This document shows positions 1 to 64,000 of a stretch of DNA of 64,000 bases, piece by piece. The notes beneath the pieces were generated by a model that saw only the letters and a list, made by a program, of their open reading frames with translations, made no database searches and had not been told where the DNA came from. The translations under genes were made by a program, and so were the position numbers. How positions within the stretch are numbered: position 1 is the first letter of the stretch; each line of letters starts with the position of its first letter. Source of the DNA: Anaeramoeba flamelloides (lineage: Eukaryota; Metamonada; Anaeramoebidae); contig JANTQA010000030.1 in the NCBI GenBank assembly GCA_027625915.1, forward strand, positions 1,302,001-1,366,000, given 5' to 3'.

Positions 1-594
1 TAGTAAAAAACCCAGCAAATTCAGAATAAAATCTGCATTTCGCCATAAATTTAAAGGTTGAATTATCAATATTCAGACTACAAAGTCATAAAATATCTTT
101 CTTGAATTTATGGCGAAATGTAGATTAGTTATTTAAAAATTCGTTTTTTTTTAAAAATTAAATAATTAACGAATAATGTTTTTTGTCAAATTATTTCTCA
201 AATCATGGAAATATATTAATGCTATAAGTAGACTTATCAAAAGCAAACAAAACTAATCAGTCTTTGTACTTTTATGTTGATGATTATTGAGTTAATCTTT
301 GAAATTCAAAAATTCTAAAAATAGTTACTTTTGGAAGTTCTAAATATAAATTATTAACTACTGGAATACTGTATTTTGGGTTTTTATTTTTAGATTTGGT
401 AAAGGAATTAAAAAAAAAATTTTCAAAATGAAACTTTTTTAATTGTGATCATTAGTAAAAAATGTAATAATTTATTGTGCAATAAGATTTATAATAGATT
501 TTTTAGAGCTATTCAAACCATGGTTCACTAATATCATATACACCCAATTACAACATACTTTGATAATAGAGAAATCTATGGTGACGCTAATCCC
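1..594 (-). repeat. TTAA-flanked MITE-like repeat, family A copy 1, cut by the window edge
   Basis: This stretch is the reverse complement of most of the copy at 16724-17471. Both contain an inner near-palindrome with arms ATTTCGCCATAAATTCAAGA and its complement around 90-120. The right end reads GACGCTAATCCC followed by TTAA at 595-598, the same terminus and flank as the other copies. The left end lies outside the window. No open reading frame of note is present, so it is non-autonomous. It ends about 100 bp before the start codon of the aldehyde dehydrogenase gene. Confidence 0.85.
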
Positions 595-693
595 TTAATT
601 GCGAAAAAATTCATTTTCTTCTTTTTTTCGATATTTCTTATTTTTTTTCAAAAAAGAAAACCAAAGGTAAAAAAAAAAAAAAACTTGATTTAA

Positions 694-2169
694 ATGTCAA
701 TCGCAAGATCTATGTTACAACTAAAGTCCCACTTTCCTTTGTATTTAGGAGGCAAACCAATTTTCAACGCAGGATCATGTTTTTCTGTTAAAGACAAATA
801 CACAAACAAGGTTGCAACAATCATCTCCTCTGCTACGAGCCAACAAATTGAGGAGGCAATTATGGTTGCATCGGAATCTGAGAGAGAGCTCCGCGGTGTG
901 CCTCTTTACGAAAGGAAAAACATTTTGAATATGATCGTGAAAAAGCTCCAAGAACGATTTGAAGAGATGTCCCAATACATTACTGTGGAGACCGGAAAGC
1001 CAATCAAAATTTCGCGGGTGGAAATGCTCCGTGCCATAGACACGTTTTCTTTAGCGTCCGAGGAAGTACAGAGGCTGCACGGGTACACCGAAAGGTATGA
1101 CTATTCGTCAACAAACATCGGAGTCAGAGGGAGGGTTGAAAGATTTCCCCGAGGGCTCGTCTCCTGCATCACGCCATTCAATTTCCCCGTCAATCTCATT
1201 GCACACAAGATCGCGCCAGCAATTGCTGTTGGTTGCCCCTTTGTTGTCAAGCCATCTCCAAAAACCCCCATGAGTGCGCTTGTTTTGGGAGAAATATTGG
1301 CCGAGACAAGCCTGCTCAAAAAGTCTTGGAGTATTTTACCCTGCAAAAACTCCTTGGCACCTCTCTTCGTCGAAGATCCTAGAATCAAAATGGTCTCCTT
1401 TACTGGCGGTTTGGACGTCGGTATGGCAATTAAGAGAAGCGCCGTGAACTCCGTCTCAACCTCACTTGCACTCGAACTTGGCGGAGATGCTGCAACAATC
1501 ATCGACGACTACGATGTTGATCTTGATAAATTAGCAGACACTTTGCTATTTGCTGGGATGTACCAATCGGGGCAGTCGTGCATTAGCCTTCAGAGACTGT
1601 TTGTTCATGAAAACAAATATTCACAGATCCTTAAATTGCTTGTCGAAAAGGCACAGAAATTGTCCATTGGCGACCCACTAAACGTTAACACAATGATAAG
1701 CCCCTTGATAAGCATGGACGCTGCCATAAAAGTGGAAGAATTAGTACAAGGTGCCATAGAAATGGGCGCCAAATGCCACTGTGGCGGGAAGAGAAAAGAT
1801 TCGCTATATTACCCAACAATCCTTACAGACGTGCCAAAAGAATCGCGTTTAGCACAAGAAGAGGCATTTGGTCCCGTGATCTATGTAGCGAAATTTAAAG
1901 ACTGGAAAAAGGTGATCGAGCGGGTGAACTCTTCCAGATTTGGCTTACAAGCAGGTATTTATACCAATAACGTTTTCAAAATTGAATACGCCTTTAATAA
2001 TTTAGAAGTCGGGGGTGTAGTTGTAAATGCTCCTTGTGCTTCAAGAGCAGACGCACAGCCTTATGGTGGAATAAAAGATTCTGGATTTGGACGAGAAGGG
2101 TTGAAATCTGCAATGGAAGAAATGACAGAAGTGAAAACAATGATCATGAAAAATATTGATAAATATTAA
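694..2169 (+). CDS. NAD(P)-dependent aldehyde dehydrogenase, prokaryote-like, single exon
   Basis: A 491-aa protein of the aldehyde dehydrogenase superfamily, which oxidises aldehydes to acids with NAD(P)+. Family landmarks are visible: the TPFNF motif with catalytic Asn 153, Lys 176 in VVKPSPKTP for cofactor binding, FTGG-DVG near 226-233 (the usual Ser of FTGS is Gly), general-base Glu 251 in LELGG, the nucleophile Cys 286 in GQSCIS, and Glu 380 in EEAFGP. The C-terminal GGIKDSGFGREGLKSAMEEM segment, and the segment around residues 75-110, recall the lactaldehyde/phosphonoacetaldehyde dehydrogenase branch of archaea and bacteria. That comparison is from memory; the substrate is unknown. There are no introns, no targeting peptide is obvious, and base composition is clearly richer in G+C than the flanks. 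Together these hint at acquisition from a prokaryote. The start is the first ATG after an A-rich leader, and the length is normal for the family. Confidence 0.93.
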   Translation: MSIARSMLQLKSHFPLYLGGKPIFNAGSCFSVKDKYTNKVATIISSATSQQIEEAIMVASESERELRGVPLYERKNILNMIVKKLQERFEEMSQYITVETGKPIKISRVEMLRAIDTFSLASEEVQRLHGYTERYDYSSTNIGVRGRVERFPRGLVSCITPFNFPVNLIAHKIAPAIAVGCPFVVKPSPKTPMSALVLGEILAETSLLKKSWSILPCKNSLAPLFVEDPRIKMVSFTGGLDVGMAIKRSAVNSVSTSLALELGGDAATIIDDYDVDLDKLADTLLFAGMYQSGQSCISLQRLFVHENKYSQILKLLVEKAQKLSIGDPLNVNTMISPLISMDAAIKVEELVQGAIEMGAKCHCGGKRKDSLYYPTILTDVPKESRLAQEEAFGPVIYVAKFKDWKKVIERVNSSRFGLQAGIYTNNVFKIEYAFNNLEVGGVVVNAPCASRADAQPYGGIKDSGFGREGLKSAMEEMTEVKTMIMKNIDKY

Positions 2170-2441
2170 TTTTCTTTTTTCTTTTTACTTTTTTCTTTTT
2201 ATTTTTTTCTTGTTTTGTTTTGGTTTTTTTTTTTAAATTTCTAATTAAGATATTATTTAGGATTTTAATTTTTATCATATAATGAAAAGAATTATTTTTT
2301 TATTTGTTTTTTATTTTAATAATTAATATCAGCAATATATATATAAGGTATTTCCGGAAAATTAATACTTTTTTTTTTTGTATATTTAATAGAAATTTCT
2401 CTTTTTTAGTCAAGCTATTCGTTAATTGAAAAAACTAATTA

Positions 2442-2891
2442 CAGCCGTTCCAAGTCTACCATAAAATTTTAAATAAAACAAAATTTGGTTTTCTATTCTT
2501 ATTTTCTATTTTTAAAAAAATTCAGAAATAAGAGTTATTATTCAAAAAAAAAATTTCAATAAATGAGCTATTATTCAAATGTTTGGAAAATCGAAAAAAA
2601 AAATTCAGGATACCAAGAAACTTCAATATTACCAGTCCAAAAAAGTTCAAAAAAATATCAATATTGACTGGTCTTTAAAAATTTTAACCTTTTTGAATAA
2701 TATTTTTAAGTGCTTCATAAATCTTCACATTGTTTTTTTCGATTTTCCAAACATTTGAATAATAGCTCATTTATTGAAATTTTTTTTTTGAATAATAACT
2801 CTTATTTCTGAATTTTTTTGAAAATAGAAAATAAGAATAGAAAACTTAATTGTGTTTTATTTAAAATTTTATGGTAGACTTGGAAAGACTG
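2442..2891. mobile_element. TA-flanked foldback element (Tc1/mariner-like MITE), about 450 bp
   Basis: Two arms of roughly 165 nt are near-perfect inverted complements (2442-2607 and 2725-2891), separated by a loop of about 120 nt. The outermost bases read CAGCCGTTCCAAGTCTACC on one side. The other arm, reverse-complemented, reads CAGTCTTTCCAAGTCTACC. Both ends are flanked by TA, the target duplication used by Tc1/mariner transposons. There is no coding capacity. Confidence 0.8.
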
Positions 2892-3479
2892 TAAGTAAAA
2901 TATCAATACTGGTTTAACCAATAACTAAAGTATTTATTTCAAAATATGTTCTTAAAATATTTCAAAAAAATGAAATATATATATATATATATAAACATAT
3001 ATTTTTATATATCGTTTTTCAAGAAAAGGGATAAATAAACAATAAAATTACAAAATTCTAGAATTTCGATATTACACATCTTCTGTTCAATAATTAATAT
3101 AATATTTATATTTGCCAAAATTTAAAAGAATCATATCGAAAATATAATAGATACTTTTGTAAGATTAACAAAATAGGAGTCCTTATTGTATTAATCATTA
3201 ATAAGTTATTATGGAATAATTTATTTAGAAAAACTAAAGAAAAGATCCCGATGCCTAGAAAAAACATTGTTTAAAAAATATTGAAATGATATTACTGAAA
3301 AAATAAATTTATGAATATAAGATTTAATCAAAGTAATGATAAAGGCAAAGAACAAGTAACAAGGAAACCAAAGTATTCTCTTTCGAAAATAAGAATTTGT
3401 TAAAAAATATTATTCAAAAACTTTTTTTGAAAACCTCCAAAACAAATCAAATTCCATAATTTCGAACATACCCTATTTA
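2892..3479. other. AT-rich spacer, nothing recognised
   Basis: Very A/T-rich sequence with a short TA run near 2977-2992. I see no exon, RNA gene or repeat that I can support. Confidence 0.6.
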
Positions 3480-3860
3480 AAAAATAAAAAAAAAATCAAT
3501 TTATCTTATATTTCCAAATGTATTATAAAACCACATATAAGTTTTTTAGTATTAATCTTTTTTAGAAGTAATTTTAATCCAAATAAAATAAAAAAAATAT
3601 AAAGACAAAAATCAACATCTATATGTCCAAAATGATGAAACTAGCAGAAAAAAAAACTTTATCAGTAAATTTGTTGAAATTTCACAAACAATTATTTATC
3701 TATCAAATGATAAGATATCATCAACAAATTGAATGTGATTTTCCAATTTAACAAACTCAACATTAACCTTCTATCATACCATCAAAAAAAAATCTCAGAT
3801 CTAACGAAACATATTAAGTAACTGTAAAAAAGAAAATGAAAACAAAAACAAAAAAGATAA
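3480..3860 (+). repeat. Dispersed AT-rich repeat, family E copy 1
   Basis: Matches 55530-55900 in the same orientation with perhaps 75-80% identity by eye. Shared landmarks include TATTATAAAACCACAT, then AACAT/AACAGGT plus GTCCAAAATGATGAAACTAG, and later ATCAAATGATAAGAT. There are no terminal repeats and no coding sequence. It could be an old transposon remnant or a degraded duplication. Confidence 0.6.
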
Positions 3861-4792
3861 AAAATGGAATCGAAGTTTTTTTAATAAAAATTGAATTTGA
3901 GTAAGAACAAAATATAATTTCATCAAAACCTGAAAATACAAAGCATTATATTTAACATTATTATTCAAAACAATAATCTCCGAAAAAAATCAAAAATAAA
4001 TTTCGCTATACCACTTTTAATATAATTATTTTAAAAAATTATTTTTTGTGAAATTTTAATTGTTGAATTTAGTAAAATAAAAATTTTTTAACCTTGCTTA
4101 CGTTCTAGTAAAGATAAAAAAACTCTAAAAATAAATTTAGGGTTTCAGGTAACAGAAGACAATTTGGTTGAATCACCTTTCTTTGTTTACAATAAAGAAT
4201 AATAAAATAAAAGTTTTTAATGTTCATTTTTTTAAAAAAGTTTATAGAGAACCGAGAACTATTTAGAGTGTATATAATTTTTCATAAAAGAACACATATA
4301 CCAATTTCAGTGGTTGCTGATAATAGCTTAAAAAATCACGACCAATTTATATTTATCAAATATATTCAAGGTTAGAACCTTTAAACTTGATAACAAATAA
4401 AATATTAATTAAATTCATTTATCTCAAATTTTAACTCTTAACGTAGTAGCTCAAAACTAAGATTAGAATAAAAATGGAATTAAAAGACAAACCTTGATAA
4501 TATATTAATAGTTGAAATTTCATGTTGGTAAAAAATGCAACCCAATAATAACATTTAATTGCCAAAAATTTAAATCTTTTTTAAATTGATTGTTTTAAAG
4601 AATTAAATTCAAAATTAAAAATGGAAATACAAAACAATAAAAAGTTTAATAAATAGAAATTGTTTTTTTTTTTTTTTTTTTTTTTTCTGATTAGAATTAA
4701 TCAAAATTCAAAATCAAAAATTTTTTGAGGATAAATAAATAAAAAATATAAAAATAAAAAAATGATGAAAAAAAAAAAATAAAAAAAAAATT
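3861..4792. other. AT-rich spacer downstream of the membrane-protein gene
   Basis: No gene or repeat could be supported. A T23-type homopolymer sits near 4663-4686, just beyond the stop codon of the minus-strand gene that ends at 4793. Confidence 0.55.
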
Positions 4793-7700
4793 TTAATCAG
4801 AATCTTTTTCTTTAATTTCATCTAAATCAACATCGTCGTCTTTTTCATCTTCGTCTTCATTTTTTTGTATATTTTGAAGTTCCAGATCACCACCTGAAGA
4901 TGATGTACCTGTTGTAGTAGAAGATGTTGTTGCTGTTGTCGTACTTCCTGTAGTAGACCCCTCACTGGATGATCCAGTACTAGAATCTGAAACATCATCA
5001 TCATCATCATCATCATCGTCATCATCTTGGTTTTTATTTCTTGATACCAATCGACCAATTTTTCTTTTCATTGAACGGAACTTTCTCATAATTCGAGAGC
5101 CAGATTCATCTGCATGTTCTTTCATATAGATATCTAAAGATCTAAAAATAACAGACAAAGAACGTTTTTCCAACTATTTATTTAAAAAGTGTTTAATGAT
5201 ATTGAAACAAGATCAAAAATCAAATAAATAATAATAAAAAATAAAAAAAAAAAAAAATCAATTGAATGATGTTAGAAAAAGCAGAAAAATAAAAAAACAG
5301 AAAAATAACAAACAGAAAAGCAAAAAAACAGAAAAACAAAAAACACTTACGACACTAGCTTCATCTAACCAAAACAGGATTGCGTCTGCAACGAAAGGCA
5401 AAATTTCATCTTCCCAACAACTTATACAGTTCTCGACATGATCAATATTATCGTCTTCCAAAATAGCCAATTCATCATCTTGTTTTGTTTTTTCTTTTTT
5501 TTCTTCATCTTCACCTGAAGATGTAGTGCTGCTGCTGCCACTGCCGCTCTTTGAAGATTTATCAGTGTCCTTTTCTTTCAACTCGTTTTTGTTGAGCTCG
5601 TTTTGGTTTAATTGTACGATGCCTAATTTAGCGGATTGTTCGAGGGCATATTCTATAACTGCACCTGCGATGTCTGCGAATCTTTCTCTTTGTTCCTTTT
5701 CTGCTTGCAATAGCCAACCCAGTAGAGAGGTGGGTACTGTTTCGTCTTTTAAGAAATGAAGGATTTCCAAGGTTTTCCAAACCTTTTGCCCACCAATTTT
5801 TTGTTCATTAATTGAAGAGGGCAAAATCGCACCAGAATTTAGCAAGTGCTTTTCCAGTTCCTTCCTTTCGGCGGCCTTTTCCTCAAGCAGTCGAATGTTT
5901 GCGACGTGGTCGTACCAAATCATGATTCCGAGTGCGATCAAGGATAGTAATACCATGATGAAGACAGCTGCGGTTAGCAAGTTTTTAATGGTATTTGATT
6001 CAATGTCGCCACCATAAAATAGGGTTCCACCAAGCGAAATCACAACGCGCGAGGCTAATAAGGAAAATTCCAATCTGTTGTGCCTTTCCTCTTTGAAGGG
6101 CCTGGCATATAATTGCAATAAGAGCATTAAAAAGAGGGCCATTTCTGCAAAGGCCGTTTGCATCATTGGATATCTTGACAAGAATAGTGCGAACATGACA
6201 AACATCAATCGTCGTCCCATGAGAACAATTTCCCAGAAGTACCATTCGTCCTTGAATCGGCCAATTAGCAAGCCGTATTCCTCTCTAAAGGTGACGCGAT
6301 CTTTGTTCTTTTGGAATTGGTAATACATCCAGAGTGGGATGCCCACAACGTAAACTAAAACGAAGATGATACTAAAGGCCAATAGGGCGCCATATCTGGA
6401 CCCCTCGCAGGCGTATTGAGGCTCTGGATCGAAAACTGAAAACCCTGTTTCATAATTGGTGCAATCCATGGGCTTTAATACCCAATAGCATACGATGACA
6501 TAGCAAAAGCTGAGAATGAAGGTATAGGCATTGTAAGAGTTTTTAGACAGCAAATATAACTCGTCCATAGTTCGAAAGTTGTGCAATTTCCCCATAGACC
6601 TGTGGTACCGTTTCTTGAAGAATTTCATTTTCCCGTTGTACTCCTGATCTCGATCAAACCATTTGGCGTGCCTTTCCTTAATTCGCTCAATCCTGGATTC
6701 CATATAATAGGACCATACGGAGGCACAGAGGTAATATAAATAGTATAGGACAGCGAATAGCAATGGGATGAATAGGGCAAAAATGAATTTACTGGGGAAG
6801 CTCCATTTGGAATTGTAGCATTCTGCGCCAAATAAATCGATATTCAAAATCAAGATGGAAAGGAAATCGAAGAGCCCAATTAAGGACTTTGGCCAAGATA
6901 ATTCGAAAAGGGAGAGGAAGGAAATTTCCTGCACAAAGGACACCAAAATGGTCACTGTTGCAAAGTACACGGCAGGTGGGTAGCCAATTGACGCAAACAT
7001 ATAGCATGCCCAGGCGACCAAACAAAAGATGACTAAAAATGCAAAGATTCTCCAGCCAATTTTTTCCTTGCCGCAAGAGACACAGAAGTTACCAAGTCTG
7101 TATGTGTCGGGCTTGCAGATGCCACACATTCTGCCCTCATAATTTTCACCGCATTCCCCATTACCAAGACAGGATTCCTTGGGGATGCAACTATAGAAAA
7201 AGGCCTCGGTGGATGTTCTATTCCAAAATCCCTCATCGGCTGCAGGTGTGTTTGTGCCGAGTGAATCGCATACGCCACCAGCAGGGCACTCCAGGCATTT
7301 GCCGTCGTCGTGGTAATACTCCGTATTACAGAGGCATTCTTCGAGGGACTGTGCCCCCTTCTCTGAGGCGCGTGTATTTGATGGGCAATCTATACACGCG
7401 GATTGCCCCTCCTTGTCGTTATATTTATTGACCGGGCAGAAGCTACATTCACCAGAGCCCTCGTCACTAAACTTTCCGGTGGCGCAGGGGACGCATCGAT
7501 GCGCGCCTTGGTCCGCAGAATGGTTGCCCGGCTGGCAAAGGGTGCAGCCCGTGGATGCGTACTCTTCGCTATACGTTCCTCTTGAGCAGTCGACACATTC
7601 CTCTCTTGAGCCCAAGTATTGCTTCCCCGGGGGGCATCCGCGTGCCTTTATGAGGATCCCATAAAGCGAATTTTTGTCCGTTTCGTTAAAGTACGTAAAC

Positions 7701-10608
7701 TCATGGAAATAGTCCTGGTAGTTTTCCTTCATGGTGTCTGTGATTTCAAATTCCTTTCGGTAGTAATCTGGATTACCGGCGTCGGCTTCAACAAGGTAGG
7801 GATCATAATCGGATTCGCCGGGTGTGCCTGACTCGACAATTGTTTTCCAAAATCTTTGCGATAATTCTAATGTGGATGGATCCTCGCGGTAGTCCGGGGT
7901 TGGTGGGATGTTGGATATATTTAAATTTAATTCGATGTTCCAGGGTGGCTTGACATTTTCGAGATCGATGATGGTCAAGTTGTCGTGGAGGTTCATGACA
8001 TATGGCCATAGAAAGACAATATCTAGCAATCCCTCAAGTGTGACCGTTTGAGTTCCGCTCGCGCCGCTCCTAATTAGTTGCAATTTCTCGTATTGGTCTT
8101 TGTTGTAAATGTAAATTCGGTATTTGCCCTGATCAGTCTGGATATAGTTGCCCTCCAGTTTGAATGTTTTAAAATCATACAAAAGCTCGCTGTATCGATC
8201 AATTCCGGGCCATAGTGTGGCGCCAGTGTTTCTCATTTCACCTGTAAATGTTCCGTCTCCCCTGATCGTACCTTGGTTGAATGTACTTGGATTTGGAGAA
8301 ATAAAATTGGCTCCTTCTTTAATTAACAAATATGGGTTCTGTAAATAGCTGTGCTCGCCAGAATCGTCTTCTAAATTGTCCTGTGAAAAATCGGTGAATG
8401 TGGCGTTGGTGTCATAACTGATAATTAACGAGGCTTGATCGTCAGAATTAACAAATTTGACGTCAATATCATAACTTTGCCCTGTGCCATCAACGTCAAC
8501 TAACGACTGGAAGTCTCCATAATTGACAAACCTTCCCTCTTCGCTTCCCAAATCCGTTTTTTTGCCAATGCCTTGCCCTGCCTCTGCAATATAAAAGCTT
8601 CCATAATTCTGGTATTCCCCCCGGCACAAATGCGTATTGCCCTCGTGATCGGTGGCATTGACTGCTTCGCCGATGGTGAAATAGCCATTTTCTAAATAAA
8701 AGCTTCCTCCGTCTTCAACCTTAAATGGGCCATTAACAAGGAACCCCCATTCAGCTCCTGAGTTTTCATTGATTGTCCTTTCGGGAAACAATTTGACGAT
8801 CGCGCCACTTGAAATAACAAATTCGGATGTCGAAGCACCATAAAGGACAGGGACGGCGTGTTGTGCGCCCGTTGTTTCTTGTCCGTTCAGTATCAATTCG
8901 CTTTCGGAAGATACCGTAAATGTTCCATAGTCTCCCAATAATAACGTTTCGTATCCTTCCCATTTGACAGAAAATCCAGACTCAACGACCACATTTAATT
9001 CTTCAATCTTTCTCAAGACAGAATCATAATAATTGTTGCCTGCATCTGCGTCCTCGAAAAGTAATTCTCCTCCAAACTTCATGGTCGAGTACACCTCGCT
9101 TTCTGTGTCAAACGAGCCTAAAAATGTCCCAGAAATCCATTTACTATTTTGGGTGATCTCTAATTCATTAATAACTCTCAATGATCCCTTTTGGAACCTT
9201 GTCCTTCCAAATTGACTAGATTCAATAACAACAGGATTTGTGTCTTCATCATAATCAAAATTAAAATCGACTGTATAGGTGTCAGCAGCTAAATAGATCG
9301 TCCCAAATTCAATGTTCGTGAAATTTACATTTGGTGATTCAATTTTAATGACAGAATATTCTGCTGTTTCAATTTCAATTTCATTAAAGTCACAGTTGTT
9401 AAACTCAATCATCTTTTTGTTTTTTTTTTTGTTTTGTTTTTATTTTGTTTTGTTTTGTTATTGTTTGTTTTGTTGTTATTGTTTTTTTTGGATTTGTTTT
9501 GTTGTTATAAGATTTAAAAAAAACATAGTGTTTGGGAAAAAATCATTTAGAAATTTGTTTTTTTGAAGCTTTCTCAAAAAGTAAATAAAGAAAAAATTTC
9601 GAATATTTTTTTTTTTTTTTTTTCATAATAAAGGAACAACAAAAAGTGGTAAAAAATAAAGTTGTTTGTCTCACAAAAAACGAATCGATCTAAAAGAATT
9701 TAAAGTTGTTTTTTGTTGAATAAAGCGAGACAAGAAGTTTAATAAAATAAAAAAAAAAAACTGAGTAATTTCCTATTTTTTTTTTTATTATTTTTTCAAA
9801 TCACAAAAAAAAGGAATTGGAAATTTTTGTTCTTGAAATGGAGTTTTTATTAAAACCAATTTTTCATTGTTTTCTTTACCACGAAAAATGGTAGTTTGTT
9901 GAACGTAAAATAATTTATTCGGAAATTTGGAAAATAAAAACAAAAAAAAAATTTCGTTTAATCAGAAAATCCAAAAAATACCAAAACAAGAATTTTTTTT
10001 TCGATTAAGAAATCCAAATCACAATATTTTTTTTTCTTTTTTTTTTTTTTCAAATTAAAAAAAAGATCCTTTATGGTTTGTATTTCAAAATAAAGAAATA
10101 AAAGGAAAGGAAAGGAAAGGAAATTTAAAAAATTTACTCCAACTTGTTCTGTTACAATGTGAATGTAATGCTTGCTGGTCATTTTACTTTTCACAAAAGA
10201 AACGTCTTGAAAAGTTAATGAAGCATTGTTAGAGCCACCAAAGCTAAACAAATATGGGCACCCTTTAATTTTTACATTTTGAATAATAAGATTTTGTGTG
10301 TCCTGTAAAAGGAATAAAGGATTGGTATCATCTTGAATAATGACATTTGAAGCGTCTACAAAAACGATAACTGCCTTGTCACCTTCTGCAGTTTGTGAGC
10401 CATATATTGTTATTGTTCCTCCATCTGGAATAAGTGCATTCAAGTCAAGTTGTTCGACTCGATGTAAACCAGGAAACAATTGAAAGCTGTCCCCATCTTC
10501 CGCATTCGTAATAACTTCTTTTAAAGACTGTCCTGGGAAAATGTCGTGTCTGTCACACATACATAAAGAAAGAAAAATAAAAATTAAAACAAAACAAGAC
10601 AACTTCAT
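4793..10608 (-). CDS. Beta-helix / GCC2-GCC3 cysteine-rich multi-pass membrane protein, three exons
   Basis: Model: exon 1 10138-10608, exon 2 5351-9412, exon 3 4793-5173. The donors are GTAAAT and GTAAGT and every junction is in phase 0, giving 1637 aa. Residues 1-19 are a signal peptide (MKLSCFVLIFIFLSLCMC). Up to about residue 740 the chain looks like a right-handed parallel beta-helix, with repeated short strands and turns such as NLIIQNVKIKGC. Residues about 745-935 form a cysteine-rich stalk of GCC2/GCC3 (ephrin-receptor-like) repeats, for example GTYSEEYASTGCTLCQPGNH. Residues about 938-1322 contain some eight or nine hydrophobic helices. An acidic, Ser/Asp-rich cytosolic tail follows, including an Asp11 run encoded by exon 3. 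This layout fits a surface receptor or adhesion-type protein of free-living protists; the ligand is unknown. Exon 2 is richer in G+C than the introns. Exon 1 uses the ATG that begins the signal peptide. Confidence 0.85.
9413..10137 (-). other. Intron 1 of the beta-helix membrane-protein gene
   Basis: On the minus strand it opens with GTAAATTTTTTAAATTTCC directly after codon 157 and ends in AAAAAG before the exon-2 ATG. It carries a GGAAA short tandem repeat near 10104-10122 and long A/T homopolymers. Both flanking codons are intact, so the splice keeps the frame. Confidence 0.7.
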
Positions 10609-11344
10609 TTTGTTTTGCAATTAACTTTTTTTTTATTTTGGTTGGTTATAAAAAAAAGAAGAAAGTGCACTAAAAAAAAAGGAAAAATGTTTTAATTCCA
10701 TCCGATTTTATGGAATTCGATTTACTTTGTATTTAAGACAAACCTTTTTGAAACTAACAACTATTTTCTCTGTGGATTAAAACACTTTTTTAATTCAAAA
10801 GTTGTGTTGAAATTGAATAGAATAAAATAAAAAGTCGGTAAAATACTGGTTATTTTGAAGAATTCAAAATAAAAAGAAGACAACAAACTGTTTTCTAAGG
10901 TTTGTGTTTCCCTTTTTTTTCGAATTGGGATTTGTAAAAGAAAAGAACAATCTTCATTTTTATTTTCTTTTTTCGAACAGAATTACAAATTAGAACCCAC
11001 TTCGTTGAAACCCTATTTGTTACAAAAAAGAAGGAAAATGAAGTCAAACCTTGATGCTTTTATTGAGCAAATACTTGTACCAAAATTGGATTTGTTAACA
11101 GGAAAGTAACAATAAAAAAGATTATGAGTTCATTGTGCGCAACCCAAGGTACTCTGTGGTACCTTGAGGAATCTTTGTTTTTAATCCTTTAATTGCTTTC
11201 TTATTATTTGAGTTTGGCATTTTCCATTTTTGTGCCCATAGTAATTTCTTTTCAATTTATGGAACGAATTAATTACTATTAAGGGTCAGGTTGTTATGGT
11301 AAAAAATAATTAGAAATTGTAAAACTAAATTTTCGTAATTTTTC
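10609..11344. other. Upstream region of the membrane-protein gene
   Basis: This should hold the promoter of the minus-strand gene starting at 10608. A 24-codon reading frame (11038-11109, MKSNLDAFIEQILVPKLDLL...) has coding-like codons but no supported continuation; see the rejected list. No motif could be assigned. Confidence 0.4.
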
Positions 11345-11880
11345 TGGGTGCCCAAAAAATCAAAAAACTAACCAAAATATTATCCACGATCGATCTCCAA
11401 AAATCATCAACTAAAGATGAGAACCTTTTTACAAAAAAAAACAAAGATCGAGACTCTTCTTCCAATTTGAAAGGTTATGAATTTATAAATTTGAAAACAA
11501 ATGTGTTCTTTTAAAATGTCTTCTTTGAGGGCTTTTTGAGAACCTGAAGATTTTTTCTTCTATTTTTTCTTTTTTAAATGAGTTTTTTTATCATGAGAAT
11601 ATTACTTAATCCTTACTTGATCAAATATCGAGGGTTACAAAATATCCACAAATTAGATTAAATCCAATTAAAATGATTATATATTTTAAGAAAACAATTG
11701 GTTTTAAATTGAAGAAATTTTACACCTTTGGAAATTTAAAATAAGAAATTAATAATTTTTTGAAATTGGTAATCCTTTAAAACTTTTTTTTTTATTGAAT
11801 TTTTTATACTTTAATTATTTTGAATTTTATTTTTTGTTATTTAAATTTTAACAATCTAAACAAGTATAATTCAACAAAAT
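11345..11880 (+). repeat. Dispersed AT-rich repeat, family B copy 1
   Basis: Shares a colinear set of landmarks with 20025-20640 and 22850-23340: GAGGGTTACAAAATA, then AAAACAATTGGTTTTAAATT, then GAAGAAATTTTACACCTTTG, then a T-run followed by ATTGAATTTTTT. Divergence by eye is 20-30%. No terminal inverted repeats or reading frame were found. Confidence 0.55.
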
Positions 11881-13024
11881 CCTTTTTGGTATCAAACCAC
11901 ATCTTAATCATATGACCAACCCACTATAAATAACTAGAGCATTAAAGAACGAAAAAAATAATTGGGAATGCTAAAATTGGATATTTGGTGTTTTTTTTCT
12001 TAAAGTTCTAAGGTGTGTAAAACAATATTTTGGTCTAATTTTTTGTACTAATCAATTTGAAAATTTACAAGTCTAGGACATGCCACACACTGCCACAAAT
12101 TATAGTATTATTCAATGAAAATTAAAGGTATAAATATACTTCAACATCAACTTGAGGCAAAGTTCAGAAATGGGAGAAAAAAGCCCTGAAAAATTTAATC
12201 CCCCAAATGCTTGTCAATTTCGAATACTATGAATCTCTTGCTATTAAATAAATTAGTATTACAACCTTATACCCATTACTAAAATGATATAAATGTTTTC
12301 TTCCTGCCCTTTGATATTTGAAGAAATGAATCCACATGCCAATACTTGGTTTATATTTAAATTTGCCTTTGAACTGGTTATTGGATTAATTTAAATAGTT
12401 CAAAACAATTTATTATTTTTGTTAAAAATATTTTATAAATTATAACAAAATTTGTAAAAGAAAATAATTTTTTTAATAAAATTCCAAAAAAGATCTTTTT
12501 TTCTTTTTTTTTTTTTTTGTTAAAAAATTTCATTTTAATCTTTCAATTTCTTCATTATTCTTTTTTAAAATTTCTTGATCGTTACCATTTCCATACTATT
12601 TTTATAATATTTTCATATTTATTTTTCACAACATCCAATATTTTGAGCACCCTATAAAATTTTCCTAATGGGTTAAATTTAAGAACATTTGTTAGTTGAC
12701 ACCCCGCGATTTATATCAATTAAAATTTAAATCTGTTTTTCTAAAGAAAATAATGAAAAAAAGTAAAAAAAAAAAAATGAAAAAACATATAAAAACCACT
12801 ATGAAGAAATACATTGATAGAAAAGAAAGAAAAGAAAAATAACAAAAATTTCTAAACTAAAAAATTAATAGCATTTGACTAATCAAAATTACCAAATTTA
12901 TTGTTCTTGTTGAGCGTTTTTCATCAAAGCTCTCTTGGTTAGAAAACTTAAGGTAATAAAGAAAATTTCGAAAATAACAAATTGAAAATAAAAAATTCCT
13001 AAAATAATTAAAAAAATATCAAAA
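11881..13024. other. AT-rich spacer, nothing recognised
   Basis: No exon, repeat partner or RNA gene that I can support. Confidence 0.55.
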
Positions 13025-13630
13025 TTCGGGTACCTAGTGCCCCATTTTTCGGAGTTGTGGAATACCAATTTATTAATCACAGTTTGTGAAATCCAATTTA
13101 TTGCTAATAATCTTTCTATCCGGTTTTGCCCCCCCCCCAGTTTCAGGGTACGTAATTTCAAGTACCGTGGAGTGCCTAGGTTTTCTTCGAGTTTTATATT
13201 TTATTTGTTAAGTGCTCTAGGTTTTTTTGAGGTTTTCTATTTTATTTTTCTGATAAGTATTCTGTTTTTTTTTTGAGTTTTCTATTTATCTGTGAAGTTT
13301 TCATAGGTTTTTTTTCCTTTTTGAAATAAACCGAATATTTATTAAAAATTTCTGTTAATTTCAAAAAGTAAAAAAAAACCTATGAAAACTTCACAGATAA
13401 ATAGAAAACTCAAAAAAAAAACAGAATACTTATCAGAAAAATAAAATAGAAAACCCAAGAAAAATAACGGTATTTTTTTTTTTAATTTGAGAAAACTCAA
13501 GAAAACTTAACGGCGCTTATTTTTATTTCTCAAAAAAAAAAAAAAAAAGTGAACCGAAGTTTTCCAGAATTCGAAACAATTTAGTAAAATCAAAGATTTT
13601 ACTCAATCACCCCAAACCCTGAAAAACCTA
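13025..13630. repeat. Modular hairpin mosaic element, family D copy 1
   Basis: Centre: a nested palindrome at about 13225-13460 whose arms (about 115 nt each) read through three successive modules. The left arm goes from the CTAGG-TTTTTT-GAGGTTTTCTATTTTATT type, to TTTGAGTTTTCTATTTATCTGTGAAGT, to CTTTTTGAAATAAACCGAA. The right arm returns through their complements in reverse order. A second hairpin follows at 13558-13622, based on TTTTCCAGAATTC with a TCAAAGATTTTACTCAAT core. CCTAACG closes it. A C10 run lies at 13129-13138. The same modules recur in five other loci of this window. Confidence 0.75.
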
Positions 13631-15669
13631 ACGAAGGTGGATAATTTTTAATTTTTTCATGTAAATGATATAATATTTTTGTACTTTAATATTTTAATTA
13701 TTTTTCTTCTTCTCTTTTTCATTTAGTAACTTTTCTTTTATTACTCCTTTCTCACAATGAATAAAAATAATTAATATCATTTCAAAAACAACAAATGAAC
13801 TACCCACACTTTCAAGTAACATATGAACAATATATTTTGATCATTGAGTTCATTATATTGCCCCGATAAAAATGAAAAGGATAAATAATTCCAACAAATT
13901 GAGTATTTTTAGTTTGATTTATTTTTTTCTTATATTCTTATTCTTTTTTTTTTTGCCTTGATTTAGATGTTCTCATAATGATTTTGATAAAAATTACCAA
14001 AATTTTTTTTTTCACAGAATTATTATTTACCAAATACAGCAGGTTCCGCTTTTAAGACACATAGTTTGAACACAATTTTTGGAAAAAAAAAAAAAAAATA
14101 CTAACTTTATTCATAAAATTTGATTCAAGTAAAATAAACAATATGAAAAAAAAAACCCAAAAAATCAAACCCAATTTGTAATTTTTTGTACTGTAAACCA
14201 GATACACGTTGTTTTCCTAAAATTGATATTAATTTTTCTCATCTAAAACAAAAAATGAACTTTATTTATAGAAAGAAGGACTTGAGGTTCTACAAAACCA
14301 AATCTCTTTCCACAATTTTATAACAATTTGTATGTATATTGTGAAAATCAATTAAAAGTTACCAACCTATCCCCATCCCAATATTTTGACCTTTTTTCAA
14401 GAATCTTAGATTTCCGCTTACCCCTTTACCCACCCAAACATGTTTACAGATACTAATACAGCATGAAATAATATACATTTATCATAATAAATCCTAATAC
14501 ATCGGAAATAAAAAAAAATAAAAACAAACAAAAAATTACCACAAAAAATCGTTATTTATTCATCATAAATACTCTATCACCCTTACAATCACAAATATAA
14601 TATCCTTCAGAATCAACTAAAAAATAAAATTTCATCGATATTACAAAAGTTTTCTTCTCAAAAAGTGTATAATACTGTACCTCAAATACCTATTATCATA
14701 CAAAGACATTTTCTCAATTTTTTTAAAATCATCTTAAAATCTAAAGAAATATTTTGACATGTAACATATAATTTTTTTTACACATAACATTTGTTTTTAT
14801 TATAATAAATATTAACAATAAATCACATTTTAATAAACCACTTTTTTTTATTCATCCATAAATATCATTAATCTTGTTTCTATGCTATTTAATTATTGAA
14901 GAACCAAGAGTATAAATTTAAAAATTCATTAACTAAAAATTTTTTAGTTTGGTTTTCCTTCCAAAAAACATATAAAACATGGATAATATACAATATTTGG
15001 AACTGAAAATTCATATTTTTTTAAAAACACTAAAAGTTAGATACATTTATTTAAAATGAAATGAGAATTTAATTTCTGAAAATTTGATTATAAAATTTTC
15101 CCAAATTTCAGATTTTGGTGAAATGGGTGATTTTTTTTATTTCAAATTTTATAAATAGAGGCAGTCATTTCAATTTTTTGTTATTTCATTAACCCTAATT
15201 TGAAATTTATAAATTATTTTTTTCAACTTTTATTCCAAACCAAAGTTAAAAAAAAGCATGCAATCAATGAAGTTGATAGCCAATTTAATTTTTGAATATT
15301 TATTCTAATGGGTTGTTTTAAAATTTTAAAAAAACATTTTATAGATTTATTTTTATAGAAAACGTACAAACAGTATATTAAAAATAAAAAAAATCTACTC
15401 AATTTGGAATTTTTTCTAAATTTTAATTTTGAAATTGTCTTGTTCTCCAATTTAGGGAAAAAAATACAAATATTTTTATCTTTAATTTGTGATATCCCAT
15501 TGAATTTCCAAACACTAACACATTTATTTATTTTTAATATTAATTACTAATCCCAACCCGAGAAACAAAATATATTATAGCTGAGAAAAATAGCCGATAA
15601 AAAAAGTTTTAAAAGAATTCCCCAAACTACTTAAAAAAGACAGTTTTACGATTTGAACTTATCAATATG
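13631..15669. other. AT-rich spacer with a decayed TIR-like trace
   Basis: Near 14035-14085 a stretch reading TACAGCAGGTTCCGCTTTTAAGACACA resembles the terminal sequence of the foldback at 15670-15865 and is probably a relic of one end. Nothing else could be supported. Confidence 0.4.
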
Positions 15670-15865
15670 CAGTCAGTTTCACTTTTAAGGCACAAACTAG
15701 TAACGAAATTTAAGTTACAATAAAAATCTCAAATTAAGGCACAAAATTTGAAATTTTTTTTTTACAATTTTTTTTACTAGAATGTGAATATTGTGCCTTA
15801 ATTTGAGATTTTTATTGTACCTTAAATTTAGTTGCTAGTTTGTGTCTTAAAAGTGAAACTGACTG
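15670..15865. mobile_element. 196-bp foldback MITE, Tc1/mariner-like ends
   Basis: Both ends read CAGTCAGTTTCACTTTTAAG (the right end when reverse-complemented). The arms stay paired for about 75 nt, through AAATTTAAG-TACAATAAAAATCTCAAATTAAGGCACAA, leaving only a short T-rich loop. TA follows the right end; the left flank (TATG) has drifted. CAGT-starting termini and the TA flank fit non-autonomous Tc1/mariner elements. A divergent relative lies at 39791-39945. Confidence 0.8.
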
Positions 15866-16723
15866 TAAAACTTTTGATCAACATTTTGAAAAATGTATAT
15901 AAACGTAAAAAAAGAATTACTTTTGACACATCAATTCCTTTACATATAAATAAATAATTTCATGAACTTTCTTATGATTACCAAATAAAAACAAATAGAA
16001 AAGAAATTCATTCATATCCGGATTGAAATGTCTTTTTATAGTATACACACTTATAACCATTAAATGTGTTGACATTGAAAAGAATTAAATACCACTGGAT
16101 TATTGAAAATAATTTTATAATTTCATTTCTCAAATTTATAAATTGATACATACAATCTTAAATGTCAAATATCATTCTTTCAGTTAGTACGTATTCAAAA
16201 AAATTAAACAAATTTTTTGCTGGCATTTTTCAATTTTTTTGCTTGGTTTTGAATAAAGCGTACTAAAAATGTATAATGATTTCAGTGATAAGAAATTGTT
16301 AAATAATGGTTGTTCTACAAAATAATCTTTATAAAGGAAGGATTTGAACTTTATCTCAAATTTGATTAAGAGACGAGTTACTCTTATTTTATTTTTTCCC
16401 CAAAGGTAATAGAGTGTTAATTTACACATTGATACAATTAAACCGAATATACAACATCATTTATCAACTGATGAGAGATGAATTATCATTTTTCAAAAAC
16501 AAGTTCATATTTTTCAATTTAAAATTCCAGTCAAAAGATCCTAATTTATTTTTTTATTGTATTTTCGGATCAAATTAAAAAAAGAAAAATTTGTAAAAAA
16601 AAATTTTATTTTGAAGAAATCTCACTTTGAGTAATTTCTGAGATTCTGTATGAACAAATAACCTTGGAAATTTAATCTTATTTTAGAAATACCATAAAAA
16701 TAAATCAAATATTGAATCCTTAA
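15866..16723. other. AT-rich spacer, nothing recognised
   Basis: No supported gene or repeat. It ends at the TTAA that flanks the family A element. Confidence 0.5.
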
Positions 16724-17471
16724 GGGATTAGCGTCACCATAGATTTCTCTATAATCAAAGTATGTTGTAATTGGGTGTAAATGATATTAGTGCACCATGG
16801 TTTGAATATCTCTAAAAAATCTATTATAAATCTTATTGCACAATAAATTATTACATTTTTTACTAATGATCACAATTAAAAAATTTCATTTTGAAAAATT
16901 TTTTTTTAATTCCTTTTCCAAATCTAAAAATCAGAGAAACTCAAAATACAGTATTCTGGTATTTAATAATTTAGATTTATAACTTCCAAAAGTAACTATT
17001 TTTACAATTTTTTAATTTCAAAGATTAACTCAATAATCATCAACATAAAACTACAAAGACTGATATGTTTTGTTTGCTTTTGATAAGTCTACTTATAACA
17101 TTAATATATTTGCATGATTTGAGAAATAATTTGACAAAAAACATTATTCGTTAATTATTTAATTTTTTAAAAAAAAAGAATTTTTAAGTAACTAATCTAC
17201 ATTTCGCCATAAATTCAAGAAAGATATTTTATGACTTTGTAGTCTGAATATTGATAATTCAACCTTTAAATTTATGGCGAAATGCAGATTTTATTCTGAA
17301 ATTGTTGGGTTTTTTACTAATACATAGATCATTTTTAATTGATGAAATGAACAAATATTACTACTTTGCAATCGATTTTTTAGAGACATTTGAACAATGT
17401 AACACTAATGTGATTAGGTCCAATAACAACATACTTTGATCCTAGGCTTCTCCTTCGTAGACGCTAATCCC
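16724..17471 (+). mobile_element. Complete TTAA-flanked MITE-like element, family A copy 2 (748 bp)
   Basis: TTAA (16720-16723) is followed by GGGATTAGCGTC. The far end is GACGCTAATCCC followed by TTAA (17472-17475). Beyond the perfect 12 bp, the terminal inverted repeats remain alignable for about 90 bp, with AAAGTATGTTGT, ATTAGTG and CTCTAAAAAATC in matching order on both sides. An inner inverted pair based on ATTTCGCCATAAATT lies at 17201-17285. TTAA target duplication is the hallmark of piggyBac-type transposition. The element is non-coding, so it would depend on a transposase encoded elsewhere. Confidence 0.88.
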
Positions 17472-18862
17472 TTAAAGATCTAAAAAAAATGATCATTTAT
17501 ATCATTTACAAATATTTATTAAATTTTTTGAAATTCAAAAGACTATTCAATATCCTTTTCAAATACCAAGGGTATAAACAATGAACTGTTTGGATTAAAA
17601 TCAATTATTTGATAATATCTATTAATTTTTTTTTATTGGATTTATTAATTTGAATTTGTTTTATTTGTTTGAAAAATCTTTAAAAAATTCGAGAAATAAT
17701 GGTAAAGTCTATTTATTAACTACACAAAGATTAAATGTATAAACCACTGAAAGAATTAAGAATAAGTAATTAATTATTGATTATAAAGAATCAAATTAAA
17801 AATTATTTCTTTAGATTAAAAGTTGAATTTTCTAGTTTTTAAAAAAGTGCTTTGGGAGAATTTTTAATTTTTAATAGTTTTTTTTTTTTTTTTCTGATGT
17901 GTTTTTTTAATAAAAAGAAAAAAATTGATTTGAACTGTTCTTTGCATCAAAAAATTATATTGTTTTAAGTTTAATAAAAAATTATTGAATTTTTTTTTTG
18001 AAATTAAGTCGATTTTTTCAACTTCCTTATTTTACAACTTAGTGGTTTCATTTTTAAAGTGTATTTTTGTATAATTCCTTTACAGAGATTAAGATTTCTT
18101 TCTTCTTTCAAAAGAAATTATTTTTTTTTGAAATTAATAATTCCAAGAAATATGTTGGATTTTGAACTTTTCAAAAACGAGAAAAATGGATCATTCTTTG
18201 AAAAACAATAACTCATTTCTGAAAATAGATTTAAAAGGAAGTTAAGTCTTCTTGAAGTAATCAGATTTTTACTTCATTTTTCAAATTCAAGATGTGGTTA
18301 AAATTTTTTTGAATTTGCTATTAAATTTACTTGGGTATTTTTTTCAGTTTAGTCATCCCGTCAGTCGAAATTGAACTCAAAATTGTTTTGAATTTACTCG
18401 TACTTTCTTTTGATGAAATCTCAAAATTATTTCTGTGAAAGAATAAAACCCCAAAAATCAGTTCTATTAAGTCTGATCTATTAGCGCCCTTGTAGAAAAG
18501 TTATTAGGTATCTAGAGAAATGAATTTAGTGTCAAATAAAAATAATAGCAAGATGCTTCTAAAAAAGATAAAAAGATTTGTTTTTTTTTTGTGATGTTTG
18601 TTGTTTGAAAAAGAAAAAAAAGTTCTTCAGAAAAACAAACAAAAAATCCAAATTATTTTGAAATTGGTCTTTATTTAAGTTTGTTTTTTTTTTTTCTTCG
18701 TTTTATTAAAAAGTGCTCCAGAAGAACAAAAAAAACGCTTTTCAAAAAAATAAATAAAAAGAAAAGGGTAAAAAGAAAAAAGAAAAAAGAAGAATAAAAT
18801 CAATAAAAAAAAAAGAAAGAAAAAAAAAATAGCACAAATGTGATCAATTGAACAAATTTTTC
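17472..18862. other. AT-rich spacer
   Basis: Nothing recognised. The 3' part is very A/T-rich and probably includes the 3' end of the minus-strand gene that stops at 18863. Confidence 0.5.
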
Positions 18863-19706
18863 TTAAAGCTGTTCGGTATATTCACTTCCTTTTTTCATTA
18901 TTCTCAAAAAATTGATGATCACCAGAGCAAAAAAGAGGATTCCAATAAAAGTAAAGGCAATTCCTGTGGAGTCTTGGAGATAATCACCAACCCTTTGCTG
19001 GGAGACTTGCATTTTGCCCAATTTACCAGCACCACCAGAAATGCTACTTGGGTAACAATAACCAATATCAGAATGATCGGAACTTATAAATGCAAAGATT
19101 ACAAGGCAAAAGAAGGAGAAAATAAATAATTTTAAAAAACAAGAGTTTTGTTATTTTGTAAGATATTCAAGAAAAAAAAACATAAATGAAATGGTTTTGG
19201 TTTTTTGTTTTTTTGGAGAGACTTTTCAAAATCAAAACCAGAAAATCGAAAAAAAAAAAGAAAAAAAAAAAAAAAAAACGAAAATAAAAACGTAAAAAGA
19301 GAAGAGAAAAAACAGTTTTTGAAAAAAGGAAAGGATCTTACTAAATTCCATCTGTACCCATTGCACACTGTTCACAAACTTGATTTACACAGGCACCTTT
19401 CCATCGAAAGTCATCATCGTCTTTTTCACAAAATGCACAAAGTTTTTCTTTTTTTATGTCTTCACAACCAGAGTACGAACCAAAGTCGTCAACACACGGC
19501 TTTCCAAAGACTTCTTCATCAGAATATTTTTTACACTTTTTTTCTGAAGTACAATATTTGTCAATATCGCAGTTCACATTATACATGCACTCAACACAAT
19601 CACCATCATTACAAATTGGTTTCTTAGAATCGCAATCTTTTTGTGTTTTGCAACATAAGATTTGACTAATTAAGAGGAGAAGAAAACAAATTTGGAGAAA
19701 TTTCAT
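18863..19706 (-). CDS. Cysteine-rich type I membrane protein, two exons
   Basis: Model: exon 1 19342-19706 and exon 2 18863-19082, with donor GTAAGA and acceptor TTTATAAG, giving 194 aa. The splice keeps the frame: exon 1 ends two bases into the Tyr codon. Residues 1-18 are a signal peptide (MKFLQICFLLLLISQILC). The ectodomain has about 17 cysteines in closely spaced pairs, for example CNDGDCVECMYNVNCDIDKYC. This resembles furin-like or Dictyostelium-type cysteine-rich surface modules but matches no family I can name. A single transmembrane helix (GIAFTFIGILFFALVIINFL) is followed by a short basic tail ending KKGSEYTEQL. Codons of exon 2 (CCA, GGC, CTG) are unlike the intron. The function is unknown; a surface or secretory-pathway protein is likely. 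Confidence 0.8.
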
Positions 19707-20024
19707 TTACAAAGCAAGAGAATTTTTGTTTTTCAAGAAAATAATTTTTGAGAAAAAATGAAGTTTTTTTTTTTAAAATTTTCTTACTTTTTAAGGAAAC
19801 AGAATTAATAGAATATTTTACTGAACAAAACAAATGAAAAAACTTCATCTTTATTGTTTTTATATTGATTTAGAGTTAACTCTTGACGAATGTTGATTTT
19901 TGAAAATGATTTCTACAGATAAATGTTTTGAAAATTTTGACTAAATGTTCGAGTCATTATGGTTCAAGATAATCTTCTGAAATGGAAAAAAAAAAATTTG
20001 TAATTTAAGTGATGCCTAATAACT
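19707..20024. other. Upstream region of the cysteine-rich membrane-protein gene
   Basis: Should contain the promoter of the minus-strand gene. No motif is recognisable. Confidence 0.4.
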
Positions 20025-20640
20025 ATCAAAAACTAACCAACCTGTGGCGAAGTGTGATGGGTCTCCAAAATCAACAAACAATAAAGATAAACTGTTTAGA
20101 AAAAAGTGCCAAAGAGTAGAACACATTTTTGATTTAGAAAGATTGAGAATATATAATTTTGAAAACTACTGTCTTGGTTTTGAAAAGTCAATCTTTGTAA
20201 CTTTTTGAAATCCTGATGATTTTTTTTTTCATTTTTGTGCCATTCTCAAGAGCTATTTTTTATTTCTTGAGAATGTTACTAAATTCATAATTTGACAAAT
20301 ATAGAGAGTTACAAAATAATTATATATTAGACTAGATCGAATTAAATTGATTGTGTACTTAAAGAAAACAATTGGTTATAAATTGAAGAAATTGTATTCC
20401 TTATGAAATTTAAAAAAAGAAGACCTTAAATTTTTTTTAAGAAATTTAACCCTTTAGAAATTTAAAATAGTAGTTTATATGAAAATATTTGATTTTTTAG
20501 AATTGAGATTTCTTTTCAAATTTTTTTTTAAATTGAATTTTTTGGAATTGTGTATGCTTTGAAATCTTATTATTTAATTGAATTTTTTAACAATGAGATC
20601 CTCTCAAAAATTTTTATAAATGTTTTGAAGATATATATGA
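20025..20640 (+). repeat. Dispersed AT-rich repeat, family B copy 2
   Basis: Aligned with 11345-11880 over its length: CAAAAACTAACCAA, TCTCCAAAATCAACAA, CTTGAGAATGTTACT, GAGAGTTACAAAATAA and AAAACAATTGGTTATAAATT occur in the same order as their counterparts there. Divergent, and without a reading frame. Confidence 0.55.
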
Positions 20641-20952
20641 TTAAGCCAGTATAAAGTTACAAAAACTGTGATTATTTTTATCAAAAAGTGATATTATCAG
20701 AAAAACAGGATAAGAAAAATTATCGTGATAATATAACAAATTGAAATATTCTATAAAATCGCCGAAATTATTTAAAAACAAGGATAAAAGTCCAAACAGT
20801 ACAATGAAAAATTTATTTTTGATTGAACAGTTAATGGGGTTTAAAGGTAATTCAGCAATATTTTTTTAAAGAAATTTTTTTTGATCAAAAAACAGTTTAT
20901 ATGAAAACAAGTTCATCTTTTTATAAAAAAATAAAATAGATGCTTGATCCAA

Positions 20953-21133
20953 TCAAGGACCAGATAAGAGAGTTTCATTGTTATTTTCTTTTGATTTGGG
21001 TGACAAACTTATCACACCTTTAAGATCATCATCAACAACAACGAAAGATAAATAAACATTTTCACAGTATGTCGTGGCATAGGGAATTGTGATGAATAAA
21101 AGAGTTACCAAAAAAATCAACCATTCACTTGTT
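20953..21133 (-). CDS. Possible orphan exon encoding a signal/anchor segment
   Basis: A minus-strand frame open for about 60 codons reads TSEWLIFLVTLLFITIPYAT, then TYCENVYLSFVVVDDDLKGVIS, and ends at a TGA at 20953-20955. It is preceded by an acceptor-like TTTAAAG and has no in-frame ATG. A hydrophobic helix followed by a mixed polar stretch, with codons such as CCC, GCC and ACG, is not what random AT-rich DNA gives. No partner exon was found, so it may be a pseudogene or part of a split gene. Confidence 0.3.
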
Positions 21134-22849
21134 CTTTAAAGAATGTGCACATGGGTTAAAACATTTTCAATATTCTAAGAAATCTGAAAGGAGTAGTATA
21201 AGTTTCACAAGCTTTTACAACAAGCTAGCCAGATGATCACCAAATATCAAGATTTTTTTCAAACAAATTATTTTCCTATTATTATTTTTTTCTAGATCTT
21301 TGTATTACATAGAATATAGTTAGAGTTTAATGTTTTTTTTTTGTTGGATTGCCAATAAGAAGGAAAATTACTTCTTTATTCTTTTTTTGTTATTAAACTT
21401 GTGAAGGTAACAACCCCATTTTACAAAAACATAACTAGTTTATGTTAAATTCATTGTTGAAATGGATTGTTATTAGTATTGATTATAAAATTCGTATAGA
21501 ATTTATATTCTGTATAAAAAGAAATGAAAAAAAAAAAATGAAATAAAAAATATTTTCTTTCCACTACAAACCAAACTCATTCCGTTTATAAAAGTTTTGT
21601 CTTTTAAAACTTTCAAACACTTGAAGACAATTTACAATCCTTACAAACACTTTCAAAAATTTATGAAAGGGGGAAGGTATTGTAAAAGTCTCAAGGCTTT
21701 GTAAATTAAGCGATTATTTTAAAGTGATTTCCCAAAAATAATTTTTTCCTTTTTTGGCAATAATGTGAATATCGCGAGAATGTGTGAAATATTGCGATTT
21801 TATTATTTTTTCGTGGTAAACTTGACTAATGGTTATTTTTTTAAAATATTATTATGAACTTATTGTTGATATCATGATAATAAATGTTTTTATTAAAAAA
21901 TCTAATATGGGAAAAGAAGTGATCAAGGAAAAACTGAATTTAAATCATATCAAGCCAATACCTGGAATTGTATAGACTTGAAAACGAAAAGAAAAATAGG
22001 TATTAAAAGAATATCGACAAATTAGCAAAATTACAGACAAATCAAGAGTAAAACAAGTCCTCCCCAAATCGTGGAATCATCAACGTCTCTAAAAAAAAGC
22101 AATAAAGAAAGTATTTAAAGAGACACTTATTAAAGGGAAAACGGTAAAACTTCAAATCTACCTTATTGTAGAAAAAATTGATTATGTCAATTACATTATT
22201 CAGGAAATACAAAAGTTCTAAAAAACTTTAATAGTATGGAAAAAAAGACCATAAAATAATCAAAAATTTTGATTATAAAGTTTACTAAAATAGATAAACA
22301 GTAGAACAGAAGGAACATTTAAAAAATTGATCATACTAAAAAATAATATTTCCTAAATAATAATTCACAACTTACAATACGGAAAAAAATTAAAAACTCA
22401 AAAATAAACGAAAAGGATTAGATAGTATCACAAATTTATCCCAATCCGTGTAACTTTCAACATCTTAATTATACCTTTTCTTAAATTCTAAATCCTTTTT
22501 TTATTCTTTTTATTTTTATTTATTGTAAATTATAGATCAATCAAAGAAAAAAACTTATTCAAGAAAGTCTTAGAAGAACAGTTATTGTGTTAATTTTTTC
22601 ATTTTTTCTTTAAATAATTAGATTACAACTTTTATTCCCTTACTACAACGTCCACTAATAGGTTATGTTAATATTTAGAATTAAAAATAATTTAGAATTA
22701 TTTTACATTTTTTACTTTTTTTTTTAAAAATGACAAATAAAATTCATTATCGTGAAAAATGAATTGTTTGAAACAAATAAAATATTATTTAGAAATTAGG
22801 GTGTGAACTCAACCCCCATTAAAACACAATCAATTATGATGCTTATACA
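21134..22849. other. AT-rich spacer, nothing recognised
   Basis: No supported gene, RNA or repeat copy. Confidence 0.5.
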
Positions 22850-23340
22850 ATCTCACAAAACCAATAATTAAAAAGGAGGGTATTTCATGTAAAAGTACCA
22901 AGGAGAGAAACTCAATTTGAAATTTATATGGTTTTGAATTATAATTCTTTATACAAAAATTTATGTTTTGAAGTGCTCCTCTATTTACTTTTGGAGATTT
23001 CATAGCTTTTTTTATTATTTTTCATTTTTCAAATGAGTTCTCTTTATAAAAAAAAATACATTTTCTTTAATTTTTTAAATATAGAGGGTTACAAAATAAC
23101 CTAAAATTACATTAAATTGAATTAAATATTTATTCCTGCCAAAATAAAACAGTTTCTCCTATATTGAAGAAATTTAACCCTTTGGAAATATTAAACAAAT
23201 GAGTAGATTGGATATATTTTCTAAAATTTTATTTTTTTTAATTGAGAACTCTTTTTCTTCGTTGAATTTTTTTTCAAAGAGATCCTTTGGAATTTTTTTT
23301 TTTGTTATTTGAATTTTGTCAATCAAAAGAAAATCAATTT
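22850..23340 (+). repeat. Dispersed AT-rich repeat, family B copy 3
   Basis: Carries the family landmarks TAGAGGGTTACAAAATAA, ATTGAAGAAATTTAACCCTT and a T-run followed by ATTGAGAACTC, colinear with the other two copies. More diverged at its 5' part. Confidence 0.5.
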
Positions 23341-23462
23341 CACTATTTTCTTTTTAGTTTCAAGTAGCACCTTGAGTATTGAACAAACACACAACAAGTG
23401 AATAGACCCTTAATACGCAAACTTCACCTCAGATAATACATATAACTGCTATATATTTTTTT

Positions 23463-24735
23463 TTAAACTCAAACATTTTAATTGGGAAAATTTAAGTAAA
23501 TAAATTTTGATAACTACAGATAAGAAAGAGATTGCCTCTCTAAAAAGGTTATTATTACTCTAGTATACGTGGAATGATTTAGGGAAATCCTTTAGTAATT
23601 AGGTAAAAGTTTGAGAATTTTCTGATCTTCTTTTTTTGAATTCTAACAAAGCTAAATAATTTGTATTTTACCAATAAATTCGACTCTAGAAATGTAATTA
23701 AAAGTTATTTTAGAAGAGTTTGAAAATAAAATTTACGACAATTTTTAATCTCATAAATCCCAAAAGAGGGCACGTCTCAATTAAAAACTCTTTGAACTAA
23801 TAATTTAGTTCCGTGAACCATATTATTCGTTCCTACAAAGTCCAAAAAAAAAGTCCATCAAATTATGCGTACTGTTTGGAAATCGAATCAATTCCATTTC
23901 GTTATTGAAAACAATGTCTATACACAAGCATGATTTTTTCTCTTTTCGAAAAAAAACTAATCTCATTTACCAAAAAAAAAAAAAAAATTTGTCTCATTTT
24001 TCTTTGAAAAAAGAGAGAAGAGACCATTAATAAGAAGTTTTGGAAAAAATAAATGATCTTTTAAGAAAAAAAAAGAAAAAAAAAAACATTTTTTTTTACT
24101 ATGTCAAGTCAAGAAATTTTAGAGGAATGTTCAAAATCAGTAATTTTAAAGAACAAACAATAGATGAATGCAGATTTTTAAGTTTGATCGTTTTCAAGAA
24201 TTGGCTGCAAACGGAAAATAAAAGGATAGATAGATCTCATTGAATGGATGAACGATCTAGTTTATCTCTATTAAATTTAAACCAAGTTTTGTCACTGATG
24301 ATGGAAAAGTAAAATTTAACTTCAATGTTTTCAATAACCTCATTGGAGAGTAAAAAGAGTCTTTGAAGAACAAGTACTTCAAAGTATTAGTAAAAAATAG
24401 TAAACTATTTTTTGTAATTATTTTTGTTTGTTTGGTTTTATTTTTCCTTTTTTTTGTTTCGACAAGTTAGATCTCGAGTTGAAAAAATACATAGCAACCC
24501 ATATTGTTTCATTTGTTCAACAGTCACCTTTTATGTTTCCTCGTTTTGGTTCTCCTTCCAGACTCAAAATATGAGATTGTTCTAGTGCTAAGATGATATT
24601 AATCGTCCTTCTTCGAACTCCTCAATATCATCTTATATCACTTCGAACAATCTCATATTTCTCGTTCTTCCAGTCCAAACTCGTCACATAACAAAGAGAT
24701 TGTTTCCAAATCAAAACAATAAAGACCGTAATTTT
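23463..24735 (+). repeat. 1.27-kb duplicated unit, copy 1; decayed gene-like core and hairpin
   Basis: Matches 59465-60736 in the same orientation along its whole length, at perhaps 75-80% identity by eye. Part of it looks like worn coding sequence: near 24101-24350 fragments such as ILEECSKS and DLIEWMNDLV can be read, interrupted by stops and frame shifts. A nested hairpin lies at 24568-24659. The outer arms AATATGAGATTGTTC/GAACAATCTCATATT pair over 15 bp, and the inner arms AAGATGATATT/AATATCATCTT over 11 bp. No terminal repeats were found. It is either a duplicated pseudogene or a repeat family with a structured 3' part. Confidence 0.65.
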
Positions 24736-24990
24736 TATTCTAAGAAAAATATCCTTTTACAGTTAGATCTGGCAAAAAATAAAAATCATATTAACTTTTT
24801 TATATCCTACTAACTTTCAATTAATAGAATAATATGAAATTGAAAATATTAAAAGTATTGGAAAAACCAAAAACAATTTGTTTATACAACTAAAAACAAA
24901 AACACAAGTAAAACATTTCACCTTCAAAGAATTGAATAATTTATTTTTTACTTTTTTATCTTTTATCAAACAAACCCAAACTTTTTTAAA

Positions 24991-25341
24991 ATGGAAGAAA
25001 AATTTGGAACACAAAATCAAAAATTCTTAACAGTCTCCCAATTACAAGAAACAACAACAGTGACAAACATTATTGTTAAACTCGTTTCACAAGATCTTAC
25101 TGTCTCTTCTGGAACGAAGTGTGTCTATGAATTTTTAGTTGGCGATGAAACTGGTGCAATACCACTGATCGTCTCAGGCAAACTCTTCAAAAAGGAAATT
25201 TTCAAAATTGGTTCAACGATTTCGTTGGTTGACGTTCAGTGCCAATTTCTTGTCGACTCACCAACACTGATCCTTACACAATTCACCAAAATTCAACGAT
25301 CAGAAAAGCAATTACAAAGTGTTCAAACATCTTTGTTGTAA
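24991..25341 (+). CDS. Small OB-fold protein, likely single-stranded nucleic-acid binding
   Basis: A complete 116-aa single-exon protein. The core from residue 17 to 105 has the five-strand pattern of an OB fold: VTNIIVKLVSQDLTVSSGTK, YEFLVGDETGAIPLIVSG, a helix-like KLFKKEIFKIG, STISLVDVQCQFLVDS and PTLILTQFTKIQRSE. The VGDETGAI turn is typical of SOSS-B/hSSB and RPA-related domains (VADKTGSI in human SSB1). By family this would bind single-stranded DNA or RNA in repair or RNA metabolism. It lacks the long C-terminal tail of SSB1, so it is placed only at fold level. It directly follows the duplicated unit, and the ATG follows an A-rich leader. Confidence 0.65.
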   Translation: MEEKFGTQNQKFLTVSQLQETTTVTNIIVKLVSQDLTVSSGTKCVYEFLVGDETGAIPLIVSGKLFKKEIFKIGSTISLVDVQCQFLVDSPTLILTQFTKIQRSEKQLQSVQTSLL

Positions 25342-26074
25342 AGAATTTTTAATAAAAAAAAAAACGGTTGCTGAAAATAACTCTGCATTTCTTTTATTAT
25401 TTCAAAAATTAACAAGATAAAGAAAATGTTTTTGGAAATTATCGTCTTTGAAAAGTTTTTTCGAACGATTTTTTTATTCCACCATCCAAATTCAAATTCA
25501 AATTCCTATTTGTGAAAAAACAATAAAAAGAAATGAGGATGATAACGATTTAATATTTTTATTCAATTTCCAACACCTTTATTTCAGATCACTGCCTTGG
25601 TTGTGCCCATTCTAAGAAAGGAGTTTTTCATTTTTTGAATAAGCCCAATACGATTCTTTTTTATTCATCCAGCTCGTTTCGATAAAATAACGAAACACAC
25701 AACCAAGAAAGAAGAAAAGAATTTAACTTTACAAAAAGGCTCAAGTTTCGATTCGAAGATTCGATCTTAAAAATGAAAACACAAACTTCGTTTAATAATG
25801 CCAGAAAAATGGAAAGTCAAGGTACGATTAAACTACAAAAAATCTTCAAGAAAATTTAATAGAATTCAATAAAATTTTACTGTATCTTGAAATTGAAAAA
25901 CAAAGTAAAAAAATCTGATTACTATAATATCATACTTACTTTTAAATACTATTTTCCTAAAGTAATTATGGTTTTTAAAAAGTTTGATCCTTTTTTTTAA
26001 TTTTTGAAAGTTTAAAATCCAACATATTTTTGAATTATTTCAAAAATAATTATTGTCTGTATTTTTATTATTTA
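25342..26074. other. Spacer with a doubtful first exon
   Basis: At 25773-25821 an ATG-initiated stretch (MKTQTSFNNARKMESQ) runs into GGTACGATT, which could be a donor. No second exon was found. The rest is A/T-rich with nothing recognised. Confidence 0.3.
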
Positions 26075-26790
26075 AGGGAGGAGTTGTTAAAATTTCTTAT
26101 TTGCGGTTAGGTTTTCTAGAATTTAAAAGAAGTCGATTTAAATCAAAGATTCTTTTCTATTCTTTTGAATTCTGGAAAACCGCTGTTAGGTTTTTTTGGA
26201 TTTATGTTTTGATTAGTGAATTGTGTAAAATCTAGCTTTTTTTTGAGTTTTCTGTTTTATTTAGAAAATCTATTGATTTTCTTTAGGTTTTTTTTACTTT
26301 TTGAAATAAACCGAAAACTTATTTAAATTTTCTGTTTATTTCAAAAAGTAAAAAAAACCTAGAACACTTCATTAATAAAATAGAAAACCTCAAAAAAACC
26401 TAGAACACTTCACAAATAAAACAAAGTACCTCACGAAAAGCAAGGCACTCTACAGCACTTGACGACACTCCCCATTAGCTTTTCCAGAATTCAAAAGTCT
26501 AGATTAAAATCTTTGATTTCACCCAATTCTTCTAAATAATGGAAAGGCACCCTTAGGGTTTCTTGAGTTTTCTGTTTATGTATAAAATCAATAGATTTTC
26601 TAAATAAAATAGAAAACCCAAAAAAAACCTAGAACACTTCACAAATAAATAGAAAACTCAAAAAAAGCTAGAACACTTTACAGTTAAAATAGAAAACTCC
26701 AAGAATATATCGTTAGTTTTTTTTTACTTTTTGAAATAAAAAAAAAACTTCGTACTCTACAGAATTCTACTAAAATTCCAAAATTCTGAA
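26075..26790. repeat. Modular hairpin mosaic element, family D copy 2
   Basis: Begins with a purine-rich GGGAGGAG and a GCGGTTAGG junction. It then contains: the TTTTCTAGAATTTAAAAG hairpin (26112-26183), a GTTAGG junction, the TTTACTTTTTGAAATAAACCG hairpin (26290-26360), tandem AACCTAGAACACTTCA blocks and the 10-bp GGCACTCTAC-type units (26441-26475). Further hairpin halves and an AATCTATTGATTTTC module follow. The same words occur in family D copies 1 and 3-6 in different order and number. Confidence 0.75.
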
Positions 26791-29559
26791 AAAAACTTTC
26801 GATATTATATTATAGAATAAAAAATACATTTCTTATTAACGACTACTTTTGTAATTATAATTTATTATATCATGTATTTTAAAGAGTGGTTGATGTTTTG
26901 TAAATCTCAGAATTTTTTCCTCCAGTTAGATCTAAGAAGGAAAAAATGAAATATTTTTATTAAAATTTTCAATACTTTTTTCAAAAAACAAAAAAGATGG
27001 TTGGGTAAAAATCAACTTTTTGAGACAATTTAACTAAAAATAATTTTTAAGAATCCTTACAGCTTGTTAAGAATTTTTCATTCTTTTTTCTTGTCTGTTA
27101 GTTATATTGATAGGGTTCCAAAAATTGTTTTTATTCATTAAAATGGAGAAAAATGTAAATATGAAAATTTTTTTACCATTTTATGGTTTTGTTAGAAATT
27201 GATAAAAGTTTGATAAATTGTGTTTTATTGAAGGGAATTCACCCAAATCCAGATTTTCTAAAATAAAATAATTGTTTATCTCTTTAGACAAGATTTTTTT
27301 TTATTTCCAAAACTATTATCTTTTTTTTTTTTTATTTTCATTTGATTTTTGAATACAAAATTCTGTAAAACTTTTACCACACAACTAAGCACAATTTATC
27401 TTGAAATGAACAATTTTGATTTGTGAGAAATGATACAAACAAAAAAAAAATCACCAAAAAGAAGCTAAATGTTAAGAGTATTTGGTTGGTAAATTTTATT
27501 TAAAAAATCAAATGTAGTAAAAAAATTCTTGAAAGAGTAATTGGAAACTTCAATCCAAGTAAAATAAGGGAAAGAACCAAGACCAAAAAAAAACAAAGAA
27601 AAAATCATAATTCCTTTCGAAAGTTAATTATTTATCTTGGAGACAATGTAACAATTCATGTTTTTCAAATTGTCAAAACTCAGAGATAATACGATGGTTT
27701 CAAGTTAGATTTGTTTTGAGAATGTTTGAAAGGATCTTTTGACATAATGTTTGAAAATCGTAATTATTTTTCTTTTTCATTTTCTCACTTTTCTTAACAA
27801 GGTGTTTGAGTTTAGATATCATAAAATTTCCTTTTGATTTTTTGGTTATATAATACAACAAAAAATGATTTTTTGATCCAAAATGGGTGAATATTTCAAT
27901 GTAACAAACTTCACAATTAAAATGATATGGGATCAAAATATGTTAAGACAAATTTGTAAATTACAACAATATTTCTTAACATGATACAAGGTACAACAAT
28001 ATCTCTAAATTAAAAAAACTTTTTCATACTCCATTTAGGATTAAATTTTCAGATGATAATAGTATAATTATTGATAAAAAAAAAACTATCTAAAGAGTTC
28101 GATAATCTTAGTGGAATTTACCCACTGAGAATTTCTTTAACAAAAAAAGGGAAATTTTCATAATTACAAGAATTTTCATCCATTTACTTTTGCTGTATCC
28201 TATCAAAATTTGATTTTATAATTTCATAATTTCCCTTTCAAATCTAAAAATTCAAAAAAATTTCGCAAGTTGTTCTAAATATTTTTTACATATACTTTTA
28301 AAAGTTTGAAATGTTTTAAAATTTGAACTTGTAATTGAAAAACCATTAAAACATTTTTTTTTGTTTTTTAATTAAAAATCCATTTTAACATCTTTTTTTT
28401 TTTTTTAACTTTTGTTTTTGTAATTTTTTTGAACATTTTCTTCCTAATGAAAATTCTTTCTGAGAAGTAAAAGTAAAATAACAAAATAACTAAACACCCT
28501 TCAGGATAAGACCATAACCCTTATAATTTTATTGTTAAAGAAGAAATTATAAAAATAAAATGATCAAATTTTCAAAAAATCATCAAAAAAGAGTGCAAAT
28601 TTTCGATAATAATTTTCTCTTGTTAATAATCAAAATATTCCAAAAAAAAAAAGTTTCAATAATATTTGTTGGAAAAACAATGGAACAATATTTTCATTCA
28701 TCTTTCTCAAAAAAAAAGATTTTAAAAGTCCTTAAAAATTCTCAAAATTTTAATTCTGCAAACAAGCTTAAATAATTGATTTTCCTTTTAGAATTGGTTT
28801 CTTTGTATATTTGTTTTTATTCTTTCACAATTTTTTGTCATTTAGTGAAAAATTCTTGATTTAATTGTCCTAAAGTCAAATTTGTGTGGTATTTTTCTTT
28901 TTTCTTTTTTTGTTTTAAGAATAAAAACTACTTTTTTTTCAAACGAAGTTAATTATATTTACTGGATTTCTTCTTGAGTTTAATTGGTTAACCAATTTTA
29001 TCACTCTTCTTACTTGTTCATTTAAAAAAAATAATATGAAAAAACAAATTACAAATTTAATATCTTAACGTGTGACATTTAATGAACAAAAAAAGTCAAT
29101 AAACCGAATTACTCATGCAATAGAATCAAAATATGTTAAAATTTGTAAACAAACAATTTTATTATTGAAAATTCTTGAAAAATTTTAGGATCAAAAACAG
29201 AACATAACCCCAAAATTTGATATGCTGTTTCGATTCTCATTTGAAATTACTTTTTAAAAATAGCCTCTAATGATTTTATGGCATCTTTTCATAAAAAAAA
29301 ATTGTTTTTAGATTTTATTGAAAAAGAAAAAAAAAAAAAAAACGGATTTTATTAGTAAAAATAATTAATAATGAAATTTATAAACAATTATAAAAATTAA
29401 ATATATCTCGAATAATTAAATTTAAATTATTATTAAATAATAAATATATTTTAAAAATAGTAATACATTTATTATTCAAAAGAAAAGAAAAGAAAAGAAA
29501 AGAAAAGAAAACAAAAGAAGATAAAAGAAAAAAAAAAAGAATTATTATAAATAATGATG
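26791..29559. other. Long AT-rich gap, nothing recognised
   Basis: About 2.8 kb between the hairpin mosaic and the 3' end of the RalGAP gene. Short frames are present (e.g. 27700-27936 minus, 28560-28775 plus) but show only Lys/Asn/Phe composition bias. I see nothing I can support. Confidence 0.5.
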
Positions 29560-30318
29560 TTAATTTACTTTTTTCCAACCAAGACCTTTTAAAACTTTAT
29601 TTACTTTCTTATTTATTACTTTATCATTTTCAGATCCAATAGAAATTTTTTGGATTAAATCTTCAAAGGAGATCTCTTGTGAATATTTTTTCTTAATGTT
29701 TTTTAATAATAAATCTCTTTGTTTAATAATATTATTCTGTCCAAAGAAGTTGTCAAAGGAATAATTATGGATTACTAATATAGTTTGCCTTATTAAAATC
29801 GAAAGAATATTTCTCGATAAAATCATTCCATCAATAAGTGGGCTAAAAAAGTTAGAGTGATCCTTTTTAGATGTTGAAATTCGATACATACCATTCCCGA
29901 GTGGGTAAATGCCAATACAATAACAATCTTGAGAAATATTATATTTTGTAAAATCAATTTCTTTTTCTCTTTCGGACCAAACTATTAATATTGGGTTTTG
30001 ATAAATTAATTTGTTTTTATAATCTTTGAATTCGTTTAATTGGCTATTGGGTAATCTAGACATGATTTGAAATAAAATTTCAACCGAAAAATTTGAAAAA
30101 TATGGCAAATAAATTTTTTGATCATCATCATCATCATTAATATTATTTTCATTGCTATTGTGAATAATATCTTCTCCTATTTTGGAAGAAGAAGAAGTTG
30201 TACTTGGTATTTGAGAAAATAATTTAAAATAATTAGAAATTTCAATTTTTTCACCCAAGTTCTCAATAAATTCTTTAAATGATATTGATTCTTCTTTTCT
30301 ATTATTAATAAATAAAGG

Positions 30319-30351
<33 letters not shown>

Positions 30352-31110
30352 TTTGGTTGGAAGATATACAATTGATACATTTATTAAATCTCTAAATTTT
30401 TTTTTTTCAATATTCAATAGATCCATTTCAAAATTGATTTCTTGTTTTAATGGAATTAATAGATTTTGGTGAGTAATGGGCACTAAACCTAATTGAGATA
30501 ATAACAATCTACAATAATGGAAAAAATGAATTGTTTTTTTTTTTTTACTTGGTTTTAACCAATTCTTATAATTTTTATTATCATTCTCTTTTTCATTTTC
30601 ATTTTCTTTTTCTTTGTTAATTTCCTTTTCCCTTTCCTTTTCCTTGTTTATTTTTTTTCTTTTTTCTTTCCCCATACCAATTTCTTTTTCATTGTTATCT
30701 TTTTCGATTTTTTTTTCTTTTTCTTTTTTCTTTTCTTCTATTTTATTAATAACACTTCCATTAATATTATTTGAAAAATAGCTATTTAATTCTGGTAAAT
30801 TTTTAAATCTATTTGGTATTTTTTCTAATTTATTTAATGGTGTTTTTTGAGAATGTTTTTTCTCAAAGCCAAAATCTTGTAAAAATGTTAATTGTTTTTG
30901 AACAGAATTTTCTATTCTATCAATTAAAGTATTCCTTTGTTTAAGGTGTTTACTATTAATAAGTTTAGCTATTGGAAATTCACCACTTAAATATTTTTCA
31001 TTTTTTTTTTTTAAGTTTAGTTTTTTTCTTTTCATTCTTTTTGAATTCCTAAATAAATCAAATTTTTTTCTTTTATCTATTTTTTTTGTTTTTTTTATTT
31101 GTTTATTTGA

Positions 31111-31146
<36 letters not shown>

Positions 31147-34100
31147 ATTAGTATTAGTATTAGTATTATTAGTATTATCCTTATTATTATTATTATCATG
31201 ATTATTATTATTATTATTCATATTAATATTATTATTACTTAATTCGTTCTCATTTATTTTTTCAATTTCATTACCAATTGAAGATATTTTTTCGAACTCA
31301 TTATCGCTTGTTAATTCTTGAGTAGTTGTAGTTGTAGTTGTTAATGTTTTTTCTTGTTCACTTATCATTTCATTTTTTTCTTCAATATAGATAATTAATT
31401 CTTCAAACATATCAATATTGTTTAATTCTTTCCCCTTTTCATATTTTGGCAATTGTCCATATTCTCTTTGATAAAAAAGATTATGTTTTATCTTCTTCAT
31501 ATTTTCTTTATTTTTCATCTTTTCATTATTTACTTTTTCTTTCTCTTTTTCCTTTTCAGTTTTTTTTTCATTTTTATTGTTATGAGAATTATCATGTTTT
31601 TTATGATCATCAATATTATCATTATTGTTAATCTTTGGAATCAATTTTTCATTACTATTTATATTAGTTGAAAAAATATTTTCATTTATATATTCAGCAT
31701 CCCAAATATATTTTCCAGTTAAATCATGGCAAATTAATCTAACATCTGTTTTATTTGGTGATTTTGGAATTTGGTAAATAATTATTATTGAATTGTTATA
31801 ATAATAAGCATGATTATAATTTGTAAAATTTATAGAATTATTTTTATTTTGTTTCTTTAAATTATTTTGATAATTTTTCTTTAATTTGTTAAGATTATTA
31901 CTATTACTACTATTATTATTCTTATTATTACTATTTTTATTATTCTTGGTTTGATCGACTTCATGTGAAAGATTTCTTTTAAGGTGTATGGTATTATTTT
32001 TCATTGAATTAGTTCGTTTTAAATGTTTTTTTATTGGCGAAATTAACATTGAATTTTTTTTTAAATTCCGATGACTAAATTCTTCATCAGAAAAATTATC
32101 AAATATTTTATTTTTCATTGAATCATTAAGTAAAAAATTTTTATTTGATTTCATTTCCTTCTTATTTTCTTTTTTAGTATTCAAAAAATCAAAATTTAAG
32201 GATGTGATTTTTTCATTTATTAATCCTTTAGGTATTTCTTTCAATTCACTAATCATTGAATTATATATTTCGGAATTTTCCTCAAATATATTATAATTCC
32301 ATTTTTCAAATAAATATAATAAAAACATTTCAACACTGCAAAGATTTGAAAGATTATTATTCTTATTCTTATTATTCTTATTATTATTAAGATTATTCTT
32401 CTTATTATTATTCTTATTAATATTATTAAAATTATTAAAATTATAACGATCTTTAATGCTATTCTTACTATTACCAACATTCTTAATATTAACGGCATTC
32501 TTAATATTATTCTCTTCGTTATTCCTCCCTTTAGTATTTTTCTTGGTGAATTTATTATTTTTTGGATTAATATTTTTTGATTTGTTAATATTTATATTAA
32601 ACATTGAAATTCGGTTTTTATGTGATATTCTTGAATTTGAATTAAATTCAATTTCTTCATCATAATTTTTTTTTTTAATTTTATTGTCTTCATTTAGACT
32701 TATGACGGATTTATTTTTTTCTTTTCTATTTAGCGAATTTGATCTTCTTCTTTTCCTTTTTTTTGGTTTTCCTTTTTTTTTTTTGTTATTTTTATTTTTA
32801 TTATTTAGTTTTTCATTTGTTTTATTATTTATTGAAAGATTTCTACTCAAATTTGATCTATTTTGTTCATTAAAACTATTGTTTTTCTTTACGTCTTTGG
32901 TTTTTAATTTATCTTGTTGACAAGAATTATAATTCAGAATTTTTTTTTGAATATTTAATATTTGAGTTAATGTTGGAAATAAAATATTCTTGATTTTTTT
33001 TTTAATTAATAAGTGATTATTTAAAATTATTATATGAAGGATACAATATAGCATATGATCAATATACTGTGGCAATAAATTTGTGTTATAAATTTTTTTA
33101 TTTTCTTTCTTTCGAAATTCATGACTAATTTTTTCTGAAATTTGAAGATTTAATGCTTTAATTTTGGCATTTAAAATTTCACATAACCTCAGTACTAACT
33201 TTTGAAATAACTTTTGATCAAGTTTATTAAGTATATGAGAAAAATTGGCAAAGCATATCAGCGATAATGTAGCTGCCTTTGAAATTTCTGGTTTTAAGGA
33301 AAAGGTGTGTAATAAAATGGAATCAATACCTCTTTTAATTATAGGTAAATTTGGTTTATTTGAATTGATTTCACATATACATGATGAAGTAAAAGACCAT
33401 ATCACGAAGATCAAAACCTTTGGGCCAAAGATGTTTGTAATAAAGGAAGCTGTGACCGATTGCTTTTCTTTATTTTTGAATAAATTTTTTTCTAAAAAAT
33501 TTTTTCGAGTGATCCTAATCTTTGTATAGTCTCGATCTGTATGAAAATTTTGTAAATTTAAAAATAAGAAAAAAATTTCAGAAATTGTGCCTCTAATTTC
33601 ATTTTGTTGTGCTAAAAACATTTTTACAGATTTTAATTTACCAGTTTTTTTCCAATTTAATTTTATATCATTTTTCCTAGTTTGTTCATTATTTATTAAC
33701 TTTTTAATTTTTTCTTTATTATGTATATTGATTAAATTATTTTTTCTTTTACGAGTTGTCTTTTCCCTTTTATTGTTTTTTTTTTTTTTTTTTTTTTGTT
33801 TATTAGATTTTGAAGAATGCTCTAATGATGATGATGATGATGATGATGATGATTCTGAGGAAATTGCCCTTTCAATTTTTTTCATTGAATGTTCTCGATA
33901 TTTAACTTCCTTTTCAATTAATGTTTGCACTTCACCAAATTGTTGGAAATTATTAAACTTTCTGGTCATAATATTTCTACAATCATAAATATAATCGATT
34001 TGCTCGATTTGTTCAGGAATGCACGTCATAGATGATAATATAGTGATGGCATATAAGACAATATTATCCTTGGTTGGCATTTCATAAGCAGGGTTGAGAA

Positions 34101-37100
34101 AGGTTGATAAATTATTAATATATGGGTTCAATAAAATAAATGAGCCTGGTAAATTGTATCCAAACAATCTGGATGAAAATCTAATAATCATCTTGGAAAT
34201 GAAATCATCATGTAGGGATAACCCATAGGTTAAGATATAATAAAAATAAGACAACAGTTTTGTAGATTTAATTATTTGATTCTTGTTTTTGTTTCTACAA
34301 AATAATATACAAATTCCTGCAAACGATTTGGATCTACTTTCTTGATAATTGTCATTTTTTAAGCAAGATTCGAAAAAAATTGGGCAAAATAATTTCAAAT
34401 ATGGGAAATTTGATTGACGATTGTTTCGGACTTTAATTTTGGTTTCAATTTTTTCAATTAAATTTAAGACCTCTAAATATGCAGAAATGATATATAAATG
34501 TATTAATGGTTTTTTAATATTACTGCAAGTTTTATAGAGTCCAAAAAATTGTTCCCAAAAAAATTTCGCCTTTGATCTTGTCCAATTTCCACGATGATCT
34601 AATGGCTTATATAGGGTACACTTTTCAAAATCAGTTTTTTTTGGAATTAATGTTTCCATTTCTGTAATATTAGAATAATTATTACAATTTCTCCCGTTGC
34701 TTTCAAATACCGTAAAGGATACATTTTTAAATAAGGAAATAAAATTTTCCTCGTCTTCATTCAAATCAAATGGTTTTGAATAATCAAATAAATGATGATA
34801 CAGGTAAATTGTTAACACTAACATACTGCGTTTCCATTGGATACCCAATAATTTGTCATTTTGATGCTTATTAAAAAAATGGTATAATCGTTGCCATTGA
34901 TACCTATTTGTTGTTTGAGAATAAACCCATATATTTAAAAATGTGTTTATCAATTCCCCATTAAATTGTGAATAGCCAGGAGTTGTTCCTTTGGCCATAC
35001 ATTTCTCACAAATTTCAAAAAAGAAATCAAAGATTAAATTCCAAATTTTTTGTGGTAGATAAAACGATTTTTGATTGCAAAATAATTCAAAGAGTTGAAG
35101 CATTTTGGTCCATTTCTTTAAAGTCGATTTATCCTTTTGGAAATTTAATTCTAGATTGAAGATTGTTCTCGCCATTAAAATAAAACTTTCTACAACTTCG
35201 ACAATTATGAATTTAAAAGTTGGTTTCATATTAATTTTTCTAATCCAATTCTCAATAATTGAATAAATTCTAAATTTTAAATCGTTAAAGGAAGATGATA
35301 ATTCAAAAGTTTGTGTAAATATTTCAAAGATTATTAACATTAATTCTCGATCTTTAAATAATAATTTACAGTATTTTTTGTCATCAATACAAAATAAAAT
35401 AAATTTTACAACTTCTTGGTGAATTTTTATTGGGCAACATAATCTAAAGCCAAATTCTATTTTGGTTTTTGTTTTTTTTTTTTTTGTATTTTTTATTTTA
35501 AATAAATGTTATTTTTTTAAAATGTTATTTTTTTAAAATGTTATTTTGTTCAAAAAATAGATGAATAATAAAAATTGTAAAAAAAGATACTTTTGAATGA
35601 AATATTGAAAATAAATGATGAATTACTAATTTTAAACAATTATAAAAAAAATAGAATTTATTTATAACAAAAATAGAATTTCAATTTTGAAATTATAGTT
35701 TTTTTTTTGTTTTTTTTTGGGGTGACATTTATAGATACATTACATATTTTAAATCATTTGATACAATATTTAAAATCATGATATAATACAGAAAATATAT
35801 TTGAAAAATTTTTAAGAACATTTAATTTTGGATAAATATAATATGAATCAAATTAAAAAAAAAAAAATAAATATTATTTTTATTTGGAGATCTTTTCAAT
35901 TGATGTATAAAAAAAAGTTTTTAATCCTATTAATATTTTGAAATTCATCATTTTCAAATCATCTGAAATAATAAAGTCTAATCATGATATTATACAAAAA
36001 TTGTATTTGAAAATTTTTTAAGATTATTTAATATTGGATAAATATAATATGAATCAAATTAAAAAAAAAAAATAAATATTATTTTTATTTGGTGATCTTT
36101 TCAATTGATGTATAAAAAAAGTTTTTAATACTATTAATATTTTAAAATTCATCATTTTCAAAAAGTTGCAACATAAAAATTTTCAAGTGTATCGATAAAA
36201 TAGATGACAAACTTTTTTAAACCTATTTTTAGTTTTCTATATTTGAGAAAATATTCTTGTTTTATTTACATTTTTTTAAAACTACTTTTGTGGACAAACT
36301 ATTCTTAAAGTATTATCATTTTTCTTTTAGATAATTAAATACATTTAATTACATCGATTTTATAAAAAAATGCATTTTATAAAAGAATGTGTTCCTTGAG
36401 TTTCTTAACTTTTTGTGATTTGTTATTACTGCTTTTTGGTGGGGTTTGAACTAATCTAAATAATTCGGCTTTATATTTCTATTTGAAATTTTAAATGGGA
36501 TCAAAGTTGGAGCTGATTATCCTTTTTTCAATTCTTGTGAAATAATTCATTTCTTGAAGGGGTGTTAGTTTCACCCAAGTCATAAAGAATAAGTATATCA
36601 TCAAAAAAAAGAGCAAGACAAATAAATTTCAACATATAACTTGCCATTTGTTTCTTGGAAAACTCTTAGTAAAGTAAAATGAACTGAAATTTTTTTCAGT
36701 TATTATTCCAAATGCCAGTATTTCTAATTAAAATCAAATTTTTAATGTAATTTTAAAAAATAATCTCTTATTGACTTATATTTTGTATGGGTGATTTAAT
36801 TTGGATTCTTTTTATTAAATTTACTTTTTTGAAAGTAAGGTTTGGGGATTGAAAAAAAGTACAGTAACAAATTTTCATTCATAGTCTGCCAATTTATGAT
36901 TATTTTTTCAACTATTTCCTTTCAAAAAATTGATTAGGAAAACAACAAAGATAATAAAAAAAAAAAAAAGGAAATTGAAAAACAAACTTGATTTTTTAAC
37001 CATCCTAATTCTTTCACAAACACCAGGATATAACGTTGGGAGGAACAACCTTTTAAATGTTGTCAGCCAAAATTGTTTTGATTTGGTTTTGGTTTTGATA

Positions 37101-38315
37101 AATCCAAGAAATTTAAGAAAGGATGATAGTCTTTCTTCATTAGTCGCTTGTGTTTTTTCTTTTTTATTGATTTCTCCGACATAGGCTAAGGGGTTTGGTA
37201 AAATATTAGATGTTGTTTTTTTTTGTTTTTTGCAGCAAATTTCAAAGAAAGAATAAATTTTAAACGTAAAAAACGAAAAAAAAAAAAAAAAGTTCCAAAT
37301 AATAGTTGGCGGGTGGAAAATAATTGTTGAAATAGAAAAAAAGAATTAATAGTTATACTGTGGTTTGGAGGTGTTTTGAAATAAATGGGAATTGGTTCAA
37401 GTTCAGTTGCAAACGTATCAAAACAGATCGAAGATCTAATAATACTGTCCAACTGCTCATCATTCCTCTCAAGCAAAATATCATAGAATAACAAAAGGAT
37501 TTTAATCCCAATTTTTCTTGTTGATCCTTTTTGCTCTAAACTACAAACAAACTCAACAAGTCCGGCTTATTATTTGCAAATTAAACAATTTTTCACAAGT
37601 TTTAAGAAATTCAAAATATTTGAGTAAATAAAATAAAAAAAAGATAAGTTATTTTGTTAAAACAAGAGAGTAAAAAAAAAAATGGTTGAAAAAAAGGGGT
37701 TAATTTCAAAAGGATGGCGGCAAGGTAAGGGTGATTATTTTTTTCATCATTTAGATCCAACCAGTAAAAAAAAGAAAAAGGATTTAATTTTAGAAGGAAT
37801 TATTTACTCAGACTTCGAAATTGCCATTTTTGGTGGAAACGTTCTCTGCAATGAATTAATAACTTTTTTAATAAAAAGTAGAAATTTGTCCAATCAATTG
37901 ATTTTGATGTTTTACGTTCTTTGGGTTGTGGTGAGGATGATAGAATTGTTTTGTGGTCAAAAAAAGAAAAGAATAGAAAGGCGATGGTTTTGTTTTTTTT
38001 TTTTTTTTTTATGAGAAAAGAGATTTGCAATGAAAAAGGTAAAAGAAGAAAAGAAAAGAAAAAAAAAAAAAATTCTTGTTTGTTTATTTTACTTCCAAGT
38101 ATTTGTTTAGAATTTTGGGATCCATAAAGAGTATCAATTAAAAGAGTATAAATTTCTGAAGAGTATTCCTGAAAGAAAGTTTTTTCAGCGTTTTCAACGA
38201 ATTGTTTTAAATTAATATATTCATATAAGGCTTTGATCCTATTTGATCCATTTCTTTCTTTGTCAAGAAATATTTCTTTTTTTTTGGTTGTTTGTTTTGT
38301 TTCATTTTGAGACAT
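29560..38315 (-). CDS. RALGAPA: Ral GTPase-activating protein alpha subunit homologue, five exons
   Basis: Model: exons 38093-38315, 37808-37918, 37359-37565, 36988-37185 and 29560-35456, in consistent phase, giving 2211 aa (human RALGAPA1 is 2036 by memory). The C terminus (about 1990-2175) is a Rap-GAP domain: ILIVWSEREKEID aligns with the VHIVWSE of RalGAP-alpha, and PLGNGMYRI and FFSPLIDGMILSR with its later motifs. Asn in YQNPILIVWSE sits where family members have the catalytic 'Asn thumb' (GND-VHIVWSE), so activity is plausible. The N terminus supports the assignment: FVENAEKTFFQEYSSEIY, RERFHQKWQFRSLTGL and FKRLFLPTLYPGVC match conserved blocks of human RALGAPA1. In mammals the alpha subunit pairs with RalGAP-beta and switches off Ral. 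The middle is hugely expanded in Asn, Lys and Glu tracts. The exon 4 donor (GTTTGT) is the least certain splice site, and additional small exons in the 1.5-kb intron 4 cannot be excluded. Confidence 0.88.
35749..36162. repeat. Tandem duplication inside intron 4 of the RalGAP gene
   Basis: Two adjacent units of about 205-213 bp share TCATGATAT, GGATAAATATAATATGAATC, TAAATATTATTTTTATTTGG and GATCTTTTCAATTGATGTAT. Unit 1 starts near 35749 and unit 2 near 35953. Divergence is low, so the duplication is fairly recent. Confidence 0.8.
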
Positions 38316-39790
38316 TTAACGTTTTGAAACAATTACTTTTGAAATTTGTTGGAAAATTTCAAAAAGTAAAAAAAAATAAAGTTAAAAAAATGTTCAGAGT
38401 TACCAAAATGATTCCATTTTTGGACTTTTTAGAGACACAAAGAGATTTAAAATTTGGAAACCAAATATTAAAAAGAATAACAATGAAATCAGTTTTTATC
38501 AACATACCCCACTTGTTAAAGTCACCTTTTAAGAATAATTTTTCAAACACATTAAAAATTATTTTGTTATGATACCCTGGGATCAAAAAAAGAATTTTTT
38601 ATTAGTTACAAAAAATCATTAGTAAAAAAAAAGAAGGTTTGGTTCGATTTCAAAGAAAAATAATTGTCTTATCAGGAATAAACATAAAAACAACAGGATT
38701 GATGAATAGACTATTAAAACAAAACTTCAAGAAATAAATCTTCAAATTATTATTTTTATTGAGTAAATATTAAATTCTTTTTAATAATATATGAAAATAA
38801 AAAAAAAAAATTATTAATTATGATATTTTGAGAATGATGAGATTCTAGGTAAAAACCAAATTTAAAAAAGAAATAATGGGAAACTTATCTTTATAATAAA
38901 AAAAGATTCATTTGGTTATATGGAATCAAAAAAAGTTATATTACGTTTTTTCAAAAAATTATCAAAATGTTTACTCTGTAAAAGTTTAATTTCTTTTTTA
39001 AAATCTTTCAAGGTGTATATTAATTAGGATAAAATTAACAAAGTTAGTATTGCCAAAAGTTTATGATTATTATGGTCATTCTATTACTGATACCTTTGAA
39101 AGATAAAATGGGCAATTATTAACTTAAAAGAAAACTAAATACTGATTGATACTTTTAATATCGAATCAGATATTTTAATACCAACATTTTGTAAAGAATG
39201 AGTTAATATTTTATGATCGAGTTTGAGATTAACTGTTATGCTTAAAAAGTGAGAAATCGAACAAAAAGAGGGAATATTTTAAAATATTATTGATTATATT
39301 AGTTAAATATGTAAATTCATATGTTTTTTTAAAAGTTAATATGAATTCCAATCAGGAAATAAAATTTTTAATATGTCTAAAATATTATATAATAGTCTTT
39401 TATGTCATAAAATGGATACAAAATATTTACTATTTCTTGATATTATAAAATATATTTTCACCTTTTCTTCAATTATATATATATATATATATATATTTAA
39501 TACAATAAGATATTTTTGTGTTTGGCGAAGGACATACTTTAAATGATAAAATAAAATCAATCCGTAACAATTTAGTAATTTTTTTTTTAAAATTTATTTG
39601 TTAAACTACAGATAACTTTTAGTATGGTGTATCGGATTCTTGGTTTAATCACAGAACAATAATTAGAGGTGATGCTAGTGTTTCATTGTTTATTATTTCA
39701 ACTTGATAAAAATATATTAGAATATAAAATTAATCATTTTTTTTTTCAATCAAAAATGAAGAAAAGTTTTGGTATATTAGTCATATAATA

Positions 39791-39945
39791 CCAGTTCCAC
39801 TTTTAATGTACGAATTTTTAATGAAATTTAAGACATAAAAAAATTCATATTAAAGTACAAAATTTGAATTTTTGTAAAATAATTATGAAAAAAAGTATCT
39901 TAATTAAAGATTATGGGTGTCTTAAATATTGTTGAAAGTATATGT
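39791..39945. repeat. Divergent relative of the 196-bp foldback MITE
   Basis: Begins CAGTTCCACTTTTAATG and continues AATGAAATTTAAGACATAAA, then AAAGTACAAAATTTGAA. This parallels the left arm of 15670-15865. The right arm survives only as traces. The G13 run at 39954-39966 follows immediately. Confidence 0.5.
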
Positions 39946-40907
39946 TCAAAGAAGGGGGGGGGGGGGTATTGTTTTGATAAATTTGTTAAAATAAATGTTT
40001 TTTTTAGGCTTTAATTATGTAGCTATTTGAAATAATTCTGTTTTTTTTTTATTTAAGTTCTGAAGATCTTTGATACTTGATTAATAATGTTTCAATTTTC
40101 CATTTTCTTAGGTATTTTATCTAACTGGAGTAATTTTTTTAGAAAGGGGGTGTTTTAAGATGTATAGAAAGAAAATTATCAAAAAACAAATAATTTCATT
40201 ACTTTTGAGCTCAATTGGTTTTTAGGATTTTTTATATAAGTTCCTTTTTTCATAATAAAGGTACCCACATTTAAATCTTCTATTTAAAGTGTATTTTTAT
40301 GTTAAAAGATAAAATTTAGATTTTTACTACTTTCTCAAAAAAAAACACAACAATTATTGATTTGTACAACATTTAATTTTTTTTAAAACCCTAAGAAATT
40401 ATAAAACATGGGTTATTGGATATATTATATATAGTTTGAAATTAATACCATTCATTAAAATATATTCCGAAACAATTCTTTATTGCGCAAATTAGTAAAA
40501 TTGGTATGTAATTTCTATAATATAAAATCAAATCCATTTTATACTCAAACAATTTTTTTATTATGAATCTCTGTAATAAAACCGCTCCAGGTTTATTAAA
40601 GTGAAGTAATTGGCTAAATACTAATATAACGATATATTAACTCAAAGTATATCAACTCATTATGAAAACATTAGCATTTTAGAGAGGTTTGATATGGATT
40701 AGTGTATTCATATTTTTTATTCTTGTTTTTTTCATAAATTGAATGGTGTTTTGAACATGTCTAAATTAATTAACCCTCGTTAAAATAAGTGAGTGAATTA
40801 TAATTTGAAATTTTTGATTTTTACATAAAAGTAATTATTCAATTATTACATAATAATTTTCTTATTATTAACAATATCAATCGTTTACTAGAGTATTTCT
40901 TATCTAG

Positions 40908-40908
<1 letters not shown>

Positions 40909-40963
<55 letters not shown>
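40909..40963. repeat. (TA)n microsatellite
   Basis: About 27 uninterrupted TA units. A shorter run of about 15 units occurs at 56539-56569. Confidence 0.95.
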
Positions 40964-40965
<2 letters not shown>

Positions 40966-41093
40966 TTTAATTAACATTTCACCCTTAGTTATCTAGTTTA
41001 TTTACAATATAAGCATCCAGAATTTCAAATTTTTGAGAAGGGTTTTATATTTCTTTATTCAGTTTATTTTTCTCAATAATATATCTTTCTTAA

Positions 41094-42338
41094 GGGGTTA
41101 GAGTCTAACAAGGAAATCTCTAAAACCAAAGTAATAACTTATTGAATATAAATCACATTGGTAAGATATGTTCCAAATGTCTATAAAACTTCGATTCGAA
41201 ATAGTAATAAAAGTTGATTTGATCAATTAAAAAGGATCTTGTATTAGTAAAAAAAACCTAACATTTTCAAAAATAAAAAAATCTACATTTCAAGACAAAT
41301 TGAAAGATATAACCATCAATATTCAGAATCCAAAGTTACAGAATATCTTTCTTAAATTTATTTCGAATTGTAAATTAATAGTTCAAAATTTGATTTTTTA
41401 AAAAAATAAATAAACAACATTAAATGATTTTGACAAATTATTTCACTAATATTATGGAAATATATTGACCCTACAATAAAATTTATAAAAAGCAAAAAAA
41501 ACTAATCAGTCTTTGGGTTTTTGTGTTGATGATTATTGAGTTCATCTTTAAAGAAAAAAATGAAAAATAGGTTCTTTTGGAAGTTCTAAATTTGATTTAT
41601 TAAAAAACAGAAAACTATTATTTTGGAGTTTCTGTTTTTGTGATTTAAAAGGGAATTAAAAAAAAAATTATCAACAATAAAAATCTTTTTAATTGTGATC
41701 ATTTGTAAAAAATCTAATAATTTATTGATTACTTTTACTGATAAATTCAAATATATTTTATTACATTTTTAGTTCAATTTCCATTTTTGAAAATCAATTA
41801 ACTCCACAAATAAAACAACTCAAGAGAAAGAATCTTTTGAAACTCAAGTCAATTTTATAAAGTTTCTCCAGATTTAAAGTTATATAATGCATTAATCAAA
41901 GATTGTGTTAAAAAATTTGTAAAATGGATAATGAATTAAAAATTGCCAGATATTTCTTTGAATTTATCAGTATTATCCAATTAACAAAGGAAAATTTTTA
42001 TTTCAAGTTCCAAAACGTTTATTAATTATAAGTATTACGATCAAATAAACAGAGTAAATTTTTGTCTTCGAGTTAACTAAGGTAGATTAATTAAATGTCT
42101 AAACCTATCATTTATAAACGATTTATTAAATATTCTTGAGTTTTCTTCAACTCATTAACTAGAAAAATATTTTGTAAAGTGAACTAAAAATTTTTATTTT
42201 TTAATTCGAAAATAATAGTAAAGATATTACCAATAGATTTTTTAGAGTCATGAGAACTGTGTAAAATTAATATCATTTTACATCCAGTAACAGCACACAC
42301 ACTTTAATTGTCTACAAATCTATTTTGAAAATAATCCC
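41094..42338 (+). mobile_element. TTAA-flanked MITE-like element, family A copy 3, with a nested insertion
   Basis: TTAA (41090-41093) then GGGGTTAGAGTC at the left; the right end is AATAATCCC then TTAA (42339-42342). The inner parts align with copies 1 and 2: TCTACATTTCAAGAC, ACTAATCAGTCTTTG, TTGATGATTATTGAGTT and TTAATTGTGATCATT. After AATAATTTATTG the match stops near 41728 and resumes with ATAGATTTTTTAGAG near 42232. A foreign block of about 505 bp therefore sits inside. This copy is more diverged than copies 1 and 2. Confidence 0.8.
41728..42231 (+). repeat. Family F repeat inserted into the family A element
   Basis: The first 260 bp match 44150-44400: TACTGATAAATTCAAA, TTTAGTTCAATTTCCATTTT, GAAAATCAATTAACTC, AAACAACTCAAGAGAA, TTAATCAAAG and AAAAAATTTGTAAAATG occur in the same order. 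It interrupts an older element, so it arrived later. No coding sequence. Confidence 0.65.
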
Positions 42339-42845
42339 TTAAAAAGAACTTTTTATCAATGATTAAATTGCTTTTTTCAACAGGTTTTAATAATTGTAAT
42401 AAAAATGATCATCTAAGATTTGTGAAAAGTCGATTGGAAAAAAAAATGAAGAAACTCTTGAAAAGCAATAAAACAAAGAAAATATTTCAGAGATATTTTA
42501 AAAAATTTTAAACAATAAAAATTTTAGATCAAAAAACTTTAGTACCAAGTACCTACAAAGACAGGTGGGTTTAAGATAATTATTAAAGAATTCCTATGAA
42601 TTAATAGGTGTTGTTTTTAGTCTTGGTTTCAATCCTGTTTCTCTTTTAACAAAAGAGATATACTTTAAAAAATTTGATTGGATTTGTTATTAATATTACT
42701 CAAATATTGGAATACAAAGAATAATTCTACAAAATAAATTCATTGTTGATTTCAAAGTAATAGTGTTTTCAAATCCAAACAGATCAAAAATATTCGATAA
42801 CCATTTTTTTTTTTATACTCTATAAACCTAATAATTTCTTTCAAA
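42339..42845. promoter_or_regulatory. Upstream region of the eRF1 gene
   Basis: About 500 bp between the family A element and the eRF1 ATG. It should hold the promoter, but no motif stands out beyond a T-run and CTATAAACC shortly before the start. Confidence 0.3.
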
Positions 42846-48791
<5,946 letters not shown>

Positions 48792-49935
48792 GTTTAATAA
48801 TTATTAATCCTTAATATTTATTAATCATTCCTTATCCTTTATTCCTTATTTTTTATTTTTTATTTTTTATTTCTAATTTTTTATTTTTTTATTTTTTATT
48901 TCTTATTTCTTATTCCTTATTTCTGATTCATATTAATTATTAAATTCAATAGATTAATTTTATTTTTTATTTTTATTTTATACTAATATTCCTCTACAGC
49001 CAAAAAAAAAAACACTAAAAATTTATTAGTTGAAATAATTTTATTAAGAACAATTTAATTCAATTTTGAACCATTTACCATTTACATAATTTCTTTATAA
49101 AGAGAGCAAAAGAATAAATTCACTTATTCATCCGAAAAAAAGCAAAAATTTAAATTTAATATTTAGTCTTTAAATCTAAAAATATTTTTGTCACAATTAA
49201 CAAAAGAAAAGCGTAAAACTCTTAATATATTGAATTAATTGAATGTTTTATCACAGAATTCTGAATTTTCAATTCCAAACCGAGAATTTTTTTACAATAG
49301 AACAATTGCCAAAAAGGTTCTTAAATAATTTTTTATTTTAAAATTATCACAATCAAAAAAAAAACATTTTAAAAAAAGGGAACTTTAATAAAAAATTTAT
49401 TATGATATACACAACAAACCTTCAGCACCTATGACAACATTTTGTAAATTTAGACATCAATAAACACACAAAATAAAAAAATATTATAATCGTTGTAAAT
49501 AATCGTTGTAAATAATCGCTGTTTTGGTATTTTCGCTAATTGTCATTTAATTGAAATAATTAAAATATTAGATTTCTTTGAAATTTGAAAAAAAGTAAAA
49601 AATCTTTCCTTTCTTACTTCACTTCCAGGAGAAACAGAAAAAATTGTCAAAAAAATCTGAATAATTCAAAAAAAATATTTTTTTTTTCATTTTTATTTTT
49701 TGAAAGATTAGTAAAACAAAAACAAAAAAAAAAACTGATTTTTTTTACTTGAGGAAAAGATCTTTTAAAAAATATAAAGTTTTTTAACATTTGTAAACAA
49801 ATATTAAGAAACTTTGGTGATGGTAATTTAGAATATACAATTTTAGTAAAATTGAAGATTGGCTAAATTTTGGAAATGTGTATTATCACAAATCAAAGTA
49901 AAAAATGAAAAACAAAAAACAAAAAAAAATACTGA
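48792..49935. other. Convergent intergenic region between eRF1 and translin
   Basis: Holds both 3' ends. Just past the eRF1 stop (48830-48930) is a degenerate CCTTATT/TTTTTTATT array. Nothing else is supported. Confidence 0.5.
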
Positions 49936-50967
49936 TTATTTTTGGGTTAATAAAATTTCTTTGAATTGTTGAATTTTTTGAAGATCGTAAAGCACTTGTT
50001 CAACGCTTTTTAAAGAATAATTAAAGGATCCCAAATGTTTATTAAATTGTTTATTTGGGAAATTTAACAATTTTAATCCAGAATTGATATTGTTTAAAAA
50101 TTCTCCAATTTTAAAGGGTAATTCGAATTCTTGAGAACGTACACAATTAATACAATACCGAGACTTTGTAATAATAGTTTTTAGTTTTTTAGTGAGATAA
50201 TAAAATTAAAAAAGATAATTAATAAATAAATAAGAGAGGGCTCATATACACTGAAATTTTTTATAAAAAATATAAATGATTACCAATTCTGTTGACATCG
50301 AAATTATTCCAATAAGGTAATCATACACTTGGAAATTTCTTTTTGTTTTCTTGTTTGTTTGGCTTATTTGGACCTTTTCTTTGATTTGTAATTGTTTTTG
50401 TAATTCTTCGTTTTCATTTTTTTCTTCTTCAATGTTGTTCGATTCTTTATTTATACACTCTTGTGTGTCTGGCTGTAAAAGTAATTTTTCGATCTCTTCC
50501 TTTGTTAGTAAATCACCAGTCTCGAAAAAGTGCACTAAAAGGATGTAAGAGATAATTTCTGATGAAAATTTTTTAAAGAACGCATAGTATTTAAAAAATT
50601 TATTCGATGGGATAATTGAATAAAGTGAATCAAAGACAAGGCTAAGTGGTGAATAAAATTCCTTCACTTTTTTACAAATTGATTCAACTTGTTGGTTGTG
50701 GTTGTGGTTCACCAATTTTGGTTTTTTTTGTTTTTTTTTTTTGTTACAAAACAAAATTTCAGCATTAATAAACAAAGGAGAAAAAAAAAACTAACAAACA
50801 AGAAAGTAAAATTCATTACTGTCTGAGTTTTTGGAATGTATGTCATTTAAAATTATTCTAATTTGTCGTGCTATTTTTTTTCCTTGAACAATTGATGTTT
50901 TTATTGTTTGTTGAAAATTTTTTTCTTCTTCAATTTCTTGATTGAATTGTTGAAAGATTTCGATCAT
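49936..50967 (-). CDS. TSN: Translin, three exons
   Basis: Exons 50820-50967, 50284-50687 and 49936-50163, with donors GTAATG and GTAATC, all in frame, giving 259 aa. Translin is the RNA/ssDNA-binding subunit of C3PO, which with TRAX degrades the siRNA passenger strand and processes tRNA fragments. The match to human translin runs end to end: EIFQQFNQEIEEEKNFQQTI, YYAFFKKFSSEIISYILLVHFFETGDLLTKEEIEKLL, YDYLIGIISMSTELSRYCINCV and INSGLKLLNFPNKQ...SVEQVLYDL. It is longer because of a Glu/Asn/Gln/Lys insert (NNIEEEKNENEELQKQLQIKEK) before the YDYL block. All-helical, with no targeting signal. It shares a 438-bp divergent intergenic region with PSF2. TRAX is not in the window. Confidence 0.92.
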
Positions 50968-51405
50968 TGGTTGGATAGTTATTCAAAGAGATCTTTAAAG
51001 TGACCAATTGTTGGTTATAAGAAAAAGTAAAATTGTTTGAAAGAAGAAGGTCTAAAAACTAGGTCGAAATAAAATGAAAAAAAATGAATTTTTGGGGCTT
51101 TATTTTATTTACCAAGTTTTAAAAGTAAATTTGTTATTCCCCATTTAAGTTTTGTTCTTTTTTTGAGTTCTTTTTTATTTTGAAAATTCCTTTTTAACAA
51201 AATTTATTTGGTTTTAGATTCTTAAATATTTTTTTACTTTTGATCTTGAATTCATCCTTTGTTACATTCAATATAATCAAGAGCCACTTTTTTTCTGTGG
51301 ACAATTGAAAGTATAATCTAAGACAAACCTCAATTCTTTCAATTTTTCTTTTGGATCTCGAAATTTCCTTTCATTTTTTTTTTTTTTTTTTCATTGCCAA
51401 AACCT
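50968..51405. promoter_or_regulatory. Divergent promoter region of translin and PSF2
   Basis: The 438 bp between two oppositely transcribed ATGs must carry both promoters. A T20 tract lies 15 bp before the PSF2 ATG, and A/T-rich leaders flank both starts. No consensus element can be named. Confidence 0.5.
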
Positions 51406-54400
51406 ATGTATAATCTTCAAAACAATTTTAACCCACAAGAAACTGAATTTCTTTCTGGTGACGAACCAATTAAAATTATTCCAAATTTTACTCTCAACCA
51501 AAAACTTGTCTTTTTAAATGTAACTTTCAGCAATATTACACATTTCTTTTTTTTTTTTTTAGTTAACCAAACAAACGATCGTTAATTATTTTTTCTTTTT
51601 CTTATTTTACTTTTTGCCTCAAAAGGGAGAATATGGACCATTTCAACCATCAATTCCAATTGAAGTGCCTTTGTGGCTTGCATTAACCTTAAGAAGACAG
51701 GAGAAATGCCAAATTACTATTCCTGTATGGTTAAGTGTTGAATTTCTTCAGGATATCCTCAAAGAAGAAAAATCAAGAAAAAAACTCTCAAAATTGCATC
51801 CTTATTTTAGTGAAATTAGTGCACAGCTTTTTGAACAGTAAGAATTCTTTTTTTTTTATTATTTTCTTTTCTTTTGATTCTCTTTTATTCAAACCTTTTT
51901 TTTTCTTTGAAAAGTAACCAAAAAGCCCAAGAAAATCACATTGCTTACTTTTCTTTACAGTTACAAGTAATTGACTTTTTCCTTATTTGTTCGTAATCTC
52001 GTTGTTGTGATGTACGGAATTGAACTTTTTTTAAATTACCATTGAGAAAAAAACTTCAACACAATTTTTAAATGGAAATCACATAAATCACAGAAATCAC
52101 ATAAATCACAGAAACCTGAAAATGAAAAGTAAGATCAATTAATAAAAGAATAAAAAAATAACTAAAGATAAAATGGAGAATTAGAACATAATAACTAATT
52201 TTTACAATACTCTCTTTGAATTGGGATTTTTCTTTGATTGATCGGTGCTTGTTTTTTTCCAATTAATAACTAACAATTTTTATTTCAATTTCCCAAAATT
52301 TCTATTTCTTCCATAAAAATGAGTTGAAAAAATCAAAAGATCTTCACAAACCAATTAAAAAGAGAAAATTTTGTTTCACTAATTTGATCCTTCCTTTTTA
52401 GAACTTTGAGATGAAATTAAATTCTTTAAAATTAGAATTACACATTATTTGAAATATATTGAAAATACAATAAAACCATCTTTATAGAAAGGGAACATAT
52501 AAATGATCAATCTTTATGCTTTTATGCTAATAATTAGAGATTATATCTTGAAAAACATATGAAAAAAAAAATAATTCCTTTTTCAAGTTCCAAATATTAT
52601 TTTTTAAATATTGTAATGATTTAATTTGGGCTTCTATTTTTGTGTTTGGAAAATTAATTAACAAAAAATAATTGAAATAAATAATAATTTTTAATTGTGA
52701 TCCTAACAAATTTAGTAAAAAAAAATTACAAAAATTAGGATGTCGTTTTTAAACATGCGTAAGTCAAGCATTTAATAATTTATTATTTAATAATATTTAT
52801 ATTAAATTTTTGTAAAGGCAATTTAAACCATAGTTCCACCAATATAATTTTCATCCAATAACAATATACCCTCATTATAGATAAACCCTGATAATGCTAA
52901 TTCCACAAGTATACAATTAGAAACTAATTAATTTTTCTTTTTTTAAATTTATCTTCAAGTTCAATAATCAGCAAAGCCATTGCTAAAATTCAATCAAAAT
53001 ATTTTCATTTTTAATTAGTTTGTAAAGTTATTGTGCTTTTTCTTTTTATTACGAACAAACAATTTTTATGTAAATTGAAAACAAAAATTTTTCTTTTTAA
53101 AGTTCTTTGTAAAAAAAATAAAAAAATTTTTTTTTATATATTACTGAGGAGAGGTGATTCAATAAAATTACCCCTGTTTGTCGTTAGTTTTTTTTTACTT
53201 TAAGAAATAAACTGAAAATTTATTTAATTTTCTGTTTATTTCTCAAATTAAAAAAAAAGCCTAGGCACTTCACGTTAGTTTTTTTTTAATTTATATAATT
53301 GAGTAAAATCTTTGATTTGACTTTATTTCTCAAATAAAAAAAAACTGTCGTTAGCTTTTCCAGAATTTAAAATATTTTACTCTATTCTTTTACACTTTGG
53401 AAAAGCGCTTTCACTCTACGGTGCTTTTCGTTAGTTTTTTTTTACTTTTTGTTTTGATTAGATAATCAATAGATTTTCGAAACAAAAAGTAAAAAAAATC
53501 GCCTTTAGGTTTTTTTGAGGTTTTCTATTTATTTGGAAAATCAATAGATTTTCGTTAGGTTTATTTCAAAAAGTAAAAAAAACCTAGAACACTTCATAAA
53601 TAAAATTGAAAACCTCAAAAAAACATAGAACACTTCACAGATAAAACAGAAAACCTCAAGAAAACCAATAGGCACTCTACGGCACTCTACGATACTTGAC
53701 GGCACTTTCTTTAAGTTTTCCAGAATTTCAAAGAATAGAGTAAAACCATATGATTTTTACTCCATTCTTTTGAATTCAAGAAAATATAGGTACTCTACGA
53801 CACTCTACGATACTTGAAGGCACTTCCTGAAACTCCCAATTTTATTTAAAGTTGTTTATCCTAGCTATAATGTTGGCAAGATAATAGCTCAAAAAATAAA
53901 ATTCTTATTCAATATCAAATCTTGATTTAGTATTTGATGTCTTACCATTTATCAATTGACCCTTTTCTCTGAAATTTAAAGACGCCCCACAAAAATGGAA
54001 GGTTTTATTTATTTATTATGAGATAGAAAATTGTAAAAAATATGGTTTTATTTGGGTGTTATTTTTATAAAATCCATCTGCACAAAAAATAAAAGCAATT
54101 CCGCCAACATTTACCGTAATAGATATAAAAAAGATGTTTTAAATTTATCCACATTTTTAAAAATTAATCAAATCATTAATTATCTATTTCCATTTTCATA
54201 TTATTGATTTTCTTAATTGATCTCTCTCTAATATTTTTTCAAAATGGTTTATTTGATATAACAATTATTTAATTCATATAATAAAGCGCGCCAAATGATA
54301 TTAATGATTTTGAAAAAGTAAGAACATTGGTTGAAGATATATGGAATGTTAGAGCTTCTAAAATTAGAGAAGGTATCAAGGATATTACCAATACAACATA

Positions 54401-54668
54401 TTGTCTTTCAATATCCGATTTAACTGTTATGGAAAGAGAATTATTAAAACCTTATGCAACTTCCGCTTTAAAAAATATCTGGCTGATCTTCAATTCTGGA
54501 AAACCAATCAAACGACCAAATTTCCCAAATCAACCTGAAACAAATACTAGTAATAGTACAAATACAAATACAATCGAAGAGGAAACAATAATTGAAAAGG
54601 AACAAGAAACAACAAAAAGAACTCTTCGTAAATTTACAACAGAAGATATGGAAACAGAACAAAACTAA
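51406..54668 (+). CDS. GINS2: GINS complex subunit PSF2, three exons
   Basis: Exons 51406-51519, 51626-51837 and 54287-54668, with donors GTAACT and GTAAGA and an acceptor ATAAAG, giving 235 aa. GINS joins Cdc45 and Mcm2-7 to form the replicative CMG helicase. Alignment with human PSF2 is clear: ETEFLSGDEPIKIIPNFTL, EYGPFQPSIPIEVPLWLALTLRRQEKC, FEQHAPNDI and VRTLVEDIWNVRASKIREGI...LSISDLTVMERELLKPYAT. Exon 3 adds a Thr/Asn/Glu-rich C-terminal extension (about 50 aa) not present in human. Intron 1 is 106 bp, but intron 2 is 2449 bp and contains a family A and a family D element. The start at 51406 is the first ATG after the T tract and gives the normal N terminus. Confidence 0.93.
52440..52905 (-). 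repeat. Decayed TTAA-family A element, copy 4, in PSF2 intron 2
   Basis: Retains GGAAATATATT-type start, CAATCTTTATGCTTTTATG, ATTAGAGATTAT, TTTTTAATTGTGATC, AATAATTTATTATT, AAACCATAGTTCCACC and ACAATATACCCTCATTATAG in the same order and orientation as copy 1. The terminal GGGATTAGCG has been lost. Confidence 0.55.
53145..53900 (+). repeat. Modular hairpin mosaic element, family D copy 5 (long form), in PSF2 intron 2
   Basis: Left end GGAGAGGTGATTCAATAAAATTA then CCCC, followed by GTCGTTAG; right end CTTCCTGAAACTCCCAATTTT and GTTGTTTATCCTAGC. Both ends match copy 4. Between them are at least five hairpins: a TTTACTTTAAGAAATAAACTG pair, a small TTTTAATTTATATAATTGAG pair, a TTTTCCAGAATTTAAA pair, a TTTTTACTTTTTGTTTTG pair and a CTAGAACACTTCA/GAGGTTTTCTATTT pair. 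Two runs of 10-bp GGCACTCTAC units (near 53670-53705 and 53788-53825) also occur. Several internal junctions read CGTTAG. Confidence 0.78.
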
Positions 54669-56534
54669 TTAAAAAAATTGAAATAAAAAAGAATGTTTTT
54701 AAAATTATTCTCAGAATATTTTAATTTCTATTAAAAATTTTATTTCTCCTAATAATTAAATAAACTTTCATAATGTTTTAATTTTAAAATTTATTCGTAG
54801 TTTTCAAACATGTATCTATTTTTAAAATTCTTTTTTTTTCAATATTCTATTCGATTTTAATCAACTTTTGGGTTTCTACATTAAATCAATAATATAAACC
54901 CCATTTCATAAATTGTTACACACCTGAAATAATAAATTGAAAAAAAAAAACAATATTTATTTAGTATTCAAGAACAACTAATAATTAAATCTGATTTTTA
55001 ATTCACTTTTAAATCATTCGAAATATACAAAAACTTGATATTTTAAAAATAATAAAAAAGAAAATCAAAAATTATAAAAACAGTGAATTAAAAACTTTGA
55101 AATGAGCATTACGGATTTTTTATTATTGTACTTTCACGGAAAAAAAGGTTAACAAGAAGATTTTTTACTAATAATTAGATTCATTTTACAACATATTACA
55201 GAGTCTCAATTATCGATTGATTATTTCTCTTTTTAAAGTTTTTTTTTTTCCATTTGATCTTTTGCAAAAAAAAAAAAAATATCAAAAACAAAGAAAAAGA
55301 AAAAAAAGAAAAAAGAAAAAGAAAAGTAAAACAAATATTTGAAGAAAATAATAATAAATGATTCTGATTCAAAAAAATGGAAAAAGTTTTCAAAAAAAAG
55401 AATACGGGATAAAACCACATAAAACTACTTTCAATAATACAATAAAGCGAGTCAAAATTTTTGAAAAATAGTTTATAATATCAACCCCTTCCAATAATTT
55501 GGACATACTAAAAATCAAAAATAGACAAAAAAAAACTCAATATTTTATTTTTTTCCAAACTTAATAATATAAAACCACATTTAAGTAACCCATTATTAAT
55601 GTTTTTATAAGTAATAATTTTCATCTAAATAAAAGAAAAAAATATAAAACCAAAAAATAAAAACAGGTGTGTCCAAAATAATGAAACCAGCGATAACAAA
55701 AATTGTATTGGTGAATTTGTTAAAATTTCACCAACAATTGTTGATCGATCAAATGATAAGATTGCTAGGAACAATTTTTTATGTGATTTTTTCAATTTAA
55801 GAAACCAAACACTAATCTTCTATCAATCATTGAAAAAAAAATTCAGATCAATCAAACGAGATTATGTAACTGGAAAAAATGAAATGAAAACAAAAAAAAA
55901 AAAGACCAAAAATGAAATAGTTTATAAAATCAAAATTATTTCCAATTTGAATTTAAAGTACAGTATTGTTATTTATCCAATTGTTTAAACTTTGCCCAAT
56001 TTTTTTGAATTTAATTTATATGTAATCAAAACAAAAAAAAAATTTGGTTAGATGTTCTAAATTAGAATTGTAAATAAGTTAAATTTTGACCACTTTTCTT
56101 CACTGACTATTAATTTTTTTAAAAAATAATAATTCTTTTTCTCCGGGTATAATTTTTTAATAATATTCAAATGTTTTAAACCGAACTCCTACTTTGAATT
56201 GTTCTAGTATTTTCAAAATAGAAACCCAATATATTTACATAATTTTAATATAAATCTTGTTCTTAAATAGGAAATTGCTAAAACCCATTGTTTTTCAATG
56301 CTTTTAAGGCAATTACGTACGAGCTTATTATTTTTTTTTTCATAGTTGGTAAATTTTTTTGTTTGTGTTTTTCACGTCTCTTCAAAAAAAATTCTAATTT
56401 CAATAAGAATTGGAGGAGTTTTTCATTAAACAAAAAATCAAAACATGAATGAAAGAAAAAATAAACATGTAAAAAAATCGAAAAAATGCCATTTAACATC
56501 TTAACGTGATTTAAAACGAACAATTGTAATACCT

Positions 56535-56573
<39 letters not shown>

Positions 56574-58139
56574 ACAATTTTGGTATTTGTTATTTTTTCT
56601 AACTTCTGTAATTGACACCAAAAATAATATTAACTCTTCGGTGAATATTAAAAATTGAATGATGAATTGTCGAACAATAAACTAATAAAGAAAAAAAAGA
56701 TACAAAGATAAAAAACTAAAACATTTTTTACTTCTTTAGAAAACCTAATTAAATATCTATTAATGTGGAATTAATTGAAGAATTACATTTTGAAATTTGA
56801 ATTTTATTGGGTTAAAAAGTTTAGATACTATGTTTTTTGATCATCAGGGGTTGATACAAAATAGATTTGATTTGAAAAACTAAATGTATTGAAATAATAC
56901 AATTTTTCGAAAACAAAAGAACGTATTTATTTTTTTTTGGAATGTTTTTTTTTTTGAAAAACCACGTTTAAAATTTCAAATTCTAAACTATAAAAAGTTA
57001 TTTTGAACAGAAATATACTCAAAAATATGATTTAATTGTTTTTTTTTTCAAGTAAAAATTTCTTTTAAAAACTAAATCTTTAATAGATATTTGGGATTTG
57101 GTACTAATTTTCATTAATGAAATTTATTACCTCAACTCCTAGAAATCTTAGTTTAATTTCAACTTTGGATTAAAAATTGTTTTCTTCTGGTGGTGTCTAT
57201 TCCATAAGTATAGAAGAAAAGGAGTTGTATTTTTTCAAGAAAAAAATACAAATGAAATTTCAATTTTAACCAAAAAAGATAAAATAGTGTTCTTGATTTG
57301 AATTACTGAAAAAACAAGCTACTTCATCCCGTTTGATGACCTGTTAAATTATTTTGATTTTATTAACTGAAAAAATAATAAAACTTGAATATATTTTTAT
57401 TTTTTTTCAATTTTTAGCAAAAGAATCTGTGGGTTTATTGTGTTAAAATAATGAATCAAGAGTTGTTTTTAACACTATTCTAATCAAATTTAGATGTTTA
57501 TATTCATTAAAATAAATTCTTCTAAAAAAACATTATCCCCATATATTAAGATGTATGTATAAATAAGTAACAGTTAATTCAAATTTTTTAAGGTGGAATT
57601 TTGAGTTTTTATTTTTTCAATATTTTCTCAAACTTCATAAATTAAAATATCAAGCCTTTACTTCCAATAAAAAAGTAAAATTATTCCTCAAGATAAATTT
57701 CTTGGTAAATGAATTGTTAATGGTCAAGAAAAATATTTTGAATTAATGTTTTTTTTATTAAATTTCAATTATTATTTTTATAATAAATATGGATGAAAAC
57801 CATTCACAGGCTGTTTAATTGATGGAAATTAAGAAAAAAATATAAAAATAAGAAAAAGGGAAGAATTTCAATAGATAAAATATTAGAATAAAAGAAAAAT
57901 AAGATCCTCCTTATGAATAAAAAAAGATGAAAATAGTGTAAGAATTAAAAATAAAATAAAAATGATCAAAATAACTGTTGGAAGGTTAAGTATTTATTTT
58001 AAATATAAAAAGAACCAGAGTTATATTTTGTAGAAAAGTTTTCTTTAAAAAATAAAAATAATGAATTTCATTTCTGAAATAATCAAAGCTAGAGCAATAT
58101 CTTTTAATTCAATTTTTTTTTTTTTTTTTTTTTTTGTAG
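54669..58139. other. Gap downstream of PSF2
   Basis: Contains a family E repeat (55530-55900) and a TA microsatellite (56539-56569). A possible first exon lies at 55102-55147 (MSITDFLLLYFHGKK then GGTTAAC as a weak donor) and might belong with the terminal exon at 58140. Otherwise nothing is recognised. Confidence 0.4.
55530..55900 (+). repeat. Dispersed AT-rich repeat, family E copy 2
   Basis: Same-strand match to 3480-3860: ATATAAAACCACATTTAAG, GTCCAAAATAATGAAACCAG, GTGAATTTGTTAAAATTTCA, ATCAAATGATAAGATTG and CTTCTATCAATCATTG follow one another as in copy 1. Confidence 0.6.
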
Positions 58140-58197
58140 AGGTTATTTAGAACTAACCGAATTACTTGATTTGCTTATTCGTGTTGACATGGATTAA
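58140..58197 (+). CDS. Orphan terminal exon
   Basis: A T24 tract ending in GTAG (acceptor at 58138-58139) is followed by a frame reading GYLELTELLDLLIRVDMD and a TAA stop at 58195-58197. The leucine-rich amphipathic helix, balanced codons (ACC, CTT, CGT, GTT) and textbook polypyrimidine acceptor look real. I do not recognise the protein, and the upstream exons are not certain. The candidate ATG exon at 55102 is only a guess. Confidence 0.4.
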
Positions 58198-58578
58198 CCT
58201 AATTTTTTGAAAAAAAATAGAGTATATATAAACAATATAAAAGAAAAAAAAGAAAAAGTTAAAGGATTTATTTATATTTTGATTAAAAAAATAAAAATTT
58301 TTTTTCTCGATTTTAAAAAATTATCAGACAAATTAAAATTTTAAAAAAAAAAACACAGGACGAAAATATTTAATTAGAAGTAGAAAACGAAAAGTTGTCT
58401 GATCAGAACTTTGAATAATTTAAGAGAGGATTTAAAAAAAAAAAGTTCTGATTGAATCTAAACAATTTTCAAAAATGTTAGGAATATCGAGAAGAACACA
58501 AACATTTATTATTATTAAATATGTGCTATTAAAAGAAATAGAAGGAAAAAAAAAAAAAGGGGGGGGGGGTTAACTTAC

Positions 58579-58934
58579 ATGACCACAACAACTACAACCA
58601 CCACTTGAAAATTCACCCCATGGAAAGTATGTCTATATTTTTTAAAATAAATAATGGTAATTTTTTATTTTTAGAATTTTTATTCTGATAAAATCTCATA
58701 AAAGAAGACAAATTATTATTTACAATTTTTTCAACGCCATTTAAAAAGTAACTATTTTGTGATTTACAATATTGCGTACATTCATCGTAAGAACCAGTAT
58801 AGCCAGCATCACTATCCAAATAGCATCAATGATTTTTAAAATAAACAAAATTAAAAAATTTAGTTTTTTGGAAAAAATACATCTTAAAATATAAATAATA
58901 TTTAAACTTACCAGCTCATTGGGCAAATACACAT
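58579..58934 (-). CDS. Cysteine-rich protein exons (partial gene model)
   Basis: Three exons join in frame: 58912-58934, 58724-58811 and 58579-58632, with donors GTAAGT, GTAAAT and GTAAGT and acceptors AATAG, GATAG and ATATAG. They encode MCICPMSCDAGYTGSYDECT, QYCKSQNSYFLNGVEKI, and TYFPWGEFSSGGCSCCGH. The first exon may be internal rather than initiating, since an acceptor precedes its ATG. The last exon ends at a donor, so more sequence should follow at lower coordinates; I could not place it. The YFP-x-GEFSSGGC-x-C-CG block recurs in the gene at the right edge. The spacing of cysteines suggests a secreted or surface module, loosely WSC/apple-like, but no family is assigned. Confidence 0.6.
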
Positions 58935-59464
58935 CTATTCATTAAAATATAAAGTAATGAAAATTAAATTTGAAATATATTTAGTAAAAAAATAAATTTA
59001 ATAAAGATTTTATTTCATTATATATATATATATTCATTTCAATTGAGGTTTTACTCATTTAACTTCAAAGATATTAAAGATAATTAATATAAATTCTTAA
59101 TACTTTAATAAAGATGAAAATTTTATTTAATTCTAAAAAAATGGAGGGGTTTTTCATACAACCGTTTTAAGAAAGTGAGAACCTCAACTTTTATAAGGTG
59201 TTACACAAACTTCCCGATTCACCTTTTTAAGAAGTTTGAGTAACATTTGATAGAAATTTTTGTAATAACTTTTATTAAAATCGTTTTATTTTTGAAATTT
59301 TTCACCAATAATTTTTTTTTATGGAATTGTAAAAAAAAAAAAAAATAATATATCATTCCTGACAATTCATGGAATTTGTTTGAATTGAAATATTTTAAAA
59401 GTATTTCTTTTCAATTTAAAAATTAGTTTTATTTATCAAGAGATAAATTTGCTATATATATATA
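58935..59464. other. AT-rich spacer upstream of the cysteine-rich exons
   Basis: Could hold further 5' exons of the minus-strand gene. I see none that I can support. Confidence 0.4.
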
Positions 59465-60736
59465 TTAAACTCAAACATTTTATTTGAGAAATTTTAAGTA
59501 AATAAATTTGAATAAATACAGATAAGAAAGTGATTTCCTATCAAAAAAGTTTACTATAGCATTGTAGTTGCTATGGAAATATTTTTGGGAAATCATTGTA
59601 TTATTTAGGCAAAGTTTTAAAATTTTCTGATCTTCTTTTTTGCAATTCAATTCTAATTGAGAGAAATAATTTGTATTTTACTAATAAGTCCAACATTCAA
59701 AACGTTATTAAAAATTATTTTAGAACACTTTAAATAATTTTTTTAGGGAATTTTTTAATCTCATAAGTACATAAGATGGCCGCGCTCAAGGATTTACGGT
59801 ATTGGAAAGATAATTTGGTTCATGGAATCGAATTATTTGTTCAAATAGAGTTCAAAAAAAAAAGACCTTCATTTTTCTCTTAAAAGTTTACAATTGAATG
59901 AATTCCATTCTTTGATTAAAAAGAAAGTCGAAATTCAAACATGGTTTTTGGTTTTGGTTCAAAAAAAAAGCAAGTACGTTTATTAATAAAAAAAATAAAA
60001 ATTTTTTATTCTGTTTTTTCAAAGAAAAAAGAGGAAAAGAGACCAGTAATAAGTAGAATTTCAAAAGGAGAAAAAAAACAAATCTACAAATTTTTGAAAA
60101 AAAAAAAACATTTTTTTTTAATTACATCAAGTTGAGAATTTTAGAGGAATGTTCAAAATTAGTCATTGCTAAGAAATAATAGATGCAGGATTTTATGTTT
60201 GGTCGCCTTTTTGGATGTTTGGCTGACAAACGGGGAATAAAAGAGGCAATATAGACTATTGAAAAGTTGGATGATCTGGTTTGTATTCTATTGGAATTTA
60301 AATCAAATTTTGTCTCTAATAGGACAATGTAAAATTTAACTTCAATTTTTTCAATCATTCAGTTGGGAGAAAAAGATCCTTTGAAGAGCAAGTTCTTCAA
60401 AGTATCAGTTAAAAAATGACATATTAGTTTTTTGGCTTTGTTTACTTTTTTATTGTCTTGTTGTGTAGAGTTAGATCCTGAGTTCAAAAAACAAAAAGCA
60501 ACTCATATTGTTTCATTAGTTCAACAATCCCCTTGTTATAATTCCTCATTTTGGATCGACTTCCAGACTCAAAAGATGATATTGTTCTGATGCCAAGACG
60601 GATATTGTAATCATCATTCTTCGAACTCCTCAACTTCATCTTATTTCACTTCGAACAATATCATATTTCTCGTTCTTCCAGTCAAAACCCGTAATCATAA
60701 CAAGGATATTGTTTCCAAACCGAACCAATAAAGACA
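59465..60736 (+). repeat. 1.27-kb duplicated unit, copy 2; decayed gene-like core and hairpin
   Basis: Direct copy of 23463-24735. Coding-like fragments are visible here too (near 60130-60350 and, on the minus strand, IVELMKQYELL near 60500-60540), but stops interrupt them. An ATG exon-like stretch, MVFGFGSKKKQ followed by GTACG, occurs at 59941 and has no equal in copy 1. The hairpin arms ATGATATTGTTC (60576-60587) and GAACAATATCAT (60653-60664) remain fully paired despite a change in each arm relative to copy 1. Confidence 0.65.
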
Positions 60737-61360
60737 GTTATTGATTATTTTTTAAATTTTTGAATTTTAATTTATTGTTAAAGGTTGTCAAAATTTACCA
60801 AAGTTTTGTAGAAAAAATGAAAATCTCATTTCAGTCATTCCTTTCAAAAAAATTTTTTTGAAACTTAAAAATATCACAAAATATCTTAATGAGTTAAGAA
60901 GACTTTTTTGATCTTGAATGTTTTTAGTAAATAAATATTAAACAAAATTTATTTTCAATGAATTTTTAAGTGTTTTGAATGCTTTTGGTAAGTAAGTAAA
61001 TAAATTTATTTTTGAGAATTTTTAAGCCAAAATTTACATCGAAGAGCAATTCGCGAACTTTTTGATTTGTGAGATAAATTTTGAGTTTTAAAAGTATCCT
61101 TAAATTACTGAATGAGGACTTCTCAAAATTTTGTTGTTTACTTTCTTGATCATTAAAGAATTGGTAAATATAATTCTCATTTACTTTTTCAGAATTTATT
61201 ATTGTTCTTTCTTTTGTTTTTAATTTTTTATTTATACACTGTAATTTATTTTTTAATATAGACATTACAGTTTGTCATGGTATTGCTTTGAAAATTAAAA
61301 AAAATGGATATTTTTTTTGAAATAAACCATTCTTTTTTTTTTTTATTATTTTATTTTTAA
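60737..61360. other. AT-rich spacer
   Basis: A 99-codon minus-strand frame (60966-61265) is open, but it is Lys/Asn/Leu-rich with no recognisable domain. Treated as unsupported. Confidence 0.4.
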
Positions 61361-62240
61361 GGGGGGGGGGGGTTAATTTCCTATTATAATAGTTAGCTTT
61401 TCTTGAGTTTTCTGTTTATTTGGAAAATCAATAGATTTTCGTTAGGTTTTTTTTAATTTTTGAAATAAACAGAAAATTTTATTAAATTTTCGGTTTATTT
61501 CAAAAAGTAAAAAAAACCTAGAACACTTAACGAAATAAAATAGAAAATTCAAAAAAACCTAGAACACTTTACAGATAAAACAAAAAACCTCAAGAAAACC
61601 GTCGTTATGTTTTTTTTTACTTTTTGAAATGTAAAGAAAATTTATTTAATTTTGTTTTCATTTCAAAAATTAAAAAAAACCTAGGCACTCTACGGCACTC
61701 TACAACACTTCAAGGTCAATTTCGTACGTTTTTCCAGAATTTAAAAGAATTGAGTAAAATATTTGATTTTACTCTTCTTTCGAATTCTGAAAAAGCGTCT
61801 TTAGGTTTTTTTTAATTTCAAAAATTCAAAAAAACCTAAAAAAATTCTTTTATTGAATTGTATTAAAAAAAACCGTCGTTAGGTTTTCTTGAGTTTTGTG
61901 TTTATTTGTAAAGTGTTCTAGGTTTTTTTTACTTTTTGAAATGAACAGAAAATTTATTAAAATTTTCTGTTCATTTCAAAAAATAAAAAAAACCTAACGA
62001 AAATCAATGGATTTTACAGATAAAGCATAAATTAAAGAAAACCGCCGTTAGGTTTTCCAGAATTCAAAAGAATAGAGTAAAATCAAAGATTTAGCCCAAT
62101 TCTTTTGAATTATGGAAAACGCCGTTAGGTTTTTTTTACTTTTTGAAATACAAAGAAAATTTTAATAAATTTTCTTTTCATTTCAAAAATTATAAAATAA
62201 CTGAGGCACTCTACGGCACTTGAAAGCACTTCCATAATTT
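61361..62240. repeat. Modular hairpin mosaic element, family D copy 6 (largest)
   Basis: Starts at a G12 run (61361-61372). It then strings together, with GTTAGG, CGTCGTTATG, CGTCGTTAGG, CCTAACG, CGCCGTTAGG and CGCCGTTAGG junctions, at least six hairpins. Three are TTTTTACTTTTTGAAAT pairs (61447-61520, 61613-61680 and 61925-61999), one is a TTTTTCCAGAATTTAAAAG pair (61730-61797), one a TTTTCCAGAATTCAAAAG pair (62052-62120) and one more a TTTTTGAAATACAAAG pair (62130-62205). Blocks AACCTAGAACACTTTACAG and AATCAATAGATTTTCG are interspersed. 10-bp GGCACTCTAC units occur at 61684-61715 and 62193-62235. Confidence 0.8.
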
Positions 62241-63706
62241 CTAATTTTTGTTTAGAATTTTGAATAAAGATTTCATAATTTTCTTTATCATTTATCAATG
62301 GCAAGAAAAATAAAGATTCTTAATTTTGAATAATATCAAATAGATATTATTCTTATTATTTTTGTTTATTTGGATTAATTCTTTAATCGGAATTTTTCGA
62401 TTTTCTTCATTGGATGGGCATTCAAATTCATTTTTTTTTTTTTTTTTTTGAAGAGAGGAAATGAATAAAAATAATTGATTTTTGAAATGTTCTTTGTTTG
62501 AGGTGTTTTGAAATTAGTTGGCCGAATTAAATTATTTTAGAAAATTTTTTTACCAATTTTTGGTTCATTTTTCGTTGGGAATATTGTTACCTTAGCTTTG
62601 AATAAAGTATTTTATTGGTTTAAATGTTAAGAAAGTTTGTAAAATTGGTTGTTCTTGAAAATATTATTTGTCAAGAACAGTTTTATATGGAATGTTTTAA
62701 AAATTACAAAAATGGAAATTGAACAAAGATTTTTTGTTATTTGATTGAATTTAACAGTAAAGAACCAAAATTATTTACCAAAATTACAATTACAAATTGT
62801 GATCCTTCATAAAAAAACCCATAATTTATTGTTCGATATTATTTATAATAGATTTTTTCGAGACATTTGAACATGTGAACATTGTATCACGAATATGATT
62901 TACTTTCAATTACAACGTACTTTATACTTGGCAATTGTATAGTAATGGTAATTGCTTAAGATCACTAATAACAAAAAGGATTTTCATTATATAAAATTCA
63001 AATCTAAAATCTCATCAAAAGAGTATTTTTTTTGAATGTTTTTTTTTTTGTTTTGGTTGGAATAAACGCAATAGAACTAAAATTGTTGTTAGTTTGTTCT
63101 AATGATATTTTTGAGAAAATGTGACTGTTTCTTTCTTTGATCCCAAACAACTTTCTTTATTTTTGTGAATTTTTTTTTTTTGAAATTTTATGGACAGAAA
63201 GAAGATGAAAAGCAATTTTCTAAAAGTTAAAGCTAAGAAGATTTTAAAAGTATGCAAAAAAAGATTTGTCAGCTCAAATAGAATAGACCAGTGTTCAATT
63301 AATCAAACTTTTGGTTTTCTTTAGAAAATTGCTTTACTATTGTTTGAAAATTTTATTTGTGAAAAATTAAAGGAGTGTACCCAAAAAAAATTGTTTGGGC
63401 TGTGAAAAGAGTTTTTTTTTAGGTTTTGATCAAAAACACCCAAAACCAAATTATTGAGATTAAATCGTAAAAAAATTTTTTGTTTTTTGTTTTGTGTTTT
63501 GTGTTTTGCCAAGGAAAATTCGATTCCAGTTTTTTTGGATTAACGAAACAGGTGTTCAATTTTCATTTTAAACAAAAATTGGAAAAAAAAAAAAAATTAT
63601 TCAGCAACACAGGTAGTGAGAAAATTAAACAAGTTTTAATTTTCAAAAAGTAAAGAAAAAAGAGAAAGGAATTTGCAATTTAAAAATTAAAACAAAAAAA
63701 AATTAC
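62241..63706. other. Spacer with a decayed family A element
   Basis: Apart from 62740-62955, nothing recognised. The part next to 63707 may hold the 3' exons of the right-edge gene. Confidence 0.4.
62740..62955 (-). repeat. Decayed TTAA-family A element, copy 5
   Basis: The right half only: AATTGTGATCCTTCAT, AATAATTTATTGTTC, TTATAATAGATTTTTTCGAG, CACGAATATGATTTAC, CAATTACAACGTACTTT, ending at TAATTGC then TTAA (62956-62959). Same order as copy 1. The left terminus was not located. Confidence 0.6.
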
Positions 63707-64000
63707 ATAATAAGTAAAAGGCATAGCAGAATCTATTGCAACAGTTTTTAACTGACTATGATCAGAGTGGGGTTGTGTGATCATGTCGTCTGGTCCACAA
63801 AGACTACACCCGCCTTTATAAAAAGAAATTTTTACAAATTAGGGAAAAAGACAAAGAAAAGAAAATAGAATAAAAAAAAAATTTTTGAAAAAATTTGCTT
63901 TTGAATTTGAAAGGGATACCAGAGCTGAATTCACCAGAGGGAAAGTAATTGCACTTGATTTGGTCTCCTTCTTTAAAATTCTGTGATTCTTGATTACAAA
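63707..64000 (-). CDS. Cysteine-rich protein, partial at the right window edge
   Basis: Two exons: 63920 to the window end, and 63707-63813 (donors GTATCC and GTAATT, acceptor TATAAAG), in frame. They encode CNQESQNFKEGDQIKCNYFPSGEFSSGG and then CSLCGPDDMITQPHSDHSQL and KTVAIDSAMPFTYY. The CNYFPSGEFSSGGCSLCG block is homologous to YFPWGEFSSGGCSCCG in the gene at 58579-58934, but the introns fall at different places. The 5' part lies outside the window, and the next 3' exon was not found. Probably a secreted or surface cysteine-rich protein; function unknown. Confidence 0.6.

Follow-up and report, generated by a model that had tools for sequence, protein, structure and literature searches.

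The chain of hairpins at positions 61361 to 62240 of the window (the whole 64-kb stretch of DNA analyzed here) raises the question of what kind of element it is and how its parts came to be joined. The sequence and coordinates of this locus agreed with their description in the earlier note, which had reported at least six hairpins. By reading, we counted about nine, namely, four of type B, two of type A, two outer hairpins of type C, and one short hairpin, both outer C hairpins holding a B hairpin nested in their loop (Table 1). Folded as RNA, the 848 nt from 61389 to 62236 reached a minimum free energy of -287.7 kcal/mol, compared to -140.5 ± 7.2 kcal/mol for 20 shuffled sequences (z -20), and a repeat search placed a 148-nt inverted pair (61398-61545 and 61894-62041) among the long near-perfect inverted repeats. 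The junction and 10-bp words exceeded the shuffled expectation: CGTTAGG occurred seven times in the window (0.88 expected after shuffling), five of them within this locus; GYCGTTAGG occurred three times (0.07 expected), all in this locus; and GGCACTCTAC, with at most one mismatch, had 11 occurrences against 0.23 expected, this locus accounting for three. The proposal that each hairpin opens after (C)GTTAGG and that some close with CCTAACG stood in part: the exact word CGTTAGG opened four of the nine hairpins and one closed in CCTAACG, while the others opened with variants such as GTTAGC, CGTTATG, TTCTAGG, and TTTAGG. Likewise, 10-bp units were present, but one of the two forms reported, GGCACTTGAC, had no exact copy at the locus, where GGCACTTGAA was found at 62215.

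Table 1. Features of the hairpin locus and of the other cassettes in the 64-kb window
Feature	Positions	Strand	Basis
Cassette, triple nesting, symmetric arms, fam2 context	13150-13633	-	
Cassette adjoining LINE 3' end	26104-26745	+	
Cassette, A hairpin and decayed B, fam4 flank	44842-45010	-	
Cassette, one A hairpin and 10-bp units, antisense in LINE 3'UTR	45917-46030	+	
LINE ORF, C-terminal part, same copy as 45.9k cassette	46460-47191	-	tblastn with L081 ORF, q726-969, 64% identity, E 4e-91
Cassette, LINE 3'UTR context (fam1) as at 45.9k	53182-53824	+	
Host LINE copy 3' end, antisense: poly(A) as poly(T), ATTATT, decayed terminal stem-loop	61334-61391	-	By reading
C-type outer hairpin, nested mini-cassette in loop; 5' arm 61398-61421, 3' arm ~61573-61597	61392-61601	+	
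Loop content of the preceding hairpin: palindrome s 61423-61438, GTTAGG 61441, B 61443-61520, GAACACTT, C-like 3' arm D (extra), second GAACACTT	61392-61601		
B-type hairpin, stem 61611-61679	61602-61683	+	
Three 10-bp units, GGCACTCTAC GGCACTCTAC AACACTTCAA, end of first array	61684-61713	+	
A-type hairpin, arms around 61730-61790	61723-61796	+	
Short hairpin, TTAGGTTTTTTTTAATTTC...AAAAAAACCTAA	61798-61839	+	By reading
C-type hairpin, interior inverted relative to first C: AAGTGTTC-TAGG-[B 61919-61996]-CCTAACG-AAAATC...	61877-62043	+	148-nt inverted repeat with 61398-61545
GCCGTTAGG junction and A-type hairpin, stem 62052-62120	62044-62120	+	
GCCGTTAGG junction and B-type hairpin, stem 62132-62197	62121-62203	+	
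10-bp units GGCACTCTAC GGCACTTGAA AGCACTTCC, cassette end	62205-62233	+	
Host LINE family (fam4) 3'UTR, antisense; similarity end approximate	62234-62330	-	By reading, same flank in L008 and L016

Six such loci, hereafter called cassettes, were indeed found by reading in the window, at about 13.15-13.63k, 26.10-26.75k, 44.84-45.01k, 45.92-46.02k, 53.18-53.82k, and 61.39-62.23k; the count of six is that of the reading, a word-cluster script having missed the cassette at 45.9k and split that at 61.4-62.2k in two. A hairpin finder blind to the motifs returned 10 strong hairpins in the window, all 10 of them inside cassettes and distributed over four of the six (13.3k, 26.3k, 53.2-53.8k, and 61.4-62.2k). 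The window also bears eukaryotic genes; eRF1 domains, for example, are found in two parts, at 43.0-43.7k and at 48.1-48.8k.

We then defined the arrangement of the modules by a scan for module words. In the + orientation, blocks of the form [G(C/T)CGTTAGG-hairpin-CC] succeed one another along the cassette; after the last hairpin come CCTA and, as the cassette end, a stretch of one to about five 10-bp units (GGCACTTGAC/GGCACTCTAC). The units had been described as interspersed between hairpins, but the scan placed them mostly in tandem at the end of the hairpin array. Many of the scanned cassettes were incomplete or decayed, and this grammar does not hold in every block. Three hairpin types are common, A (TTTTCCAGAATTYAAAAGAAT...), B (TTTTTTTTACTTTTTGAAATAAACAG...), and C (TTTTCTTGAGTTTTCTGTTTATTTG, with a small palindrome in the loop), with AT-rich stems spanning about 65 to 80 nt. 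The C loop is either closed directly or occupied, in either orientation, by a mini-cassette built in the same way (GTTAGG-[B]-CCTA-GAACACTTCAC); by simple words, 34 C loops contained a mini-cassette and 33 were closed. Nesting reached three levels at 13.2-13.45k of the window and in L029.

The junction word does mark the module boundaries, as had been proposed. Among 125 A and B hairpins, 111 carried a junction word (GTTAG, TTAGG, CTAGG, TTAGC, or CTAGC) at one end or both, compared to 5.2% of random positions, and 48 carried one at both ends, compared to 0.4% of random positions in the same loci; these hairpins are what remained of 135 after ten unclassified ones were left out, and they are not a random sample, since loci L009 to L038 were picked by their similarity to the 61.4-62.2k cassette and hairpins were chosen by symmetry, which favors paired stems. 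Shifting the positions by 20 to 30 nt reduced the count to between 0 and 5 of 125, and shifting them 40 nt outward gave 33 of 125, corresponding to the neighboring junctions.

The suggestion of a high genomic copy number was borne out. The genome comprises 254 Mb in 76 contigs and is AT-rich; in it, the exact 16-mer junction ACCGYCGTTAGSTTTT occurred 1,176 times (609 and 567 on the two strands) and GGCACTCTACGGCAC occurred 1,527 times (755 and 772), with no occurrence of the reversed control word in either case, so that exact words alone exceed a thousand copies. The window is richer in cassettes than the genome average, as it contains GGCACTCTACGGCAC three times, compared to 0.4 expected from the genome-wide count. 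When scaled up from the two or three occurrences seen in the window, the estimate is roughly 3,000 cassettes genome-wide, and not the approximately 24,000 that six per 64 kb would imply. The 100 exact junctions listed, out of 1,176, lay dispersed over contigs C1, C6, and C9, with both strands represented, and satellite DNA was rejected on this basis; the cassettes are not confined to tandem arrays, whereas the earlier note had named such confinement as grounds for refuting its proposal. Matches to the strict junction in 78 stretches of viral contigs and to a 16-mer derived from the 10-bp unit in 34 stretches of prokaryotes were taken as chance matches, because none of these 112 loci had four or more of nine cassette words in 300 bp (16 had three), compared to 37 of the 38 loci L001 to L038.

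We next addressed the question of where the cassettes reside. To this aim, we considered 22 loci unselected by flank, namely, the six in the window, the first seven 15-mer matches (L001 to L006 and L008, L007 being left aside as it overlaps L006), and nine junctions on contig C9 (L094 to L102). Judged by flank similarity, mostly by eye, 18 lay in LINE 3'UTRs or ORFs and four (L005, L094, L096, and L099) in a repeat, fam5, whose LINE nature is not demonstrated. None lay in apparently unique sequence, every one of the 22 having at least one flank that recurs elsewhere. The notion of a free-standing element is thus not supported, and the conclusion that the cassettes are passengers, mainly inside LINE retrotransposons, is well supported.

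Within the window, the cassettes lie antisense in the 3' parts of LINE copies, the 61.4-62.2k cassette itself being antisense in a LINE 3'UTR. The left flank of the + cassettes, when reversed, is a LINE 3' end, which in several cases shows a stem-loop, AATAATAAA, and poly(A), and the right flank of these cassettes is LINE 3'UTR; the LINE copy at 45.9-47.2k retains the tail of the ORF. The end at 61334-61391 is, by reading, of the same type as those of L016, L024, and L027 (GGAGGAAATTAATTTC...ATTATT-poly T in the cassette orientation). On the other side, a flank similar to 62234-62330 follows a LINE ORF piece in L001 (tblastn), and it is from this locus, where the ORF piece precedes, that fam4 was called a LINE 3'UTR; fam2 was so called from a single locus, L028, where the tail of a LINE ORF follows. 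The host elements have the features of LINEs. L081, a relative within the same LINE clade, encodes a 972-amino-acid ORF matching RVT_1 (E 7e-31), with a match to Exo_endo_phos (3e-4) below the cut-off of that profile, and ORF pieces homologous to L081 adjoin cassettes in L012, L014, L024, and L040. The copies have poly(A) 3' ends (AATAATAAAAAA), and truncated copies differ in where ORF similarity starts. L081 and its 98 to 99% identical relatives L049 and L050 had no cassette in the flank examined. Genome-wide, RVT_1 had at least 150 matches (150 of 1,306 candidates were scored, and all matched).

Comparison of filled and empty copies of the same LINE site showed how the cassettes are inserted. 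At three ORF sites, called S1, S3, and S4, insertion occurred without target duplication, a conclusion that is well supported: beyond one or two ambiguous bases, no target-site duplication was detected between filled and empty copies at these sites. For S3, in LINE family 3, 31 copies were compared, L051 to L080 found by the flank outside the cassette and L010 found via its cassette; L051 and L012, the source of the S3 query, are one genomic copy. Eight copies were filled, 22 were empty, and one was not called. The eight inserts had eight different lengths (112, 182, 273, 298, 389, 436, 441, and 586 bp). Empty copies mostly read TTGGAAGGTCCAAAAATATT, and filled ones typically read GGAAGTGTC-GTTAGG...GACGACACTCCA-CAAAAATATT. 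The left junction varied, L011 keeping the target (GGAAGGTC-GTTAG) and L065 being without the left word, and L058 had no 10-bp end. All eight filled copies and none of the 22 empty ones carried extra bases in the right flank (CCNCAAAA for CCAAAA), which fits few founding events. Two of the empty copies (L059 and L080) read AAGTGC(C) on the left and may be remnants or variants. By reading, the S3 junction (TGG AAG TGT CGT TAG and variants) introduced an in-frame stop in all eight filled copies, ruling out a translated in-frame insertion. A spliceosomal intron in the LINE ORF was also rejected, since no GT...AG fitted at S1, S3, or S4 and both orientations were present.

The sites S1 and S4 were compared in ten further LINE copies taken from 40 matches listed. 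S1 was filled in three and empty in seven, the empty site reading CAAACAA^CAAAAATATTT; S4 was filled in two, and L090 alone had both sites filled. Filled S1 sites read AACA(A/G)-TCGTG...CCTAA(C/T)GA-CAAAA(A/G)AT-like in the better preserved L024, L001, and L101, and in L090 on the right; the right end of the S1 insert was decayed in L084 and L086. Filled S4 sites read TGGGATC or TGGGGTC-GTGTC..., and the eight copies without a cassette read GGGACTG (four), GGGAATG (two), or were altered (L084 and L087). The smallest insert measured, in L083 at S4, was a single B hairpin of 88 bp (TCGTGTC-TAGG-hp-CCTA-ACGA). Relative to the LINE sense, cassettes were in the + orientation at S3 and in the - orientation at S1, S4, and the 3'UTRs. 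Read in the - orientation, insertion at S1 falls between A and C. Entry at S4 reads A^C only if the GGGACTG variant is the target; S3 is compatible with A^C (TTTTTGGA^CCTTCCAA), with one extra base and with TC missing on the left; and the flanks in fam2, of which no empty copy was seen, fit A^C as well (GGGGA...CAGTGG). The fam5 flanks and the entry point in the C loop (T^A) do not read A^C, indicating that A^C is at most a preference; a target rule is not well supported.

In the module-word scan, the modules behaved as the exchangeable blocks that the earlier note had supposed, and cassette content differed between copies at one site. Mobility between flanks was evident from one cassette type, A-B-C[B]-A followed by 10-bp units, which was common to L012, L011, L014, L022, and L028 and partly to L027. 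These loci represent different contexts: L012 and L011 are at S3, L014 is at an ORF site of another LINE, and L022 and L028 are in fam2. Between contexts, the cassettes were 83 to 90% identical over 259 to 446 bp, with unrelated flanks, thus indicating that the cassette has moved as a unit. The seventh cassette compared, L074 at S3, had another module order and aligned at 69 to 77%. By reading, the L014 cassette has the S1 flank on its left and the S4 flank on its right, and one cassette of L024 connects S4 with a LINE 3' end, as expected from recombination between two cassettes of one element. The filled S3 copies did not form one clade (AU p 0.0005), and the tree required five changes, with strong branch support making at least two of them unavoidable. 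Such a pattern could have come from LINE-to-LINE recombination or from several insertions at the one site, and few founding insertions combined with recombination between LINE lineages are the simplest joint reading of S3. Three filled copies (L058, L061, and L070) had short tips of 0.018 to 0.023, near the median of 0.02, and since they carry the in-frame stop, at least these young ones were probably mobilized in trans. The tips of the other five ranged from 0.048 to 0.2, indicating that most filled S3 copies are old.

The enzymes that might move the hairpins were then sought. One Y1_Tnp profile (PF01797) had no match in the genome, while 5 of 14 control genomes matched, and a Y1 transposase was therefore rejected as the mover. 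The tyrosine recombinase profile PF00589 identified five genes, and the two examined (L092 and L093) had no flanking cassette words. In these searches, neither a recombinase nor a Y1/HUH transposase with such ends turned up, nor did a full-length autonomous element of the kind that the earlier note had suggested looking for.

Taken together, these data lead us to a reading to which we give about even weight: the cassette would be an assembly of palindromic hairpin modules that travels as a non-autonomous passenger of LINEs, is copied by their retrotransposition, and is reshuffled mainly by template switching of the reverse transcriptase. Such a cassette would be founded by entry into a LINE at a fixed point without target duplication, as observed at the three ORF sites, and LINE retrotransposition would then produce its copies, those at S3 with a stop presumably being moved by the enzyme of intact relatives. 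Gain, loss, duplication, and inversion of hairpins, and their exchange between copies, would follow, most likely when the LINE reverse transcriptase pauses at the base of a hairpin and switches template at a shared linker. Template jumps by LINEs have a precedent in the part of the literature available to us (PMC2104539). The two-sided changes in B stems, given below, also count in favor of this reading. Against it stand the four of 22 loci in fam5 and the occurrence of both cassette orientations relative to the LINE sense, which exchange between sense RNAs alone would not give. The spread of filled S3 copies beyond one clade, the long tips of five of these eight, the variable S3 junctions, and the deviating module order of L074 likewise weigh against it. 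Entry at a fixed point without duplication also looks more like the work of an enzyme than like template switching. We consider unlikely a rival in which the hairpin unit is an enzyme-driven, non-autonomous mobile element that makes no target duplication, ends in TCG...CGA, and prefers LINE DNA, cDNA, or RNA and its own loops as targets, the arrays arising by repeated nested insertion and the LINEs only amplifying them. Each of S1, S3, and S4 has one entry point, with A^C-compatible junctions extending to fam2; the 88-bp single-hairpin form exists; about half of the C loops, 34 versus 33, hold a mini-cassette; and the movement of the cassette as a unit, the two orientations, and the scattering of filled S3 copies over more than one clade all fit. 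Counting against it, recurrent flanks were present at all 22 loci, none being in apparently unique sequence; no Y1 transposase was found, and the two tyrosine recombinases examined, out of five, have no such ends; A^C is not general (four of the eight empty S4 sites read GGGA^CTG, two read GGGA^ATG, and two are altered, and the C loop and fam5 differ); and the extra right-flank bases in 8 of 8 filled and 0 of 22 empty S3 copies fit few founding events. A further reading that we regard as unlikely is that the approximately 88-bp hairpin unit with its TCG...CGA ends represents an undescribed class of mobile palindrome that enters LINEs at fixed points, and its own loops, without target duplication, possibly in LINE RNA or cDNA and not in the chromosome, thereby building arrays of hairpins within hairpins, and is then turned by LINE reverse transcription into heritable genomic copies that are continually reshuffled.

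The changes within the stems bear on two further rivals. Two-sided changes in B stems amounted to 138 cells, compared to 57 in shuffles (0 of 500 shuffles as high), a count raised in part by a subfamily in which both arms are shifted by one base; by number of pairs, there were 14, compared to 11.6 (14 of 500 as high). Apart from one G-C/C-G pair, the signal was weak for A hairpins (19 cells compared to 14; 26 of 500 as high). These counts leave out by hand 5 of 44 A rows and 16 of 79 B rows, mostly short or irregular, and, earlier, two long nested B hairpins. Transversion pairs were included: one pair of the A stem read GC in 13 and CG in 11, and the B pair of columns 21 and 62 read UA or AU. 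Mismatches in 76 orientable B hairpins had no strand bias (GT 34, AC 32), while 41 orientable A hairpins had 59 GT and 25 AC, with 28 U-G cells at one pair; three A and five B hairpins of unclear orientation were left out. Since copying from arm to arm also produces symmetric change in both arms, we do not take these changes as proof of an RNA function, and neither the pair counts nor the strand bias makes a convincing case for a conserved structured RNA. A structured RNA under selection, for example a LINE retrotransposition signal or a regulatory 3'UTR structure, is an explanation that we hold to be highly improbable: the very stable fold (z -20), the co-changes in B pairs, and the excess of GT over AC mismatches in A would suit it, but co-change in A is little above that of shuffles, B is without mismatch bias, and the 28 U-G cells of A fall at one pair. 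Moreover, L081, L049, and L050 show no cassette in the flank examined, insertions interrupt ORFs, and Rfam had no match at the gathering threshold within the 64-kb window. The other rival is instability of the palindromes at the DNA level: with no dedicated mobility, hairpins would be created, made symmetric, inverted, and multiplied inside LINE copies that are repetitive already, through slippage during replication, correction templated by the hairpin, and arm-to-arm gene conversion. Changes in both arms, transversion pairs included, the presence of C and B interiors in both orientations, and the unbiased B mismatches fit it; as the sole explanation it is nevertheless very unlikely, as it leaves the several fixed entry sites, the transfer between unrelated flanks, and the boundaries at one word unexplained. 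The same module strings were seen at non-allelic sites with unrelated flanks, so that palindrome instability can be no more than a contributing process. Finally, that the cassettes are debris of a familiar kind, an ordinary interspersed satellite or MITE, has a very low probability in our view: they are short, non-coding, repetitive, and palindromic, but they form no tandem arrays, follow a nested grammar, and occupy sites whose empty copies reveal neither a target duplication nor a TA or TTAA target, by which this reading is largely refuted.

If cassettes are LINE passengers reshuffled by the reverse transcriptase, LINEs in this lineage host a second, rapidly changing tier of parasites in their UTRs and even in their ORFs. 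Filled and empty versions of a given site coexist within a single genome, which makes the entry of a palindrome into a retrotransposon without target duplication directly testable, as well as hairpin-driven template switching of a reverse transcriptase in vivo. In the portions of the literature reached by our searches, no description of such hairpin cassettes was found, and several known systems resemble them in part. MITEs and foldback transposons are non-autonomous, palindromic, modular, and present in high copy number. The cassettes share all four properties but differ from MITEs and cut-and-paste elements in showing no target duplication at the three sites where filled and empty copies were compared and in being carried mainly by retrotransposons. 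Helitrons insert at A^T without target duplication, have TC...CTRR ends and a 3' hairpin, and nest. The cassettes likewise lack a target duplication, begin with TC, have a 3' hairpin, and nest; however, their sites are not A^T (S1 and most S4 sites are A^C-compatible in the - orientation), and their ends are TCGTG...CCTAACGA and not CTRR. Integron attC sites have the core words GTTRRRY and RYYYAAC. The cassette junctions GTTAGGT and ACCTAAC fit these words, a weak likeness given a degenerate match of 7 bp, and hairpin blocks are exchanged at the junction, but no integrase gene was seen beside the hairpin cassettes and no coding cassettes were seen. Double hairpin elements (DHE) of mitochondrial genomes are invading, hairpin-forming sequences. 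The repetitive hairpin elements (RHE) of mitochondrial genomes are described in similar terms in the excerpts available (PMC2800124). Both are mitochondrial, whereas the cassettes are arrayed and nested and lie in LINEs on large contigs of nuclear type. In chimeras formed by LINE template jumps, as far as the accessible part of the source describes them, jumping reverse transcription joins unrelated pieces of RNA (PMC2104539); unlike such chimeric retrogenes, the cassette is recurrent, has ends of its own, and is repeatedly shuffled at a fixed linker.

The bacterial REP/BIME and REPIN sequences are associated with the Y1 transposase TnpA_REP/RAYT. According to the parts of the sources available to us, they are short palindromes in high copy number that are combined into mosaics (PMC2817692, PMC3116915, PMC8266576), and REP palindromes have a conserved word at one end (PMC3733652). 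The cassettes resemble them in these respects, being mosaics of short palindromes that have a conserved foot word. They differ in their AT-rich, nested stems of about 65 to 80 nt, in their eukaryotic LINE hosts, and in the lack of a Y1_Tnp match in the genome. If our reading is correct, the cassettes would be a eukaryotic counterpart of the bacterial hairpin mosaics that operates without their known transposase.

The repeat family fam5, sampled at loci L018, L037 and L096, carries hairpin cassettes of the same kind as those found in LINEs and is apparently a second, non-LINE repeat family. It extends around the cassette for at least 350 bp on the left and for about 340 to 430 bp on the right. 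In L018, we also observed an inverted repeat of about 390 bp within fam5, and the right end of fam5 adjoins LINE family 3 close to S3, one of the LINE ORF sites with filled and empty copies.

Turning to empty copies of such sites, L059 and L080 read AAGTGC(C) at S3, while the others read AAGGTCC; they may be remnants of lost cassettes or plain variants. At site S4, L084 harbors TTGATGGAATTGTTAGTTC in place of TTATGGGACTGCCCATTC, which might be a footprint left by a lost cassette.

Tyrosine recombinases (PF00589) gave five matches in this eukaryotic genome (G000:C70:3139134, C30:109877, C64:7769349, C37:1272451 and C34:7115257), three of which have open frames of more than 400 aa.

Genes neighboring LINEs or cassettes, inserts splitting B-type hairpins and other palindromes are listed below. 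In addition, L081 contains an intact-looking LINE with a 972-aa ORF, closely followed by an apparent TCP-1/CCT chaperonin gene (L081:4218-4360).

Genes, inserts and palindromes at or apart from cassettes
Feature	Position	Remark
Split eRF1 gene	window 43021-48791	LINE piece and hairpin cassettes between its parts
Element with inverted ends ACAGTGATCAAAATAATGCGTG / CACGCTTTATTTTGACTACAGTATA	L001:1650-2135	within B hairpin of cassette
Foreign insert	L040:2721-2960	interrupts B hairpin of 3'UTR cassette
Palindromic repeat, CAGTCAGTTTCACTTTTAAGGCACAAA...	L046:~2835-3025	
Hairpin similar to the L046 repeat	L044:2571-2651	
Near-perfect hairpin, 63-bp arms	L060:1334-1465	no relation to cassettes

The LINE copy bearing the split 3'UTR cassette in L040 has an open frame of 649 aa. 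The palindromic repeat of L046, with its similar hairpin in L044, probably represents another MITE family, and the element inserted in L001 resembles a mariner-type MITE.
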